64,000 bases of DNA from assembly GCA_937928165.1 (NCBI GenBank), contig CALFVT010000009.1:124001-188000 (forward strand). Reading direction: 5' to 3'. The notes beneath the pieces were generated by a model. That model did not search any database and was not told where the DNA came from. It was given only the letters and a program-made list of their open reading frames with translations. Position numbers and translations under genes: made by a program. Positions 1 to 64,000 of the stretch are shown here, piece after piece. Each line of letters begins with the position of its first letter. The first letter of the stretch is position 1. The DNA comes from an uncultured Caulobacterales bacterium. GTDB lineage: Bacteria; Pseudomonadota; Alphaproteobacteria; Caulobacterales; Maricaulaceae.

Positions 1-2
1 TT

Positions 3-2510
3 AAAGCGGCTGAATTACTACAGGCAACCTCTGCCTTTTATACTTTGGCTGTTCCTTTCGCTGATAAGTTTAGCGCCGCGAAAGACGCTATGCGGCGAGT
101 GAGCTTTGATGACCAAGTGCAGCGCGTGCGCCGCTTGTTGACGCGCTCTGAAGCGGCGGATTGGGTAAGCTATAAACTTGACGGCGGCATTAGCCATATT
201 CTTGTTGATGAAGCCCAAGACACGCCCCCAGTGCAATGGGATATTTTAGATGCATTACATGATAATTTTGATCCGTCTTCGCGCCATGAAGATACGGGAC
301 TGGCGAAAACGTTTTTTGCTGTCGGGGATGAGAAGCAATCGATTTACTCTTTCCAAGGGGCGCGCCCAGATGTGTTTTTGGCGAAAACGCAAAGCCATGA
401 TGACGGCGTTGATTTTAAAGCGCCGCGTATGCGAACTTCCTTTCGTTCGGCCCCCCAAGTTTTGGAATTAGTGGATGAGATATTTATTGGTGGGGCAGGG
501 AGCGAACGTATGTTTGATACAGATAATTTTGCCCCTGCCGGGGACCATATGCGTCATATAGCAATCCGCGAAGATGCAGGCTATATAGAGCTATGGCCGC
601 TCTCACCTTATGACCGTGAAGACGTGCCCGAAGAGGCTGGGGACTTGCGCCCCCTTGACGAGCTTGCCGCCAGTGATGCCCGCGAAGTTTTAGCGGCTAA
701 GATTGCGGTAGAAATCAAATCATGGCTCGCGCAAGGGCGCCTTGTTTTTGACCGTGACTTAAAAGCATTACGGCCTATACGGGCCGGGGACGTAATGGTC
801 TTAGTGCAAAAACGCGGTCCGCTTTATAAGGCACTTCTGCGACGTCTTAAAATGGCCCATGTTCCCGTGGTCGGCCCAGACCGCCTTAAATTGAAAGATG
901 CGCTGGCGGTACAAGATTTACTGACCCTTGCGCGTTTTACCTTACAGCCCGGTGATGATTTAGCCCTAGCAGAACTTCTTAAGGGGCCGTTTTTTGGTTG
1001 GAATGATACGCAGCTTTTTGACCTGGCTTATGGGCGAAAGACTAGTTTGTGGACGCAATTACAAGCAAGTGAATCGAAGGCTGCCGCTCATGCAAGCCGC
1101 GTTTTAAAGCGGGTTTTAACCCGCGCTCTGCGTCTTGCGCCCTATGAGTTTTTTGCGCGGTTTTTGGATGATACGGACAAGAGCGGAATAAGTCATTGGA
1201 GCCGAATTTACTGCCGCCTTTCTATGGAGAGTAAAGATGCGGTGCAGAGCTTTTTAGCCCGCGCCCTCGCCCATCAGAGGCAAGGGGTTCCGTCCTTACA
1301 AGATTTCACTGCGAGTTTTGCCCTTGATGAAACGGAACTGAAGCGTGGGCTTGATAACGTCCAAGACCAAGTGCGAGTTATGACCGTTCACGGGGCCAAA
1401 GGACTGGAAGCGCCGATCGTGATTTTACCGGACGCCTCTGATCCGCCGCGAAAATCTGACCGCAAACAACCCGTCCAGCCCTATAAATCGGGCTTTGTAT
1501 TTGCGGGCTCTGCGACGCGGGGCCTAAAGCTCGCGGATGATATATTTGAAGGCCAAAGCATTCTTGAGGGGCAGGAATATCTGCGCCGGCTTTATGTGGC
1601 CTTGACCCGGGCTGAGACGGAGTTGGTTGTTTGCGGCTATGAACGGGGCGTAAGTACAAAACTTATAACATGGTATGATGATATTAAAGCTGCGCTTGAG
1701 CGGCTAGGCGGGGCCGCTTGTAAGAGCCCCTTTGGTGACGGCCTATGTTTCGGCGCTCGCGCTCAAGATGAAATAGTGCAGCTGAAACCCGCAGATGAAA
1801 CTGAATATGAAATGCCTTTATTTTTAAGCCAAATGGCTCCCGTTCTGCGCCCATCTTTACGCCGGGTGACGCCGAGCCATATGGTCGGCGGGCTAGAGGC
1901 TGACCCGCTTGATATGGCGCTTCATGCTGCGCCTATGCGCTCTCCGTTGATGCAAACGCCGGATAGATATCGGCGCGGAATTTTAATTCATAAACTCCTT
2001 GAGTTTTTACCGAATATAGACTTTGCCCGCCAAGATGATGCAGCGGTGAATTTCCTAAGTGCTCATGATGATTTAGAGCCGGATCAGAAAAGTGATATTA
2101 TATCGACGGTGTTTGGCGTTTTGCGCCATCCCGAGTTTAAAGACTTTTTTGCTGCGCCGAGGGACGGCTCTTCACTGATTGAAAGCCGGGCAGAGGTGTC
2201 GATTTCGGGCATGGCTAAAACCTTGCCAAATGATATGGTGATTAGCGGGCAAATTGACCGTTTATGTCTTTACCCGGATAGGGTTTTAATTTTGGATTAT
2301 AAATCTAACCGTCCGCCGCCCTTGCGTGAGGCCGATGTTGCGCCGCTATATATGATGCAAATGGCGAGCTATTCTGCTTTGATGAAAGAGGCCTATCCAG
2401 ACCATAAAATAGAATGTGCATTGCTATGGACCGATGGGCCGCGCCTTATGACTCTATCTGAAACTTCTATCGCCGCCGCCTTGACGCGGATTAATCGGCT
2501 CCCTAATTAG
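3..2510 (+). CDS. addA: AddA double-strand break repair helicase-nuclease (5' end outside window)
   Basis: C-terminal part of the AddA subunit of the AddAB (RecBCD-like) helicase-nuclease, which resects double-strand breaks for homologous recombination. The frame is open to the left edge, so the N-terminal Walker A region lies outside; the TTG at 45 is not a real start. Visible in order: Walker B/motif II DEAQDT (about nt 204-225), motif III VGDEKQSIYSFQGA (about 320-365), motif V MTVHGAKGLE (about 1380), motif VI LYVALTRAE (about 1590), and a RecB-family nuclease domain with GILIHKLLEFLP, GQIDRL and the catalytic DYKSN (about 2246-2310). Helicase and nuclease parts both look intact. trxA follows 26 bp downstream, the usual alphaproteobacterial order. 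Confidence 0.95.
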   Translation, partial: KAAELLQATSAFYTLAVPFADKFSAAKDAMRRVSFDDQVQRVRRLLTRSEAADWVSYKLDGGISHILVDEAQDTPPVQWDILDALHDNFDPSSRHEDTGLAKTFFAVGDEKQSIYSFQGARPDVFLAKTQSHDDGVDFKAPRMRTSFRSAPQVLELVDEIFIGGAGSERMFDTDNFAPAGDHMRHIAIREDAGYIELWPLSPYDREDVPEEAGDLRPLDELAASDAREVLAAKIAVEIKSWLAQGRLVFDRDLKALRPIRAGDVMVLVQKRGPLYKALLRRLKMAHVPVVGPDRLKLKDALAVQDLLTLARFTLQPGDDLALAELLKGPFFGWNDTQLFDLAYGRKTSLWTQLQASESKAAAHASRVLKRVLTRALRLAPYEFFARFLDDTDKSGISHWSRIYCRLSMESKDAVQSFLARALAHQRQGVPSLQDFTASFALDETELKRGLDNVQDQVRVMTVHGAKGLEAPIVILPDASDPPRKSDRKQPVQPYKSGFVFAGSATRGLKLADDIFEGQSILEGQEYLRRLYVALTRAETELVVCGYERGVSTKLITWYDDIKAALERLGGAACKSPFGDGLCFGARAQDEIVQLKPADETEYEMPLFLSQMAPVLRPSLRRVTPSHMVGGLEADPLDMALHAAPMRSPLMQTPDRYRRGILIHKLLEFLPNIDFARQDDAAVNFLSAHDDLEPDQKSDIISTVFGVLRHPEFKDFFAAPRDGSSLIESRAEVSISGMAKTLPNDMVISGQIDRLCLYPDRVLILDYKSNRPPPLREADVAPLYMMQMASYSALMKEAYPDHKIECALLWTDGPRLMTLSETSIAAALTRINRLPN

Positions 2511-2536
2511 AAAGCAGATAACATTAGGAGTACGCT

Positions 2537-2857
2537 ATGCCCACAGTTAAAGTCTCAGACGAAAGCTTTAAAGCCGACGTCATCGAATCCGAAAAACCTG
2601 TCCTTGTTGATTTTTGGGCAGAATGGTGCGGTCCCTGTAAGCAGATCGGCCCGGCCCTAGAAGCACTATCCGATGAGATGGGTGACAAGGTTACAGTAGC
2701 GAAAGTCAATATTGACGATGACCCGCAAACGCCGACTAAGTTTCATGTGCGCGGCATTCCGACGTTGATGATCTTTAAAGACGGTCAAGTGGTTTCAACC
2801 AAGGTCGGGTCTATGACAAAAACAAAGCTCACCGAATGGGTTGAAGAATACACGTAA
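2537..2857 (+). CDS. trxA: thioredoxin
   Basis: Cytoplasmic dithiol-disulfide oxidoreductase of 106 residues, the normal full length of thioredoxin 1. The active site WCGPCK has Cys31 and Cys34, and the cis-proline is in GIPTL (Pro75). ATG is preceded by AGGAG about 7 nt upstream. It follows addA closely and may be co-transcribed with it. A strong rho-independent terminator lies about 30 bp after the stop, so the addA-trxA unit ends here. No unusual residues seen. Confidence 0.97.
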   Translation: MPTVKVSDESFKADVIESEKPVLVDFWAEWCGPCKQIGPALEALSDEMGDKVTVAKVNIDDDPQTPTKFHVRGIPTLMIFKDGQVVSTKVGSMTKTKLTEWVEEYT

Positions 2858-2888
2858 ATTCGCGTTTAACGCCTTTGTTTACGTCTTT

Positions 2889-2918
2889 AAGCCGTAGATT
2901 TATTCTACGGCTTTTTTT
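2889..2918 (+). terminator. rho-independent terminator after trxA
   Basis: A 10-bp perfect stem (AAGCCGTAGA at 2889-2898 with TCTACGGCTT at 2904-2913) and a 5-nt loop are followed by a run of seven T. It sits between convergent trxA and folC. The flanking A residues on the other side are few, so it should act mainly on the + transcript. Confidence 0.9.
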
Positions 2919-2923
2919 ATGAT

Positions 2924-4234
2924 TTAATATTTCAAAACCTCTCCTGCGAGGTAAAGTGAACCGCAGATTAAAATGCGCGGCGACGGGGCAAGGTTATTAT
3001 TGGCATTTGGTGATGAGGCCGCCGTGAGAGCTTGCCGAACGGAACTGAGTATAGTCTTGGCCTTTTGCGCTGTAAATCCATGCGCCTCGGCATGAGTAAT
3101 TATATCGGCAGGCGTGAAACTGGCGTGGCCATCAATATTGACGGCAATAATTGTGCTTGCAAGGCCTTGGAACGCTTCGAGGTATCCGTCTATGTCCTTA
3201 TTAGCGAGCATGCCCATGATAAGGATAAGTGGGCGCGTATCGCGGGCCTCTAGGTCTGCCATTTTAGCGGCAACGGCGCGGGCAGCATGGGGATTATGTC
3301 CGCCGTCTAGCCAGAGCTCTCCGCCCGCCCTCGTCACCATCTCCGCGAGTTTTCCTGTTGTTAGATATTGCATGCGGGCGGGCCATGAAACGATTTCTAG
3401 GCCGCTGGCAATGGCTTTATCGTTAAATTGTAAATGCCGTGCGCAGGCAATGGCGAGACCCGCATTATCAATTTGATGCGCGCCGGGCAGGCGCGGCATA
3501 GGTAAATCAAGCAGGGCTGTTTCGTCCTCATATACAAGCCGCCCATGTTGTGAATAAGCCCGAAATTCTTGGCCGAAAATTTGCGGTTTTAAGCCAAGCT
3601 TATTACATTCTGCGTCGAGCACGGCTGTCACCAGCGGGCTTTGCACGCCGATAATGGCCGGAACGCTAGGTTTGAATATGCCGGCTTTTTCCCGGGCAAT
3701 ACCGGCAAGGTCTGTGCCCAAAAATTCGGCGTGGTCATAGGCTATTGGCGTGATTGCCGTCAGTACCGGATGGATGACATTTGTAGCATCATATCGCCCG
3801 CCAAGACCAACTTCGATGAGGCATAAATCGGCAACGCTTTCAGAAAAAGCCAGAAACATAGCCGCTGTTGTGGCTTCGAAAAAAGATAACGGCGCGTCCC
3901 CATTGGCTTGACGCACACGGCGTAGCACGTCGATGAGGGCGTTATCGTCTATTTGTTGTGAGGCCAGAGTAATACGCTCGTTAAAGCGAACTAAATGGGG
4001 GGAGGTATAGACATGGCAGCGCAGGCCTTGGGCCTCGGCCATGGCGCGGATATAGGCGAGGGTTGAGCCTTTCCCATTTGTGCCCGCGATGTGGATAATG
4101 GGCGGGAGATTATCTTGCGGATTACCCAGCGCTTTTAACACATGTTGAATACGTGAAAGACCCAGATCAATTTTTTTGGGATGCAGGGCCGATAGCTCAG
4201 TGAGGGCCGCTGATAGATTATCAGCGGATGTCAT
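2924..4234 (-). CDS. folC: bifunctional folylpolyglutamate synthase / dihydrofolate synthase
   Basis: Mur-ligase-family enzyme that adds glutamate to dihydropteroate or folates in the cytoplasm (folate biosynthesis). It has 436 residues, normal for FolC. The ATP-binding P-loop GTNGKGST is at residues 51-58, followed by the FolC motif SPHLVRFNERI (about 79-89); LIEVGLGGRYDATNV and a C-terminal Mur-ligase domain with LWLDGGHNPHAA are also present. It lies 51 bp downstream of accD on the same strand, so an accD-folC operon is likely, an arrangement common in proteobacteria. Confidence 0.95.
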   Translation of the reverse strand: MTSADNLSAALTELSALHPKKIDLGLSRIQHVLKALGNPQDNLPPIIHIAGTNGKGSTLAYIRAMAEAQGLRCHVYTSPHLVRFNERITLASQQIDDNALIDVLRRVRQANGDAPLSFFEATTAAMFLAFSESVADLCLIEVGLGGRYDATNVIHPVLTAITPIAYDHAEFLGTDLAGIAREKAGIFKPSVPAIIGVQSPLVTAVLDAECNKLGLKPQIFGQEFRAYSQHGRLVYEDETALLDLPMPRLPGAHQIDNAGLAIACARHLQFNDKAIASGLEIVSWPARMQYLTTGKLAEMVTRAGGELWLDGGHNPHAARAVAAKMADLEARDTRPLILIMGMLANKDIDGYLEAFQGLASTIIAVNIDGHASFTPADIITHAEAHGFTAQKAKTILSSVRQALTAASSPNANNNLAPSPRILICGSLYLAGEVLKY

Positions 4235-4285
4235 AGCCTGTCACTGAGCAGTTGCGTCATTATTTAAGTGTCACTACGGGGCTGA

Positions 4286-5143
4286 TTAAGCAGCTGTTTG
4301 AGTTTTCATAAGAACGGATAGGATATTCGCCAAAGTTTCGCGCATATCTTTGCGGGCTACAACCCGGTCGACCATGCCTTTTTCTTCTAAAAATTCAGCT
4401 CGTTGAAACCCTTGGGGTAGTTTTTCGCGAATGGTCTCTTCGATCACGCGCGGCCCAGCGAAACAAATCAAAGCGCCGGGTTCTGCAAGATGGATATCCC
4501 CGAGCATAGCATAGCTGGCCGTGACGCCGCCGGTAGTCGGATCGCAAAGCACCACAATATAGGGAAGACTTGCGTCTCTAAGGGCCTGTACTGCGATCGT
4601 CGTGCGGGGCATTTGCATGAGCGATAGAGCGCCTTCTTGCATGCGCGCCCCGCCGGCTGCGGTAAATATAATCAGTGGTAAATTATGATCTACGGCATAA
4701 TTGGCGGCTGTAATAAAGCCTTCCCCTGCTGCCATACCAAGTGAGCCGCCCATAAAGGCAAAGTTTTGCACAAGGACAACGGTTTGATTGCCATGAATAT
4801 TACCCACGCCAATACTCATGACATCGTCATCACCTGTTTTCGTGCGGGCAGCTTTTAGGCGGTCTGTATATTTTTTGTCATCTCGAAATTTTAAAGGATC
4901 AAGGGCCACAGCGGGTATGGGCACTGCCGTATATTCCCCATCGTCAAATGTATATTGAAAGCGTAATTCTGGCCCAATGCGCATGTGGTGGCCTGCGGGG
5001 GTCACATGCAACATGCTTGGAAGGTCTGCAGAAAATACCATTTCACCAGATTTAGGACATTTAATCCAGAGATTATCCGGCGTATCCTTTTTAGTGAAAA
5101 TATTTTTAACGCCGGGCGGCGCGAGTTTAGATAACCAATTCAT
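4286..5143 (-). CDS. accD: acetyl-CoA carboxylase carboxyltransferase subunit beta
   Basis: Beta subunit of the acetyl-CoA carboxylase carboxyltransferase, which makes malonyl-CoA for fatty acid synthesis together with AccA. I chose the ATG at 5143 because the protein then begins MNWLSKL, the conserved AccD N-terminus; a longer reading to 5179 adds 12 unrelated residues. The result is 285 residues. The crotonase-fold core is intact (GGSLGMAAGEGF, GGARMQEG, PTTGGVTASYA). Where E. coli AccD has a four-Cys zinc ribbon, only the first Cys remains (KCPKSGEM, then VTPAGHHM). Alphaproteobacterial AccD proteins that I recall share this loss, so it is lineage-typical rather than a defect. Confidence 0.95.
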   Translation of the reverse strand: MNWLSKLAPPGVKNIFTKKDTPDNLWIKCPKSGEMVFSADLPSMLHVTPAGHHMRIGPELRFQYTFDDGEYTAVPIPAVALDPLKFRDDKKYTDRLKAARTKTGDDDVMSIGVGNIHGNQTVVLVQNFAFMGGSLGMAAGEGFITAANYAVDHNLPLIIFTAAGGARMQEGALSLMQMPRTTIAVQALRDASLPYIVVLCDPTTGGVTASYAMLGDIHLAEPGALICFAGPRVIEETIREKLPQGFQRAEFLEEKGMVDRVVARKDMRETLANILSVLMKTQTAA

Positions 5144-5289
5144 AAAACGGCTTTTGCCCGATTGATGCCAGAAGAGCAAGAGAGGATTGCAAAGCGGATG
5201 TTAGGTTTTTTAACAAAGGCAATAGTTTTTATCGTTTATGTCATGACTTTGCTTGCTCCGCGTTAGGCGGGCTGATAAGAGCTTATACT

Positions 5290-5973
5290 ATGATAAATAA
5301 TAGAAAAACCCTAATTTCACCCTCTATTCTATCGGCAGATTTCGCCCGTCTTGGCGAAGAAGTACGCGCCGTGGATGCGGCTGGTGCAGATATGATCCAT
5401 ATTGACGTTATGGACGGCCATTTTGTGCCGAATATCACCATTGGCCCTGATGTGCTTGCGGCCTTAAAACCCCATTCTCAAAAACCCTTTGATGTGCATT
5501 TGATGATTTCTCCTGTGGATCAATATATAGATGCCTTCATTGATGCAGGTGCGGATATTCTCACCATTCATCCTGAGGCGGGCCCGCATTTCCACCGCAC
5601 AATTCAGGCAATAAAAAAACGCGGTATTAAAGCTGGTGTTGTTTTAAACCCTGGAACGCCAGCGGATATTGTCGATTATGTTATGGATATGGTGGACATG
5701 ATCCTCGTGATGAGTGTTAACCCCGGTTTTGGCGGGCAAAGCTTTATCCCTAATCAACTTGATAAAATCAGCCGCCTGAGAGATAAAATTGAGGCAACGG
5801 GCCGCGATATTATCTTGGAAGTAGACGGCGGAGTGAACGCCTTAACAGCGCCGCAATGTATTGCGGCGGGGGCGAATGCCCTTGTTGCAGGAAGTGCTGT
5901 GTTTAAAGGCGCGGGAAATTATGCTGAAAATATAGCCGTGCTTCGCGGTGCCCAGCAGCGCAGTACAGCATAA
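5290..5973 (+). CDS. rpe: ribulose-phosphate 3-epimerase
   Basis: TIM-barrel enzyme interconverting ribulose 5-phosphate and xylulose 5-phosphate in the pentose phosphate pathway. It has 227 residues, normal length. Signature motifs are [13 protein letters not shown] near the N-terminus, the metal-binding region [32 protein letters not shown] and the phosphate-binding EVDGGVN. The start is ATG 5290. It heads a cluster with the heparinase-like gene 14 bp downstream, then the CapD-type gene and purH. Upstream it is divergent from accD with 146 bp between starts. Confidence 0.96.
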
Positions 5974-5987
5974 TTAAGGCTACCGCT

Positions 5988-7730
5988 TTGAACTCGCGCA
6001 TATCACCTTTGTCAACGGCTTGGAAGTTTAGCCGTAAAATATTTCACGGCCTTGCTGTGGATATGGGCGGGCCGATACGAGCGGTGAATTTACGCACAGG
6101 CCGCATCCCCGTATTATTTGATGGGCGTGTTAATCTTATCGGCGGAGATAAAAACCTTGGCGCTGAGTTGTTAAAAGGGCATTTTTCTTATATTGGCCAA
6201 AACCTTGATGTCGGCGCGCAGGGTGATCCGTGGTCAATACCTGCACCGTCAGAAAGATTTGCCGAATGGCTCCACGGCTTTCACTGGATGCCAGACTTAT
6301 TGGCCAGCAAGGACAAGGCGGCCATGATTCGTGCGCGCTATCTTGTTGATCGCTGGATAGATGTGTTTGGGCATTGGAATGCTTATACATGGAATAATGA
6401 CATTCTAATCCACCGTTTGTTTTATTGGCTGGCTCTGTGGGCGCCGGCTTTGTCGCTGGATAGTCTATCGGATGCCTCTGCGCTTCGCCGCCGAGCTGTT
6501 GTAAGGCAATTAAAGCGGCTTAGAAATACCTATAGCCGCTTGCCCAAAGGGCCCCTTCGGTTAAAGGCTGCGGCGGTTCTAGCCCTTGGCGGTTTGCGGC
6601 TTGAAGGCCGGGATGATCCGTTTTACCAAAAGGGTTTAGATCTGCTTGATGATGAAATCTCTCTTCAAATATTCTCTGATGGCGGGCTGATTACACGAAC
6701 GCCGGGTGATATTACGCAGACATTAACGGTGTTTTTAGCACTTGAGGCAATTATTCAAGCCCGTGGCGTTGAAGGCTCATCTGCTTTGACCCGCGCCATA
6801 GACCGTATGTTGCCAACCTTGGCTTTCTTTCGCCATACAGATGGCGGGCTTGGCTGTTTTAACGGCAGTGGTGAAGGGAACTCTTCCGCTATTGATAAAC
6901 TTTTAAAAGGTGCGGACATACCCGAAAAGCCATTCTCTGTCTGTCCGAATACAGGCTATCAACGGGTTTCAGCTGGGGATATAGTTTTATTAATTGATGC
7001 GGACGGAACGCCGCCTCCGGGCTATGATACGCAAGCCCACCAAGCGCCTCTAGCGTTTGAAATTTCAAATGAAGCGGGCCGTATGATTGTTAATTGCGGC
7101 TGGACGGATGCGCAGCCGCCCCGGTGGAAAAACCTTATGCGCCAGACGGCGTCTCATTCAACCTTAATTCTAGATGATAGGCCTTTGGGGCAAATTATAA
7201 AACCCGGCACGGGGGCCGATGTTCACGGCGATGTTTTTACCCAAAGCGTTGGCCGCGTGACTATATCGCGTAAGGAACAAGCGGAAGGCACATGGATTGA
7301 AGGGGCGCATAATGGCTATGCAGCGGCTTATAATTTGGCGCATCGCCGCCGGTTTTATGTCAGTGCGGACGGTAAAGATATTCGCGGCGAGGATACAATC
7401 TATCTACCTGGAGGTACAACGCCAACATCGAATAAAGAAATTCCGTTTACGATAAGATTTCACCTTCATCCAGATGTGATTGCCACTTTGGCGCAGGATC
7501 AAAATAGTGCGCTTATTATACAGCCGGGCGGCGTGGGGTGGCGACTAAGAACGGATAATGGCCCCTTAGCTATTGAAAAATCTGTTTATTTTGGTGCAGG
7601 ATATCGCGGACAAGAATCGCAGCAAATTACCATTCATGGCGCTGCATTTGCGGATGGGGATGGTGAGGCGAAGCCTAACCGCGTGCGTTGGTCTTTGCGC
7701 CGCTTAGAAAAACGGTCTCATGATGGGTAA
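5988..7730 (+). CDS. heparinase II/III family protein
   Basis: A 580-residue protein resembling the heparinase II/III-like polysaccharide lyase family: a helical N-terminal toroid with a Trp/Tyr-rich segment (WNAYTWNNDILIHRLFYW, about residues 131-148) and a C-terminal beta-rich part (about 330-570) with SHSTLILDDRPLG. Start is TTG 5988 with AAGG about 8 nt upstream; no better in-frame ATG exists nearby. No obvious signal peptide. Genes of this family between rpe and purH are widespread in alphaproteobacteria, but their substrate is not established. Overlap of 11 bp with the CapD-type gene suggests coupled translation and a role linked to surface or intracellular acidic polysaccharide; that is inference. 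Confidence 0.8.
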   Translation: MNSRISPLSTAWKFSRKIFHGLAVDMGGPIRAVNLRTGRIPVLFDGRVNLIGGDKNLGAELLKGHFSYIGQNLDVGAQGDPWSIPAPSERFAEWLHGFHWMPDLLASKDKAAMIRARYLVDRWIDVFGHWNAYTWNNDILIHRLFYWLALWAPALSLDSLSDASALRRRAVVRQLKRLRNTYSRLPKGPLRLKAAAVLALGGLRLEGRDDPFYQKGLDLLDDEISLQIFSDGGLITRTPGDITQTLTVFLALEAIIQARGVEGSSALTRAIDRMLPTLAFFRHTDGGLGCFNGSGEGNSSAIDKLLKGADIPEKPFSVCPNTGYQRVSAGDIVLLIDADGTPPPGYDTQAHQAPLAFEISNEAGRMIVNCGWTDAQPPRWKNLMRQTASHSTLILDDRPLGQIIKPGTGADVHGDVFTQSVGRVTISRKEQAEGTWIEGAHNGYAAAYNLAHRRRFYVSADGKDIRGEDTIYLPGGTTPTSNKEIPFTIRFHLHPDVIATLAQDQNSALIIQPGGVGWRLRTDNGPLAIEKSVYFGAGYRGQESQQITIHGAAFADGDGEAKPNRVRWSLRRLEKRSHDG

Positions 7731-9651
7731 AAGATTATCACGTCAAAGCTTTATGCGCCGTTATACTCCGCATTCTTTCAAGAGCTTGTATTTGCTTATA
7801 TTGGATGCGTGGTTTGGTTTTATTGCCATGTTCCTCGCTATAACATGGCGCTATGATTTTGAGAATAAATCTATACCTGATATGCTTGACTATACAGCAG
7901 GGCTTGTTTTCGCCGCTGCCGTAATTTTGACATGGCTATGTCTTCGTATTCATCGGGGCGTGTGGCGATTTACCTCTTTAAGTGATATTCGAATTTTACT
8001 CATGGGTGTGTTTTTAGTCTCATTAATTACGCCGCTTATTATGTTCTTGTTTTTTAACCGTGGAGAGAATTTCCCGCGCTCTGTTCCTTTTATAGCGGGG
8101 CCTTTATTTTTCGGTATTTTAACCCTCACACGTATTGCAGTTTTATTATATCATAACGGCGATATTCGCGCGGTTTTTCGCCGCCGAAATATGAACTTAC
8201 CAGATGCTATTTTAATTGGGTCTGAGGCGTCAGTGAATAATTATATCCGCGATGTCAGCCGTAAAGCGGTGCAGGCGTTTAATATTCGCGGTATTATTTC
8301 ATCGGGCGCGCGGCTTAGGGGGCAATCTATACGCGGCGTTCCCGTTTTGGGAGAGTTATCCGATATTCAAGATGTATGTGCTCGGTTTGGAACGGAACCG
8401 GGGCGTGTTACACTCATTGCGACCCAGCCCAATTTGAAACGTGAACTCTCTGAACAGCTTGTAAGAGTGGCCGCGAGTTTGGGCTTACCTCTATCGCGTG
8501 TGCAGCCCGGCGGGGCAACTGATCTTACGCCGTTTGAAGCTGCTGATTTAATTGGCCGCCCCGTGCAGCATCATGATATGTCACCTGTCCGCAAAATGAT
8601 GGACGATCAAGTGGTTATGGTTACGGGAGCAGGCGGGACTATTGGCTCTGAGCTTGCACGGCAGATTTTTGCTTTAACGCCTAAAAAGTTAATCCTATTA
8701 GATATATCCGAGTTTAATACATATCAACTTCTTCAGCATATTGACCCTGATACGGTTCATCAAACGTCAGGGCGGCTTTCAGCCTATCTTGGGGATGTCC
8801 GCGATATTGACCGAATGCAACATATTTTTATCAAAGAAAAACCTGACATTGTTTTACATGCTGCGGCCTTAAAACATGTCCCGCTCGGAGAGATGAACCC
8901 GCTTGAGACTTTGGGTACAAATTTAGTAGGAACAGAAAATATTTTGGCAATGGCTGTTACGCATAAGGCTAAAAGCTTTACCCTTGTATCAACAGATAAA
9001 GCCGTGAAACCCACAAATATTATGGGCGCGAGTAAACGTTTGGCTGAAGTTTTAACCTTATCGCGCCAGGCGCAAAATAGTGGCTTATCCGCCAGCTGCG
9101 TTCGTTTTGGTAATGTCCTAGCCTCTACAGGCTCTGTTGTACCGCTATTTGAAAGCCAGATTGCCAAGGGCGGGCCAGTGACTGTGACCCATAAAGATGT
9201 TGAACGCTATTTCATGACCACCCAAGAAGCTGCAGCCCTTGTCCTGCAAGCCGCAGCTATGAATATGACAACACATATTGAAAAAGGTGCGGTTTATGTT
9301 TTGGACATGGGCGAACCCGTGAATATTGCTCGCCTTGCACGTCAACTTATTCGTCTTCGCGGGTTCATGCCGGACCGAGATATAAAGATTAATTATACAG
9401 GGCTTCGGCCCGGTGAAAAATTAACGGAAGTTTTAATCGGCGACCAAGAAGAGCTAACTGAAACTTCTGTTAAAGGGGTGTTATGCTTTACGGGGCTTTT
9501 GGTTGACCCAGTTTCTATTGATCGTCGTATGACGAAACTTATAAGAAACATCAAAGCCAGAAATTATGATGATATTCGCAAAGGCCTAGCGGATATTATT
9601 CCTGAATATGACCCGAACGGAACGCTTTCCAATCCATTAGACTCGTGCTAG
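7720..9651 (+). CDS. membrane-bound nucleotide-sugar dehydratase/epimerase, CapD/WbpM family
   Basis: Large 643-residue short-chain dehydrogenase of the FlaA1/CapD/WbpM/PglF type, which typically acts as a UDP-GlcNAc 4,6-dehydratase or epimerase in O-antigen, capsule or glycan synthesis. In order: four hydrophobic segments in residues 20-140, a CoA-binding-like Rossmann domain (about 145-260), then the catalytic SDR domain with NAD motif TGAGGTIGSE (about 302-311), STDKAVKPTNIMGASKR and GLRPGEKLTE. Met replaces the usual catalytic Tyr (MGASK), as is known for this large membrane-bound subgroup. ATG at 7720 overlaps the heparinase gene by 11 bp; a second ATG at 7723 is equally possible. Exact substrate not deducible. 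Confidence 0.9.
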   Translation: MMGKRLSRQSFMRRYTPHSFKSLYLLILDAWFGFIAMFLAITWRYDFENKSIPDMLDYTAGLVFAAAVILTWLCLRIHRGVWRFTSLSDIRILLMGVFLVSLITPLIMFLFFNRGENFPRSVPFIAGPLFFGILTLTRIAVLLYHNGDIRAVFRRRNMNLPDAILIGSEASVNNYIRDVSRKAVQAFNIRGIISSGARLRGQSIRGVPVLGELSDIQDVCARFGTEPGRVTLIATQPNLKRELSEQLVRVAASLGLPLSRVQPGGATDLTPFEAADLIGRPVQHHDMSPVRKMMDDQVVMVTGAGGTIGSELARQIFALTPKKLILLDISEFNTYQLLQHIDPDTVHQTSGRLSAYLGDVRDIDRMQHIFIKEKPDIVLHAAALKHVPLGEMNPLETLGTNLVGTENILAMAVTHKAKSFTLVSTDKAVKPTNIMGASKRLAEVLTLSRQAQNSGLSASCVRFGNVLASTGSVVPLFESQIAKGGPVTVTHKDVERYFMTTQEAAALVLQAAAMNMTTHIEKGAVYVLDMGEPVNIARLARQLIRLRGFMPDRDIKINYTGLRPGEKLTEVLIGDQEELTETSVKGVLCFTGLLVDPVSIDRRMTKLIRNIKARNYDDIRKGLADIIPEYDPNGTLSNPLDSC

Positions 9652-9727
9652 GGGCGCGGCGATAAAATAAGGCTCTCTTGGCCTACCGCTCAATATGTCT
9701 TAAGATGATCTTAAATAAGGACTTCAT

Positions 9728-11362
9728 ATGCCCGCGCCTAATCCCAATCTACCCGTTTTTGATCCGGCCCGCCTAACCTCCGTCAAGCGCGCGCTTTTAT
9801 CCGTATCAGATAAATCCCGCCTCATTGACCAAGCTAAAGCCCTTGCAGCGCGGGGCGTGGAGTTAATTTCAACGGGCGGCACAAAACGCGCCATTGCCGA
9901 GGCCGGGCTTGAGGTTAAAGACGTTGCCGATTTAACGGGCTTTCCTGAAATGATGGACGGGCGAGTGAAAACGTTGCACCCTATGGTGCACGGCGGTTTG
10001 CTGGGTGATCGTGATCTTGAAAGCCATATAAGCGCTATGGGAGAACATAATATCTTGCCGATCGATTTACTTGTGGTGAATCTCTATCCGTTTGAACAGG
10101 CTGTTGCGAGCGGCGGCGCTTATGAAATGTGCGTAGAAAATATTGATATTGGCGGCCCCGCCATGATCCGCGCGGCGGCAAAAAACCACGCCCATGTCGC
10201 GGTCTGTACGGACGCCGATGATGTGGACGCTGTACTGGCGGATATGGACGCGAATAGCGGGCAGGTGAGCGGGACATTGCGGCAGAAACTCGCCGCGAAA
10301 ACCTATGCCCGAAGCGCCGCTTATGATGCGGCGATTGCGAATTATTTTGCGGATTATCTGGGTGACCCTGCGCCCACTTACCGCGCTCAGGCGGGGACGT
10401 TAAAACAGTCTTTGCGCTACGGCGAAAACCCACATCAGGCGGCAAGCTTTTACGCTGATGGGTCTGCCCGCCTTGGCGTTGCTACCGCGCAGCAGCTGCA
10501 AGGCAAAGCTTTATCTTATAATAATATAAACGACACAGACGCAGCCTATGAACTTGTGGCGGAATTTGGTGATAATGCAGAGGGCCATAAACCGGCGGTG
10601 GCGATTATTAAACATGCCAATCCTTGCGGCGTAGCCACGGCGGATGATTTTATTACCGCTTATAAAAACGCGCTGGCTTGCGATCCGGTCTCGGCTTTTG
10701 GCGGGATTGTCGCGCTGAATGGTAACCTCGATCCAGCTACGGCAAAGGAGATCGTCAAAGTATTCACCGAAGTCGTTATTGCCCCGAGTGCCGATGATGA
10801 TGCGGTGAAAGTCTTCGCCAAGAAGAAAAACTTGCGCCTCTTAATCGCGGGCGGCCTTCCCGATGTCAACGCGCCAAGCCTGACCCAGCGTAATGTGGCA
10901 GGCGGCATTTTAGTTCAAGACAGAGATAATGGCTATGTCGCAGATGCTGACCTTAAAGTCGTGACAAAACGCGCGCCGAGTGATGCCGAGATGGCGGATT
11001 TGCGCATGGCGTGGAAAGTGGCGAAACATGTCAAATCCAATGCGATTATCTATGTCAAAGACGGCGCGACCGCCGGGATTGGCGCGGGCCAAATGAGCCG
11101 TATTGACAGCGCCCGCATTGCCGCCCGTAAAGCGGAAGACGCGCAAAAATCTGCAGGATGGGACGCCCCGCGTACCCAAGGCTGTGCCTGTGCTTCTGAT
11201 GCGTTTTTCCCCTTTGCCGATGGCATGCTCGCCGCCGCGAGTGCGGGGGCAACTGCCATCATACAGCCCGGCGGTTCTATCCGTGATGATGAAGTCATTA
11301 AAGCCGCCGACGACGCTGGCCTCGCCATGGTCTTCACCGGCATGCGTCACTTCCGGCATTAA
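9728..11362 (+). CDS. purH: bifunctional AICAR formyltransferase / IMP cyclohydrolase
   Basis: Catalyses the last two steps of de novo IMP synthesis. 544 residues, typical. The N-terminal MGS-like IMP cyclohydrolase domain carries [11 protein letters not shown] (residues 18-28), STGGTKRAI and [13 protein letters not shown]. The C-terminal AICAR transformylase domain carries [12 protein letters not shown] and [15 protein letters not shown] lies 5-6 nt before the ATG. 76 bp separate it from the CapD-type gene, so it may share the rpe transcript or have its own promoter. The stop lies 3 bp from the convergent LysR gene, with no visible terminator between. Confidence 0.97.
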
Positions 11363-11365
11363 GGC

Positions 11366-12268
11366 TTATCGTTCCCAATAGGGCGTGCCTTTGTATCGTG
11401 CGATGAGGAAGTCGACGAAGGCGCGGACTCGTACGGAGAGGTGGCGGGTGGGGGGATAGACCGCATAAGCCGAGATTTGTGGCCATTTATAACCAGGCAG
11501 AATTTCGGTTAAAGAGCCGTCCTTTAAGTTTTTGTAGATGATAAAGCGGGGCTGAAGTATAATGCCTTGGCCCGCGATGGCGGCGTCTCTTAGAAATTCG
11601 CCATTTGTTGCCTGTAGGCGCGGCGGAATTTCGATTTTGCCGTTTATGCCATCCGGAGACTTATAGGGCCAAACTGGGCTTGCGCGGTATCCAAAACGCA
11701 GTTCTTTATGGGCTTTTAAATCATCAGGTGTTTGCGGCGTGCCGTGGGCCTCCAAATAAGCTGGACTGGCTGCGGCGACGATGGAAATATTGGCGATTTT
11801 GCGGGCAATAAGGCTCGAATCTGACAGCTCGCCGACGCGGATGGCAAGATCCATGCCTTCGGTAATTAGATCAATTTTTCGGTCGCTGAAATCTATATCA
11901 AAATCCACTTTGGGGTGTTGCTGCATAAAATCAATAATTGCGGGGCCTAAATGGGTGATGCCAAAGGTTGAGGGGGCTGCGATGCGGATTTTCCCGGCTA
12001 GCGCCGCTTGGGCATTGCTCGCTGCTGCTTCCGTTTCCGCCCAATCCGCCAATAACGCCGTAAAGCGGTCATAGAGCGTTTTCCCTGTATCGGTGAGAGT
12101 AAGCGTGCGGGTCGTTCGAATCATAAGCTGAACCCCTAGCCGGGTTTCTAGCTCTTTGAGCCGGCGGCTGACGGCAGATTTAGCGAGCCCCAAATGTTGC
12201 GCTGATTTTGTGATAGACCCCGCTTCGACGACGCGAACAAAGGTCTCTATTTCTTCATATTTACTCAT
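11366..12268 (-). CDS. LysR-family transcriptional regulator
   Basis: 300-residue LysR-type regulator: an N-terminal winged helix-turn-helix (residues about 1-60, SITKSAQHLGLAKSAVSRRLKELE) and a LysR substrate-binding domain (about 90-290). It reads divergently from the flavin-dependent reductase at 12366 with a 97-bp gap. A perfect 7-bp inverted repeat abuts its start codon, so it probably controls both its own gene and the reductase. The effector is unknown; LysR partners of azoreductase/quinone reductase genes commonly sense aromatic or electrophilic compounds, but that is only analogy. Confidence 0.93.
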   Translation of the reverse strand: MSKYEEIETFVRVVEAGSITKSAQHLGLAKSAVSRRLKELETRLGVQLMIRTTRTLTLTDTGKTLYDRFTALLADWAETEAAASNAQAALAGKIRIAAPSTFGITHLGPAIIDFMQQHPKVDFDIDFSDRKIDLITEGMDLAIRVGELSDSSLIARKIANISIVAAASPAYLEAHGTPQTPDDLKAHKELRFGYRASPVWPYKSPDGINGKIEIPPRLQATNGEFLRDAAIAGQGIILQPRFIIYKNLKDGSLTEILPGYKWPQISAYAVYPPTRHLSVRVRAFVDFLIARYKGTPYWER

Positions 12269-12289
12269 TTGTTCTATTTAGCAGAACAA
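12269..12289. promoter_or_regulatory. candidate LysR operator palindrome
   Basis: TTGTTCT (12269-12275) and AGAACAA (12283-12289) form a perfect inverted repeat with a 7-nt AT-rich centre. The inner part fits the LysR-box pattern T-N11-A. It starts at the base immediately upstream of the LysR start codon, in the divergent intergenic region, which suits autorepression plus control of the reductase gene. Binding is inferred, not shown. Confidence 0.6.
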
Positions 12290-12365
12290 TATTTTGAAAA
12301 ATAGCCCTCTAATTCTTTTAAGTGAAACTATCTATATGAGGCTTAACACATCTTAGGAGATAGAT

Positions 12366-12968
12366 ATGACACAAATAAATAATATACTTCGTCTTGATTC
12401 AAGCGCGCGTAAAACGGAGTCCGTGACCCGTAGCCTTGCGGATGAAATGATTGACCGTTTGGCGGAATTGGGCCCGATTAAGCTTGAAAGCCGAGATCTG
12501 GTGAGCGGCCTTCCATTTGTTGATGAAGCGTGGGTTGCGGCTAATTTTACCCCGGCGGAGGTTCGTTCGCAGGCGCAGCAAGCCAAGCTGGGTTTGTCGG
12601 ATGAGCTTTTAGCGGAGCTGAATAGAGCCGATACGCTGGTTATATCTGCGCCGATTTATAATTTTAGCATTCCAGCCACTTTGAAAACATGGATTGATAT
12701 GATTTGCCGCGTCGGGCGTACATTTCGTTATACAGAAACAGGCCCGGTTGGATTGCTTGAAGGAAAACGCGCCATTATTCTTGTGGCGTCAGGCGGCATT
12801 ATTGTCGGGAGTTCCTATGATTTGGCGACGCCTTATCTGAAACAAGTTCTAGGTTTTATTGGCATCACAGATGTGACGATTATTGCGGCGGATGCGACCA
12901 CGGATAAAGCCGTTGAGAAACGAGCCGAGGCGTCTGTTCAAATTCAAAATTTTAAAGGCTGGATATGA
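12366..12968 (+). CDS. azoR: FMN-dependent NADH:quinone oxidoreductase / azoreductase (AcpD family)
   Basis: 200-residue flavodoxin-fold protein like AzoR/AcpD, which reduces quinones and azo compounds by two electrons using FMN and NADH. Visible: N-terminal FMN phosphate-binding loop RLDSSARKTESVTR, APIYNFSIPATLKTWID (about 95-111, the family signature), TFRYTETGPVGLLEGK, and a Gly-rich SGGIIVGSS. AGGAG lies 6-7 nt before the ATG. It is divergent from a LysR regulator and overlaps by 4 bp (ATGA) a small membrane protein gene. Physiological substrate unknown; the quinone/electrophile detoxification role is from the family. Confidence 0.9.
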   Translation: MTQINNILRLDSSARKTESVTRSLADEMIDRLAELGPIKLESRDLVSGLPFVDEAWVAANFTPAEVRSQAQQAKLGLSDELLAELNRADTLVISAPIYNFSIPATLKTWIDMICRVGRTFRYTETGPVGLLEGKRAIILVASGGIIVGSSYDLATPYLKQVLGFIGITDVTIIAADATTDKAVEKRAEASVQIQNFKGWI

Positions 12969-13117
12969 TGACAGAGTTTATCGATGAATATCTCATAGCC
13001 CGCAGATTAGACGGAACGGAGCTGAAAGATATTGGCCATCGTTATTTTCTTTATCTTGCGATCATTTTGATGACTCTCTTGATGTTTACTTTAACTATTT
13101 TGACGATTGTGACGTAA
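12965..13117 (+). CDS. small single-pass membrane protein, unknown
   Basis: I translated a 50-residue frame beginning MMTEFIDEYLIARRL. About 26 polar residues are followed by one hydrophobic segment (residues about 29-49, YFLYLAIILMTLLMFTLTIL) reaching almost to the C-terminus. Its ATG overlaps the stop of the azoreductase gene (ATGA), which implies translational coupling and supports it being real. The polar N-terminus contains acidic and basic residues typical of a short cytoplasmic tail. I recognise no family. It could anchor or regulate the reductase or be an independent stress peptide; neither is shown. Confidence 0.6.
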   Translation: MMTEFIDEYLIARRLDGTELKDIGHRYFLYLAIILMTLLMFTLTILTIVT

Positions 13118-13302
13118 ATTGCGCTTAACATTTGGCGATCTATTGGCCTGCTTTGTTGGTGTTATAGACTTAGACGTAGAAATTAGGTGAAATGATTAAG
13201 ACCCTACTTTATTGTGATGATTTTGCGCTTGCGTCCCATGGCCGTCAAGATTAGAGGGGCAGCGCGCCTATATAGGACGCGACAGACATAAAGGATAACC
13301 GC

Positions 13303-14670
13303 ATGGCTGCGCCCGCTGGTAAGGGAGTTTCTCCCCGTATAGAGACAAAATCCCAAATGATTAACTGCCTCTCGCGCGGCTCGAAACCGAAATCGCAATG
13401 GCGTATTGGGACAGAACATGAGAAAATCGGGTTTTGCTTACAGCGCAAAACCCCGCTACCCTATGAAGGCCCTTGCGGGATTAAGACTATGCTTAAGGGC
13501 TTGGAGCGCTTTGACTGGGAACCGGTTTTTGAAGGCGAGAACGTCATTGCCCTTAAACGCGGCGGAGCATCCGTTTCTCTTGAACCCGGCGGGCAATTAG
13601 AATTATCCGGCGCGCCGCTAGAACATGTTCATCAAACTTGCGGCGAAGTTCACCGCCATTTGCGTGAAGTTAAAGAAGTTGCCGATGAAATGGGCGCGGG
13701 GTTTCTCTCTCTTGGTTTTCGCCCGGATACCAAATTAGAAGATGTGCCGGTTATGCCTAAGGGGCGTTATAATATCATGCGGGCCTATATGCCCAAAGTC
13801 GGTACTCACGGCCTTGAAATGATGTTTCGCACCTGTACGGTTCAAACGAATCTCGACTTTTCATCGGAAGCGGATATGGTGAAAAAGTTACGGGTTAGCC
13901 TGGCTTTGCAGCCGATTGCTACGGCGCTTTTTGCTAATTCACCGTTTACGGATGGCGTGCCCAATGGGTATAAATCTTACCGCTCGCGTATTTGGCTTGA
14001 CACGGACGCGGATAGAACGGGCATGTTGCCATTTGCCTTTGAAGAGGGATTTGGCTTTGAGCAATATGTTGATTATGCCCTTGATGTGCCGATGTATTTT
14101 GTCTGCCGCGGTGATGATTATTTGGATGCCTCTGGTAAATCCTTTCGAGATTTCTTAGATGGTAAACTTGATATTCTACCTGGTGAGCGGCCGACAGAGC
14201 AAGATTTTGAAGATCATATATCGACAATTTTCCCCGAAGTCCGCTTGAAATCCTTTTTGGAAATGCGCGGCGCAGATACGGGGCCGTGGACAGAGCTTTG
14301 CTCGCTTCCCGCCTTTTGGGTTGGTTTGCTCTATGATCAAAGCGCGCTGGATGCAGCGTGGGATTTTGTTAAAGACTGGAGCGAAGAGGAGCGTTTGGCG
14401 CTTCGGGTTGGTTCGGCAAAACATGGGCTGCAAACCCCGTTTCGCGGCAAAACCCTACAAAACCTTGCAAGAGAAGTTCTTGCGATTGCCAGAGATGGGT
14501 TGCGCGCGCGTGGGCGGCTGAATGCGCATGGGGAAAGCGAGACAATTTACTTACAAGAGCTCGATCAATTTGTCCGAAGTGGTAAAAATAACGCAGACCG
14601 CTTGGTTGATCTTTATCATGGGGCGTGGGGCGGCGATATTTTGCGCGCTTATGAAGATTGCCGTTATTAG
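13303..14670 (+). CDS. gshA: glutamate--cysteine ligase (plant/alphaproteobacterial type)
   Basis: ATP-dependent ligase making gamma-glutamylcysteine, first step of glutathione synthesis. 455 residues matches the proteobacterial/plant-type (class 2-like) GshA rather than the E. coli class. Motifs: WRIGTEHEKIGF (about 35-46, active-site Glu), ALKRGGASVSLEPGGQLELSG (substrate/Mg site), MMFRTCTVQTNLDFSSE and SRIWLDTDADRTG. The start ATG 13303 is preceded by AAGGAT. It stands alone, with a 185-bp upstream gap and a convergent receptor gene downstream. Supplies the glutathione that the nearby Prx5-type peroxiredoxin probably uses. Confidence 0.94.
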   Translation: MAAPAGKGVSPRIETKSQMINCLSRGSKPKSQWRIGTEHEKIGFCLQRKTPLPYEGPCGIKTMLKGLERFDWEPVFEGENVIALKRGGASVSLEPGGQLELSGAPLEHVHQTCGEVHRHLREVKEVADEMGAGFLSLGFRPDTKLEDVPVMPKGRYNIMRAYMPKVGTHGLEMMFRTCTVQTNLDFSSEADMVKKLRVSLALQPIATALFANSPFTDGVPNGYKSYRSRIWLDTDADRTGMLPFAFEEGFGFEQYVDYALDVPMYFVCRGDDYLDASGKSFRDFLDGKLDILPGERPTEQDFEDHISTIFPEVRLKSFLEMRGADTGPWTELCSLPAFWVGLLYDQSALDAAWDFVKDWSEEERLALRVGSAKHGLQTPFRGKTLQNLAREVLAIARDGLRARGRLNAHGESETIYLQELDQFVRSGKNNADRLVDLYHGAWGGDILRAYEDCRY

Positions 14671-14694
14671 CTTTATATCCTTTGTTCTGTGATA

Positions 14695-16794
14695 TTAGAA
14701 ATTACCGCTAAGGGTCAGTCGCAGGGCCCGCCCGTTTTCAAGCTCACGGCGCTCATTAAAATCAAGTGGATTTAAATCTCGGCGGCCTGTAAAAAAGTCT
14801 CTGTCTGTGACACGCCGATTATTTAAAATATTATTCAAATCAAGGCGGGCTTTGACGCCAAAAATGTTTTGATGCTCGATAAATATATCCCAGCTAGGCC
14901 GATCAGGATTGTTTTGCTCTGTTGTGTTAACGCGAAAGTTTCGGGCCCGAAGGCTATAGTCAATATCAGAGCCAATCGCCCAATTTGAGTTTTGAAAATC
15001 ATAGCGAATATCAGAGCCAAGGCGAAAACGGCGCTGGTCATTCACCCGGCGGTTATTACCCGTTAGCGGGTCTTCAATCGTAGAGCCGCTGATAAAGGCG
15101 TTGAAATTCCATTCAAGGCCGGGAAAATTAAAATCAACCCCTTTTAAGGTCCCGTTTATAACTGCACCGTAGCGGTAAGCGGGATCATCAAGATTACCGA
15201 TGCCGTCACCGTCCAGACCAATCGGAATAGAGTCGATCACGTCATCCACGCGGGAGCCAAGCAAGGTCAGCCGAAGATTACTTTCTTTCCAAAGGGTCTT
15301 GTCAAACTCAAGCCGCGCACTGGTTGTTTGTTCGGGCGTAAGGTTAATATTTCCTGTGCGGTTAACCTCGGAATCAAGGCTTACACTGGCGAGGAATGCA
15401 AAAAAGTTAAGCTGGCCGACGGTGCGCTCAAGGTTGAAACGAATGTCAAGGCTCTCATCATAGGCGTAGGTGGCGCTAAACCGGCCGCGTGGGCGGAAAA
15501 ATTCTCGGGACTGACGAAGACCGGAAATTGTTTCAGATGAAATCTCTGAATACTCACCAGTGGCGTCGAGTTGGAAATCCCATTTTGGCCCGAGTTTCCA
15601 ATTTCGTGTGACTGTTGCAATGCTGCGGATTTCTTCAACGAGGGTATCGCCAATACTGTCGGGCTGAAGAATAAGCGCCCCATTATCGTCTTCCCGTGCG
15701 AGAAGCTGCGATTCGTCAGTTAGATTATTAAAGGCGGTTTCAAAAGCCAGCGTCCAGTCGTTTTTACTCTCACCGCCGAAGCTATATTCAGCCCGGCCGA
15801 TATATTCCCGCGTTGAAACTTCACGCTCAAAACGGCTCCCTGAAAGGTTACCTAAAAGGTCAAATTGGTCGATTTGCGATCCAGATTCGGATTCAAGAAA
15901 ACTCGCAAGGCCGATTAATTTAATCCGCCCTACACCTAATGGCTGCTCATAATCAAACCCGGCTTCACCGCCAAAAGCATCTTGTCCGGCATTAAATAAG
16001 AGCAATCCCGATTCTCCGCGCGGCGTTAACGCGAGGCGATCAGTGCGGGTGCGGTCATTAAAATTTTGCGTCCCAAAAGAGGCGTTGAGCGTTAAAACCC
16101 GCTCACTATCCGGCGTCCATGTGCTTGTGCCTGTTAGGGTCGGATTGGTGAAAAATATTTGTACATCATCAAAACGGTCTTCGAAAACAACGCCGTTGAT
16201 GTCGCTGCGTAGCTCTTGCCCCGTTCCGCCGTTTCGCCCGCCATTATCAGAAAGACTGACAGAATAGGTTAAATTCTGTGCTTCGCCGGCCAAGGAAAGA
16301 CGAAAATCATGCAGCCGAGGTTGACGGCGCTCGCGAAATTGCGGACGCCATTCCCATGTCCCCGTTAGCCCGCCAGATTTTGTAATTACATTGGCCACAT
16401 CCCCCGTGAGGCCCGGAATGCCCAATGTGGTGCCGTCGATGATTTCAATTCGGACGACTTTATCGACGGTAAGCCGCTCAAGCTGCTCCCCGACATTAGA
16501 GCTCTTACTGGAGAGCTGCCGCCCGTTTAGCAGGACATTATCTGTTCTTTGTCCAAGGCCGCGTCCATCGCTATCGGAAATACGAAGCTGAAACCCTGGA
16601 ACGCGCTGGATCATATCAAGCGCAGATTGCGGTGCAAATTCTGTGAAGTAATTTGCGCTAAAACTCTGCCGGATGCTGTTATCGTCCTGCGATGTTTGTG
16701 CGTAACTTAAGCCCGCAGCACTGATGCACGCAGATATAGCGACAGCGGAGATGGTCTGGCGAAGCTTTTCCTGTAAAATATGAAACACGCGCAA
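14695..16794 (-). CDS. TonB-dependent outer membrane receptor
   Basis: 699-residue outer membrane receptor. Signal peptide at residues about 1-33 (cleavage after SYAQ-like Ala), then a plug domain (about 50-140; ALDMIQRVPGFQLR, NVLLNGRQLS, VVRIEIIDG) and a long beta-barrel with many alternating aromatic strands ending LRLTLSGNF, the C-terminal Phe expected for BAM insertion. Ligand unknown. It is divergent from a POT peptide transporter with only 178 bp between starts. The pairing suggests joint regulation and possibly uptake of peptides, but receptor specificity cannot be read from the sequence. Confidence 0.88.
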   Translation of the reverse strand: MRVFHILQEKLRQTISAVAISACISAAGLSYAQTSQDDNSIRQSFSANYFTEFAPQSALDMIQRVPGFQLRISDSDGRGLGQRTDNVLLNGRQLSSKSSNVGEQLERLTVDKVVRIEIIDGTTLGIPGLTGDVANVITKSGGLTGTWEWRPQFRERRQPRLHDFRLSLAGEAQNLTYSVSLSDNGGRNGGTGQELRSDINGVVFEDRFDDVQIFFTNPTLTGTSTWTPDSERVLTLNASFGTQNFNDRTRTDRLALTPRGESGLLLFNAGQDAFGGEAGFDYEQPLGVGRIKLIGLASFLESESGSQIDQFDLLGNLSGSRFEREVSTREYIGRAEYSFGGESKNDWTLAFETAFNNLTDESQLLAREDDNGALILQPDSIGDTLVEEIRSIATVTRNWKLGPKWDFQLDATGEYSEISSETISGLRQSREFFRPRGRFSATYAYDESLDIRFNLERTVGQLNFFAFLASVSLDSEVNRTGNINLTPEQTTSARLEFDKTLWKESNLRLTLLGSRVDDVIDSIPIGLDGDGIGNLDDPAYRYGAVINGTLKGVDFNFPGLEWNFNAFISGSTIEDPLTGNNRRVNDQRRFRLGSDIRYDFQNSNWAIGSDIDYSLRARNFRVNTTEQNNPDRPSWDIFIEHQNIFGVKARLDLNNILNNRRVTDRDFFTGRRDLNPLDFNERRELENGRALRLTLSGNF

Positions 16795-16919
16795 TATCCT
16801 GTTGCGGATTATAAATGAAACCCAATCAAACTTGCGTCCCGCCTAGTCTTATAAGATGATTATTCCAAGTAAAAAAGACGTTAAACGAAAAACATTTTAG
16901 CCTAATCATGAAAAATAAC

Positions 16920-16950
16920 TTGTTTACCCTGGCTAGACAGGGTTAAACAA
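16920..16950. promoter_or_regulatory. inverted repeat before POT transporter, candidate operator
   Basis: TTGTTTACCCTG (16920-16931) is mirrored by CAGGGTTAAACAA (16938-16950), with a 6-nt centre and one extra base in the right arm. It ends 22 bp before the transporter ATG, within the intergenic region shared with the divergent TonB receptor. It could be a repressor site or a 5'-leader hairpin. No T-run follows, so it is not a normal terminator. Confidence 0.5.
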
Positions 16951-16972
16951 AAAGAAAAAATCTGGGAATCCT

Positions 16973-18565
16973 ATGTTTTATCTTGTTCTAGCTACTATCG
17001 CTATTATTGGCGTGTCAATGGCGCTCTATCAAATGAGAAACCACCCTAAAGGGTTATATATCTTGTTCTTTGCGGAGATGTGGGAGCGCTTTTCTTACTA
17101 CGGTATGAGAGCTCTTCTTGTTTTATATTTAACAAAACATTTCTTATTTACAGATGGACAAGCCTACGGAATTTATGGGGCTTATACGACGCTTGTTTAT
17201 GTAACTCCTGTTATCGGCGGTATGTTAGCAGATAGATTTCTTGGGCAGCGTAAAGCGGTTTTATTCGGATGTATCCTGTTGGTGTTGGGCCATTTGGGAA
17301 TGGCTATTGAAGGTGAGCCTGTTCGAGATGCCGCCTTGCGTGATGCGACGGTTTTAAATATTTTCTACTTCTCACTTGCTTTAATTATTGCAGGTGTTGG
17401 TTTCTTAAAAGCCAATATTTCAACGATTGTTGGAGAGCTTTATGAGAAAACAGACCCACGCAGAGATGGTGCTTTTACGCTGTTTTATGTCGGTATTAAT
17501 CTTGGTGCCTTCGCAGGTGCACTTATTGCGGGTTATCTTGGTGAAACGTTTGGATGGAAATATGGGTTCGGCGCGGCTGGCATAGGCATGCTTGCGGGTC
17601 TTATCGTCTTTGTATGGGGCAAGCCTTTGCTTATGGGCGCCGGAGAAAGTCCGAATCCGATTGCACTTGCTAAGAAACGCTTTGGCGGATTATCAACAGA
17701 GTGGGCTATTTATCTTTTAACATTTGTGGGTGTCGTTGCCATTTGGTTTATGATCCGTGATGAGTCGATTGTTAAATATGTACTCTATGCGGCGATGTTA
17801 ATTGTATATGTTTATATCATACTGACATCAGTTCTGACTTTGCCTCCCCATCCACGCAATAGAATATTTGTCGCCTTATTCCTTATTACAATACAGGTTC
17901 TTTTCTGGGCTTTGTTTGAGCAAGCCGGGTCTTCACTTAGCCTCTACACAGATAGAGAAGTTGACCGCACAATATTTGGTCAAGAAGTTGTGGCCTCAGT
18001 ATTTCAGTCTCTCAACGCTATGTATATTGTTTTGCTTGGGCCTTTATTCGCGATGTTATGGGTGTGGCTCGGTAAAAAAGGATGGGAGCCTAATGCGCCT
18101 TTTAAATTCGGTTTGGGCGTTATTCAGCTTGGACTTGGGTTCTTAGTCCTTGTTTGGGGTGCAAAGGTTGCGGGTACAAACTTAACACCTGTTATCTTTA
18201 TATTCTTGATCTACCTTCTTCATACAACAGGCGAGCTTTGCCTTTCACCAGTGGGTCTATCTGCGATGACACGCTTGTCTGCACCGAAAATGGTCGGATT
18301 AATTATGGGGGCTTGGTTCTTAGCGTCTGGTGCTGGTAATTTTGCAGCGGCGCAAATTGCGAAGCTTACGGCTGCGGGCGAAGGTGGTGAAGGCCAAGTT
18401 CTGTCTGTTTATTCTAATGTTGGATGGGTTGCCGTTGCCGTGGGCGTGGGCTTGATAGTCCTTTCACCGATTGTTGGACGGTTTATGCATCTAGATACGT
18501 TGGAGCAAGATACGCAGGCATTTCGTGAGAAAGAAGGTGCGGTTAAGACGGATGTCGCCGAATAG
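16973..18565 (+). CDS. POT/PTR2 family proton-coupled peptide transporter
   Basis: 530-residue inner membrane symporter importing di- and tripeptides with protons. About 14 hydrophobic segments. The POT signature EMWERFSYYGMRALL (about 32-46) contains the ExxER proton-coupling motif, and the second PTR2 signature GAFTLFYVGINLGAFAG is present (about 166-182). LHTTGELCLSPVGLSA in the C-terminal half is also typical. A divergent TonB-dependent receptor lies upstream and a strong terminator directly downstream, so it is monocistronic. An inverted repeat just upstream of the start probably mediates regulation. Confidence 0.94.
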   Translation: MFYLVLATIAIIGVSMALYQMRNHPKGLYILFFAEMWERFSYYGMRALLVLYLTKHFLFTDGQAYGIYGAYTTLVYVTPVIGGMLADRFLGQRKAVLFGCILLVLGHLGMAIEGEPVRDAALRDATVLNIFYFSLALIIAGVGFLKANISTIVGELYEKTDPRRDGAFTLFYVGINLGAFAGALIAGYLGETFGWKYGFGAAGIGMLAGLIVFVWGKPLLMGAGESPNPIALAKKRFGGLSTEWAIYLLTFVGVVAIWFMIRDESIVKYVLYAAMLIVYVYIILTSVLTLPPHPRNRIFVALFLITIQVLFWALFEQAGSSLSLYTDREVDRTIFGQEVVASVFQSLNAMYIVLLGPLFAMLWVWLGKKGWEPNAPFKFGLGVIQLGLGFLVLVWGAKVAGTNLTPVIFIFLIYLLHTTGELCLSPVGLSAMTRLSAPKMVGLIMGAWFLASGAGNFAAAQIAKLTAAGEGGEGQVLSVYSNVGWVAVAVGVGLIVLSPIVGRFMHLDTLEQDTQAFREKEGAVKTDVAE

Positions 18566-18587
18566 TCCAAGCCTGTAAAACCATAAA

Positions 18588-18624
18588 AAGCCCGCCGGAG
18601 ATAATCTCTCTGGCGGGCTTTTGT
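18588..18624 (+). terminator. rho-independent terminator after POT gene
   Basis: AAGCCCGCC (18588-18596) pairs with GGCGGGCTT (18612-18620), with additional inner pairing GAGA/TCTC, followed by TTTTG. It lies 22 bp after the transporter stop. Confidence 0.88.
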
Positions 18625-18677
18625 TTGGCTTGTTTAGTGTGCGGCGCAGGTGTGTTACAGCACTGCGTTTGGGGGTA

Positions 18678-19361
18678 TCACCGCATCATGCCTTTCATGG
18701 CCATTTTAAGCACATCATCCATCACAGAACCGTTGCCGTCCGCATCCAGAAGATTACCGAGCATGCCGAGGCCTTGTTGATGGGTTTGCTGTTGTTGACG
18801 GGCTTGACGTCTTTGCCCGCCAAGTACGGCTCCAAGAAGTCCGCTCAGACCGTTCGTTTTCTGGCCGCTGGCTTTTTGGCCGCCGCCCATAAGCTGCCCC
18901 ATAGCGAGTCCGGCAAGCCCTTGCGCCATAGACGGCTGTCGAGTTTGTTTGGATAGGCTACCCATGGCCATAGCCGCCACCATGGGGAGCATTTTTTTCA
19001 AAATTCCCGCGTCCATGCCGGTTTGCTGCGCCGCATGTCCGGCAACGGCGCGGCTGACGTCCTTGGAGCCAAAAAGATGGCCTAAAATCGCATTGCCTTC
19101 ACTGACCGCTTGCGGCTGGGCGATGGCTTGCGGATTGTCTAGATATTGATCATGTCCGCCCTTTTGTAGCGCCCCTAAAAGCCCTGCAAGACCTTCAGGC
19201 CGCGCCGTGTTTTGCTTAAGCGCCGATGAAATCGCGGGGAGCAAAGCCGCAATCGCCCCTTGGCTCTGCTCTTGTGAAAGGCCGAGCTGCGCCCCTGCTT
19301 GCTGGGCGGATGCGCCGCCATTAGCGCTCATTATCATATCCAGTAAGTTCATTCCGTTCAT
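18678..19361 (-). CDS. DUF937 (YidB-like) protein with C-terminal EF-hand-like loop
   Basis: 227-residue protein of the DUF937/YidB type: helical, Ala/Gly-rich repeats such as QQAGAQLGLSQEQSQGAI (about 19-36) and NAILGHLFG (about 90), the latter characteristic of the family. A Gln/Arg-rich linker (RRQARQQQQTHQQ, about 183-195) precedes DADGNGSVMDDVL (about 205-217), which fits a calcium-binding EF-hand/dockerin-like loop (D-x-D-x-N/D-G). No signal peptide. A GGAGG-type site is just upstream (GGAGGATAT before ATG in coding sense). Function of DUF937 is unknown. Last gene of the tldD-side minus cluster, 97 bp from its neighbour. Confidence 0.8.
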   Translation of the reverse strand: MNGMNLLDMIMSANGGASAQQAGAQLGLSQEQSQGAIAALLPAISSALKQNTARPEGLAGLLGALQKGGHDQYLDNPQAIAQPQAVSEGNAILGHLFGSKDVSRAVAGHAAQQTGMDAGILKKMLPMVAAMAMGSLSKQTRQPSMAQGLAGLAMGQLMGGGQKASGQKTNGLSGLLGAVLGGQRRQARQQQQTHQQGLGMLGNLLDADGNGSVMDDVLKMAMKGMMR

Positions 19362-19458
19362 TATATCCTCCTTTAAATAATGACAGGAGTGTAACGGACT
19401 TTACGAACGGCGTAGAGTCGAAACTACAGATGGGGCCCAGCAGGGTATAATCTATTTA

Positions 19459-20409
19459 TTATTCAAAAAGAACGCGGTGATGAGCAAGGCGATCTAAAAT
19501 GGCGGCGTCGAGCTGCGCTGGCGGTATATTGTCATAAATAGCTTGCCCTCCGATCCAGTGGAACTCGCAAAACCTGCGCGGGCGTGCACGGTCTTCACTC
19601 TCCGCTTGGCAGGATTGTTGGGTTTTGAAACGGACCTGTTCGGCAGGGGTCATAGGGCGGTAATATTGCGTGTCTTTTATTGTGTCCAAGGGCCGATAAA
19701 GACTATTCCATAATCTTGCGGCACTAAACCCGCGCGGCGGTTTGATTTGATAAATTTTTTGATTGTTTTTGCGGGCAAAGCGAAAGCGCTCCATATGGCT
19801 CATGGGGCCGAGTTCATCGTCCTGAATAACGCCAGGAAGACTTACGAGGTTTTTATCCGCCCATACACAGCCATAAGGGCGATCATTATAGCGGTCTTGC
19901 GGCGTTGTTATATCCTTACCTTGCTGCCACGTGCCAAAAACGTCCGATTCGTGTAAAAGACGGGTCGAGACTTTACGCTCTGTATTTTGGCTGTTGCTCG
20001 GCATTGCGAAACTATAATGCAGCCGCATCACGCCGTCTGGGGCGTCCATGGCTTGGCGCGGGGCCATCATATGATACGCCATCATCAGTAAAATCAAAGC
20101 CAGCCCCATAAAGGCTTGAAGTCCCACAGGAAAGGGCCGTTCACCGCGGCGGCGATACCGCCATATATTGACGGCGGCCCAAATTATAAAGGCCGCGACG
20201 GATAAGGTTTTTAGTCCCAAAACAAAGCGCGGCGACATTTGGGCTGTGCCAATGTGATAAAGCGCCTCAACACAGGGGGCTTGCGTCAGATTGAAATTAA
20301 AAAGAAATTGGAGCGTGAAATACCAAATGAAAATAATCACCAGTAAAATAATAATATCTACGGGGTGAATACGAGTTGTTTTTGCTTTTCGTGCCGCAAG
20401 GTATCCCAT
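19459..20409 (-). CDS. hypothetical membrane protein with three N-terminal helices
   Basis: 316 residues. I place the start at ATG 20409 because GGAGG lies about 5 nt upstream; an ATG 15 bp earlier has no such site. Three hydrophobic helices occur at about residues 16-40 (VDIIILLVIIFIWYFTLQFL), 64-84 and 97-116, then a roughly 200-residue hydrophilic domain with four Cys (YGCVW, QSCQAE, RFCEFHW and one in the first loop). The soluble part is probably extracytoplasmic, so these Cys could pair. No family recognised. It lies 61 bp downstream of tldD on the same strand. Confidence 0.7.
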   Translation of the reverse strand: MGYLAARKAKTTRIHPVDIIILLVIIFIWYFTLQFLFNFNLTQAPCVEALYHIGTAQMSPRFVLGLKTLSVAAFIIWAAVNIWRYRRRGERPFPVGLQAFMGLALILLMMAYHMMAPRQAMDAPDGVMRLHYSFAMPSNSQNTERKVSTRLLHESDVFGTWQQGKDITTPQDRYNDRPYGCVWADKNLVSLPGVIQDDELGPMSHMERFRFARKNNQKIYQIKPPRGFSAARLWNSLYRPLDTIKDTQYYRPMTPAEQVRFKTQQSCQAESEDRARPRRFCEFHWIGGQAIYDNIPPAQLDAAILDRLAHHRVLFE

Positions 20410-20470
20410 TCTGCCTCCTATCATTAATATAGGAAGCGGGAGACTTTAATCAATATAATATAAGGCGGGC

Positions 20471-21886
20471 TTACCCCTCACTGCCGCCGATGGTCATGCG
20501 CTCCACATAGAGTGTGGGCTGGCCGACGCCGACGGGAACGCCTTGACCGGCTTTGCCGCAGACGCCAATGCCGGGGTCAAGTTCCAGATCATTGCCGATA
20601 TGGCGAATTTGGGTCAGAACGGTTGGCCCGTCCCCAATGAGGGTTGCGCCTTTGACCGGCTCTTCGATCTTACCGTTTCTAACCCGGTAGGCTTCGGTGC
20701 ATTGAAAAACGAATTTGCCATTGGTGATGTCGACTTGTCCGCCGCCAAAATTGACCGCGTAAATACCGTCTTTAAGATCAGCAATGATCTCGCTGGGATC
20801 TTTATCCCCGCCGAGCATAAAAGTATTGGTCATGCGCGGCATAGGGGCATGGGCAAAGGTTTCCCGCCGCCCATTTCCAGTCTCCGCCACGCCGAGGAGC
20901 CGTGCGTTGAGGCGGTCTTGCATAAAGCCTTTTAAAATTCCGTCTTCAATTAATGTGGTGCGCGAGGTCGGCGTGCCTTCATCGTCCATGGTGAGTGAAC
21001 CGCGCCGCCCATCGAGCGTGCCGTCATCGACGACGGTGACGCCGGGGGAGGCGACCCGCTCCCCTATCATGCCCGTAAAAGCGGAGCTGCCCTTGCGGAT
21101 GAAATCTCCTTCAAGGCCGTGGCCGATTGCTTCATGAAGCAAAACCCCCGGCCAGCCAGGGCCGAGCACCACGTCCATTTCCCCCGCAGGGGCCGGAACC
21201 GAATCAAGATTGACCGTGGCTTGGCGAAAACTTTCACGGGCGACCGCCTTCCAGTTTTCTGCGGAGAGATAATAATCATAAGGCACACGCCCGCCGCCGC
21301 CGCCGTAGCCGCTCTCGCGGCGGCCATCACGCTCAACGGTAATGGAGATATTTAACCGCACAAGGGGTCGCTCGTCCGTATAGGGGGCAAGGCCTGCTTT
21401 CAGAATGGCAATGGCGCGGCGAGAGCCGGCCATAGAGACGCTGACCTGCACCACGCTTGGATCCATAGCGCGGCAAAAAGCGTCGATTTCTTGCAATAGC
21501 GCGACTTTATCCCCAAAGACGGGGGAGGCGACCGGGTCAATATCTGGGTAAAGGCGTTTATTTGTGCGCGGCGGCGCGGTGCTGTCTGTGGCCTCATGGC
21601 CAGCTTTGACCAAAGAAACGGCGGCAGCCGCATTTTTAAGCGCCGAGGGGGTCATGTCCGTGGCTTGGGCGAATCCCGTCATTTCACCAGCGACGCAGCG
21701 CAGGCCAAAGCCGCGAGAGCTGTCGAAATTCGCGGATTTAAGCCGTCCATCATCAAAGACGAGTGATTCTGATTGGCTCCGCTCGACAAAAAGCTCGCCG
21801 TCATTGGCCCCGCTGAGGGTGTCTTGGAGTATGGATTGGGCTTGGCTCTGCGCAAGGTCACAATCTTCGAATAAAAAAGAATCCAT
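20471..21886 (-). CDS. tldD: metalloprotease TldD
   Basis: 471-residue TldD, which with TldE/PmbA forms a heterodimeric zinc protease degrading unfolded peptides and maturing some modified peptides. The catalytic zinc motif HEAIGH is at about residues 251-256 within LLHEAIGHGLEGDF. Further family motifs: FDDGRLKSANFDSSRGFGLR near the N-terminus, TMDDEGTPT and GGGQVDITNGKFVF. No signal peptide (cytoplasmic). No tldE/pmbA partner lies in this window. tldD divergent from the coxB cluster (207 bp between starts) is a gene order seen across alphaproteobacteria. Confidence 0.96.
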   Translation of the reverse strand: MDSFLFEDCDLAQSQAQSILQDTLSGANDGELFVERSQSESLVFDDGRLKSANFDSSRGFGLRCVAGEMTGFAQATDMTPSALKNAAAAVSLVKAGHEATDSTAPPRTNKRLYPDIDPVASPVFGDKVALLQEIDAFCRAMDPSVVQVSVSMAGSRRAIAILKAGLAPYTDERPLVRLNISITVERDGRRESGYGGGGGRVPYDYYLSAENWKAVARESFRQATVNLDSVPAPAGEMDVVLGPGWPGVLLHEAIGHGLEGDFIRKGSSAFTGMIGERVASPGVTVVDDGTLDGRRGSLTMDDEGTPTSRTTLIEDGILKGFMQDRLNARLLGVAETGNGRRETFAHAPMPRMTNTFMLGGDKDPSEIIADLKDGIYAVNFGGGQVDITNGKFVFQCTEAYRVRNGKIEEPVKGATLIGDGPTVLTQIRHIGNDLELDPGIGVCGKAGQGVPVGVGQPTLYVERMTIGGSEG

Positions 21887-22093
21887 AAGGGCTTAAATCC
21901 TGTGATGTTTGGCTTAAGATTGGCCCTCAAGCTCAGAAAAGCAAGCTTTGCCCGCGCGAAGTTTCATGTTTTTAACATCTATCTGTATTTCTGCGACAAT
22001 CTGCGCGGAAAAAAGACACTGTTTTCTTGCAATTCTTACTATATGACGACATAACGCGCCGCAAATGGCAATCTGAATATAAGGAAAGACCAC

Positions 22094-22945
22094 ATGCGTC
22101 TTATATCTAAATTAGGTTTATACGTCTCGGCCCTTGGTTTATCGAGCCTCGGCTTATCCGGTTTGGCCTTAGCCGCGCAGCCCAAAGATGGTTCGATTGG
22201 CTTCCAAGAGGCCGCTACCCCTGTGATGGAACGGCTCGTCGCGTTTCACAATGGCCCGGTGATGTGGATTATCACAGCCATTACGATTTTTGTCTTGGCC
22301 CTTATGATTTTTATCATGGTGCGGTTTAACGAAAAAGCCAATCCTGTGCCGTCAAAGACAACTCATCATGTGGCGCTTGAGATTGCGTGGACAATTTTAC
22401 CAATTTTGATTTTACTAGGCATGGTTGGCCCGTCCATGAAGCTTTTATATATGCAAGACCGCTTGCCGGAGACAGAGATGACCATCAAAGTCACAGGCAA
22501 TACATGGTATTGGTCTTATGAATATCCTGAAATGGCTGATCAAGTTGAAGCCTTTGATTCCCTGCTTTTAGAAAAACCTGACGCTAAGGCGGCGGGTAAG
22601 CCTTATTTGCTCGGGACAGACGCCCCGCTTGTGGTTCCAGTTAATACTAAAGTCAAAGTCTTGGTGACCTCTAATAATAATCTCCATTCTTTTGCAGTTC
22701 CGGCCTTTGGTGTAAAAATGGACGCGGTTCCGGGACGCCTGAATGAAACATGGTTTGAAGTGCTGCGCGAAGGCACATTTTACGGCCAATGTTCAGAGCT
22801 TTGCGGCGTGAAACATGCCTATATGCCGATTGAAGTTCAAGCTGTGAGCAAAAGTGAATTTGATAAGTGGGTGCGCAATGGCGGCGCCTTTACAACGAAC
22901 ACCGCGCAAAATAGCGCCGCCGCAGCTTCTGCGGCTCCGAAGTAA
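22094..22945 (+). CDS. coxB: cytochrome c oxidase subunit II
   Basis: 283-residue subunit II of the aa3-type oxidase, carrying the CuA site that accepts electrons from cytochrome c in the periplasm. Signal peptide (about 1-28, ending LALAAQ), two membrane helices (about 55-80 and 95-115), the aromatic electron-entry patch NTWYWSYEYPE (about 136-146), and CuA ligands in CSELCGVKHAYM (about 235-246, C-x3-C-x3-H-x2-M). AAGGAAAG precedes the ATG. First gene of the cox operon; coxA is 21 bp downstream. Confidence 0.97.
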   Translation: MRLISKLGLYVSALGLSSLGLSGLALAAQPKDGSIGFQEAATPVMERLVAFHNGPVMWIITAITIFVLALMIFIMVRFNEKANPVPSKTTHHVALEIAWTILPILILLGMVGPSMKLLYMQDRLPETEMTIKVTGNTWYWSYEYPEMADQVEAFDSLLLEKPDAKAAGKPYLLGTDAPLVVPVNTKVKVLVTSNNNLHSFAVPAFGVKMDAVPGRLNETWFEVLREGTFYGQCSELCGVKHAYMPIEVQAVSKSEFDKWVRNGGAFTTNTAQNSAAAASAAPK

Positions 22946-22966
22946 TCGAAAAGCGAGGATAACGAC

Positions 22967-24592
22967 ATGGCAGTTATTGGTGCAGACGACACAGGTTATG
23001 GCCACGATGATAAGCCAGGCTTTTTTGCGCGTTGGTTTTATTCAACCAATCATAAAGATATTGGCACGCTTTACCTGATTTTTGCGATTTTCTCAGGGAT
23101 TGTTGGGGGTTATTTATCTTTCATGATGCGCCTAGAGCTTGGTGAACCCGGGGTTCAAATTTTTGAAGACCTTCATACTTATAATGTCTTTGTTTCTATG
23201 CATGGACTTATCATGATTTTCTTCATGGTCATGCCGGCAGTTATTGGCGGTTTTGGGAATTGGTTTGTCCCGATCATGATAGGGGCGCCGGATATGGCCT
23301 TTCCGCGCATGAACAATTTGTCATTCTGGCTTTTGCCTGTGGCGCTCATCTGTCTATTGATCTCCTTTTTCGTCCCCGGCAGTGCATCGGGTAACGGATT
23401 TGGCGGCGGCTGGGTGATGTATCCGCCGCTCTCCACAACAGGCTCGCCGGGGCCATCTTTTGATTTTATTATTATTGGCTTATTGGCGGCGGGTTTCTCG
23501 TCTATTTTCGGCGCGATTAACTTCATCACGACTATTTTAAATATGCGTGCGCCGGGTATGACGATCCATAAAATGCCGCTCTTTGCGTGGTCTGTCTTGG
23601 TCACGGCGGCTTTGCTGCTCTTGGCTTTGCCTGTACTCGCAGCAGCGCTATTTATGCTGCTGACCGACCGTATCGAAGGCGGAACAGGGTTCTTTGATCC
23701 GGCCCGAGGCGGTGATCCAGAAATGTTCCAGCATTTATTTTGGTTCTTTGGTCATCCTGAAGTTTATATTATGATCTTACCCGCCTTTGGGATTGTATCC
23801 CATGTGGTCTCGACTTTCTCGAAAAAGCCAATCTTTGGCTATCTCGGCATGGCTTATGCGATGGTTGCCATTGGCGTTGTCGGCTTTGTGGTCTGGGCTC
23901 ACCATATGTACACAGTCGGTATGGATGTGAATTTGAAGGCTTACTTCCTTGCGGCGACCCTTGTGATTGCGGTGCCGACAGGGGTTAAGATTTTCTCATG
24001 GCTTGCGACGATGTGGGGCGGCTCTATTCGATTTACCATCCCCATGATGTGGGCGATTGCCTTTATCTTCCTCTTTGTTATTGGCGGGGTTACAGGTGTT
24101 GTGCTTGCCAATGCCGGTATCGACGTGGCGCTGCATGATACATATTATGTGGTGGCTCATTTCCATTATGTGCTGTCCATGGGTGCGGTGTTTGGGATTT
24201 TCTGCGGCTTTACCTATTGGTTCGGCAAGATGTTTGGCGTACAATATAATAAATGGCTCGCAGGGGCGCATTTCTGGACCTTCTTTATTGGCGTGAACCT
24301 GATCTTCTTCCCGCAGCATTTCCTTGGAATGCAGGGCATGCCGCGCCGTTATGTGGACTACCCAGAAGAATTTGCTTATTTTAATAGCATTTCAACAATG
24401 GGCGCTTACTTAACATTGGCCTCGGTTGTGTTGTTCTTTGTTTGGCTGGCTGAGGCTTTGATTGTCCGCCGTAAGGTTGAGGATAATTATTGGGGCGAAG
24501 GCGCAAATACGCTGGAATGGACCTTAAGCTCCCCGCCGCCTTATCACCAATTTAATCAGCTTCCTGTGATTAAGGATGATGACGGTCATTAA
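22967..24592 (+). CDS. coxA: cytochrome c oxidase subunit I
   Basis: 541-residue catalytic subunit with heme a, heme a3 and CuB. Twelve membrane helices expected. Visible: N-terminal [15 protein letters not shown], heme a ligand region [12 protein letters not shown], CuB His and crosslinked Tyr in [14 protein letters not shown], CuB pair [11 protein letters not shown], and heme ligands in [12 protein letters not shown]. The HPEVYI Tyr identifies an A-type heme-copper oxidase. Sits between coxB and ctaB with short gaps (21 and 24 bp). Confidence 0.98.
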
Positions 24593-24616
24593 TGGGCCGC
24601 AGTTTAAGAGGGTCAT

Positions 24617-25639
24617 GTGAACGCCAGTTCGACATCGCCAAATTCTGAAAAGGCCGCTCTGGAACAAAGGGCGGCCTCAATCATGAGTGATACTGTCACC
24701 CCCGTGGGCCTAAGCCTTGCGGAACCGTCTGACTTTTTTGCACTCATGAAGCCCCGTGTCATGAGCCTTGTCGTCTTTACCGCTTGGGTTGGTTTGGTCT
24801 GCGCGCCGGGGACCGTCTCGTGGTTCTCTGGGGCTATGATTATCCTGTGTATTGCCGCAGGCGCCGGGGCCGCAGGGGCGCTGAATATGTGGTATGACGC
24901 CGATATTGACGCCCATATGACCCGCACCAGAGGCCGCCCGCTCCCGCAGGGGAAAATATCCGGTGAGGCGGCTTTAACCTTTGGCATTTTTGTGAGCGCC
25001 ATTTCCGTATGGGGTCTGTATTGGGTGGCAAACCTAACAGCGGCTCTATGGCTTGGGTTTACGATCTTTTTCTATCTTGTGATTTACTCCATGTGGCTGA
25101 AACGCCGCACGCCGCAAAATATTGTAATCGGCGGCGCGGCAGGTGCCTTTCCGCCAATGATTGGATGGATTGCCGTAACAGGTGATGTGCCGCTGAATGC
25201 TGTGCTGCTTTTTGCGATTATCTTTATCTGGACGCCGCCTCATTTTTGGGCCTTGGCGCTCTATAAGCGCGGGGATTATGAAAAGGTTGGGATTCCCATG
25301 ATGCCTAATGTTAAAGGAGCAGCATCAACCCGTCATCAAATATTGGCTTACAGCGTCCTCTTAGCGGCCGTGACTATGCTGCCGGTTTTTACTGGGCTTG
25401 GTGGGGTGATATATGGCGTGATTGCCGGGCTGTTAAACGGGGCGTTTCTTTATTTGGCTTATCGGGTTTGGCGCTCTCAGGCGGGAGATGAACCGGCGAA
25501 AGATAATCCGCAAAGCCTTTATGATGTGCGCCAAGGGAATAAGGTGGCCCGCGACCTATTTGCCTATTCTATTCTCTATCTTTTTGCTATATTTGCTGTG
25601 CTGGCCTTTGAAACGCTTGTGACAGGTTGGATTGGATAA
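24617..25639 (+). CDS. ctaB: protoheme IX farnesyltransferase (heme O synthase)
   Basis: UbiA-family membrane prenyltransferase that adds a farnesyl group to heme b, giving heme O for oxidase assembly. 340 residues with about nine hydrophobic segments. The prenyl-binding Asp-rich motif [19 protein letters not shown] (about 94-112) is intact, and [20 protein letters not shown] with [10 protein letters not shown] gives the second conserved region. I use GTG 24617 (GAGG about 7 nt upstream); the next candidate, ATG 24683, would trim 22 residues of poorly conserved N-terminus. Confidence 0.96.
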
Positions 25640-25642
25640 GAT

Positions 25643-25795
25643 ATGCCGCATGAAGAGTTCCCAGAAATTTACCAGCCAAGTGAAGCTGAACTTAAAGCAC
25701 GTAACCGCCGTAATATCGCCCTTGCGGTTGTTTTGGCTGGGTTCATGCTGTTTGTCTTTGTTACCATGATAACCCGCAGCGGCGCATTGTCATGA
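25643..25795 (+). CDS. coxF: CoxF-like small cytochrome oxidase cluster protein
   Basis: A 50-residue frame starts at ATG 25643, 3 bp after ctaB, and its stop overlaps the ATG of ctaG (ATGA at 25792-25795). About 24 hydrophilic residues ending in a basic cluster (KARNRRN) precede one membrane helix (IALAVVLAGFMLFVFVTMI). Small proteins of this layout between ctaB and ctaG are called CoxF in alphaproteobacteria and are thought to help oxidase assembly. Position, coupling and topology support the call; sequence conservation I could not test. Confidence 0.75.
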   Translation: MPHEEFPEIYQPSEAELKARNRRNIALAVVLAGFMLFVFVTMITRSGALS

Positions 25796-26367
25796 CACGT
25801 CATAAACTTACGGCTCGTATTTTAATTGGCGTGGCCGTTGCTATGCTGGGCCTCGGCTTTGCCTCAAAACCGCTCTATGACACCTTTTGCAAGGTGACGG
25901 GCTACGGGGGGACGACGAAACAGGCGGAAACAAATCTGTCGGAAATCCTTGACCGCAAGGTGAATATTTATTTCGATAGTAATGTCCAAGTGGGCTTGCC
26001 GTGGGATTTTAAACCCGAACAAGTGAAATTAACCGTGAATGTCGGTCAATCAGGCCTCGCTTATTACAAGGTCAAAAATACGTCTGATCGGGCGATTACA
26101 GGCACAGCAACTTATAATGTTACACCCACCAAGGCCGCGCCGTTTTTTATTAAAACAGAATGTTTCTGTTTCACCGAGCAGCGTATTGAGCCTGGGCAAG
26201 AAATTAGCTTCCCGGTGCTTTTTCATGTTGATTCGCAAATAGATGAGGATAAGCGCCTGAAAGACGTGCGCGATATTACCCTCTCTTACACATTTTTTGA
26301 TATTGATGATGAAAAAAACGCAAAACCGAGCGTGCAGCTTTCGGGCGTAAAAGAGAGTTTAAATTAA
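25792..26367 (+). CDS. ctaG: cytochrome c oxidase assembly protein CtaG/Cox11
   Basis: 191-residue copper chaperone that delivers copper to the CuB centre of subunit I. One N-terminal membrane anchor (about 7-27) and a periplasmic immunoglobulin-like domain. The family signature KTECFCFTEQ, with the two copper-binding Cys as CFC, is at about residues 121-130, and KPLYDTFCKVTGYGG near the membrane supplies the third conserved Cys. Translationally coupled to the preceding coxF-like gene. The 105-bp gap to coxC contains nothing I can identify. Confidence 0.96.
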   Translation: MTRHKLTARILIGVAVAMLGLGFASKPLYDTFCKVTGYGGTTKQAETNLSEILDRKVNIYFDSNVQVGLPWDFKPEQVKLTVNVGQSGLAYYKVKNTSDRAITGTATYNVTPTKAAPFFIKTECFCFTEQRIEPGQEISFPVLFHVDSQIDEDKRLKDVRDITLSYTFFDIDDEKNAKPSVQLSGVKESLN

Positions 26368-26472
26368 CAGGGCCGCAAACGGCTAGAAACTATTGCGAGC
26401 GGGGCAAAGCCGCGTTATAGCAAGGCAAAATTGGCGAGAGCCGAGATGCGTAAATAAGACCCGGAGGGCAAG

Positions 26473-27414
26473 ATGGCTGGACATGCCGTAGAACACGACT
26501 ATCACCTTATTCCGCCAAGTCCGTGGCCGTTCTTATCTGGCTGCGCGGCTCTTATTTGGGGCCTTGGCATGGTCACATTTTTCACCGGCCTTGTTGACCG
26601 CACCGGAGATAACCCTATGGCAGAGTTTTTCTTTGCCCGCGGACTTGATACGATCCAAGGGCGTGAGGGTGCGGGTGGCGGCTGGATTATCCTTGCCGTT
26701 GGATGTGCTTTTGCCGCCTATGTCATGTTTTGTTGGTGGCGCGATGTTGTGCGTGAAGCCGAGGCAGGTGATCATACGCCGGTTGTTGAAATTGGCCTGC
26801 GTTACGGCATGATTATGTTTATCGTCCAAGAAGCCATGTTCTTTGTCGGCTGGTTTTGGATGTTCTTTGAAGCGGGGCTTTTCCATAAATTTCGCGCCAC
26901 ATGGGATACAAATATCCTTGAAAACGCGCCTGCTTATGCGGATTCTATGGCGCCGGGTATTACAGCGATTGACCCGTGGCACTTGCCGTTGATGAATACA
27001 TTAGTTTTGCTGCTGTCTGGAACGACCGTGACATGGGCCCATCATGCGCTTATTCAAAATGATCGTAAGTCTGCGAAATGGGGTCTTATCCTAACTGTAG
27101 CTTTAGGCATCTTTTTTACCTTCTTACAGGGCATTGAATATATCGAAGCTTTTGCGCACCGCGAAGCGGGAGCGCCGTGGCTATCGACGGATATTTACGG
27201 GTCAGCCTTCTTCCTCGCGACAGGGTTTCACGGTTTTCATGTATTGATAGGAACCATCTTCCTCGCGGTCTGTCTTGGTTTGCTGCTAAAAGGTAAGTTC
27301 AGACCTGAGAAGCATTTCGGCTTTGAAGCGGCGGCATGGTATTGGCATTTTGTTGATGTGGTCTGGCTCTTCCTATTTGCTTTTGTCTATATCATTTTCG
27401 GATTTAGCGTTTAA
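26473..27414 (+). CDS. coxC: cytochrome c oxidase subunit III
   Basis: 313-residue subunit III of the aa3 oxidase, with seven membrane helices expected. Family motifs: HDYHLIPPSPWPFL at the N-terminus, RYGMIMFIVQEAMFFVGWFW (conserved Glu), STDIYGSAFFLATGFHGFHV, and HFGFEAAAWYWHFVDVVWLF near the C-terminus. CCGGAGGG lies 6-7 nt before the ATG. A good terminator follows about 30 bp downstream, closing the coxB-coxC transcript, so surf1 must be read through or have its own promoter. Confidence 0.97.
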   Translation: MAGHAVEHDYHLIPPSPWPFLSGCAALIWGLGMVTFFTGLVDRTGDNPMAEFFFARGLDTIQGREGAGGGWIILAVGCAFAAYVMFCWWRDVVREAEAGDHTPVVEIGLRYGMIMFIVQEAMFFVGWFWMFFEAGLFHKFRATWDTNILENAPAYADSMAPGITAIDPWHLPLMNTLVLLLSGTTVTWAHHALIQNDRKSAKWGLILTVALGIFFTFLQGIEYIEAFAHREAGAPWLSTDIYGSAFFLATGFHGFHVLIGTIFLAVCLGLLLKGKFRPEKHFGFEAAAWYWHFVDVVWLFLFAFVYIIFGFSV

Positions 27415-27445
27415 CGCGCAGGCCCTTGGCAAATCTATTTAAATC

Positions 27446-27480
27446 AGCCCGCAGCCTTACCGCTCGCGGGCTCTTTTATT
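27446..27480 (+). terminator. rho-independent terminator after coxC
   Basis: AGCCCGC (27446-27452) pairs with GCGGGCT (27466-27472) across a 13-nt loop, followed by CTTTTATT. It ends just before surf1. Confidence 0.75.
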
Positions 27481-27493
27481 GAGCCTTTTGAGT

Positions 27494-28222
27494 ATGCGCA
27501 GATTTTATTTTCGCCCCCATATTATTCTCTCACTGATAACGCTGGTGGGTTTGGCTATTTTGCTGAAACTAGGCTTTTGGCAAAAAGACCGCTTGGCGTG
27601 GAAAACGGAGCTTTTGGCCGCAGTTGAAGCGGCGGCGCAAGCGGAACCGATAACATCGACTGCGCAGATTACCGCGCTTTTGGATGACGGCGCGTTTGCA
27701 GAGTTTCGCCGCGTAGATTTAAAAGCGCAAAGCCTACCGATTGATGCGCCGTTCCTTGTCTTTACGGCCCGCAACCGCGATATTACGTGGCGGGTATTTC
27801 AGCCCGTAGACAGCGCAGGCCATATATTTTTTGCTGATACTGGCTTGATTGCGGACGCTGATAGAGACGGCGCTGCAGCGATTACCGCGCAGCCTCTTCG
27901 GCTGATTGGCTATGTCCGAACCGCCGAAAGACAAGGCAGCCCGCGCAGTGAAAGCACGCCGCAGGCGAACCGATGGTTTGGGTTTAATCCGATGATGGAG
28001 CGCTATGATTGGGCAGCCCTAAGCGGTTATGATGCGGATATGCGGTTTTTTATTGAAACGGTTCCCGGCGTCACCCGCGCGGATGATCTGCCGCCAAAAG
28101 AGCCGAACATTGCGAATAATCACTTTGAATATATGCTAACATGGTTTTCACTCGCGGTCATGTTATGTGTGTTCTATATCTTGATTCACATAAGAGACGG
28201 GCGAGCGGGGCGGCGAGTTTAA
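27494..28222 (+). CDS. SURF1 family cytochrome oxidase assembly protein
   Basis: 242-residue SURF1/Shy1 homologue, which helps insert heme a into oxidase subunit I. Two membrane helices bracket a periplasmic domain: N-terminal about residues 8-26 (IILSLITLVGLAILLKLGFWQ) and C-terminal ANNHFEYMLTWFSLAVMLCVFYILI. The conserved pattern GFWQKDRLAWK follows the first helix. I use ATG 27494; a TTG at 27479 would lie in the T-run of the coxC terminator. No strong ribosome binding site is visible for either. Shorter conservation in the middle domain is normal for the family. Confidence 0.88.
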   Translation: MRRFYFRPHIILSLITLVGLAILLKLGFWQKDRLAWKTELLAAVEAAAQAEPITSTAQITALLDDGAFAEFRRVDLKAQSLPIDAPFLVFTARNRDITWRVFQPVDSAGHIFFADTGLIADADRDGAAAITAQPLRLIGYVRTAERQGSPRSESTPQANRWFGFNPMMERYDWAALSGYDADMRFFIETVPGVTRADDLPPKEPNIANNHFEYMLTWFSLAVMLCVFYILIHIRDGRAGRRV

Positions 28223-28260
28223 GGCATACCCCCGATTTACTCTAGGCGCAGGAGATGGCC

Positions 28261-28833
28261 GTGGCGGCTGATATTCATACGGTGTTACAGACCAATAGCC
28301 GAGGCGGTGCACTTTTAATGCGGCATCCGCGTTGGGCAGATTATGAGGACTGGGCGGCCTTACGTGAAAATAGCCGCGAGCACCTAAGTCCGTGGGAGCC
28401 AAGTTGGAACCCGGATCATCTTTTGCGGCGAAATTATAAACACAGATTATCTGTGCTAAAAAGACAGGTGAGTAGGGGCGATAGCTTTTACTTTCACTTA
28501 TTTCGTTTGCCCGGTGAGCGTTTAATCGGCGCGGTGAACGTCACCCGTATACAGCGCTCTGTAGCGCAATCGGGGCAGCTTGGTTATTGGATGGGGGAGG
28601 GTTTCAGCGGCCAAGGCCATGGGCGCGCCGCTGTTGGGCGGGTGTGTGAGTTTTGTTTTCAAGATTTAGGCCTGCACCGGATTGAAGCGGCTGTGCAGCC
28701 AGAGAATGCGCCGTCTATGGCGCTCTTGTCTGCGCTTGGGTTTAGGGCCGAGGGCACGGCCCGAGGTTATCTTAAAATTAACGGGCAATGGCGAGACCAT
28801 ATTATATATGCGAAATTGTCCAGTGATGGGTAA
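28261..28833 (+). CDS. GNAT family N-acetyltransferase, RimJ-like
   Basis: About 190-residue acetyltransferase of the RimJ/RimL type (protein N-terminal or aminoglycoside-like acceptors). Visible: LGYWMGEGFSGQGHGRAAV (acetyl-CoA pyrophosphate loop Q/R-x-x-G-x-G/A, about residues 104-122), LHRIEAAVQPENAPSMALLSALGF, and a C-terminal WRDHIIYAKL strand. AGGAG directly touches the ATG at 28255 (zero spacing), so I prefer GTG 28261, which is spaced 6 nt from it. It ends 1 bp from the convergent yqgE stop. Substrate unknown. Confidence 0.88.
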   Translation: MAADIHTVLQTNSRGGALLMRHPRWADYEDWAALRENSREHLSPWEPSWNPDHLLRRNYKHRLSVLKRQVSRGDSFYFHLFRLPGERLIGAVNVTRIQRSVAQSGQLGYWMGEGFSGQGHGRAAVGRVCEFCFQDLGLHRIEAAVQPENAPSMALLSALGFRAEGTARGYLKINGQWRDHIIYAKLSSDG

Positions 28834-28834
28834 T

Positions 28835-29407
28835 TCAGGCTTGGCCACCAACGGCTGAGAGTTGCTCGGGTGAAATGCCAAGGGAACGCACAGCGCGCGC
28901 CCACTTTCCTTTGTGGTTCTGGCTAAAGATAATGTCTGGGTCACTCTTTGCGGTAATCCACGTATTATCTTGAATCTCGCGCTCAAGCTGTCCGCCGTTC
29001 CATCCCGCATAGCCGATTAATAAAAGCGCTTTATTAGGCGCATCGCCGCTAACAAGGCTTTCTAAAACGCTGCGGTTAGATGATAGATAAAGTCCGTGGG
29101 GCATGGCTGTGCCTTTATCGCTAAGCTTCGTATCATCACTATGGAGCACAAAGCCGCGGTCAATATCTACGGGGCCGCCCATTAAGACGTGATTATCTGT
29201 GCTTTGAATATCACCCTCTATCCCGATTTGCGGGAGCATGTCCGATAGGGTTAAATCCCCTTTGGGTTTATTGATAATTAGGCCCATCGTCCCATCTTGG
29301 TCATGATGACAAATAAAAATCACGCTTTGTTTAAACCGGTGGTCCCCCATACCAGGAAGGGCTATGAGGAATTTATGGGTTAAATCTGATATTGTATCAT
29401 GGCTCAT
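28835..29407 (-). CDS. YqgE/AlgH family protein (UPF0301)
   Basis: 190-residue protein of the UPF0301/AlgH family. Signature: FLIALPGMGDHRFKQSVIFI near the N-terminus, GTMGLIINKP, VLMGGPVDIDRGFVLHS (about 77-93) and LLIGYAGWNGGQLEREI. Function is unsettled; AlgH influences alginate genes in Pseudomonas. Cytoplasmic, no signal peptide. Convergent with the GNAT gene and divergent from the peroxiredoxin gene (88 bp between starts). Confidence 0.93.
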   Translation of the reverse strand: MSHDTISDLTHKFLIALPGMGDHRFKQSVIFICHHDQDGTMGLIINKPKGDLTLSDMLPQIGIEGDIQSTDNHVLMGGPVDIDRGFVLHSDDTKLSDKGTAMPHGLYLSSNRSVLESLVSGDAPNKALLLIGYAGWNGGQLEREIQDNTWITAKSDPDIIFSQNHKGKWARAVRSLGISPEQLSAVGGQA

Positions 29408-29495
29408 ACTCTATATATCAGGATCAAATTTCGAATTTCAATATCTTGAAATCATAAAATTCATTCCTAAATTATATAAATAGACGGAGAGAAAA

Positions 29496-29978
29496 ATGAG
29501 CATTAAAATCGGTGATAAACTTCCGCAAGCCAGCTTTATGACGCTCGGCGCAGATGGCCCAGCCCCCATGAGCTCCGATGATTTATTTGCCGGTAAAACA
29601 GTGGCTCTATTTGCGGTGCCCGGCGCGTTTACGCCGACGTGTTCGGCGAAACATTTACCGAGTTTTCAGGCTAATGCAGCGGCGCTTAAAGCCAAAGGCG
29701 TTGACATAATTGCGTGCTGCTCGGTTAATGATGTATTCGTTATGGGCGCATGGGGCGAAGCGGAAAACGTTGGTGATGATGTGCTCATGCTTGCGGACGG
29801 AAATGGTGATTTCACCAAAGCGATTGGCCTTGAATTGGATGCTAGCGGATTTGGCATGGGCGCACGCTCACAGCGTTATTCCATGCTTGTGAAGGACGGT
29901 ATTGTGTCTGAGCTGAATGTCGAAGCAGGCGGAGACTATCATGTTTCCTCCGGCGATTACTTATTAGAGCAGTTATAG
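29496..29978 (+). CDS. peroxiredoxin, Prx5/glutathione-dependent type
   Basis: 160-residue thiol peroxidase. The peroxidatic Cys49 lies in VPGAFTPTCSAKH, the hallmark of the Prx5 subfamily, and MGARSQRYSMLVKDG supplies the conserved Arg. Cys73-Cys74 follow in IIACCSVND, but no resolving Cys in the C-terminal position is evident, so it is probably a 1-Cys enzyme reduced by glutathione/glutaredoxin. CGGAGAG lies about 5 nt before the ATG. Single-gene unit; reduces H2O2 and alkyl hydroperoxides. Confidence 0.94.
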   Translation: MSIKIGDKLPQASFMTLGADGPAPMSSDDLFAGKTVALFAVPGAFTPTCSAKHLPSFQANAAALKAKGVDIIACCSVNDVFVMGAWGEAENVGDDVLMLADGNGDFTKAIGLELDASGFGMGARSQRYSMLVKDGIVSELNVEAGGDYHVSSGDYLLEQL

Positions 29979-30116
29979 CTCTATTTACAGTCTCTAGGCG
30001 GCCTGTTTGGGCGGCTATATATGCGGGTTAACTTATGGCGAAAGCTGTGGGAGCGATAGGCTTGACCCTAAATATCTTGGAGGATTAACATATAACAGTC
30101 AAACGGAGGGATACTC

Positions 30117-31034
30117 ATGACAGCAGGTAATATCATTACAATTATTTTGGTGGCCTTAGCGCTCGTTATACTTATGCGCGCCATCAAAGCTGTGCCGCAG
30201 GGCATGGAATATACAGTCGAGCGCTTTGGTAAATATATCCGAACGCTCCGGCCGGGACTATCTTTTATTAATCCGTTTTTCGATTCAATCGGTTATAAAA
30301 TGAACATGCGCGAGCGTGTGATTGATATTCCGTCCCAAGACGTGATTACCAAGGATAACGCTATGGTTACGGCTGATGCGGTGGTCTTTATCCAAGTGGT
30401 CGATGCCCGCCAAGCGGCTTATGAGGTCAATAACCTTGATAACGCGATTAAAAATCTTTGCCTGACCAATGTGCGGACAGTTGTCGGCTCGATGGACCTT
30501 GATGAGACCTTATCCAAACGTGATGAGATCAATGCCAAGCTTTTAACCGTGATCGATTCGGCGACAGACCCATGGGGTACAAAAGTGACGCGGATAGAGA
30601 TTAAAGACCTCTCCCCGCCGGCAGATATTACCCAAGTTATGAACCGCCAAATGAAGGCAGAACGTGAGAAGCGGGCTGATATTCTTTTAGCCGAAGGTCA
30701 CAAGCAGTCACAAATCCTGAAAGCGGAAGGTGAGAAAGAAGCGGCCATTCGCGAGGCCGAGGGCCGCAAAGAAGCCGCCTTCCTTGACGCCGAAGCCCGT
30801 GAGCGCGAAGCGCAAGCTGAAGCGAGCGCCACTGAGATGGTATCTAACGCTATTGCGCAAGGGGATGTGAACGCCGTGAATTACTTTGTGGCGCAGGATT
30901 ATGTCAAAGCCTTTGGTAAGCTTGCGGACTCGCCGAACCAGAAAACACTGATTGTGCCTGCGGAGCTATCGAGCCTTGCAGCCACAGTGGGCGGGCTTGA
31001 AGCGCTGCTAAATGCCGGTAAAAAGGAGACCTAG
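30117..31034 (+). CDS. SPFH/Band 7 (stomatin-like, QmcA type) membrane protein
   Basis: 305-residue slipin/QmcA-type protein. One N-terminal membrane helix (about 4-22), SPFH domain (about 23-180; VPQGMEYTVERFGKY, MNMRERVIDIPSQDVITKDNAMV), then a charged Ala/Glu coiled coil (about 175-240; REKRADILLAEGHKQ with EAEGRKEAA repeats) that drives oligomerisation. CGGAGGG precedes the ATG. It is followed after 3 bp by an NfeD protein, the usual genetic partner of this slipin class. Probable role in membrane microdomain organisation or quality control. Confidence 0.93.
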   Translation: MTAGNIITIILVALALVILMRAIKAVPQGMEYTVERFGKYIRTLRPGLSFINPFFDSIGYKMNMRERVIDIPSQDVITKDNAMVTADAVVFIQVVDARQAAYEVNNLDNAIKNLCLTNVRTVVGSMDLDETLSKRDEINAKLLTVIDSATDPWGTKVTRIEIKDLSPPADITQVMNRQMKAEREKRADILLAEGHKQSQILKAEGEKEAAIREAEGRKEAAFLDAEAREREAQAEASATEMVSNAIAQGDVNAVNYFVAQDYVKAFGKLADSPNQKTLIVPAELSSLAATVGGLEALLNAGKKET

Positions 31035-31037
31035 CCT

Positions 31038-31520
31038 ATGATTATGAATAGTGATGGAAATGTGATCGTCCAGCTCCTTGAGAGCATGGACGGCGCAAAA
31101 TGGCTAATCCTTGGCGTTGTGCTGCTTGTATTCGAAGTCTTGACGGGAACAACCTATATTTTATGGGTGGCCGCTGCGGCGCTTATTGTCGGCGTCTTGG
31201 CTTTTTTTATCCCCGTCATCGGCTGGCCAGTTCAGTTCTTGCTTTTCTTTGTGCTCTCTGTCGGGCTGCTTATTGCCGGACATAAATATTTCCGCCCTAA
31301 TATGATGGGACAAGAAGATTCGGATTTAAATGACCGCGCAAAATCTATGGTGGGTATGCGTGTAAAAGCGATTGCTGATTTTGAAACGGGCCAAGGCCGG
31401 GTACAAGTTGGTGATACCCAATGGCGCGCGGCCATGGATACGGGCACAGCCAAGGCCGGAGATGAGCTTAGAGTGTCCTCCGTTAAAGGAACAACTTTAA
31501 TGGTCGAAGCCTTAACGTAA
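31038..31520 (+). CDS. NfeD family membrane protein
   Basis: 160-residue NfeD (short NfeD1b-like type without the protease domain). Two or three membrane helices in residues about 20-80 (WLILGVVLLVFEVLTG, AAAALIVGVLAFFIPVIG, FLLFFVLSVGLLIAGH) and a C-terminal OB-fold beta domain (about 95-160; MVGMRVKAIADFETGQGRVQVGD). AAGGAG overlaps the end of the SPFH gene 3 bp upstream, so the two are co-translated partners. A terminator follows. Confidence 0.92.
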   Translation: MIMNSDGNVIVQLLESMDGAKWLILGVVLLVFEVLTGTTYILWVAAAALIVGVLAFFIPVIGWPVQFLLFFVLSVGLLIAGHKYFRPNMMGQEDSDLNDRAKSMVGMRVKAIADFETGQGRVQVGDTQWRAAMDTGTAKAGDELRVSSVKGTTLMVEALT

Positions 31521-31541
31521 TTTGGGCCAAATTTATTTTTT

Positions 31542-31568
31542 AAAACCCGCAGTAAAGCGGGTTTTTTT
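31542..31568 (+). terminator. rho-independent terminator after nfeD
   Basis: AAAACCCGC (31542-31550) pairs with GCGGGTTTT (31557-31565) around a 6-nt loop, followed by continuous T to 31568. Ends the SPFH-NfeD operon. Confidence 0.9.
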
Positions 31569-31692
31569 ATGGCTGTTATTATGCGCGATTGTCACACTTA
31601 CTGTAAAATTACTGTCAGGCTTAAGGATTAGCTTGAGTTTCATATATTTGTCACTTATCGGGCACTTATTACACTTAAGGGAGATATAAGCT

Positions 31693-33924
31693 GTGATAAG
31701 ACCTTCTAAAACACCCCTCATGATATCGGCGCTTGCCTTATCTATTAGCTTGCCAGCTACGGCCCAGACATCAGGCCTTGAATTTGATGAAGTCATTGTA
31801 ACGGCGACAAAACGGGCTGAGAATATCCAAGACGTGCCTATTTCAGTTTCTGCGCTTCCGAGTGATACATTAGATTTAATCGGCGGGGCTGGGGATGATA
31901 TTCAGTTCCTGTCTGCCCGCGTGCCAAGCTTGATTATTGAAAGCTCTTTTGGACGTATTTTTCCGCGCGCTTATATTCGCGGCCTTGGGAATACAGATTT
32001 TGATTTAAATGCGTCCCAGCCTGTCTCTTTCATTTATGACGAAGTGGTTTATGAAAACCCTGTTCTTAAAGGTTTTCCTGTTTTTGATACAAAACAAGTT
32101 GAAGTCCTGCGCGGCCCGCAAGGGACGTTGTTTGGACGCAACACGCCTGCCGGTATTATTAAGTTTGATAGCGTTAAGCCGGGGGATGAGCTCGATGCTT
32201 ATTTGAAAACAAGCTATGGTAATTTTAATACTGTGCAGCTTGAAGGGGCGGTTGGCGGCCCTGTAACCGAGAGTGTGTCTATTCGGCTATCTGGCCTTTA
32301 TCAACGCCGTGATGACTTTATTGATAACCAAGTAATTCCCGGCTCTGATGGGGATGCTGGCGGATTTGATGAATTTGCTTACCGGGCCCAGCTTTTATAT
32401 AAACCTACAGACCGTTTTAGCTGGCTTATCAATGTTCATGGCCGTGATCTTGACGGCGGACAAACCAGCTTTCAGGCCAATGCGCTTGTGACGGGAGAAA
32501 ACGGCTTTCGCGACGGTTTTGACCGGGAGATTAGTTTTTCTGATTCGGCCGCAGACAGCACGCTTGACCTGCAAACTTTTGGGATTACGTCAAAGGCAGA
32601 ATATGATTTCGGTGAGGTTACAGCGACTTATGTGTTCGGCGTTGAAGAGGTGGATGTGTTCTCCCGCGGCGATGTTGATGGCGGCTTTGGCGCGGCCTTT
32701 TTAGGTGAGGGCAATTTTGGCCCAGGCGTCATTCCTTTTCCTGCGGAGACGGCCGATGGGCTTGAGTTCCACGAGCAAATCTCTCATGAGTTCCGTTTGT
32801 CTAACTCCAAAGCAAGTGCACTTAATTGGACTCTTGGCGGATATTATTTCAAAGAAGATTTGGATATTACATCGTTTAATTTTGATACATTAGCAGGCGG
32901 TGCGGATAATGGGTTTGTTATCCAGTTCCAAGATACGGAGTCCTTCGCTCTATTTGGTAATGTGTCTTATAAGTTAACAGACCAGCTCACTGTTTCAGGC
33001 GGCCTACGTTATTCCGATGATGATAAAGACTTTGTTGCGAACCGTACGATTGCGCCGTTTACGGGAACGGCCGGAGCGCTGGGCCCAATCGAAGTGAATG
33101 TGGGTGATGACCAGTTAAGCTGGGACTTGAGCGCGACTTATGCACTGAATGAGGATATAAATTTTTATGGCCGTGTTGCGCGCGGCTTTCGCGCGCCGAG
33201 TATTCAAGGCCGTATTCTCTTTGGAGATGTGGTCACAACCGCGGATTCCGAGACCCTTGATTCCTTTGAGGTGGGCGTAAAGTCCTTCCTCTTTGATAAT
33301 CGGGTTAAGTTTAATGCCTCGGCCTTTTATTATACCATTGACGATCAGCAATTAACGGCCATTGGCGGCGCAGGTAATTTCAACCAACTCCTGAATGCCG
33401 ATCAGGGGCGTGGATTCGGATTTGAAATTGACACCTCGGCGATTGTAACGGAAAATATCACCCTAACCGGTGGTTTATCCTTTAATGATACGGAAATTCA
33501 AGATGAAGGCTTGACGGCAGGGACTTGCGGCGCGCCCTGTACAGTTCTGGATGATATTGACCCTGTGACAGGCGGTGCGCTTATTGATGGGAATCCGTTC
33601 CCTAATGCGCCGAAGTGGATTGCAAATGTGGTTGCAGATTACCGCCGCCCTCTTGGTCAAGGTGAGTTTTTTGCGACAACAGATTGGGCTTACCGCTCTG
33701 ATGCGAATATCTTCCTTTACGAATCCGTTGAATTTGAAAGCCAAGGCTGGATCGAAGGCGGCGCACGTATTGGTTATAGTCATGGGCCGTGGACAGGGGC
33801 TGCTTTCGTGCGTAACTTAACGGATGTTGACGGACTTGTGAGCGCGATTGATTTCAACAACCTTTCTGGAATTGTTAATCAACCACGTACATATGGCGTC
33901 CAACTTGAATGGGCGTTCAAATAG
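31693..33924 (+). CDS. TonB-dependent outer membrane receptor
   Basis: 743-residue receptor starting at GTG 31693 (GGGAG about 10 nt upstream). Signal peptide about 1-24 (ending ATAQ), TonB-box/plug start FDEVIVTATKRAENIQDVPISV (about 31-52), plug motifs YIRGLGN, VEVLRGPQGTLFGRNTPAG, and a 22-strand barrel ending YGVQLEWAFK. The IVTATKR type plug is abundant in Sphingomonadales, Caulobacterales and Hyphomonadales. Substrate unknown; no transporter or regulator gene adjoins it. A strong terminator follows. Confidence 0.93.
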   Translation: MIRPSKTPLMISALALSISLPATAQTSGLEFDEVIVTATKRAENIQDVPISVSALPSDTLDLIGGAGDDIQFLSARVPSLIIESSFGRIFPRAYIRGLGNTDFDLNASQPVSFIYDEVVYENPVLKGFPVFDTKQVEVLRGPQGTLFGRNTPAGIIKFDSVKPGDELDAYLKTSYGNFNTVQLEGAVGGPVTESVSIRLSGLYQRRDDFIDNQVIPGSDGDAGGFDEFAYRAQLLYKPTDRFSWLINVHGRDLDGGQTSFQANALVTGENGFRDGFDREISFSDSAADSTLDLQTFGITSKAEYDFGEVTATYVFGVEEVDVFSRGDVDGGFGAAFLGEGNFGPGVIPFPAETADGLEFHEQISHEFRLSNSKASALNWTLGGYYFKEDLDITSFNFDTLAGGADNGFVIQFQDTESFALFGNVSYKLTDQLTVSGGLRYSDDDKDFVANRTIAPFTGTAGALGPIEVNVGDDQLSWDLSATYALNEDINFYGRVARGFRAPSIQGRILFGDVVTTADSETLDSFEVGVKSFLFDNRVKFNASAFYYTIDDQQLTAIGGAGNFNQLLNADQGRGFGFEIDTSAIVTENITLTGGLSFNDTEIQDEGLTAGTCGAPCTVLDDIDPVTGGALIDGNPFPNAPKWIANVVADYRRPLGQGEFFATTDWAYRSDANIFLYESVEFESQGWIEGGARIGYSHGPWTGAAFVRNLTDVDGLVSAIDFNNLSGIVNQPRTYGVQLEWAFK

Positions 33925-33975
33925 TTTGAATGACTAAGTCTCTCTCTCCTCCTCCTTTGAAATGGACTTAGTTTG

Positions 33976-34004
33976 GAGCCCTGCCTCTGCGGCAGGGCTC
34001 TTTT
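33976..34004 (+). terminator. rho-independent terminator after second TonB receptor
   Basis: Perfect 10-bp stem GAGCCCTGCC (33976-33985) / GGCAGGGCTC (33991-34000) with a 5-nt loop, followed by TTTT. Confidence 0.9.
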
Positions 34005-34099
34005 CATAAAAGTTTTCACTGTTTTGTGAAGCGCTGTGGCTTGTCTGAACCCCTGTGCTACGATTAAGTTTATATTGTTACTTTTCTACAGGTGGGTTT

Positions 34100-35176
34100 A
34101 TGCCGCATATTTCAATACGTTCTAGGCTTTATCTTACATCTGCGGCCATTGCGGGGCTCATGATGGCGAGTTCATTTTCTACTGCGCAGCAGGCTTCGGA
34201 TGTTGCACAGCCGGCTAATGCGCCCGACAGTCTTGCTGAGAGCCTTGCTGAGAATACGCCCAAAACGTCCTCTGAAATTGTGCCGCAAAACCCAGAGGTT
34301 GCTGCCCCGATTTCGGCTGATGCGGACGTTGGAACTGATGTTGCGACTGACGCGATTACGGAGCCGCCTGTTGATTATACAATCATGAACCGCTTAATGG
34401 AGCGGCTTTCTGTGAATGAGAAAGGCCGCCCTGCGATTGCTTATAAACTCCTACGTGAAAAAGGCTTGCCGGTTGTATCAGAATATGAATCCATGCTAAC
34501 GGCTGTTGATACCGCCAGTCTTGATGCAGATGCGCGTTTGGCTCATTGGCTTAATTTACAAAATATTTTGGTTGTCAAGGCGATTGCATCTGACACAAAG
34601 AAAACGAACCTTAAATCTTTTCGCGGGTCCGGTGAAAAGCCAGGGAAGTTATGGACGAAAAAGCGAGTCGATATAGACGGGCAAAGCTATTCCATCGCAG
34701 ATGTCGAAAATAAGATATTATCTGAATTTGATGACCCCAATGTTCTTTACGGACTTTATCAAGGGGTGAAAGGTGCACCGTGTATTAGTGATACGGCCTA
34801 TCAAGCAGAGAGTGTCCATGAGCGCTTGGCGGAGTTAGGTATGCGCTATGTTAATTCACGCGGTATTGTCTCGCCTAATAAAGGGGTTGTAACCCTCACC
34901 CCTATTTATGATTGGTATAAAGAGAGCCTATTTAAAAATGATGATAAGGCCATCATGAAACATGTCAAAAGCCATGCCAACACCGCCCTGCGGGGGCGCT
35001 TAAATACAGGGCGTGACATTAAATACACTAAGCTCAATTATACTGCTGATAACTATGTTGTACCTAAAGGAACAAAACTGGCTACACCGCAGCGCCGTCA
35101 AGCGCCGCAGCGGCAATCCCAGCGGCCCCAGCGGCCTCAACAACCCCCGCGCGGCGGCGGTAGTTACGGCTCCTAG
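34100..35176 (+). CDS. DUF547 domain exported protein
   Basis: 358 residues from ATG 34100 (AGGTGG about 6 nt upstream; the reading from 34055 adds an unlikely leader). Signal peptide about 1-30 (RLYLTSAAIAGLMMASSFSTAQ), a Pro/Ala/Asp-rich linker (about 30-90), a DUF547 domain (about 110-300; ARLAHWLNLQNILVVKAI and VLYGLYQGVKGAPCISDTAY), then a basic Pro/Gln/Arg tail (QRPQRPQQPPRGGG) at the C-terminus. DUF547 resembles a papain/transglutaminase-like fold by report, but I see no clear catalytic triad. Probably periplasmic or envelope-associated; function unknown. Confidence 0.82.
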   Translation: MPHISIRSRLYLTSAAIAGLMMASSFSTAQQASDVAQPANAPDSLAESLAENTPKTSSEIVPQNPEVAAPISADADVGTDVATDAITEPPVDYTIMNRLMERLSVNEKGRPAIAYKLLREKGLPVVSEYESMLTAVDTASLDADARLAHWLNLQNILVVKAIASDTKKTNLKSFRGSGEKPGKLWTKKRVDIDGQSYSIADVENKILSEFDDPNVLYGLYQGVKGAPCISDTAYQAESVHERLAELGMRYVNSRGIVSPNKGVVTLTPIYDWYKESLFKNDDKAIMKHVKSHANTALRGRLNTGRDIKYTKLNYTADNYVVPKGTKLATPQRRQAPQRQSQRPQRPQQPPRGGGSYGS

Positions 35177-35213
35177 ATTGTATATGCCTTAGAGGGCGGT
35201 TTACATTTTACCT

Positions 35214-36590
35214 ATGACACAAGGTCAAAGCTATATCGGCTATATCAGCGCCCTTATTGGGGCGGTCATGATTTATATTCGGTTTTTATCCGGCGGTTTT
35301 GTGTTGGGAACGACTACATTTGATCACCCTTATATTCAATTTTCTGCGGCGCTTTTCATTGGTGCCTTATTTGCCATGCTATTAATCACGGCGCTGAAAT
35401 CAACAGACTTACCGCGGCGCGGACTTTATGGTTTATTGGCGCTGGGCCTTTTATACCGGGTTTTATTTATAGGCTCTGTTCCGATTTATGAAGATGATTG
35501 GAACCGTTATCTTTGGGACGGCGCAGTGAGCGTCCAAGGCCTTAATCCTTATGATTATTCGCCCAAAGAGATCATAGACGGCGCAGCCAGCGATAATGTT
35601 CAGATTCGTCAGCTACATGAGTTTGATAACGCGCAGGGCCAGATAACCTACCGAATTAATTACCCAGAACTCCGCACGATTTACCCGCCGGTTGCCCAAG
35701 CAGTTTTTGCGGCGGCGGCCTTGATAGATCCGCTAAATTTAGATGTACTGCGGATAGTTTATATTTTGATTGATGGTTTGGCTTTATTTCTACTGGTGAA
35801 GACATTACAGGCCTATGGACGAGATGGTAAATGGGCCTTGCTATATGCGTTGAACCCGCTGTTGATTTACAGTGGGTATAATGTCGCCCATATGGATTTA
35901 ATCCTCGTGCCGCTTATTTTGTTAACGCTGCTTTGGGTCAAACGCCGCGCCCCGCTTAAGGCTGCAACGGCTTTATCGCTTGCGGCGGCCGTAAAGCTTT
36001 GGCCGCTTTTACTTGCACCTATACTCTTTCGGGCTTGGCGTAGGCAGCCTGTTTTTTACATCTGTATTGCCGGAATGACGGCTATTTTATCGGGCCTATT
36101 TAATCTACCGCTTTTATTATCGATTGGCGAGAATAGCGGCCTGACAGCCTATACAGGGGAATGGCAGCGTAGTAGTTTTATCTTCCCGATCATCTTTGCG
36201 GCCTTTGAGCCTTTTACCATCGCGCCGGGCCGTTTAAGCCGTATTTTCATTGCCGTAATATTGACCCTTATGTCTCTTTATTACGGTTTTGTTAAAAAGG
36301 CCGATGACGAGACCTTGCCGGCGGCTTTAATGGTGGTGACGGCGGCTCTATTGTTTTTATCTCCGACGGGCTATCCATGGTATTTATATTGGGCTTTTGT
36401 ATTTTTACCCTTCGTGCCGAGCTACGGATTAACCCTGCTCAGCGGAACGATTGCGCTTTATTATGTGCGCTATGCGATGGGTGAGCGCGGCGTTTATGAA
36501 TATTATTCCAATATTGTCGTGCCGCTTCAATTCACTATTCCTTTGCTCATTATTGCCTATGAAATCTATAGGAACCGCCGTTATGGCTGA
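35214..36590 (+). CDS. polytopic membrane glycosyltransferase (GT-C, mannosyltransferase-like)
   Basis: 458 residues with about ten to eleven hydrophobic helices. The first large loop carries PIYEDDWNRYLWDGAV (about residues 91-106), the acidic-pair motif of GT-C enzymes that use polyprenyl-phosphate sugars, followed by GLNPYDYSP. Resembles GT87/alpha-mannosyltransferase-like proteins of alphaproteobacteria. Its stop overlaps by 8 bp the start of a family 2 glycosyltransferase like dolichol-phosphate mannosyl synthase. A plausible pair is GT2 making the lipid-linked sugar donor and this enzyme transferring it on the periplasmic side; donor and acceptor are unknown. Confidence 0.8.
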   Translation: MTQGQSYIGYISALIGAVMIYIRFLSGGFVLGTTTFDHPYIQFSAALFIGALFAMLLITALKSTDLPRRGLYGLLALGLLYRVLFIGSVPIYEDDWNRYLWDGAVSVQGLNPYDYSPKEIIDGAASDNVQIRQLHEFDNAQGQITYRINYPELRTIYPPVAQAVFAAAALIDPLNLDVLRIVYILIDGLALFLLVKTLQAYGRDGKWALLYALNPLLIYSGYNVAHMDLILVPLILLTLLWVKRRAPLKAATALSLAAAVKLWPLLLAPILFRAWRRQPVFYICIAGMTAILSGLFNLPLLLSIGENSGLTAYTGEWQRSSFIFPIIFAAFEPFTIAPGRLSRIFIAVILTLMSLYYGFVKKADDETLPAALMVVTAALLFLSPTGYPWYLYWAFVFLPFVPSYGLTLLSGTIALYYVRYAMGERGVYEYYSNIVVPLQFTIPLLIIAYEIYRNRRYG

Positions 36591-37299
36591 GCGGAAACCA
36601 GTTATAAATGTTGTTATTCCTGCAATGAATGAGCAAGAGGCGATTGGCAAAGTTATTGCTGAAATTCCTGACCAAGTTTCCCGAATTATTATTGCGAATA
36701 ATGGCTCAACGGATAATACGGCTGCGGTGGCCCGGGCTGCGGGGGCGGAAGTAATTGATGTGCCCGAAGCGGGGTATGGCCGCGCCTGTCTTGCGGGGAT
36801 TAAGACGGCCCAGCCTTGTGATATTATTGTGTTTATGGACGGGGATGCGTCGGATTACCCCGAGGAGCTAACGGCGCTTGTGCAGCCGATTATTGACGGT
36901 GATGTCGATTTTGTTATTGGCTCGCGGTTATCTGGCGATGTTGAAAAAGGCGCGCTAACTGTGCCGCAACAATTTGGAAATGCGCTGGCATGTTGGCTGA
37001 TGAACTTGTTTTGGGGCGGTCAATATACAGATTTAGGCCCGTTTCGCGCAATAGATATGAAATCCTTAGAACGGCTGAATATGCAGGCGCCAACTTTTGG
37101 TTGGACTGTAGAAATGCAAGTGCGGGCACTTAAACACGGCCTGCGTTATAAAGAAATTCCTGTACGCTATCGTAACCGTATTGGGACGTCTAAAATATCG
37201 GGTACAATCCGCGGCGTTATTATGGCAGGGACTTATATTTTGGGCACGATATTTTATGAGGCCGTATTTAACCGTGTAAAGATCGAAAATAACAATTAA
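36583..37299 (+). CDS. family 2 glycosyltransferase, polyprenyl-phosphate sugar synthase-like
   Basis: 238 residues from ATG 36583, chosen because AGGAA is 8 nt upstream and the preceding in-frame stretch lies inside the upstream gene. GT-A fold: NVVIPAMNEQEAIGKVI (about 9-25), IIIANNGSTDNTA, catalytic DxD region FMDGDASDYPEEL (about 84-96), and GWTVEMQVRALKHGLRYKEIPVRYRNRIGTSK type acceptor region. C-terminal hydrophobic stretch IRGVIMAGTYILGTIFY may associate with the membrane. Similar to DPM1-like enzymes that load a sugar from a nucleotide donor onto polyprenyl phosphate. Co-translated with the GT-C gene. Confidence 0.87.
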   Translation: MAERKPVINVVIPAMNEQEAIGKVIAEIPDQVSRIIIANNGSTDNTAAVARAAGAEVIDVPEAGYGRACLAGIKTAQPCDIIVFMDGDASDYPEELTALVQPIIDGDVDFVIGSRLSGDVEKGALTVPQQFGNALACWLMNLFWGGQYTDLGPFRAIDMKSLERLNMQAPTFGWTVEMQVRALKHGLRYKEIPVRYRNRIGTSKISGTIRGVIMAGTYILGTIFYEAVFNRVKIENNN

Positions 37300-37300
37300 T

Positions 37301-37328
37301 AGAGCCGGAACTTTGCCGCGCTCTGTTT
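37301..37328. terminator. probable bidirectional terminator between glycosyltransferase and histidine kinase
   Basis: AGAGCCGG (37301-37308) can pair with CCG-C-GCTCT (37316-37324) with one bulge; it lies between two convergent genes. The T-run is weak (GTTTATT), so confidence is limited. Confidence 0.5.
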
Positions 37329-37329
37329 A

Positions 37330-38514
37330 TTAACTGGCGGCGCGGTTTAAAACTTCTGTTTCACATGGAGCAGGCTCAGTGATAAAACTTAAGCTGAAAA
37401 CAGAGCCCTTTTTAAGTTCAGATTTTAATGTGATATCACCTCCCATAAGCTGCGCAAGCTTGCGGCTAATAGTTAGCCCAAGCCCCGTTCCCGCTGGGGT
37501 ATTTGGCGTTTCGTGATCTGCTTGAGCAAACCGGCCAAAAATATGAGCTTGCTTATCGGGTGAAATCCCTGGGCCTGTATCGGCCACATGAATAATGACG
37601 CGGTTATCTTCCGGCTCCATCATTGCAGCAAGGGTGATATGGCCTTGGTGCGTAAATTTAAGGGCGTTTGTTACAAGATTTGTCACGCATTGCCGCACGC
37701 GGGTTTCATCATATAAAAGCTGCTGCGGTATATCCGGCGCAACGATAAATTTAAGGTCGATGTCTTTCTCTGCGGCAATGACTTTTTGCGAGTCGATGAT
37801 AGATTTCAGCATCTGAGCTAAGTTGTTATTTGAAAGATTAATCTCAACTTCGCCGGCCTCTATTTTCGATAAATTAAGAACATTATTAATCACCCCGCTG
37901 AGGTGCTGGGTTGTTTCAACCAATATAGACGCGAGCTGATCGAGTTCAGGCGTATTTAAACTCTGAAGTTTGCCTTGTAATAATTGTGATGCAAGAAGCA
38001 CGCCGGATAAAGGCGTTCTAATTTCATGAGACATATTCGCTAAAAATTCGGTTTTAGCTTGATTGGCAGACTCAGCAGCCGAGCATGACCTTAGGAGGTT
38101 TTCTTCATTTTTAATGCGTTCCGTAACGTCCGTGGTTGTTACGATATAGGCGCCTGATGGCGTTCGGTCATATGAGCTATTAAGTTTAAGGCCCGAAGGC
38201 GTAGTGACTTCTAATGTACCAGAGTTTTTTATCATATCATAAATATAGGCAGCCTGCTTTTGATATGTGCCGTGATCAAGTGCTGGGTAGATGACCTTGA
38301 CCTGAGCCAAAATGCTGGCTTCCATAGTCTGGCCTGCATCAAGACTCGCATATAGGGTGGGCAGGTAGCCGCGAATGGTTTTATTGGCAAACACCAAATT
38401 CAGCTCATTATCATAAAGAGCTAAACCTGTTTTGATATGATCCATCTCTTTATAAATATCCTGAGCGGATAATAAAGCGAGGGCATTACGTCTATGACCA
38501 TCATCAGTACTCAT
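37330..38514 (-). CDS. cytoplasmic PAS-domain sensor histidine kinase
   Basis: 394 residues, no membrane segment. N-terminal PAS-like domain (about 20-135; MDHIKTGLALYDNELNLVFANK and TTTDVTERIKNEE), a short coiled linker, HisKA with phospho-acceptor His163 in ANMSHEIRTPLSG, and HATPase with N box NLVTNALKFTHQG (about 275), G1 VADTGPGIS, F box HIFGRFAQAD and G2 GTGLGLTISRKLAQLMGG. No receiver domain and no adjacent response regulator gene, so it is an orphan kinase here. Sensed signal unknown. Resembles alphaproteobacterial PleC/DivJ-type catalytic cores in the HATPase, but so do many. Confidence 0.93.
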   Translation of the reverse strand: MSTDDGHRRNALALLSAQDIYKEMDHIKTGLALYDNELNLVFANKTIRGYLPTLYASLDAGQTMEASILAQVKVIYPALDHGTYQKQAAYIYDMIKNSGTLEVTTPSGLKLNSSYDRTPSGAYIVTTTDVTERIKNEENLLRSCSAAESANQAKTEFLANMSHEIRTPLSGVLLASQLLQGKLQSLNTPELDQLASILVETTQHLSGVINNVLNLSKIEAGEVEINLSNNNLAQMLKSIIDSQKVIAAEKDIDLKFIVAPDIPQQLLYDETRVRQCVTNLVTNALKFTHQGHITLAAMMEPEDNRVIIHVADTGPGISPDKQAHIFGRFAQADHETPNTPAGTGLGLTISRKLAQLMGGDITLKSELKKGSVFSLSFITEPAPCETEVLNRAAS

Positions 38515-38678
38515 AGCTCAAAGCTATATAAACTTTATGGAAAAATCGTGAATATTATGGGTGAAACTGTAAAATACCGCGCAATATAAGCGAATTCATA
38601 GGTTATGGTTAATAAGTCCTTTTAAGGTCAATGCAGCGTATTAAACTGGTTTTTCAGCCCTAAAAGCCTTTATTCGCT

Positions 38679-38783
38679 TTAGGCCTTAGGCCGCTCAATG
38701 TCAAAGATAAGGATGGGTAATATTAATGACCCAATCAAAACGAGTATGAGCCATAAATCAATCTTCGGTTTATGTCTTTTCAT
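38679..38783 (-). CDS. possible 34-residue membrane peptide
   Basis: Starting at ATG 38783 a short frame reads MKRHKPKIDLW, then a hydrophobic helix (LILVLIGSLILPILIFDI) and a polar C-terminus. The positively charged N-terminus and single helix form a convincing mini-membrane protein by topology. The ribosome binding site is weak (AGGG about 9 nt upstream), and a longer frame start upstream overlaps rnhA. It otherwise fills an intergenic stretch of about 350 bp between rnhA and the histidine kinase, in which I see no other gene. Confidence 0.4.
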   Translation of the reverse strand: MKRHKPKIDLWLILVLIGSLILPILIFDIERPKA

Positions 38784-38868
38784 AACGAAAACCCTATTCA
38801 TTAGGCATAAGCGGATAGGTTTATATGCTATTGGATCAGAGCAAAACCTATAATGAATTATGATATCT

Positions 38869-39378
38869 TTAACGCTTAATCCCGCGCCGTGCGAGTTCAT
38901 CAGCGCGTTCATTGCCTTCAACGCCCGCATGGCCTTTTACCCAATGCCAATTTACATTATGCTCTTGATTGAGCGTATCGAGAATTTTCCATAGATCGCT
39001 ATTAATGACGGGTTTTTTATCTGCTTTTTTCCAGCCCCGGCGCTTCCAGCCATGAATCCATTCTGTGATCCCCTTCATAACATAAGTGCTATCAGTCCAT
39101 AAATCTATGGAGCCGCTAAAGCCGGGTTTTACCGCGCGTAGGGCTTCGATAGCGGCCATCATTTCCATACGGTTATTGGTGGTGTCTGGCTCCCCGCCGT
39201 AAAGCTCTTTTTCATGGCGGCCAAATTTCATCAAAACCCCCCAGCCGCCCGGGCCAGGATTACCAGAACAGGCCCCGTCCGTGTAAATTACAAGGTTTTC
39301 ACCCCCCTTGGAGCCAGCTCTATTGAACTTAACCGCACGGGACTTGGTTTTGTTTTGAGGCGTTGCAGGACGCGGCAT
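38869..39378 (-). CDS. rnhA: ribonuclease HI
   Basis: 169-residue RNase HI, which degrades RNA in RNA-DNA hybrids. The four catalytic acidic residues are present: Asp in [18 protein letters not shown], Glu in [13 protein letters not shown], Asp in LWTDSTYV and Asp in NERADELA. An extra basic N-terminal tail (about 28 residues, [16 protein letters not shown]) precedes the fold; starts inside it are possible. The ATG overlaps the stop of ispH by one base (TAATG), giving a coupled ispH-rnhA operon, an order common in alphaproteobacteria. Confidence 0.95.
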
Positions 39379-40355
39379 TACGCGGCAGGCTTGCTGCGGA
39401 GTTGACGCGGCAAGCGGAAGATTACATTTTCTTTTACGACTTCAACTTCTTGAATCGTCATATTATAGCGGCTTTTAAGGGCTGCAATCAGCCCGGTTGT
39501 GAGATATTCTGGCGCACTCGCCCCTGATGACAATCCAATAGTTTTTGCCCTATCGACAATGTCCCAATTCAAATCATCGGCGCTGGAAACTAACATGGCT
39601 TTGCTTGCTCCGGCCAAGGCCCCAACTTCAACGAGGCGTTTAGAATTAGATGAGTTTTGGGCCCCAATCACGAGTAATAAATCACAAGTTTCGGCAATAG
39701 CTTTGACCGCTGCCTGACGGTTTGTCGTCGCATAACAAATATCTTCCTTATAGGGCAGAGCAATATTTGGAAATCGGGTTTTCAGGATTTTAATAAGCGC
39801 CGCCGTATCATCAACAGATAAAGTCGTTTGGGTGACAAGGGCTAGATTTTCTGGATTCTTCGGTGTGAAGTTTTTAGCGTCATCTTCAGTTTCGATTAGG
39901 CTCATATGCCCTTTTGGTAATTGTCCCATGGTCCCGATAACTTCGGGATGACCTGCATGACCGATAAGTAAGATGTGCCGTTCGTTTTTAGCGTGGCGTT
40001 CTGCCTCAATATGGACTTTTGAGACAAGGGGGCAGGTGGCGTCAAGGAATGTCATGTCTCTGGCTTGGGCGGCGGCCGGGACGGATTTGGGTACCCCGTG
40101 AGCACTAAAAACAACGGGGCGATCATCCGGACACTCATCAAGTTCAGTAACAAAAATAGCGCCCATATTTTCAAGGCGGCTCACGACGTGGCGGTTGTGG
40201 ACAATTTCATGGCGGACATAAATAGGAGCGCCATATTTCTCGAGTGATTTTTCAACGATTTGTATCGCGCGATCAACACCAGCGCAAAAGCCGCGCGGAG
40301 AGGCGAGAAGCAAGGTCTTCTTAGCTCGAGCCGTGGATTTTTCAGATGTTTGCAT
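39378..40355 (-). CDS. ispH: 4-hydroxy-3-methylbut-2-enyl diphosphate reductase
   Basis: 325-residue last enzyme of the MEP isoprenoid pathway, reducing HMBPP to IPP and DMAPP. The three Cys ligands of the iron-sulfur cluster are in [11 protein letters not shown] (Cys24), [12 protein letters not shown] and [11 protein letters not shown]. Other conserved regions: [22 protein letters not shown] and [11 protein letters not shown]. Reads divergently from the lipoprotein gene at 40480 with 124 bp between. First gene of ispH-rnhA. Confidence 0.97.
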
Positions 40356-40479
40356 TAATTTATCCTCATTTGCACGGCTTTCGTGTTCGAATCCGTTGCG
40401 GCGCAGCGATGAACTGTTTATGAGGCTATTAGATAAGGGCTAAAGCTTCGCCCGTAAAGACAATGATGATAGGGCTATC

Positions 40480-41061
40480 ATGCCAAAAAGACAAAATATA
40501 CTCTCTACGGCTTTAATTATTGGGCTTGCGCTAACAGCCTGCCAATCGACACGCGATGCTCTGGCTATTGGTGAAGCGGCTGAACGAAACCCTGCGCCTT
40601 GCCCGCGGGCCTTTGCTCTTTATGATGCCTCCCGTATTGTAAATTTTGACGGTAGTGAAAGTTTTTCAAATGTTGGTTTTACTGCTGAAATTTCAGATGT
40701 AAAAAGCTTGTGCCGCTATTTCAGTGATCGCCCGATTGTTGCTGATTTGGAAATTGAATTTGAAGCAGGCCGGGGGCCCAAAGCACAAGGTGATACCCAT
40801 AGTTATAATATGTTTGTCGCTGTCACCCGCAAAAATATCGCGGTAATTGAAAAGCTTGAATTTCCAGTTGTCGTTAAATTCCCCAAAGGCTCTGACCGTG
40901 TATCTGTTAAAGAACGTATAAACCGCATTGAAATTCCCCGCGCGGATAGTGGTACATCTGGTGAGAATTTTGAGATTATTGTTGGCTATGTGACCACGCC
41001 TGAACAGCGGCAATTTAATGCAGACGGCAAACGTTTCCGCCCGTCTGCGGGACAAAATTAA
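40480..41061 (+). CDS. hypothetical lipoprotein
   Basis: 193 residues with a type II signal peptide: basic start MPKRQ, hydrophobic stretch and lipobox LTAC with Cys21. The mature part has an even mix of strands and two further Cys (PCPRAF and SLCRYF) about 46 residues apart. I recognise no named family. Ser22-lacking an Asp at +2 (Gln instead) predicts outer membrane sorting in E. coli terms. The argS gene follows 70 bp downstream; co-transcription is possible. Confidence 0.75.
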   Translation: MPKRQNILSTALIIGLALTACQSTRDALAIGEAAERNPAPCPRAFALYDASRIVNFDGSESFSNVGFTAEISDVKSLCRYFSDRPIVADLEIEFEAGRGPKAQGDTHSYNMFVAVTRKNIAVIEKLEFPVVVKFPKGSDRVSVKERINRIEIPRADSGTSGENFEIIVGYVTTPEQRQFNADGKRFRPSAGQN

Positions 41062-41131
41062 AGCTGTATTATTCTCGGTTTTAAACCGTAAGGTTTATGT
41101 GTTTAATTAGGATTGCCAAGGGGGCTGTCTG

Positions 41132-42910
41132 ATGACTGTTTTAGATCACTTAAATATGGCTGTGACAACAGCCTTTGAGGCGCTCGGCTATCCACAAGGT
41201 TTTGCCAATGTTGTTGTCTCTGCGCGCCCTGATCTGGCGCCCTTTCAATGTAACGCAGCCATGCCTGTGGCGGGATATTTTAAAAAACAAGGCGAGACAA
41301 AAAGTCCGCGCGATATTGCAGCGGCGATAACTGGACAGCTCGAGGGTCATGCTGATATAGCGCAGCTTGAGATTGCAGGGCCGGGCTTTATTAATATCCA
41401 TCCATCTGATGGGTTGATTACGCGGGCGGCTATCGCTTTGGTGGGGGATGAAACCACCGGCATTGTCAAAGCCGAAAAGCCTTTGACAGTGATGGTAGAT
41501 TACGGCGGGGCGAATGTCGCTAAGCCCATGCATGTAGGCCACTTACGTTCAGCGGTTTTAGGCGAAGCGATAAAGCGCTTGTTTCGTGTCCAAGGTCATC
41601 AGGTAATTGGCGATGTTCACATGGGTGATTGGGGGCTTCAAATGGGTCACCTCGTCTCGGAATTAGAAGATGAGCAGCCAGAGCTACCTTATTTTGATCC
41701 CGAATTTAGCGGCGATTATCCGGCGCAATCTCCCGTAACTATGGATGATCTTGCGCGGCTTTATCCGCTGGCTAGTAATAAAGCTAAATCAGATCCAGAC
41801 CGCCTTGAGCGCTCCCGCCGCGCTACCGCAGAGCTACAAGCGGGGCGGCGAGGTTATCGCGCTTTGCTCGATCATTTTATTGCCGTCTCTGTTGAGGCGC
41901 TAAAAATTGGTTATGGCTCTTTAAATGTTGAGTTTGATCTGTGGAAAGGGGAGGCGGCGGTTGACCCGCTGATACCTTCTATGATCGACGGCCTCGTTAA
42001 GGCGGGCATAGCCGAAGATAGCGACGGGGCGCTGATTATTAATGTCGCGCAGGATGATGATAAAAAAGACATGCCGCCAGTGATTTTACGGGCTTCGTCT
42101 GGGGCGGTGCTTTATCATACAACTGACCTTGCAACCTTGGTTGACCGGAAAGCTGAATATAATCCCGACCTTATTTTATATGTGGTCGACCAACGCCAAG
42201 CCCTGCATTTCCAGCAGGTTTTTCGCGCCGCTGTAAAAGCGGGGTGGTTCAGGGCCGAGGCTATGGAACATATCGGCTTTGGTACGATGAACGGTACAGA
42301 TGGCAAACCGTTTAAAACCCGTGAAGGCGGTGTGTTGCGGTTGGATGATCTCATCGCCATGGCCAAAGATGCGGCTTTGCAGCGCCTAAAAGATGTCGGT
42401 ATTGGTGATGATTTCGATGCCAATGAGATGGCGGATATTGCCCATAAAATCGCTGTAGCCGCCCTTAAATTTGCAGATCTTCAAAACCAGCCCTTGACCA
42501 ATTATGTGTTTGATCTTGACCGCTTTACATCTTTTGAGGGTAAAACTGGGCCCTATCTTTTATATGCAGCGGTGCGGATTAAGTCCATTTTGCGCAAAGC
42601 CGAAGCTGCAGGGCTTGAGAGCGGCGCGATAAGGCCGGAACATAGTACAGAAAAAGCGCTTGTTTTGGCCCTAGATAGCTTCGGACGGGCCGTCGACGGC
42701 GCGGCCCAAAAACGCTCTCCGCATATTTTATGCGAGCATATATTTAGCCTCGCCCAAAGCTTTTCACGCTTTTACACGGAATGCCCGATCTTGCAAGACG
42801 GCATAGAGGCGGATGTAAAAGCCTCGCGCCTTAGTTTGGCGCAAACGACCTTGCGCCAGATTGAAATGGGCCTTGATATATTGGCGATTGAGATTCCTGA
42901 CCGGATGTAA
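41132..42910 (+). CDS. argS: arginyl-tRNA synthetase
   Basis: 592-residue class I synthetase charging tRNA-Arg. N-terminal Arg-specific domain (about 1-110; AGPGFINIHPSDG), Rossmann catalytic domain with the HIGH-equivalent HVGH in KPMHVGHLRSAVLGEA (about 132-147), FGTMNGTDGKPFKTREGG in the region where KMSKS lies in other enzymes (ArgRS often lacks canonical KMSKS), and a C-terminal DALR helical anticodon domain (about 470-592, FEGKTGPYLLYAAVRI). Full length. Convergent with a small unknown gene, 6 bp apart. Confidence 0.96.
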   Translation: MTVLDHLNMAVTTAFEALGYPQGFANVVVSARPDLAPFQCNAAMPVAGYFKKQGETKSPRDIAAAITGQLEGHADIAQLEIAGPGFINIHPSDGLITRAAIALVGDETTGIVKAEKPLTVMVDYGGANVAKPMHVGHLRSAVLGEAIKRLFRVQGHQVIGDVHMGDWGLQMGHLVSELEDEQPELPYFDPEFSGDYPAQSPVTMDDLARLYPLASNKAKSDPDRLERSRRATAELQAGRRGYRALLDHFIAVSVEALKIGYGSLNVEFDLWKGEAAVDPLIPSMIDGLVKAGIAEDSDGALIINVAQDDDKKDMPPVILRASSGAVLYHTTDLATLVDRKAEYNPDLILYVVDQRQALHFQQVFRAAVKAGWFRAEAMEHIGFGTMNGTDGKPFKTREGGVLRLDDLIAMAKDAALQRLKDVGIGDDFDANEMADIAHKIAVAALKFADLQNQPLTNYVFDLDRFTSFEGKTGPYLLYAAVRIKSILRKAEAAGLESGAIRPEHSTEKALVLALDSFGRAVDGAAQKRSPHILCEHIFSLAQSFSRFYTECPILQDGIEADVKASRLSLAQTTLRQIEMGLDILAIEIPDRM

Positions 42911-42916
42911 GCCGCG

Positions 42917-43324
42917 CTAGCCCTGTTTAAAAGATTGCTGCATTGTCTGTTGTTGTAACTGTGCTTGAGCGCGGGCTTTCGCCTGAGCCTGAGCCTGAGC
43001 CTGAGCTTGGGCCTGCACTTGCGCTTGAATTTGGGCCTGTTGCATTTGCACGGCATTAGGCTGCGGCGCGGCTGTGGCCGTATTTTGCGGCACAGCTTGA
43101 GCAGTTGATCGTCCCGGTGTTTTGACCGGCGCATCAATACGGTTTTGCCCCGGATAGGCCCGCAGTCCTTTGGCGGCATCCAAACATTCTGCGAACATAT
43201 CAAGGATTGAGCCGAGGTTTTTCTCCCCCCAAACCCCTTGGCCTTTCAGCTTATTAACCAAAGCAAAGGCAATTTCTGCCTCTGATTTTCCTGAACCGGA
43301 ACCGGCCATATTCTCGTCTGACAT
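42917..43324 (-). CDS. hypothetical protein with Gln-Ala repeat tail
   Basis: 135 residues. The first 60 look folded (SEAEIAFALVNKLKGQGVWGEKNLGSILDMFAECLDAAKG, helical); the rest is low-complexity, ending in alternating Gln-Ala (AQVQAQAQAQAQAQAKARAQ). The tail is encoded by a hexamer tandem repeat (GCCTGA on the + strand, four perfect copies at 42981-43004 plus degenerate flanks). No signal peptide or membrane helix. I recognise no family. Start ATG 43324 has GGAAAAT upstream. It shares its upstream region with the glycine riboswitch promoter, reading the other way. Confidence 0.65.
   Translation of the reverse strand: MSDENMAGSGSGKSEAEIAFALVNKLKGQGVWGEKNLGSILDMFAECLDAAKGLRAYPGQNRIDAPVKTPGRSTAQAVPQNTATAAPQPNAVQMQQAQIQAQVQAQAQAQAQAQAKARAQAQLQQQTMQQSFKQG
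42981..43004. repeat. hexanucleotide tandem repeat (GCCTGA)4
   Basis: Four exact copies of GCCTGA, flanked by degenerate copies (GCTTGG, GCCTGC), inside the Gln-Ala tail gene. Unit length is a multiple of three, so gain or loss of copies keeps the reading frame. Confidence 0.85.
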
Positions 43325-43390
43325 CGTTATTTTCCTTATGTTGCTGTCCCTATACCTCTAAAAGATGAATAATTTGCTGCATGGATTAGA

Positions 43391-43419
43391 TTGACTCGTA
43401 AAAAAGAATCCCGCATATG
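43391..43419 (+). promoter_or_regulatory. predicted sigma-70-type promoter of the gcv operon
   Basis: TTGACT (43391-43396), a 17-nt spacer and CATATG (43414-43419). The -35 is near consensus; the -10 is moderate. Predicted transcription start at about 43426 lies just before the first riboswitch helix at 43433, so geometry supports it. Confidence 0.65.
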
Positions 43420-43432
43420 GCTGCTAACTCTT

Positions 43433-43614
43433 CCAAGCGGGAGAGCGTCCTTAGCTTAAGGGCCGCCGAAGGAGCAACCGCCACCGGAAACTCTCAGGTA
43501 AAATGGACCGCTTGGAGGTTAAAACGCTGGAAAGCGGGTGATTTGGTGAAACGCCCCGCCGACGGAGTAAGCGCAGACCCTTCGCGTGAATCTCTCAGGT
43601 CCGATAAGACAGCG
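43433..43614 (+). ncRNA. tandem glycine riboswitch
   Basis: Two glycine aptamers in series. Aptamer I is closed by a perfect P1 helix CCAAGCGG (43433-43440) / CCGCTTGG (43508-43515) and contains the conserved GCCGAAGGAGCAA and AACTCTCAGGTA. Aptamer II is closed by CGCTG (43525-43529) / CAGCG (43610-43614) and contains GCCGACGGAGTAAG and ATCTCTCAGGTCC. The 9-nt linker is typical of cooperative tandem forms. It sits directly upstream of gcvT-gcvH-gcvPA-gcvPB, the canonical target, and should switch on glycine cleavage when glycine is high. Confidence 0.95.
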
Positions 43615-43618
43615 GGTG

Positions 43619-43646
43619 GCACTTATAACGCGGAAGCGGAAAGTGC
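43619..43646 (+). promoter_or_regulatory. hairpin over gcvT ribosome binding site (riboswitch expression platform candidate)
   Basis: GCACTT (43619-43624) pairs perfectly with AAGTGC (43641-43646). The right arm overlaps the only purine-rich site before the gcvT ATG (GGAAAG, 43638-43643). No T-run follows, so control of translation rather than termination is suggested. Switching itself is inferred. Confidence 0.5.
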
Positions 43647-43650
43647 GCCT

Positions 43651-44790
43651 ATGTCTGATCTTTTGAAAACCAAACTCTTTGATAAACATGTGGCTTTAGG
43701 GGCGAAAATGGTACCCTTTGCGGGCTATGACATGCCCGTGCAATATCCGCTCGGCGTGCTGAAAGAACATATCCATACCCGCGAGCAAGCCGGATTATTT
43801 GATGTCTCCCATATGGGGCAATGTTTTATTTTCGCCGATGACGGTCAGTTTGAGACGGCAGCAGCAGCGCTCGAAAAGCTTGTCCCTGCCAGTATTTCCG
43901 ATCTGAAACCCGGCCAGCAGCGCTATAGCCAATTCCTGAATGAAGACGGCGGGATTTTAGATGATTTGATGATCTCCCGCCTTGGGTTTGATGGCCATAC
44001 TCATAAGCTTTATTTGGTCGTTAATGCAGGCTGTAAGGCGGATGATTTTAAACATATCACAAAGCACCTCCCAAGCGGGGTGAGCTTGGATGTGGCCGAT
44101 GACACGCTCTCGCTGATTGCGCTGCAAGGGCCAAAAGCGGCAGACGTTCTAGGGCGGCTTAATCCATCGGTGAAAGATTTAGTCTTTATGACCCATACGG
44201 ATTTGCCCTTGACGCCGTCCATATGGGTGCATGTCTCCCGCTCCGGTTATACCGGGGAGGACGGCTATGAAATCTCCGTCAAACATGATGATGTGAATGA
44301 GCTTGTGGATTTGCTACTCGCGGAAGATGAGGTTGAAATGATCGGCCTTGGGGCGCGCGATAGCCTGCGCCTTGAAGCGGGGCTTTGCCTATACGGCCAT
44401 GATATCGACACGAAAGTGTCGCCGATTGAGGCAGGCTTGATTTGGTCGGTGCAAAAACATCGCCGCAGCGCCGATGCGGGTTATCTCGGCGCGGCGCGCG
44501 TCGCCGCCGATATGGCCGATAAATCCACCAAACGCCTTGTCGGCATATTGCCCGAAGGCCGCGCACCGGCGCGGGAGCATACAGAGATCCAAGTCGGCGG
44601 TGAGGTGATCGGAGAGATCACATCTGGCGGCTTTGGCCCCACTGTCGGCGGCCCCATCGCTATGGGCTATGTCGCGCGGAAATATGCTAAAGCGGGTACA
44701 GATATAGAATTAATGGTGCGCGGCAAAGCGCGTCCGGCGAAAGTGGTAAAACTCCCTTTTGCGCCGCATAATTATTACAGAGGAGCTTAA
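43651..44790 (+). CDS. gcvT: aminomethyltransferase, glycine cleavage T protein
   Basis: 379-residue T protein that transfers the methylene group from the lipoyl-bound intermediate on GcvH to tetrahydrofolate, releasing ammonia. The frame is open far upstream through the riboswitch, but the real start is ATG 43651, giving the typical MSDLLKTKLFDKHVALGAKMVPFAGYDMP N-terminus. Family motifs: GLFDVSHMGQ (about 47-56), GYTGEDGYEIS, GARDSLRLEAGLCLYGHD and TSGGFGPTVGGPIAMGYV. gcvH begins 1 bp after the stop. Confidence 0.96.
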   Translation: MSDLLKTKLFDKHVALGAKMVPFAGYDMPVQYPLGVLKEHIHTREQAGLFDVSHMGQCFIFADDGQFETAAAALEKLVPASISDLKPGQQRYSQFLNEDGGILDDLMISRLGFDGHTHKLYLVVNAGCKADDFKHITKHLPSGVSLDVADDTLSLIALQGPKAADVLGRLNPSVKDLVFMTHTDLPLTPSIWVHVSRSGYTGEDGYEISVKHDDVNELVDLLLAEDEVEMIGLGARDSLRLEAGLCLYGHDIDTKVSPIEAGLIWSVQKHRRSADAGYLGAARVAADMADKSTKRLVGILPEGRAPAREHTEIQVGGEVIGEITSGGFGPTVGGPIAMGYVARKYAKAGTDIELMVRGKARPAKVVKLPFAPHNYYRGA

Positions 44791-44791
44791 A

Positions 44792-45163
44792 ATGACGGTT
44801 AAATATACAGAAGAGCATGAATGGGTCAAAGTGGACGGCGACACAGGAATAATTGGTATTTCCGTCTATGCGGCGAAAGCGCTCGGGGATGTTGTCTATG
44901 TGGAACTGCCCGAAATTGGCCGCGATATGGCCAAGGGTGATGAAGCCGCCGTGGTCGAATCCGTTAAGGCCGCGTCCGATGTCTATACCCCTGTTGCGGG
45001 TGAAGTCATTGCCGTCAATGAGGCCCTTGAAGATGCGCCAGAGACGGTCAATGCCTCTCCCGAAGGCGAAGGCTGGTTTTTGAAAATTAAAATCAAAGAT
45101 GCGGGCGAGCTTGACGCCCTGATGGACGCAGCGGCTTATAAGAGTTTTTGTGACGGGCTTTAA
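44792..45163 (+). CDS. gcvH: glycine cleavage system H protein
   Basis: 123-residue lipoyl carrier. The lipoylated Lys59 lies in VVESVKAASDVYTPV, the invariant motif. ATG 44792 is preceded by AGGAG (7-nt spacing) located in the last codons of gcvT; the reading that starts at 44759 is not used because it overlaps gcvT and lacks this site. Shuttles the aminomethyl group among P, T and L proteins. The L protein (dihydrolipoyl dehydrogenase) is not in this window. Confidence 0.97.
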   Translation: MTVKYTEEHEWVKVDGDTGIIGISVYAAKALGDVVYVELPEIGRDMAKGDEAAVVESVKAASDVYTPVAGEVIAVNEALEDAPETVNASPEGEGWFLKIKIKDAGELDALMDAAAYKSFCDGL

Positions 45164-45248
45164 GATATCCCCTCAGGATAAGGGCTAAGATTAAATGAAT
45201 GGTCTCCGCAGGGTGAGAGCTTCAGTTGAATAAAAGAAAGATAATTAA

Positions 45249-46589
45249 ATGCGTTACCTTCCTTTAAGTGACCAGAACCGCAGCGAGATGCTGGCGAAAA
45301 TTGGTGTGTCTCATATTGATGATTTATTTCAAGATGTACCCGAGTCGGCGCGGCTTAACGGCTTAATTGATTTACCGAACCATCAATCCGAAGCTGCCGT
45401 GGAGCGTTATTTCGCTAATCTTTCTGCTAAATCAACCGCCGCAGGGAGCGGGCCGTTTTTCTGCGGGGCGGGGGCTTACCGTCACCATATCCCTGCGAGT
45501 GTGGATCACCTTATACAGCGGAGTGAATTTCTCACCGCCTATACCCCCTATCAGCCAGAGATTTCCCAAGGCACGCTTCAGACGCTTTTTGAATTTCAAA
45601 CCCAAGTGGCGCTGTTAACGGGGATGGATGTGGCCAATGCCTCTATGTATGACGGCTCGACTGCCTGCGCCGAAGCGGTGGTGATGGCCAAGCGCGTGAC
45701 GCGCAAGAAAAAAGCCATCCTTGCGCCGGGGCTTCACCCCCATTATGCGGCGGCGACTCAAACCCTCGCTTCGACATTGGATATTGATATTAATGAGCGG
45801 GGCTGCCGTCCGGGCCGCGATGATAATGTGATTGACCATATTGACGATGACACCGCCTGTGTCGTTGTTCAAAGCCCTAATGTATTCGGCGAGATTATCG
45901 ATCTCGCGCCGATTGCGGAAAAGGCTCATGCCCATAAAGCCTTGTTAATTGCCGTTTTCACAGAGCCTGTTGCACTGGCGGCCATTACGCCGCCCGGACA
46001 TCAAGGCGCAGATATTGTCGTCGGCGAAGGCCAAGGCCTCGGCGTTGGGCTTAATTTCGGCGGGCCCCATGTGGGACTTTTTGCCTGCCGCCAAAAACTT
46101 GTGCGGCAAATGCCGGGCCGGGTCTGCGGCGAGACGGTAGATGCCAATGGTGATCGCGGCTTTGTGCTGACGCTTTCCACGCGGGAGCAACATATTCGCC
46201 GCGAAAAAGCGACCTCGAATATTTGCACCAATAGCGGGTTATGCTGCCTTGCTTTTACCATTCATATGACCCTCTTGGGCGATGCGGGCATTCAGCACAT
46301 GGCCGCCCTTAATCATGAAAACGCTTGTGATCTGGCGGATCGCCTCTCGGCGATTGACGGCGTGGAACTGGTGAACGACACATTCTTTAATGAGTTCACC
46401 CTAAAGCTCAACCGCCCCGCCGTGCAGGTTGTTGACGCCCTTGTGGACAAAGGCGTGATTGGCGGCGTGCCGCTCTCGCGCCTTACGGGGGGGGATGATG
46501 ACGGCTTGCTGCTTGTCTGCGCGACGGAAACCAATTTACCCGAAGATATTGCTGCCTATGAGGCGGCCCTGAAGGAGGTGTTGTCATGA
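45249..46589 (+). CDS. gcvPA: glycine dehydrogenase (decarboxylating) subunit 1
   Basis: 446-residue alpha half of the split P protein. N-terminal [53 protein letters not shown] and [17 protein letters not shown] are family signatures. It belongs to the PLP fold type I superfamily but lacks the PLP lysine, which is in subunit 2. An 85-bp gap separates it from gcvH, in which I see no gene. The stop overlaps the gcvPB start by 4 bp (ATGA), keeping subunit stoichiometry coupled. Confidence 0.96.
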
Positions 46590-48160
46590 ACAACCAAGGA
46601 CGCCCCACGACACCTGCGGCTATAGCTGCCAATGGAAATGCACCAGAGACCATGTCAGGCTCTAAAGCCCTTAATCAGGTTGAAAAATTGATCTTCGAAG
46701 TCGGTACGCCGCAAAATACGGGTGTGGATTTACCGGCGCCCAAAGGCGGTGCGTCTCGTCTCGGTGCTCATGCTCGCCAAGGGGAGATCGGCCTGCCAGG
46801 GTTATCAGAGCCGGAAACCATGCGCCATTACGTGCGCCTGTCTCAGCAAAACTACGCTATTGATCTCGGCGTTTATCCGCTCGGGTCTTGTACTATGAAA
46901 CATAATCCGCGCCTTAATGAAAAGATCGCGCGTATGCCGGGCTTTGCCGATGTGCATCCGCTGCAGCCCGTGCAGACCAAGCAAGGTGCCCTTGAGGTGA
47001 TGTATGATTTGTCCCATTGGCTTATGACCCTGTGTAATATGCCCGCTGTAGCGCTAACGCCCAAGGCGGGAGCTCACGGGGAGCTTTGCGGCATGATGGC
47101 GATACGGGCGCGGCTAGATGCGGACGGCGAAACACATCGCCGCCGCGTGCTTGTGCCCGAAAGCGCTCACGGCACTAACCCGGCCACGGCGGTGCAATGC
47201 GGCTTTAACGTCGATGAAATCCCCGCTAATGACAAAGGCCGCGTAGATATGACGGCCCTGCGGGCGAAGCTTGCGGAAAAATCTGATGATATTGCCGGGA
47301 TTATGCTGACCAATCCGAATACTTGCGGATTATTTGAAAATGACATTATCGAAATCGCTGATCTTATTCATCAGGCGGGCGGTTATTTTTATTGTGACGG
47401 CGCGAATTTCAACGCCCTCGTGGGCCGCGTTCGCCCCGGTGATCTTGGCGTGGATGCCATGCATATTAATTTGCATAAAACATTTTCAACGCCCCACGGC
47501 GGCGGCGGCCCCGGCTCTGGCCCGACAGTTCTCTCCGATGCTCTGAAAGACTATGCCCCTGTGCCTTATGTGGTTAAATCAGATAATGGCTTTGATTTGG
47601 TGGAACATGTCGAGGGCGAGGCGGCGGCGAGTTTTGGCCGTATGTGCGCCTTTCACGGCAATATGGGCATGTATACCCGCGCACTCAGCTATATGATGAG
47701 CCACGGCTCAGACGGCCTAAAACAGGCGACAGAAGATGCGGTGCTCAATGCAAATTATGTGCAAGCGTCTTTATCTGATGTGATGACAACCGCCTTTGAC
47801 GGCACATGTATGCACGAAGCTTTGTTTGATGACCGCTTCTTGAAAGATACAGGCGTCGAGACGCTTGATTTTGCCAAGGCGATGATTGACGAAGGTTACC
47901 ACCCGATGACTATGTATTTCCCATTGGTTGTCCACGGGGCCATGTTGATTGAACCGACCGAGAGCGAAAGTAAGCAAGAGCTTGACCGCTTCATTCGCTC
48001 TATGCGTCATCTGGCTGCCAAAGCCAAAGCGGGCGAAAGCGAGATGTTTAAAGCCGCGCCCATTCACGCGCCGCTTCGCCGTCTTGATGAAACTCGCGCC
48101 GCCCGTAAGCCCGTTCTGCGGTGGACGCCGCCGGAAGACTTACTCGACGCTGCCGAATAG
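46586..48160 (+). CDS. gcvPB: glycine dehydrogenase (decarboxylating) subunit 2
   Basis: 524-residue beta half of the two-gene P protein, carrying the PLP-binding Lys (about residue 298) in [20 protein letters not shown]. Other motifs: [14 protein letters not shown] (about 97-110), [14 protein letters not shown] and [10 protein letters not shown]. It decarboxylates glycine and hands the aminomethyl group to GcvH. Last gene of the riboswitch-controlled operon. The split gcvPA/gcvPB form is found in various alphaproteobacteria. Confidence 0.96.
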
Positions 48161-48227
48161 GCACGGAACCTTTAATTTTTCCGCCCTGCGAATACGGATG
48201 AGGTTAATATAGGCCCATAAAAGGGTT

Positions 48228-49331
48228 TTAATTAAATATCTTTTTTTGAAGTAATTTTGAGGCCCTCATTAGGGGGGCCTCTATTATTTTATGCGTCAAG
48301 CCTGCGGCTGCCACAGCGCCTATAAGGCAAAGCGGCAACATAATAAAATTATCCCACTGGCCGGGTTGATCATAGCGGGCCCATATACGGCCTATAAGGC
48401 TCAGGCTTAGGATATGGGTGAGGTAAAGGGCATAAGACCAATCACCGAGACTAACGCTCCATTTTGGTGCGAATTTTTCATTATACTCTAACATATATGC
48501 CCCCATTAGAAGCACTAATGCACTAATGCCAAAACTTGCGACCCGTAGCCAGCCCATGCCAGGATGGGTTTGGCCGCCGGATTGAAACGCGGCAATGCTA
48601 AGGCTGAAAATTAAAACACTTAGCAGGATATAGGCCCATGCAATGGGTGGTGCTTTATTTGGTTCTTGCGCGGTAACGCCGTAAGCAAGTAAAGCGCCTA
48701 AACAAAACTCAACTGTTAGAGGATGAGATAAAACACGGCTAACAGGGCCTAAGCTAGCAGCGCCCATGAGATTAGCCGCAGTAACGCTGATTGCCCAAGC
48801 TATGATGAGGACAGGGCGAACGCGGCGCGGCGCGATAAGGATCAGCGCAAAAATAAGATAAAAACTCATTTCATGAATAAGCGTCCAGCCAATTTCTAAT
48901 AATGGAAAGGCTTCATCTGGCCATAAAAGAAATGACTTTAAAAGATCGGGTTCATTCCAGATACTGGCCGAAAAAACAAGATCAGGCCGTAAAAGATAAA
49001 GCCCCAATAGGGGTAGGGAGACAACCCAATACAGCGGATAAATACGCAAGGCCCGGGCACAGATAAACTTTGGAATATGGCGGCCCGCGCTAGATTGCCA
49101 TTTATGGGTGACATAGACCATTATAAAGCCGGAGATGACAAAGAATATATCTACCCCCGCCATGCCAAAGTTTAAAATATCCGGCAAGATTTGATCCTGG
49201 CTATATTTTTTCTCTATAACGAATAAATGCGATAACATCACGAGGCAAGCAGCGAGCCCGCGCAGGGCTTGGATGTTCTTCAACCGCGCAAGCGGGCCGC
49301 GTGAAGACAGGTTATCAGGAAAACCACTCAT
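48228..49331 (-). CDS. acyltransferase family 3 membrane protein
   Basis: 367-residue polytopic protein of the Acyltransferase_3 (OafA/NodX-like) family, which O-acetylates surface glycans or similar acceptors. About ten helices. The N-terminal signature NIQALRGLAACLVMLSHLF (about 18-36, with the conserved Arg and catalytic-type His) and FGMAGVDIFFVISGFIM (about 53-69) are intact. No SGNH domain is fused. It follows the atp operon on the same strand 62 bp downstream but is separated by a hairpin, so likely independent. Acceptor unknown. Confidence 0.92.
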   Translation of the reverse strand: MSGFPDNLSSRGPLARLKNIQALRGLAACLVMLSHLFVIEKKYSQDQILPDILNFGMAGVDIFFVISGFIMVYVTHKWQSSAGRHIPKFICARALRIYPLYWVVSLPLLGLYLLRPDLVFSASIWNEPDLLKSFLLWPDEAFPLLEIGWTLIHEMSFYLIFALILIAPRRVRPVLIIAWAISVTAANLMGAASLGPVSRVLSHPLTVEFCLGALLAYGVTAQEPNKAPPIAWAYILLSVLIFSLSIAAFQSGGQTHPGMGWLRVASFGISALVLLMGAYMLEYNEKFAPKWSVSLGDWSYALYLTHILSLSLIGRIWARYDQPGQWDNFIMLPLCLIGAVAAAGLTHKIIEAPLMRASKLLQKKIFN

Positions 49332-49344
49332 TCAAAATGATATA

Positions 49345-49365
49345 GAGCCGCAGGGCGTGCGGCTC
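49345..49365 (-). terminator. hairpin after atpF, possible terminator
   Basis: GAGCCGCA (49345-49352) pairs perfectly with TGCGGCTC (49358-49365). In the minus direction it lies 27 bp past the atpF stop and just before the acyltransferase ATG. Only a weak T-rich tail follows, so termination may be partial. Confidence 0.5.
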
Positions 49366-49392
49366 AACATAATTTAGCTGTATGATTTAATA

Positions 49393-49893
49393 TTAAGACA
49401 GTGTCGATGGTAGGCTATCAATGCCTTTTTTAACGAGCGCCGTATGATTGGCCGCTGTCATATTGTTTTCAAGTAAGCGGGCTGCAGTTTCAATCGCGGC
49501 CTTGGCGGCTTTGGCCTTAACCTCTGAAAGCGCTTGAGCCTCCGCATTGGCAATTTTCGCCTCTGCCAAAGCGGCCCGGCGCTCAAGCCGGTCTTTAAGG
49601 TCTTTGCGGGCTTGTTCCGCCATAGACTCGGCATCTTTGCGGGCTTGACGAATAATATGTTCGGCTTGTTCTTCGGCTTCTTTTTGCTTGCGCTGAAAAG
49701 AGGCAAGTAGCGTTTGTGCTTCTTCACGTAGGCGGCGGGCTTCATCAAGTTCATTGCGAATGGCGTCAGCGCGAGCATCAAGACTGCTGCCAATTTTCTT
49801 GTGAATACCGAAATAAATAAGTGCGGCGAAAAAGATGACAACCGAGAGGAAGACCCAAATTGTTGGACTTGCTGGATCAAAATCAAAATGCAT
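49393..49893 (-). CDS. atpF: F0F1 ATP synthase subunit b
   Basis: 166-residue b subunit of the peripheral stalk. One N-terminal membrane helix (about 11-29, TIWVFLSVVIFFAALIYFGI) followed by a long charged helix rich in Ala, Glu, Arg and Lys (about 40-145) that dimerises with b'. Last gene of the atpI-atpB-atpE-atpF'-atpF operon, 14 bp after b'. The F1 genes are not in this window, in line with the separated F0 and F1 operons of alphaproteobacteria. Confidence 0.93.
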   Translation of the reverse strand: MHFDFDPASPTIWVFLSVVIFFAALIYFGIHKKIGSSLDARADAIRNELDEARRLREEAQTLLASFQRKQKEAEEQAEHIIRQARKDAESMAEQARKDLKDRLERRAALAEAKIANAEAQALSEVKAKAAKAAIETAARLLENNMTAANHTALVKKGIDSLPSTLS

Positions 49894-49907
49894 ATTTGTC
49901 TCCGGCC

Positions 49908-50468
49908 CTAGCCCATAACTTTCTTGACGGCGGCAAGGGTGATTTTCTTGCCTATCAAGGTCTCAACAGTTGCTTGTGCAGCTTCAGCGGCAATATTGTC
50001 AATATTTGCCATGGCCTCTGTGCGAATCTTACGAATGCGTATATCTGCTGCTTCCGCCTGTTTTAAAGCTTGCGTATCGGCGATTTCTAATTCTTTTGCA
50101 AGTTCAGCGTCAATGGATTGACGTGTTGTTTCTGCGTGATTGCGTGCTTTGGCTTTAGCATCGGCCAAGGCACGTTCATAGGTTTTTTCTGCATCTTCGG
50201 CTTCGCGCTGCATGCGTGATGCGCTGTCCAAATCATCCGCAATGCGGTTATTACGCTCTTCAATGGTTTCACCAATACGCGGCAAGAGAACTTGGCCAAG
50301 GATGAAATATAACGCAAAAAAGCTCACAAGGAGCCAAAAAATCTGGGATGGGAAATATGTCGGGTCAAACGGAGGAAAAGCCTTGTCGCCCGCATGCTCG
50401 CCGCCGTGATCTCCTTTTGGAGCTGCAGCGGCCAGCCTTAATCCCGTAAGCATAATCGCATTTAACAT
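49908..50468 (-). CDS. atpG: F0F1 ATP synthase subunit b'
   Basis: 186-residue b' subunit, the second, diverged stalk subunit in alphaproteobacteria and phototrophs. N-terminal extension (about 40 residues with a His/Asp/Gly-rich KGDHGGEHAGDKAF), then the b' hallmark PFDPTYFPSQIFWLLVSF starting the single membrane helix (about 33-60), and a charged coiled coil to the end. The start ATG 50468 is taken; a second Met at residue 6 is possible. Lies between atpE (27 bp) and atpF (14 bp). Confidence 0.93.
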   Translation of the reverse strand: MLNAIMLTGLRLAAAAPKGDHGGEHAGDKAFPPFDPTYFPSQIFWLLVSFFALYFILGQVLLPRIGETIEERNNRIADDLDSASRMQREAEDAEKTYERALADAKAKARNHAETTRQSIDAELAKELEIADTQALKQAEAADIRIRKIRTEAMANIDNIAAEAAQATVETLIGKKITLAAVKKVMG

Positions 50469-50495
50469 AGCGAAGCCTTGCGTTGAATATCGTTA

Positions 50496-50723
50496 TTAAA
50501 CGACGAAAAGCAGGATAAGCGCGACGGCGAAAGAGAAAATGCCGAGCGCTTCTGTTACGGCAAAACCAAAGATAAGGTTTGAGAACTGACCTGGAGCGGC
50601 GGATGGGTTACGGAGTGCACCTGAAAGATATTGACCGAATAGATTACCGACACCGATACCCGCGCCTGCCATACCTAAACAAGCCAAACCGGCACCGATG
50701 AATTTTGCTGCTTCTGCTTCCAT
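50496..50723 (-). CDS. atpE: F0F1 ATP synthase subunit c
   Basis: 75-residue proteolipid of the rotating c-ring. Two helices joined by the polar loop RNPSAAPGQ. The first helix has the close-packing Gly pattern ([21 protein letters not shown]), and the proton-carrying Glu58 is in [10 protein letters not shown] in the second helix. The Glu and no extra Gln/Ser pattern fits proton rather than sodium coupling. Spacing: 36 bp after atpB, GGAGATCATC before ATG in coding sense. Confidence 0.97.
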
Positions 50724-50759
50724 GATGATCTCCTATGAAAAAAGCGTTAATTGCAGTTA

Positions 50760-51524
50760 TTAATGACCTGGATGAAGCGCGTCAGATAGATAAACGCATG
50801 TCAAAAGGGCAAAGACGTAGGCCTGAACAAAGGCGACAAGAAACTCCAATGGAGTCAGCGCCAATGTCATAGCATATGGGACGATCGCGCCAAGCGCGCC
50901 GGGAAAAAAGCCGAGAGCCGTCACCATTGAAATGGCAAAGCCAGCGAAAAGTTTAAGCAGAACATGCCCTGCGAACATATTCGCCCAAAGCCGAACAGAG
51001 AGACTGATGGGTCGGGAAATGAAGGAAATAATCTCAATGGGGACAATCAAAACGACTTTTAAGATGATCGGAACCCCGGATGGCCAAAATAGTTTTAAAA
51101 ACCCAAAACCATTTTTCCAAACCCCGTATAGTACCACAAGACCGATGACGAGCATGGCAAGGGTAAAGGTCACGATAATATGGCTGGTGGTGGTGAAAAA
51201 GAAGGGGATCATGCCAAGTAAATTGGCGAAAAGAATAAATATAAAGAGTGAGAATACAAAGGGGAAGAAACGAAGCCCGTCTGTTCCTGCAGAGGAGCGG
51301 ATCATATTGGCAACAAACTCATATGAAAGTTCGGCAATAGATTGGGCGCGGCCTGGAATTAAGGCACGTTTTGATGATAAAACAAGCCAGGCGCAAATAC
51401 AGACTACAGCAACAACCATCATTAAAGACGAGTTTGTGAAGCTTAAATCAAACTTACCAATCTTCAGCTCAATGAGCTTGTGGATTTCAAATTGTGAGAT
51501 GGGGTCAAGACCAGCTGCAATCAC
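50760..51524 (-). CDS. atpB: F0F1 ATP synthase subunit a
   Basis: 254-residue subunit a, forming the proton half-channels. Five to six membrane helices. The essential Arg lies in [14 protein letters not shown] (about residue 170), and the conserved C-terminal helix [20 protein letters not shown] follows. N-terminal [12 protein letters not shown] and [13 protein letters not shown] are also typical. Begins 3 bp after atpI. Confidence 0.97.
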
Positions 51525-51527
51525 GCC

Positions 51528-51878
51528 CTATTCCTCATTCGTTTCGGGAAGGTCTTGTCCAAGATCTTCCGTTGCTAAGGTCTCTTGTGCGGCGCGGATA
51601 ATGTTTATAACACCGCCGCCTAGACCTAATAATAAACCAATAAGCAAACCCCACGGAGACGAATTAAGGCCTTTATCTACGGCATATCCAAGAGCCGCAC
51701 CAACCAAAACCGCCGCGCTAAATTCGCTTGCGTATTTGAAACCTTCCGCCATCCGTGAATTTGATGCATGAGACGTTTCAGGCGCGAGACTTTGCCGCTT
51801 GGCGTTAAGTTTCTTGCTTAATTCATCCAATCTTTCGGTATCTGAAAGATTTTGCATATGTTCTTCTGTGTCCGGCAT
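51528..51878 (-). CDS. atpI: ATP synthase protein I
   Basis: 116-residue AtpI, a small membrane protein that assists c-ring assembly. Hydrophilic N-terminus (about 1-45) then two helices (about 50-70, SEFSAAVLVGAALGYAVDKGL, and 75-94, WGLLIGLLLGLGGGVINII), with an acidic C-terminus. First gene of the F0 operon; predicted promoter about 45 bp upstream. In-frame Met at residue 8 is an alternative start. Confidence 0.88.
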   Translation of the reverse strand: MPDTEEHMQNLSDTERLDELSKKLNAKRQSLAPETSHASNSRMAEGFKYASEFSAAVLVGAALGYAVDKGLNSSPWGLLIGLLLGLGGGVINIIRAAQETLATEDLGQDLPETNEE

Positions 51879-51923
51879 AATGTCCCAGTCAACGCCTCGC
51901 AGGTCACCCTGAAAAGCGCGCGC

Positions 51924-51952
51924 AACTTACTCGCGGGTCTTTATGAAGTCAA
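51924..51952 (-). promoter_or_regulatory. predicted promoter of the F0 ATP synthase operon
   Basis: On the minus strand TTGACT (51952-51947), 17-nt spacer, TAAGTT (51929-51924). The -35 is near consensus, the -10 weak. It predicts a leader of roughly 40 nt before atpI. Confidence 0.5.
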
Positions 51953-52069
51953 CTGAATCCTGCCATATCTATCTCTTTGATTCTAATGGCTAATTTCAAT
52001 TAGTTTTGAAAATTAAACGGGCGGTTTATAACGCTTTGATTATGGCCGTAATTTTCGCCCGTGAGTCTG

Positions 52070-55000
52070 TTACTCTGCAGCGACGAGGCGCTCGGCATCA
52101 TTTAGCTGCATAGACAGGAGCTGCGAGACCCCTTGTTCCGCCATTGTGACGCCAAAAAGCCGGTCCATACGGCTCATGGTGACGGGATTATGGGTAATGG
52201 CAATGAATTTTGTTTGCGTCTGCTTGGTCATTTCATCCAAAAGATTACAATAGCGGGCGACATTGGCATCATCAAGCGGGGCATCAACCTCATCGAGCAC
52301 ACAAATCGGGGCTGGATTGGATAAGAACACCGCAAATATAAGCGCCGTCGCCGTTAAAGCCTGTTCCCCGCCGGACATAAGGCTCATAGAGCCAAGTTTT
52401 TTACCGGGCGGGCTTACCATAACTTCAAGCCCAGCCTCGAGGGGGTCGTCAGATTCGGTGAGAGCCAAAGCCGCCTCGCCGCCGCCAAATAGCGTTGTGA
52501 AGAGACGGCCAAAATGTCCGTTGACTTCGTCAAAGGCGGCCAAAAGCCTCTGGCGGCCTTCACTATTGAGCTCATCAATACCTTCGCGCAGGCGGGCAAT
52601 CGCGGAAATTAAGTCTTGGCGCTCATCATTCATGGCGGCTGCGCGCTCTTCTTGCTCGACCACTTCTTCATCAGCGCGTAGGTTGACTCCGCCAAGGCTC
52701 TCGCGCTCCCGGCTTAGCCGTTCTAATTTACGTTCAATGTCATGTTCAGATAATTTCGATTCGGGCGAGAGATCCCCAAGATGTTTGATAAGCTCATCAG
52801 GCGTACATTCTAATGTCTCGGCAATGCGGGCTTCATTTTCAGCTAAGCGGTTTTGCGCTGCTTCTAAATGGGCATTGGCGGCGGCGCGGGATTCGCGGGC
52901 TTGGCCGTGGGCAGTTTCGGCGGCGCGGGCGGCAATATCGGCTTCGCGGGCTTCACTCTCTGCGGCGGCTAATCCGTCGGCGGCGGCTTGGCGGCGGCTC
53001 TCGGCTTCAGCTAGCTCGGTCATAAGGGCTTGGCGGCGGCCCTCGAATTCATCCGGGGCCATGCGGGCATCGGCTAAGGTTGTTTCTGTTTGGGCTTGCC
53101 GTTTTTGCAAGGTTTCAATGCGGTCCGCCGCTGTCTTGCCGCGTCTTTGCCAATCGGCGCGTTCTTTTTCTATGGCGGTACGGCGGGCGGCGCGGGCTTC
53201 AAGCTCACGTTTCAGGCTCCGGTAGGCGGCAGAGGCATCATCGGCGATTTCACGGGCAGTTAAAAGTTCGGCTCGAAGGGCTTCGCTTTGGGCGGATAAA
53301 TCTTCGCTATTTTCAAATGCCCGCAGCAAATCTTCCGCGCGATCATATTGGCCTTTTACGTCGTTAAGTTCCATGTTGAGCCGGTTAAGGCGATCTTCAA
53401 GAGCGGCTTTTTGCGCCGCTTCTTTGGCGATATCCGCTTCATATTGAGAGACAGCGGCCTGCGCCGCGCGTTCGCGTTTTTCAAGATGTGGCAAGGCTTG
53501 GCGGGCGGCTTGAGCGGCGTCAACAGCGGTTTGCCGTGCCGTTTGTGCGGTGTTAAAAGCGGTCTGCGCATCTGCCAGCTGGCCTTCACTGCGGGTAATT
53601 TCATCCTCGAGTTGATCGAGGCGGTTTTGTTGTTGTAATCGTTTGGCGGCAGCTGTTTCTGCATCAGGGCGAATTTCAAATCCGTCCCAGCGCAGAACAT
53701 GGCCGCCTTGTGTTACAAGGCGCTGTCCCGGCGCGAGCTTGGATGCAAATGCGGCCGGATCGCCCTCGGTGAGTCCAATTTGCGATAGCCGCGCCCGTAG
53801 CGCGCTTGGGGCGTCGACAAGCTCAGAGAGCGGCGTCACCCCAATAGGCAAATCTTGCTGCGGCTGTTTTGCACCGGCCCAATGTAGCGGTGCGCTGCCG
53901 TCTAGACTACCGTCAAGGTCATCTCCAAGGGCGGCGGCAAGGGCGGTTTCAAAGCCGGCTTTGACTTTCATTTCGGCCAAAACCGGCGTGAAAGTGCCTA
54001 GGTTGGCAGTCTTAAGAAAATTTTGCAGGGCGTCGCGCTCCGCCGTTAGCTTGCCAAAGCTTTGGCGAATATCCGCGAGAGCATCGCGGGCCGCGTGGTC
54101 AACGGCTTCGGCGTCTGCGCGTTCTTGCATCCGTTTTTGCTCTGTTTCCCGAGCTGCGGTAAGCGCCTCTAGCGCCTCTTGCGCGGCAGAGATGAATAGA
54201 TTCCCCGATGTTTTATCGGCGCTATCTGTGCTGAGCCTGCCGAGTTTAAGTCTGACCTCGTCGCGGTCTTTTGTCACCCGCTCAAGCCGCTGCCCGCCGC
54301 GTTCTACATCTCTAAGAGCGGCGTCTTTACGGGCATTTTTATCGGCCATTTGCCGGGTCATATCACTATAGCGCTGCTCAAGCTCCGTGCGTTTTTGTGC
54401 CGCTTGTCCCGCTTCAATTTCGGCGGCGTCGACGGCGGCATCATTATCTTCCGCAGAGGATAGGGCGCTGAACTCTTCAGATAGGCGGCTTTCGGCGTGG
54501 GCCGCATCATCAACAATGCCGCTCTCGCGCTGAATATCGCCCGTAAGCTGCTCTAATTGCTGGCTGAGTTTTTCAATATTGGATTTAACGCTGGATTCTT
54601 CTGATTCAAGCGCTTCTTTGGCTGCGTTAAGGCGGGCTAGAACGGCGGCGGCAATAAGTTGTTCCTCGCGGCGCGGATCTAGCTTTTCGGAGAGTTCTCC
54701 GGCGAGGCGGGTGGCCTGTGAGGCGGCTTTGGATAAATCTTGGACTTGGGTTTCGCACTGGGATTTGGCATGTTTGGCAGCCTTTAATGTGCTAAGGGAA
54801 TCCTGCCAACGTTTAAGCCATAATAAAGAGCGGTATTCGTGAATTTCCCCCGCAAGGCGGCGATAACGTGTGGCTTGGCGTGCTTGGCGGCGGAGGGATA
54901 ATATTTGGCTTTCGATTTGCGCAATCACGTCATCAAGGCGGGAAAGATTATTTTCCGCAGCCCGCAAACGCAGCTCCGCTTCATGGCGGCGTGTATGCAA

Positions 55001-55525
55001 GCCTGAAATCCCTGCGGCTTCTTCCAAGATACGTCTGCGCGAAGATGGTTTAGCGGAAATTAGCTCGTTAATTTGGCCTTGGCGAACAAGCGCGGGGGAA
55101 TTGGCACCTGTACTAGCATCGGCAAATAAAAGCTGAATATCTTTGGCCCGTACGGTCTTGCCATTGACTTTATAGGTGCTGCCTTTGCCCTTGGTGATAA
55201 TGCGGGCGACTTCGAGGGTATCGTCATCATTAAACATAGGCGGGGCCAAGCGTGCTTTATTGTCAATGGTCAGCATGACCTGCGCTTGATTGCGGCCTGG
55301 GCGCTGTTTCGTGCCGTTAAAAATAACATCGTCCATCGCCGCGCCGCGCATAGCTTTGGCGGAATTAGCCCCCATGACCCAGCGGATGGCTTCGAGAAGA
55401 TTAGATTTACCGCAGCCATTAGGTCCAACGACCCCTGTGAGGCCCGGTTCAATCACAAAATCGGTTGAGTCGACGAAGGACTTAAAACCGGTCAAGTTGA
55501 TTTGATTGAACGCGAGCGTACCCAT
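52070..55525 (-). CDS. smc: chromosome segregation protein SMC
   Basis: 1151-residue SMC ATPase, core of the condensin-like SMC-ScpAB complex that organises the chromosome. Walker A VVGPNGCGKSN at about 32-42; long coiled-coil arms (about 165-500 and 660-1000) rich in Ala, Glu, Arg; a central hinge around 510-640 (GVTPLSELVDAPS, LAPGQRLVTQGGHVLRWDGF); C-terminal ABC signature LMSGGEQALTA (about 1047-1057) and Walker B CVLDEVDAPLDD (about 1074). The ATG overlaps the stop of the upstream DsbA-like lipoprotein by one base. Length is typical. scpA/scpB are not here. Confidence 0.97.
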   Translation of the reverse strand: MGTLAFNQINLTGFKSFVDSTDFVIEPGLTGVVGPNGCGKSNLLEAIRWVMGANSAKAMRGAAMDDVIFNGTKQRPGRNQAQVMLTIDNKARLAPPMFNDDDTLEVARIITKGKGSTYKVNGKTVRAKDIQLLFADASTGANSPALVRQGQINELISAKPSSRRRILEEAAGISGLHTRRHEAELRLRAAENNLSRLDDVIAQIESQILSLRRQARQATRYRRLAGEIHEYRSLLWLKRWQDSLSTLKAAKHAKSQCETQVQDLSKAASQATRLAGELSEKLDPRREEQLIAAAVLARLNAAKEALESEESSVKSNIEKLSQQLEQLTGDIQRESGIVDDAAHAESRLSEEFSALSSAEDNDAAVDAAEIEAGQAAQKRTELEQRYSDMTRQMADKNARKDAALRDVERGGQRLERVTKDRDEVRLKLGRLSTDSADKTSGNLFISAAQEALEALTAARETEQKRMQERADAEAVDHAARDALADIRQSFGKLTAERDALQNFLKTANLGTFTPVLAEMKVKAGFETALAAALGDDLDGSLDGSAPLHWAGAKQPQQDLPIGVTPLSELVDAPSALRARLSQIGLTEGDPAAFASKLAPGQRLVTQGGHVLRWDGFEIRPDAETAAAKRLQQQNRLDQLEDEITRSEGQLADAQTAFNTAQTARQTAVDAAQAARQALPHLEKRERAAQAAVSQYEADIAKEAAQKAALEDRLNRLNMELNDVKGQYDRAEDLLRAFENSEDLSAQSEALRAELLTAREIADDASAAYRSLKRELEARAARRTAIEKERADWQRRGKTAADRIETLQKRQAQTETTLADARMAPDEFEGRRQALMTELAEAESRRQAAADGLAAAESEAREADIAARAAETAHGQARESRAAANAHLEAAQNRLAENEARIAETLECTPDELIKHLGDLSPESKLSEHDIERKLERLSRERESLGGVNLRADEEVVEQEERAAAMNDERQDLISAIARLREGIDELNSEGRQRLLAAFDEVNGHFGRLFTTLFGGGEAALALTESDDPLEAGLEVMVSPPGKKLGSMSLMSGGEQALTATALIFAVFLSNPAPICVLDEVDAPLDDANVARYCNLLDEMTKQTQTKFIAITHNPVTMSRMDRLFGVTMAEQGVSQLLSMQLNDAERLVAAE

Positions 55526-56271
55526 TAGTGCTGGCCGTCCTCCGCAGAGGGGCTGTCCGCATCATCGGGCTTGGTCTCTGGCGGGGGCGCGTCATCACCC
55601 AAAAGCGGGGCGAGATATTCATCCCATGATTCCATCGTAAAGAGCTGAGAGCCGCTAGCGGTGCGCTTTACATTTTCGCCGTTGACGAAAAATGTTGGCG
55701 TTGAAGATACGCCGGCATCAACGCCTCCTTGATAGACGGCTTTGTAACGGGTGATTTCCTCTTCATTTTGAAGACAAGCATCAAACTCGTCTTCCGATAG
55801 GCCTGCAGATTTGGCAATCGCGATATATTCTTTGCGCACAGTGCCATCGCCTGCGGCTTTGAAAATCTGTCGTTGGCGTTTAAATTGTAAGGAAATATTA
55901 TCAAAGAAGCGATCTTCGGCGGCGCAATTAGCGATTAAAAACCCAGCTTGTGCAAGGTTTTCCGGCGCAGTTGGAAACTCTCGAAATACAAAGCGTACAA
56001 GCCCGCTATCAATATATTTCTTTTTAAAGTCCGGGTAGACGGATGTATGAAAGTTGGCGCAAGCCCCACAAACAACCGAGGCATATTCAACCACGGTAAC
56101 TTTGGCATCTGGATTGCCAATGGCGTGATCGTCTTCGACTTCATAGGCCGATTGCGCGCCGCCGGAGCTAGCTTTTGGCCCATCATTGCCGCAGGCGGTT
56201 AAGGCCAGAGCGCTGGCTATTCCGGCGAGGATAAGGCGCCGCTTCGAATCAGTATGGAATTTAATAAACAT
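55525..56271 (-). CDS. DsbA-family thiol:disulfide oxidoreductase, lipoprotein
   Basis: 248 residues. Type II signal peptide with lipobox LTACG (Cys27), then a Thioredoxin_4/DsbA domain. The redox motif is C-G-A-C (Cys68, Cys71; VEYASVVCGACANFH) and the cis-Pro region is SSTPTFFVNG. Insert IANCAAEDRFFDNI is typical of this alphaproteobacterial group. An acidic Pro/Asp-rich tail ends the protein. Probably forms or isomerises disulfides in envelope proteins while anchored in a membrane. Upstream of smc with one-base overlap; second DsbA-like gene 139 bp upstream. Confidence 0.9.
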   Translation of the reverse strand: MFIKFHTDSKRRLILAGIASALALTACGNDGPKASSGGAQSAYEVEDDHAIGNPDAKVTVVEYASVVCGACANFHTSVYPDFKKKYIDSGLVRFVFREFPTAPENLAQAGFLIANCAAEDRFFDNISLQFKRQRQIFKAAGDGTVRKEYIAIAKSAGLSEDEFDACLQNEEEITRYKAVYQGGVDAGVSSTPTFFVNGENVKRTASGSQLFTMESWDEYLAPLLGDDAPPPETKPDDADSPSAEDGQH

Positions 56272-56410
56272 AAGTCAGTCTCGCAATTTGGCGGTAAAAG
56301 GCAAGTTGAGTGTCAAATTTTGTGACAAGAATAACGGCTTTTACCCGCTCTTATGTGGATAAACCGCCCTTTAGGCGGCTCATTTGAAGGTTGTAAGGTA
56401 AAATTTGGGC

Positions 56411-57067
56411 TTAAGGCGCAGAGACGCCGGCTTTAAACTGTTTTGATAAGTCTTTGGCGGTGACATTCCCTTTATAAGTCTCACCGTTTAAAATAAAGCT
56501 GGGAACCCCTTGAAGCCCGCCGGCTTCTGCGCGGGCCATTGAGGTCTCTAGCCGGTTGAAATGGCTTTGATCTTCGAAACAGGCGGGAAGGTCTTCTTTC
56601 TTTACGCCCGCGATCTCTAGGGTAGAATCGTAAACCTCAATACCTTTACCCGCTTGCAGTCCGCCAAGAATGTTCTTTTGCTCCGCCATTTGGTGATAGA
56701 TAATATCCATATAGTTTTCTGTCTGGCCGCAATTAGCGATGGTGAATCCAGTGACAGCCACTTGCGCCGGGCCGGTTATAAATTCTCGAAAGACGACCCG
56801 AAGCTCTCCGGTGTCAATCAACTCGCTTTTTAACAGGTCCCATTCTGTTGTGAACCATTGGGAACAATGGGGGCAGGTGACGGAGGCATACATAATAAGT
56901 GTATTGGGCGCGGTATCAGAGCCGATAATATGCTCGCCGGGGGCTTCGAGAAAGGCATAACCATCGTCAAAGGGCACGGCGGCAATAGAATCTGGTACTT
57001 GGGCAGAGATTGTAGGGCTGAGAGTGACAAGACCAGCAGAGAGGAGGGTGAATAAAAAACGGCGCAT
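56411..57067 (-). CDS. periplasmic DsbA-family thiol:disulfide oxidoreductase
   Basis: 218 residues from ATG 57067, chosen because AAGGACT is about 8 nt upstream and the protein then has a standard signal peptide (MRRFLFTLLSAGLVTL, cleavage near residue 22 after ISA). DsbA-like domain with classic redox motif C-P-H-C (Cys65, Cys68) in YASVTCPHCSQW, cis-Pro in GVPSFILNG, and a third Cys in FTIANCGQTEN. Paralogue of the adjacent lipoprotein (same IANC insert, FREF motif) but with the canonical DsbA pair and no lipobox, so soluble periplasmic. Middle of the dciA-dsbA-dsbA-smc minus-strand cluster. Confidence 0.9.
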   Translation of the reverse strand: MRRFLFTLLSAGLVTLSPTISAQVPDSIAAVPFDDGYAFLEAPGEHIIGSDTAPNTLIMYASVTCPHCSQWFTTEWDLLKSELIDTGELRVVFREFITGPAQVAVTGFTIANCGQTENYMDIIYHQMAEQKNILGGLQAGKGIEVYDSTLEIAGVKKEDLPACFEDQSHFNRLETSMARAEAGGLQGVPSFILNGETYKGNVTAKDLSKQFKAGVSAP

Positions 57068-57131
57068 ATATATAGTCCTTATTATCATTATCACTGTCAT
57101 TTTCAGGGTTAGAGGTATGACAGATTATATC

Positions 57132-57797
57132 TTAACGGCGAGTGTATAGCTTTTTTCCAAGTTTTTCGAGGGCGGGACGCAGAGCTTGGTGTTTGAGTTT
57201 TGAAAGATTATCCTCAAGCTGCGCATGTTCACTGGGAGTGAGGCCGCGCTGGGCGGCATATTTTTTAGGAGCGTCTATGGGTGGCTGCTCGCGGTTGCGG
57301 CGGTGAATGACTTTAAGATGAGCAATATCATGCGGGCCGATCGCGGTCTCTATGCGCTGTAAAATCCGCGTGCTATTGGAGGTAATGAGCGCTGCTGCCG
57401 CGCTTGGGGCTTCAATTACGAGTGTCCGCCCGCGTGCGCCGCTGGCAAAACGGGAGGGCTTGCTAACACGGGCAAGTTTATCGCCAACGATCTGCGGCCA
57501 ATGGGGACGCAGGTTCGCCGTGCTGCCGCCGGCTTTTTTAGCAAGAGGTTTAATCAGCTTATTCACCGCACGGGCGGCGCGGGGGGGCGGGCGATATTGC
57601 GCGCGGCCGCGCTGGGTCTCAAGCCAATCGGTCATGCGCGAATTGGCGCTGCGGTGACGCTCACGTTGATTGCGGCCCAATGTTTTATCAAGTGTTTTAT
57701 CAACAGATGCCTTATTGGGCGCATTATTATCGGGCTTAGGCCTATCCATAGCTTGTCTCATGCCGTATTCCCGCCGCAGGGTAAAGTACGGAGCCAT
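57132..57797 (-). CDS. DUF721 family protein, DciA-like
   Basis: Up to 221 residues. The DUF721 core (about 75-165; AVNKLIKPLAKKAGG, HWPQIVGDKLARVSKPSRF, GRTLVIEAPSAAAALI) resembles DciA, the bacterial replicative-helicase loader that replaces DnaC. Basic disordered N-terminus and C-terminal basic tail. Start is uncertain: ATG 57797 has no good ribosome site and lies only 5 bp from the divergent mutY start; ATG 57761 (GGGAA about 8 nt upstream) or 57749 would leave room for promoters. First gene of the minus cluster through smc. Confidence 0.85.
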   Translation of the reverse strand: MAPYFTLRREYGMRQAMDRPKPDNNAPNKASVDKTLDKTLGRNQRERHRSANSRMTDWLETQRGRAQYRPPPRAARAVNKLIKPLAKKAGGSTANLRPHWPQIVGDKLARVSKPSRFASGARGRTLVIEAPSAAAALITSNSTRILQRIETAIGPHDIAHLKVIHRRNREQPPIDAPKKYAAQRGLTPSEHAQLEDNLSKLKHQALRPALEKLGKKLYTRR

Positions 57798-57802
57798 ATA
57801 TC

Positions 57803-58897
57803 TTGGTTAAAATTTGGTCAGATGCGCAGATTAAGACGCTTCGCGCGCAGCTTTTGGACTGGTATGACCGTATGGGCCGAGCCTTGCCGTGGCGGGTGCG
57901 CCCCGAAGACCGCGCAAAAGGACAAATGCCTGACCCTTACGCCGTATGGCTATCGGAGATTATGCTTCAGCAAACGACTGTGCCTCATGCAGCCCCTTAT
58001 TGGGAGAAATTTTTGCGCGAATTTCCAAAAGTGACTGATCTGGCGCAGGCCGACCGAGAGCAAGTTATGGTGATGTGGGCCGGGCTTGGGTATTACGCGC
58101 GGGCACGAAACCTTTATAAATGCGGGCAAGTGATCGCTGATGATTACGGCGGGGTGTTCCCGCAAAGCGAGGCGGAGCTGCTGAGGCTGCCGGGCATTGG
58201 GCCTTATACGGCAGCGGCTATTGCGGGGATTTGTTTTGATGAACCCACAGTGGTGGTCGACGGTAATGTCGAACGGGTCATAAGCCGCATGGCTTGTGTT
58301 GATGTGCCTTTGCCCAAAGGAAAAAAAGAGATCAAAGCCGTGGCCGCGCAAATCGCCGACCCAAAGCGGTCAGGAGATTACTCCCAAGCCCTAATGGATT
58401 TAGGGGCGACAGTCTGCACGCCGCGCAGCCCGAAATGCCATATCTGTGTCTGGGCGGATTTTTGTACTGCCCATAAACGAGGGGAGGAAGAACGCTATCC
58501 GAAAAAGCTCAAGAAAAAACCCTTGCCGAAGCGCTGCGGCGTTGTCTTTGTGCTGCGCGGCGCGGGACATGTGCTGTTAAGGCAGCGGCCTGATGAGGGC
58601 TTGCTTGGGGGCATGGTGGATTTTCCGGGGACTGAATGGACAAATTCGCCGCCAGACTCGATGTTAAACTATGCTCCTCATTCGGCTGATTGGGCCCGCG
58701 CCCCGCAGCAAGTTGTTCACGTCTTCACCCATTTTGAATTGACGCTGGATATTTATACGGCGGATGTGGGTGACCTTGACGTGCTGAAAATGGCCGCATC
58801 AAAAGCGGATGATTTATTCATTGAAGCCGAGGCAAAACTGAAAACCCTCGCCCTGCCAAGTGTCATGCAAAAAGTCTGGCGCAGTGTTTTGGGTTAG
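57803..58897 (+). CDS. mutY: A/G-specific adenine glycosylase
   Basis: 364-residue DNA glycosylase removing A opposite 8-oxoguanine. TTG 57803 is the only plausible start because a stop lies in frame at 57782-57784. Helix-hairpin-helix LPGIGPYTAAAIAG (about 129-142), catalytic Glu52 (SEIMLQQTTV) and Asp153 (VVDGNVERV), and a 4Fe-4S cluster with Cys205, 212, 215, 221 (C-x6-C-x2-C-x5-C) are all present. The C-terminal NUDIX-like domain (about 245-360; VFVLRGAGHVLLRQRPDEGLLGGM) recognises 8-oxoG. Divergent from the DciA-like gene. Confidence 0.96.
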   Translation: MVKIWSDAQIKTLRAQLLDWYDRMGRALPWRVRPEDRAKGQMPDPYAVWLSEIMLQQTTVPHAAPYWEKFLREFPKVTDLAQADREQVMVMWAGLGYYARARNLYKCGQVIADDYGGVFPQSEAELLRLPGIGPYTAAAIAGICFDEPTVVVDGNVERVISRMACVDVPLPKGKKEIKAVAAQIADPKRSGDYSQALMDLGATVCTPRSPKCHICVWADFCTAHKRGEEERYPKKLKKKPLPKRCGVVFVLRGAGHVLLRQRPDEGLLGGMVDFPGTEWTNSPPDSMLNYAPHSADWARAPQQVVHVFTHFELTLDIYTADVGDLDVLKMAASKADDLFIEAEAKLKTLALPSVMQKVWRSVLG

Positions 58898-58947
58898 TTT
58901 TGGATTATTAATTTGCTATGCTCAAACTCTGACTTGTAAAAGTAAAT

Positions 58948-59048
58948 AGATTCCCGCTTTCGCGGGAATGGACGGATCTTTATGGTTTTAGCTCATTCAA
59001 TTTAGCATCATCACTTTCTCCCGTACATTCCCGCGTAGGCGGGAATCT
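58948..59048. repeat. palindromic repeat unit 1 (dRS3/REP-like)
   Basis: A 101-bp unit bounded by AGATTCCCGC and GCGGGAATCT, themselves inverted. Each end is a short hairpin: ATTCCCGCTTTCGCGGGAAT on the left and ATTCCCGCGTAGGCGGGAAT on the right, both fitting ATTCCC-N8-GGGAAT. The core (TTATGGTTTTAGCTCATTC and on) is not palindromic. No reading frame of note. Confidence 0.85.
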
Positions 59049-59072
59049 CTCGCATAGGTGTTTCGGTGTTAT

Positions 59073-59174
59073 AGATTCCCGCTTTCGCGGGAATGGACGG
59101 AGTTTTATGGTTCTAGCTCATTCAATTTAGCATCATCACCTTCCCCCGTGCAGTCCCGCGAAGGCGGGAATTTC
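59073..59174. repeat. palindromic repeat unit 2 (dRS3/REP-like)
   Basis: Direct copy of unit 1 after a 24-bp unrelated spacer. By my count about nine mismatches in 101 bp, roughly 91% identity. The left end hairpin is identical; the right end reads AGTCCCGCGAAGGCGGGAAT, one base off the 20-bp pattern. Confidence 0.85.
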
Positions 59175-59231
59175 TAGATTGGAGCTTTTGACGCCTTGCA
59201 TCCCCGCCGTAATACATCCCTGTGAAAACAT

Positions 59232-59371
59232 GGACGGGAATGGACGGAGTTTTATGGTTTTGGATAATTCAATCTCATCTTAAATGGGAGTTGAATATAC
59301 TGTGTTTCGGTTCATTTAATTCGGCACTTAACATCCCTATCCACCGTGCATTCCCGCGAAAGCGGGAATCT
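59232..59371. repeat. degenerate repeat unit 3
   Basis: Diverged relative: left part GGGAATGGACGGAGTTTTATGG matches the units (degenerate left hairpin), followed by about 45 bp not found in units 1 and 2, then a recognisable core (CATTTAATTCGGCACTTAACATC) and an intact right hairpin ATTCCCGCGAAAGCGGGAAT (59350-59369). Together the 58898-59483 gap of 586 bp contains these repeats and no gene I can support. Confidence 0.65.
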
Positions 59372-59483
59372 ATTGCATGCGTTAACCTGCATAATTTCCT
59401 CTCATAATCTCATTCCGTATAAAAACAGAGCGGCGGGTGAGTTTGGCCTTTTAAAACAGGGGCGCAAGGCTTATGGCTCGGTT

Positions 59484-60713
59484 ATGAAACTTGATCCTAA
59501 AACTCATGCTTGGCTGACTGATGATGCGGCGCAAAGCTTGTTTGCGGCCTTTCCAGACGGGAGCCTTCGCTTTGTCGGCGGCTGTGTGCGTAATGCGCTT
59601 TTGGGGCATGAGGCGGGCGATATTGATCTGGCCGTACAGCTTGAACCGCCTGTGGTCATGGCGGCGCTCACGGGCGCGGGGATACGCTATGTTGAAACAG
59701 GTCTGGCCCATGGTACACTAACGGCGGTGATCAAAGGCGTGCCCTATGAGATCACATCTTTACGCCGCGATGTGGAAACCGATGGCCGCCGCGCTGTTGT
59801 GAGTTTTACAAAAGATTGGGCCGAGGATGCCCAGCGCCGCGACCTCACAATCAATGCCCTCTACGCGGATATGTCGGGGCAAATATTTGACCCTTGCGGT
59901 GAGGGGATAGGCGACATTCAGGCGGGCCGCCTTCGTTTTGTTGGAGAGGCGCAGGCCCGTATCCGTGAAGATTATCTCCGGCTTTTGCGCTATTTTCGTT
60001 TCACCGCATGGTATGGAGGCGATAAGCCTTTGGATAAAGATGCGCTTTCAGCGGCGCGGGATTTGCAATTTGGCCTTAAAACCCTCTCTGCAGAACGGGT
60101 ATGGGCGGAGCTTAAGAAATTACTGACTGCGCCCGACCCGTCCCGCGCTGTTCGAATTATGGGGCAAAACGGAATTTTAGACACGCTTCTGCCCGAAGCG
60201 AGTAATAGTGATGGTCTTGATCTTTACACGGCCCTAGAGCGCCGCGAAGGCTTTGCGCCTGACCCCCTCCTGCGGCTTATGGCGATGAGCGCTCGCGATT
60301 CCTTGCAAATTAGGCGGCTTACCGAGCGGCTTAAAATGTCCAAGGCAGAGGCGGCGCGGCTACGGGGCTGGGCAGATGATGGCTCGGCCCTTGATCCTTA
60401 TGCGGATGAGCGCGAGACATTTCAGACGTTTTACAAAGCGGGGAAAGAGGCCATTATTGACCGCGCGCGCATCCGCGCTGCCGGAGAACCAGATGTGATT
60501 AAATCCGCCCACTGGATAAGCTTTGCGGATAAGGCGGCGAATTGGATAAGGCCGGAGTTTCCGCTGACGGGTAAAGACCTAAAAGCGGCAGGCGTTGAAC
60601 CCGGCCCCGCCATGGGGCGAGCGATGAAAGCTCTTGAAGCGCTCTGGCTGCGATCGGGCTTTATGGCGGATAAGGATAAGCTCTTAACGGCGCTCAAAAT
60701 GTTTGGTATGTAA
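59484..60713 (+). CDS. cca: CCA tRNA nucleotidyltransferase
   Basis: 409-residue class II nucleotidyltransferase/poly(A) polymerase family protein that builds or repairs tRNA 3'-CCA. Start ATG 59484 gives MKLDPKTHAWLTDD; the frame extends upstream into repeat unit 3, which would translate as an artefactual leader. Motifs: RFVGGCVRNALLG (about 29-41), catalytic DID (Asp46, Asp48), RRDLTINALYAD (about 119-130) and REDYLRLLRYFRFTAWYG. Full length. TerB-like and cutA genes follow closely (26 and 2 bp). Confidence 0.94.
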   Translation: MKLDPKTHAWLTDDAAQSLFAAFPDGSLRFVGGCVRNALLGHEAGDIDLAVQLEPPVVMAALTGAGIRYVETGLAHGTLTAVIKGVPYEITSLRRDVETDGRRAVVSFTKDWAEDAQRRDLTINALYADMSGQIFDPCGEGIGDIQAGRLRFVGEAQARIREDYLRLLRYFRFTAWYGGDKPLDKDALSAARDLQFGLKTLSAERVWAELKKLLTAPDPSRAVRIMGQNGILDTLLPEASNSDGLDLYTALERREGFAPDPLLRLMAMSARDSLQIRRLTERLKMSKAEAARLRGWADDGSALDPYADERETFQTFYKAGKEAIIDRARIRAAGEPDVIKSAHWISFADKAANWIRPEFPLTGKDLKAAGVEPGPAMGRAMKALEALWLRSGFMADKDKLLTALKMFGM

Positions 60714-60739
60714 AGAACAATATAAAAGATGGGGGATTT

Positions 60740-61267
60740 ATGCATTTTGTTATTGGAGTATTAATCGCCATTGCGAGCCTGATATATTGGCTAGGTATGG
60801 CTTCAAGGGGCGCGCGTGAAATTGGAAGCTTGGCGAGTGATGTAAAAAACATGCCGCGGCGCCGCCGGTTTCAAAAAAATGCCGCCAAAGAAGCCCTTGA
60901 TGTTATTAATGATCCTGTGGATGCAGCCATCATTTTAATGATCGCTGTGGCCCGCTCTGATCGGGACGGTAGAGTATCCGACGCGGAAGATACTATGATT
61001 TGTACGCTATTAGAAGAGACAATGCAGCGGCCTAAAGACGAAGCGGCGGATTTACTCCTTCAGCTTAAGGCCTTGACGAGCCAAGTTACTTTGCAAGATA
61101 CGCTTTTGTTTCGCATGATTGATGTGCTGCGAGGCCAGATTTCACCGGATGAATCCGCTGAACTCGCGGCTATGATGGAACAAGTCGCGCAATGTGAAGG
61201 CCCCGCGAGCTTGGACCAAACAGAGATTATACGCCGCTTTAAAGAGCGTATGGGCATTGGCGGTTAA
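60740..61267 (+). CDS. TerB-like helical protein with N-terminal membrane anchor
   Basis: 175 residues. One N-terminal membrane helix (FVIGVLIAIASLIYWLGMA), a basic stretch (PRRRRFQKN), then an all-helical TerB-like domain (about 50-170) with AVARSDRDGRVSDAEDTMI, the acidic loop of TerB/DjlA-type folds that may bind metal. Tellurite-resistance naming is historical; role here is unknown. GGGGGATTT precedes the ATG. Two bp upstream of cutA, so likely one transcript cca-terB-cutA. Confidence 0.75.
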   Translation: MHFVIGVLIAIASLIYWLGMASRGAREIGSLASDVKNMPRRRRFQKNAAKEALDVINDPVDAAIILMIAVARSDRDGRVSDAEDTMICTLLEETMQRPKDEAADLLLQLKALTSQVTLQDTLLFRMIDVLRGQISPDESAELAAMMEQVAQCEGPASLDQTEIIRRFKERMGIGG

Positions 61268-61269
61268 TT

Positions 61270-61590
61270 ATGACGGCTCTGCTCTTGGTCACAACAAGCT
61301 GCGCTGATAGTGCGCAGGCGGAGGCGTTGGCGGCGTATATTATTGACATGCGCTTGGCGGCTTGCGTGCAGGTGACGCAGGTTGCCTCCCATTATATATG
61401 GGAGGGGCAGCGTCAAACGGCGCAAGAATTTAAACTGGAATTTAAATCGCTGCCTGCTTTGCGGGCGCAGATCGAAGCGGCTATTTCAGATGCCCATAGT
61501 TATGAGTTGCCGGAGATTGTTTTTATGCCTGTTTCCGCAAGCGCGGCTTATGCAAAATGGGTTAAAACAGCCGTAAAACCTATGCTATAG
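61270..61590 (+). CDS. cutA: CutA1 divalent ion tolerance protein
   Basis: 106-residue CutA1, a ferredoxin-like trimeric protein related to PII. Signature: TTSCADSAQAEALA, RLAACVQVTQVASHYIWEGQ (about 30-49) and HSYELPEIVFMPV. Small and complete. Cytoplasmic; roles in copper tolerance and other processes are debated. Its last 11 bp overlap the end of the convergent protease-like gene. Confidence 0.94.
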   Translation: MTALLLVTTSCADSAQAEALAAYIIDMRLAACVQVTQVASHYIWEGQRQTAQEFKLEFKSLPALRAQIEAAISDAHSYELPEIVFMPVSASAAYAKWVKTAVKPML

Positions 61591-62218
61591 CGCCGCCTGA
61601 GATGGCCTCCCACACGGCGGAGAGGGCGGTGAAATCACAGCTTTCATCCGGGTCTTGGTCGCGGTCAAGATTGGCAGGACTATTGCGGGTAATAATAATG
61701 CCGAGGGTTTCGCCGGTCTCAAGGGAGCGGACGCGCCCGCCGCTCATGCCTGTCACAACAGGTTCATCAGGCGTATCAATATGCATAATCCATGTGCCCG
61801 GGGCGCGCTGGAAATATACTTTACCGCGGCGCTGCTCAAGGTGGCGGGAGCCTGCGGGGAAGCCTTCGGCCATCACCGCTTCGCCTTCACGGGGCGGGCG
61901 GGGCTGGCGCGCAGGGAGGCGGCATCCGATTAAAGCCGCATCAAACCCGTTTGGCCATTTAATAAGCTTACCAGATGCAAAAGGCGGTATATGGTCTTGT
62001 GCCTCTGTCATGCAATGCCCCGCCGTTATCCAGCCTCCCCAATGGGGAAAGAAACTGGCATAGCATTGAAAACGGCCTGTATTATAAAAATGGCGGCGAA
62101 CTTGACCTTTTGTGGTGGCTGGGGCCGGGCGGGGTCTCGAGGTTTGAGGGGCACTGACCTGCGGGATTGACACCGTATCAGAGCGGGGTTTTAGGCGGCT
62201 AAATAATGTTTTCCACAT
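61580..62218 (-). CDS. trypsin-like serine protease domain protein
   Basis: 212 residues. A chymotrypsin-fold triad can be placed: His68 in GGWITAGHCMTE, Asp93 in GFDAALIG, Ser159 in VVTGMSGGRV (oxyanion G-x-S-G-G). A basic Pro/Thr-rich linker (about 12-40) replaces a signal peptide; the N-terminus MWKTLFSRLKPR is not hydrophobic enough for secretion, so it may be cytoplasmic or use another route. Closest to compact trypsin-like proteins of bacteria or phages; no assigned family name. Isolated, convergent with cutA with an 11-bp overlap. Substrate unknown. Confidence 0.65.
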   Translation of the reverse strand: MWKTLFSRLKPRSDTVSIPQVSAPQTSRPRPAPATTKGQVRRHFYNTGRFQCYASFFPHWGGWITAGHCMTEAQDHIPPFASGKLIKWPNGFDAALIGCRLPARQPRPPREGEAVMAEGFPAGSRHLEQRRGKVYFQRAPGTWIMHIDTPDEPVVTGMSGGRVRSLETGETLGIIITRNSPANLDRDQDPDESCDFTALSAVWEAISGGAIA

Positions 62219-62366
62219 AAAGACCTCTCCCCATATTATTATTTAACCTGCAGAATTGTAATAAACTTACAATGTTATCATTAAGCCCGCAGGGAGGCAG
62301 CTTGACTTTCAACCCTGCCTCGCAGCACTATGATGCCAAATGAGTTAGGTTATTTATAGGTGAGAT

Positions 62367-62921
62367 ATGCGGCAATTCAAATGGATAATTACGGGATTGG
62401 CGGCTTTGGTAATGATGGCGGGTTGTAGCGCGAATTATACATCGAAAGCGCCGCAAGCTTATTTCTCCCCGCTCAGTCAAACCCGGCCTATCCCGCGCCA
62501 TATTTCAGGGGAGCCTATGCCTTTTTTTGCTGGTGATGATGCAAAAGCTGATTTGCAATCCACGTTCGCTGCGGCGCAGATAAGCGGTAAGAAACCGCTG
62601 ATTATTATGGGCGCAAATTGGTGCCATGATAGCCGCGCTCTTGCGGCCCATTTTGAAACCCCGCGCTTTGCCGCCTTAATAGAACATCATTATCAGCCCG
62701 TATATATTGATGTGGGGATGAAAAACCGGAATCTCGATATTGCGCGGCGCTTTGGCTATAATTCTATTGATGGAACCCCAACGGTTATTATTTTATCAGA
62801 TGATCAAACCTTCTTAAACCAGAAGACAGCGCCGACATGGCGTAATGCGGCGAGCCGAAGTGCTGATGATGTTTACGCTTATTTTCGCTATTTTTCCCAA
62901 GAAAATGCTCGGGCAGAATAG
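62367..62921 (+). CDS. thioredoxin-fold lipoprotein with single active-site Cys
   Basis: 184 residues with a type II signal peptide and lipobox MAGC (Cys20). Thioredoxin-like domain (about 65-180): strand KKPLIIMGANWCHDSRALAAHF carries one active-site Cys (Cys86) with Ser where the resolving Cys would be (C-H-D-S), then VYIDVGMKN and cis-Pro region DGTPTVIIL. A CxxS site cannot form the usual disulfide, so a role in mixed disulfides, isomerisation or binding is more likely than oxidation. Membrane-anchored in the envelope. No clear partner nearby. Confidence 0.75.
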   Translation: MRQFKWIITGLAALVMMAGCSANYTSKAPQAYFSPLSQTRPIPRHISGEPMPFFAGDDAKADLQSTFAAAQISGKKPLIIMGANWCHDSRALAAHFETPRFAALIEHHYQPVYIDVGMKNRNLDIARRFGYNSIDGTPTVIILSDDQTFLNQKTAPTWRNAASRSADDVYAYFRYFSQENARAE

Positions 62922-63051
62922 CGCAACATTATGAAACTTTATGGGTGAAAAATAGCATTATTCACCTAAAAACTGTCGAGCACCAGACAATAGCGCACTA
63001 TATTTCTTAAAGGTGATAGTTTAATCTCCTTAAAAAATTAAAGGAAGTTAT

Positions 63052-63471
63052 ATGTCTGCTATTTTACATCTTGCTATTCCGGCCGGTGATTTAAAACATA
63101 CGGTGAAATTCTACACGGATGTTCTCGGCTGTACCTTGGGCAATAGTGAAGAAGGCCGCTGGGTTGACGTTAATTTTTGGGGTAATGAGCTGACTTTACA
63201 CCAAAGCGAGGAGCAACTGCCGAATGTGCGTCATGATGTTGATATGGGCGCTGTGCTTGTACCGCATTTTGGTATTCATCTGACTCAAAGCGATTTTGAT
63301 GCGGTTAAATCCCGTATCGCAGATGCGGGGCTTAGCTATATTGATGAGCCATATCGCCGCTTTAAAGGGGATAAATATGAGCAAGAAACTTTCTTCATTG
63401 CTGACCCGAATAATAATGTTTTAGAAATTAAAACCATGAAAAATCCTGAGGTCTTATTTCTGACGGAATAA
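63052..63471 (+). CDS. VOC family (glyoxalase-like) protein
   Basis: 139-residue vicinal oxygen chelate protein. Two beta-alpha-beta-beta-beta modules: ILHLAIPAGDLKHTVKFYTDVLGCTLG at the start and LSYIDEPYRRF...FFIADPNNNVLEIKT at the end. Candidate metal ligands His6, His in VLVPHFGIHL and Glu in VLEIKT are positioned as usual. Could be a glyoxalase, dioxygenase-like or resistance protein; the family is too broad to choose. AAGGAAG precedes the ATG. Single gene with an inverted repeat downstream. Confidence 0.85.
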   Translation: MSAILHLAIPAGDLKHTVKFYTDVLGCTLGNSEEGRWVDVNFWGNELTLHQSEEQLPNVRHDVDMGAVLVPHFGIHLTQSDFDAVKSRIADAGLSYIDEPYRRFKGDKYEQETFFIADPNNNVLEIKTMKNPEVLFLTE

Positions 63472-63501
63472 GACGCCAAAACAAAGCGCGTGAATCAATA
63501 A

Positions 63502-63535
63502 AAGGCAGTCATTCTAAATCAATATTGACTGCCTT
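63502..63535. terminator. hairpin after VOC gene
   Basis: AAGGCAGTCA (63502-63511) pairs perfectly with TGACTGCCTT (63526-63535) around a 14-nt AT-rich loop. On the + strand AAAG follows instead of a T-run, while on the minus strand TTTTATTG follows. It may still mark transcript ends. Confidence 0.4.
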
Positions 63536-63623
63536 AAAGTTATAGCTGTCATTGCAGGCTATTCATTGAACCCGCAGTCCCTTTGAGGCTTGCGTTCTAA
63601 ACTCCACGCTTTATGGAGCGTGC

Positions 63624-64000
63624 ATGTTAACGATTACTGACCTTGATTATGCGGTGCAAGGCCGCCCTTTGTTTCGCAATGCGAGTGCCCGTATTGCGGC
63701 AGGCTGGAAAGTTGGGCTGATTGGGCGCAATGGCACGGGGAAATCGACCTTATTGCGGCTTATCCGTGAAGATATCCAAAGCAGCCATAATGACGTCAGT
63801 ATTCGCCTGAATAAAAACGCGCGGCTGGGATGGGTAGCGCAGGAAGTCGATGCAGGTGATGAGACGATCATGGAGGTCGTTCTGGCGGCGGATCAAACCC
63901 GCCATCACCTCATGAAACAATCGGAGACGGAAACAGATCCAGATAAGCTCGGCGAAATTTTTGAACGGCTTACGGATATGGATGCGTGGAACGCCGATAC
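63624..64000 (+). CDS. ABC-F family ATP-binding protein (3' end outside window)
   Basis: First 125 residues of an ABC-F protein (Uup/EttA type, ribosome-associated translation factors without membrane domains). Starts MLTITDLDYAVQGRPLF with Walker A LIGRNGTGKSTLL (about 33-45), then the Q-loop region LGWVAQEVD. The frame is open to the right edge, so the second ATPase domain and linker are unseen. GGAG lies about 5 nt before ATG 63624, inside a small palindrome (CACGCT/AGCGTG, 63605-63622). Subfamily cannot be fixed from this part. Confidence 0.88.
   Translation, partial: MLTITDLDYAVQGRPLFRNASARIAAGWKVGLIGRNGTGKSTLLRLIREDIQSSHNDVSIRLNKNARLGWVAQEVDAGDETIMEVVLAADQTRHHLMKQSETETDPDKLGEIFERLTDMDAWNAD

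What the first reader, a model, noticed from the sequence alone, without database searches (positions are those of the whole stretch)
58948..59371. Cluster of three ~100-bp palindromic units with ATTCCC-N8-GGGAAT ends
Two near-identical direct units and one degenerate unit lie between mutY and cca. Each intact unit has a 20-bp hairpin at both ends fitting ATTCCC-N8-GGGAAT, the same consensus as Neisseria dRS3 repeats (known targets for filamentous phage integration there) and similar to REP-like sequences in other proteobacteria. The paired outward hairpins around a constant core look like a mobile non-autonomous unit (REP doublet/BIME or MITE) rather than simple duplication. No other copy was noticed elsewhere in the window.
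Basis: partly seen in the sequence, partly recalled or inferred. Interest (0 to 1): 0.6.

Follow-up and report, generated by a model that had tools for sequence, protein, structure and literature searches.

The report
REP palindrome cluster with nuclease partner
A small cluster of hairpin-forming DNA repeats between two bacterial genes belongs to a known repeat family scattered through the genome, and the same kind of repeat flanks a tiny DNA-cutting enzyme gene in many bacteria, which may be the long-missing enzyme that spreads them.

Summary
Between mutY and cca lie two 105-bp units (91% alike) and one decayed unit, each built of two inverted ATTCCCGC-N4-GCGGGAAT hairpins. They are not unique: the 2.61-Mb genome has 29 exact hairpins against 0 for the pattern read backwards. 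They are CGTC-type REPs, the family to which Neisseria dRS3 has been assigned (PMC3733652). The expected RAYT is absent: the only Y1 transposase found is a short IS200-type one with no REP beside it. The new part is a partner. Small GIY-YIG nuclease genes are flanked by such REPs: here at C15 on both sides; in 33 of 58 sampled alphaproteobacterial loci against 20 of 324 control genes; in 13 of 14 non-alpha but only 3 of 13 alpha loci of a second sample; in N. gonorrhoeae within a dRS3-type array. In Azospirillum lipoferum a REP-GIY-REP cassette splits sufB from sufC; four congeners lack it. I propose that this nuclease drives the spread of CGTC REPs, which a 2013 paper said lacked an enzyme. 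Activity is untested. A 2025 paper on Ssn nucleases, known to me only from memory, may already cover part of this.

The parts
58946..59050 (.). REP heterodimer unit 1 (heads inward, tails outward)
   Evidence: family D1 (105 nt, 2 copies, 91%); dimer C9_182950
58948..58975 (-). REP arm A1: CCGTCC-ATTCCCGCGAAAGCGGGAAT-CT, read on the minus strand
58976..59020 (.). core of unit 1, alike only in units 2 and (in part) 3 of this locus
59021..59048 (+). REP arm B1: CCGTAC-ATTCCCGCGTAGGCGGGAAT-CT; its reverse complement fits, by my reading, the Nf1 subtype of dRS3 given in PMC3898611 (ATTCCCRCCTRCGCGGRAAK)
59071..59175 (.). REP heterodimer unit 2
59073..59100 (-). REP arm A2: CCGTCC-ATTCCCGCGAAAGCGGGAAT-CT
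59101..59145 (.). core of unit 2 (89% like core 1)
59146..59173 (+). REP arm B2, one mismatch in the stem (AGTCCC), tail TT
59198..59375 (.). decayed unit 3: left hairpin lost, core remnant 59235-59273 (90% like unit 2), right arm intact
   Evidence: families D2 and D3
59344..59371 (+). REP arm B3: CCGTGC-ATTCCCGCGAAAGCGGGAAT-CT
57803..58897 (+). context: mutY (named by reading the translation and by the finding); its stop lies 52 bp before the first hairpin
59484..60713 (+). context: cca (named by reading and by the finding); the longer GTG-started ORF from 59346 only reads through REP B3

Best explanation
The cluster is a small BIME of CGTC-type REPs (kin of Neisseria dRS3): two intact and one decayed head-inward heterodimer. 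It arose when one REP dimer settled between mutY and cca and was then duplicated locally, with ends at the REP tails. REPs of this superfamily are the partner sites of small (~95 aa) GIY-YIG nucleases, whose genes often lie between such REPs as REP-GIY-REP cassettes. Proposed working: the nuclease recognises and cuts the tagged hairpin in single-stranded DNA (lagging-strand template, or incoming DNA), and repair or recombination at the cut copies REP dimers, and now and then the whole cassette, to new intergenic sites. Shown here: anatomy, copy number, physical linkage, presence/absence of dimers and of one cassette between related species. Inferred: recognition, cutting, and that cutting drives copying.
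For: Copies: 29 exact hairpins, control 0; 55 BLAST matches to the unit, many of single arms. Anatomy: 65 of 69 hairpins could be oriented; adjacent pairs within 150 bp are 21 head-inward, 10 tail-inward, 2 same-direction; 19 of 21 head-inward dimers pair one arm with C at the fifth head base (CCGTCC-like) with one without. Unit copying: shared cores between loci. Linkage in the own genome: C15 gene between two like dimers (core 84%); C18 gene with a REP at its stop codon; C16 gene with its own REP type, 5 exact matches in the genome, one of them at the gene. Sampled loci: 33 of 58 against 20 of 324 control genes, p 1.8e-18, GTC first of 64 possible tags; noncoding density 2.69 against 0.27 REPs per kb; 13 of 14 non-alpha loci (no control counted there). 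Across 289 genomes, 11 of 16 with at least 5 standard REP matches (cut-off chosen after seeing the counts) carry the gene against 71 of 273 others, p 7e-4, relatedness not corrected. Named cases: N. gonorrhoeae homologue (46% identical to P0001) among 16 CGTC REPs in 3.3 kb; A. lipoferum; Rhizobium sp. CIAT894. Occupied/empty: A. lipoferum 617 bp between sufB and sufC against 55-129 bp in four congeners; 11 other Azospirillum records match on both sides but not in the middle. G174 against G274: of 6 REP sites in G174, 5 are absent from G274 and 1 is shared, none the other way, in 62.6 kb of aligned blocks (three stem-loops without a CCA-like tail, one in G174 and two in G274, were set aside).
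Against: 25 of 58 sampled loci have no strict REP within 300 bp. In the phylum sample only 3 of 13 alpha loci have one, and none of the four loci from the own order; the one GIY locus of REP-rich G028 that was looked at has none (of 3 matches in that genome). 5 of 16 REP-rich genomes have no GIY match at 1e-15, one of them with 105 REP matches. G133, one of two genomes with the L133 REP type, has no GIY match in that search. REP loop class does not follow the GIY tree (9 changes, shuffled mean 11.1, 44 and 50 of 500 as low). The own C8 gene shows no clear REP; the C17 and C2 palindromes were judged by eye and missed by the strict scan. No target duplication was seen at the Azospirillum site. 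A GIY-YIG domain cuts but is not known to rejoin DNA (recalled). The window's own REPs have one base more between tag and stem than the standard form and score 0 with the standard pattern. No genome of the same genus was among the 40 relatives, so no empty site for this very cluster could be shown.
Confidence: 0.6

Rival explanations
1. REPs and GIY-YIG nuclease work as a regulator of single-stranded DNA (uptake, transformation, replication), not as a mobile element: the enzyme cuts incoming or exposed ssDNA at the repeats, and REPs are kept for that use. Linkage exists because enzyme and sites are co-selected.
For: Recalled, not read: Chenal et al., Nat Commun 2025, on Ssn GIY-YIG enzymes of Neisseria acting on ssDNA repeats and modulating transformation. 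The N. gonorrhoeae homologue lies in a dRS3-type array.
Against: Presence/absence of dimers and of one cassette between close species, patchy spread among relatives (7 of 41), and several genes per genome with different REP types look like turnover of selfish units.
Confidence: 0.25
2. GIY-YIG genes are passengers: small dispensable genes that happen to survive in REP-rich intergenic DNA, while REPs are moved by something else.
For: Many GIY loci lack strict REPs (25 of 58; 10 of 13 alpha loci); 5 of 16 REP-rich genomes lack the gene at 1e-15.
Against: Ten-fold REP density in noncoding DNA next to the genes compared with other noncoding DNA of the same regions; minimal cassettes with the same REP a few bases from both gene ends (L133), that stem being found in 2 of 289 genomes.
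Confidence: 0.12
3. REPs are moved by a Y1 (HUH) transposase: a RAYT, or in trans by the IS200-type TnpA.
For: RAYTs are held to mobilise GTAG REPs in other bacteria (PMC3733652, abstract and sections; PMC2817692, start of abstract in a listing). One IS200-type gene is present.
Against: No REP near that gene. Among 41 genomes, those with Y1 matches (own, G008, G028, G032, G038) overlap with those holding the exact hairpin (own, G011, G012, G013, G028, G033, G040) only in own and G028.
Confidence: 0.05
4. The cluster is a product of local tandem duplication and serves as a transcription terminator or mRNA stabiliser of mutY, with no mobility.
For: Two near-identical units side by side; stable fold.
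Against: Dispersed copies; the stretches between units are unlike. Of 25 REP clusters with both neighbours called, 6 lie between divergent genes. The terminator-like match of the scan is on the other strand and not above chance.
Confidence: 0.1

Closest known systems
CGTC-1 REP family (Di Nocera et al. 2013, PMC3733652)
   Same: 8-bp stem starting with AT, 4-nt loop, tag at one end, opposite-orientation pairs, intergenic; the paper reports CGTC REPs mostly in alphaproteobacteria and equates Neisseria CGTC-1 with dRS3
   Different: One extra base between tag and stem (CCGT[C/G/A]C-ATT); tail CT[C/T/A] instead of CCA; head-inward pairs are nearly all heterodimers, which the paper reports as the only form in two CGTC-1 species, homodimers prevailing in the family
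Neisseria dRS3 / NIME arrays (PMC3898611, passages)
   Same: 20-bp core ATTCCC(N8)GGGAAT; arm B1 reversed fits the Nf1-target subtype
   Different: Tens of copies here against 646-725 in meningococcal genomes; no filamentous phage was sought here
GTAG REPs with RAYT (REPtron, REPIN)
   Same: Inverted REP doublets; an enzyme gene flanked by its REPs; several gene/REP types in one genome
   Different: Tag CGTC-like, not GTAG; the linked enzyme is a GIY-YIG nuclease, not a Y1 HUH transposase
Ssn GIY-YIG ssDNA nucleases (Chenal et al. 2025; recalled, not held in the library)
   Same: The N. gonorrhoeae relative of P0001 lies in a dRS3-type array
   Different: Whether that paper reports REP-GIY-REP cassettes, occupied/empty sites or the link to CGTC REPs could not be checked

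Membership tests
CGTC-1 REP superfamily | 8-bp stem beginning AT, 4-nt loop | tested here: met
CGTC-1 REP superfamily | terminal unpaired tag CGTC (or TGTC, CCTC) at one end | tested here: inconclusive
   CCGTCC 25, CCGTGC 20, CCGTAC 5 of 65 oriented REPs (orientation itself was set by likeness to CCGTCC); CGTC is there in the first type but one base away from the stem, so the standard pattern finds 0
CGTC-1 REP superfamily | short unpaired tail, mostly CCA | tested here: not met
   CT-starting tails 54 of 65, CCA 2 of 65
CGTC-1 REP superfamily | many dispersed intergenic copies, pairs in opposite orientation | tested here: met
   29 exact copies; 31 of 33 adjacent pairs in opposite orientation
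dRS3 | ATTCCC(N8)GGGAAT | tested here: met
   4 exact and 1 one-mismatch hairpins in the window; definition in PMC3898611
dRS3 | target of filamentous phage Nf1 integration | not tested
   no prophage or Piv/IS110 search was made
RAYT-mobilised GTAG REP | GTAG tag | tested here: not met
RAYT-mobilised GTAG REP | RAYT gene flanked by the REPs | tested here: not met
   the only Y1_Tnp match is IS200-type, no REP near it; the assembly is a draft of 96% completeness
MITE | conserved internal core across the genome | tested here: not met
   cores alike only in small groups
MITE | target-site duplication | tested here: inconclusive
   none obvious by eye in the G174/G274 gaps or at sufB-sufC; no congener for the window cluster
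Ssn-like GIY-YIG nuclease | small protein with GIY-YIG domain | tested here: met
   PF01541 E 2.9e-16; invariant Y, R, H, E, N columns (their catalytic role is recalled)
Ssn-like GIY-YIG nuclease | cuts single-stranded DNA at the repeat | not testable with these tools
   needs purified protein; the feature itself is recalled

The most novel reading that the evidence does not exclude
CGTC-tagged REPs, dRS3 included, and small GIY-YIG nucleases form a widespread class of minimal mobile elements of about 0.35-0.6 kb in Pseudomonadota, REP-GIY-REP, with dispersed REP dimers as their non-autonomous forms. They move without any known transposase or recombinase: a sequence-specific ssDNA nuclease cuts its own terminal hairpins and host repair does the copying. 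This would fill the gap stated in 2013 that CGTC REPs lack a dedicated enzyme.
Probability: 0.4. Interest if true: 0.8.

Novelty: new variant of a known kind. Interest (0 to 1): 0.6.

Why it matters
REPs are among the commonest repeats of bacterial genomes. For the GTAG half an enzyme has been proposed (RAYT); for the CGTC half, dRS3 included, the 2013 survey found none (PMC3733652). A gene that sits between such repeats in alpha-, beta- and other proteobacteria, with an occupied/empty pair in Azospirillum, gives a concrete candidate that can be tested with one purified protein and a few oligonucleotides. If it works as proposed, many genes annotated only as 'GIY-YIG nuclease family protein' are selfish or domesticated elements, and nuclease-plus-repair would be a way for very small DNA units to spread.

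Tried and rejected
RAYT/Y1 transposase as mover: one IS200-type gene, no REPs near it; presence across relatives hardly follows the REPs. Constant-core MITE: cores differ between loci. Known RNA family: in 58700-59600 only three matches of E 0.3-1, all far below their gathering scores. Terminator: one match, on the other strand, not above chance. Empty site for the window cluster in relatives: in 19 named cca loci (Hellea, Maricaulis, Caulobacter and others; 19 of 41 matched stretches) tblastn with mutY at 1e-10 found nothing in the fetched DNA (up to 3 kb each side), so the junction has no counterpart there. Coevolution of REP loop class with the GIY tree: not significant; own_C18 was labelled by hand and own_C16 dropped as a tie, leaving 40 labelled rows of 62. 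Empty site of the GIY cassette in G274: not clean, another small module stands there. Synteny of GIY loci between congeners (14 comparisons): some neighbourhoods shared, others not; not used, because genomes hold several such genes and the best hits need not be orthologues. Paper searches for a GIY-YIG/REP link: two term pairs gave 0 papers (GIY-YIG with 'repetitive extragenic palindromic'; GIY-YIG with dRS3); the others gave capped lists in which I saw no such paper by title and start of abstract. The Ssn paper is not held (by a DOI guessed from memory). PMC6006769 and PMC12306157 were seen only as passages.

Full report
What is there. Between mutY (57803-58897) and cca (start ATG 59484) lie two 105-bp units, 58946-59050 and 59071-59175, 91% identical, and a decayed third whose last hairpin ends at 59369, tail at 59371. 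Each intact unit is a pair of inverted hairpins, arm A on the minus strand (CCGTCC-ATTCCCGCGAAAGCGGGAAT-CT) and arm B on the plus strand (CCGT[A/G]C-A[T/G]TCCCGC-N4-GCGGGAAT), heads inward. Five hairpins fit ATTCCCGC-N4-GCGGGAAT with at most one mismatch; none was found in 100 shuffles. With the looser six-base ends and two mismatches the count is not above chance. Likeness between the two units stops at the REP tails: the 20-nt stretches after them differ. Folded as single-stranded DNA, the two arms pair with each other in one long stem.

How common it is. The host genome (2.61 Mb, 26 contigs, 96% complete) has 29 exact hairpins, and 0 for the pattern read backwards, and 55 BLAST matches to the unit, many of single arms. 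In 22 stretches fetched round these matches (about 193 kb, not a complete census) 69 hairpins with up to 3 mismatches were listed and 65 oriented by likeness of the head to CCGTCC. Adjacent pairs within 150 bp: 21 heads-inward, 10 tails-inward (nine spaced 45-48 bp, one 84), 2 same-direction. 19 of 21 heads-inward dimers join one arm with C at the fifth head base with one arm without. 'Head' here means the tag end; whether this equals the HH of the 2013 paper was not checked. Two dimers at contig ends (C4, C13) have the same core and may be one locus counted twice.

What moves. I compared the inner cores of 22 dimers (231 pairs; the second C15 dimer was added by hand). Nine pairs exceed every shuffled pair (null maximum 0.67, one shuffle per pair): the suspected C4/C13 duplicate, two same-locus pairs (C9, the window; C15) and six between loci (C4-C23, both near contig ends; C2-C21; C5-C21; C18-C26; C2-C18; C2-C20). 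The outer 40-nt flanks of these eight are 0.47-0.75 alike; no formal baseline was made, but the next seven pairs of the list show 0.40-0.70. So dimers with their cores appear to have been copied as units, in small subfamilies; a single constant core does not exist. REP clusters lie between co-directional (11), convergent (8) and divergent (6) genes among the 25 of 31 clusters with both neighbours called.

Relatives. Of 41 genomes (own and 40 relatives) 7 have the exact hairpin: own 29, G028 45, G040 13, G013 4, three others 1 each. None of the 40 was of the same genus. In 19 named cca loci (19 of 41 matched stretches, mostly Caulobacterales and kin) mutY was not found near cca, so the mutY-cca junction has no counterpart to compare.

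Enzyme. PF01797 finds one Y1 transposase, 136 aa, IS200-like by reading, with no REP in the fetched 3.4 kb. While calling genes near the REPs I saw a 96-aa GIY-YIG protein (P0001; PF01541 2.9e-16) at C15:20882 between two like REP dimers, and another at C18 whose stop codon touches a REP. PF01541 gives 7 matches in the genome: UvrC (so taken from its length, 638 aa) and six small genes. Besides C15 and C18, the C16 gene has CCGCTC-ATCCCAGC REPs; C17 has TGTC-ATTCCG palindromes and C2 CCTCATCCTGAGG palindromes (these two by eye); C8 has none. The C16 REP type has 5 exact matches in the genome, one of them at the gene.

Test on a wider sample. A profile of four own GIY proteins (A1) finds matches at 1e-15 in 82 of 289 alphaproteobacterial genomes, own included. 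I fetched the best locus of each of 60 of the other 81, in order of score; the gene was recovered as an ORF in 58. A [CT]GTC-AT...AT stem-loop lies within 300 bp in 33 of 58, against 20 of 324 control genes (ORFs of at least 120 aa, more than 700 bp away, same regions; odds ratio 20, p 1.8e-18). Of all 64 three-base tags GTC ranks first, and second is TGG, the reverse of the CCA tail. In noncoding DNA the density is 66 per 24.5 kb near the genes and 26 per 96.6 kb elsewhere. The nearest REP points its tag away from the gene in 32 of 49 cases (p 0.044), and 7 of 13 loci with a REP within 150 bp on both sides have the inverted pair with tags outward. The clearest is L133: TGTC-ATACCGAC-GCAA-GTCGGTAT-CCAG, five bases, the gene, and the same REP inverted just past the stop. 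That stem, any loop, occurs in 2 of 289 genomes: G149 (4, two of them at the gene) and G133 (2, a genome without a GIY match at 1e-15). In a phylum sample (101 of 398 genomes positive) 28 loci were looked at, 27 with an ORF: 16 of 27 have a tagged REP, 13 of 14 non-alpha but only 3 of 13 alpha, and none of four from the own order; no control genes were counted there. Genomes with at least 5 standard CGTC-REP matches carry the gene in 11 of 16 cases, others in 71 of 273 (p 7e-4, cut-off chosen afterwards, relatedness not corrected). REP loop class against the GIY tree is not significant.

Named cases. P0001 finds 34 plasmid-collection records. I looked at four of them. The N. gonorrhoeae homologue (a chromosome-sized record) lies among 16 CGTC REPs in 3.3 kb, that is, in a dRS3-type array; Rhizobium sp. 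CIAT894 has REPs on both sides; A. lipoferum 4B (A. lipoferum is named as CGTC-positive in the 2013 paper) has three strict REPs and one imperfect arm, on both sides of the gene, which stands between sufB and sufC; the Planktothrix record has no strict REP. For sufB-sufC I compared four other records: A. ramasamyi, A. oryzae, Azospirillum sp. B510 and A. thermophilum have 91, 87, 129 and 55 bp there, A. lipoferum 617 bp, and the surplus is REP dimer, gene, REP dimer. A fifth record (A. brasilense) was fetched but not aligned; in all, 11 other Azospirillum records match both sides and not the middle. No target duplication is evident.

Congeners G174 and G274. In 62.6 kb of aligned blocks, 6 REP sites of G174 were seen: 5 fall in gaps of the alignment and are absent from G274, 1 is shared (one strict arm found in G274), and none is present in G274 only. 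Three stem-loops without a CCA-like tail (one in G174, two in G274) were set aside as chance, and two REPs of G274 lie outside the aligned part. Absence may be insertion in one or deletion in the other; no third genome was used. At the GIY site G274 holds another module, so that site is not a clean empty one.

Reading. The window feature is a member of the CGTC REP superfamily with a changed tag and tail. Di Nocera et al. [quoted passage not shown] They looked at transposase genes. The linkage shown here points instead to a nuclease. From memory only, Chenal et al. (Nat Commun 2025) described Ssn, GIY-YIG enzymes that cut single-stranded DNA at a Neisseria repeat and affect transformation. If their repeat is dRS3, the enzyme-site pair is known for Neisseria, and what is added here is its generality, the cassette architecture and the occupied/empty sites. 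How cutting leads to copying is inference; GIY-YIG enzymes are not known to join DNA (recalled).

Noticed in passing
L217:16619-17180 (G274:C2:318619-319180): Where G174 has the REP-GIY cassette, G274 has, between genes that read as folA and thyA, two small overlapping ORFs that read like a BrnT/BrnA toxin-antitoxin pair (by eye, no family search).
   Followed up: partly
L249:1300-2010 (Planktothrix agardhii plasmid p1): A GIY-YIG gene between MmeI and DISARM drmA has TGTCATTCTGAG...-type repeats on both sides, so a tagged-repeat neighbourhood may reach beyond proteobacteria; the strict scan found no REP there.
   Followed up: no
L098 (G000:C2:389953): A second kind of small GIY-YIG gene (UPF0213-like by reading) is flanked by CCCTCATCCTGAGGAGGCC...-type palindromes.
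   Followed up: no
L094:1345-1734: The C16 GIY-YIG reading frame runs into its flanking REP, which encodes the protein's last residues (DPSFRWDERTS).
   Followed up: no
L049, L050, L056, L061, L066, L067 (own contigs C4, C13, C19, C23, C26): Several contigs of the own assembly end in or near REP clusters; the C19 end overlaps the C4 start by 45 and the C13 end by 50 nt, so REPs probably broke the assembly.
   Followed up: partly
window 58897-59484: mutY was not found near cca in the 19 named relatives looked at. The REP cluster may mark a rearrangement junction.
   Followed up: partly
genome G117: The control (pattern read backwards) of the CGTC search hits 16+16 times in this one genome, so it probably holds an unrelated palindromic repeat family.
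   Followed up: no
L212, L213 and L214 (G174:C16 near 28757, 56052 and 60458): A second repeat type, made of CCCTCTCCC/GGGAGAGGG and CCCTCACCC/GGGTGAGGG motifs, also marks gaps between G174 and G274.
   Followed up: no
L046:1405-1890 (G000:C7): An IS200-type tnpA with a long hairpin before the gene and a CTACCGAC hairpin after it; the only Y1 transposase match found in this genome.
   Followed up: partly
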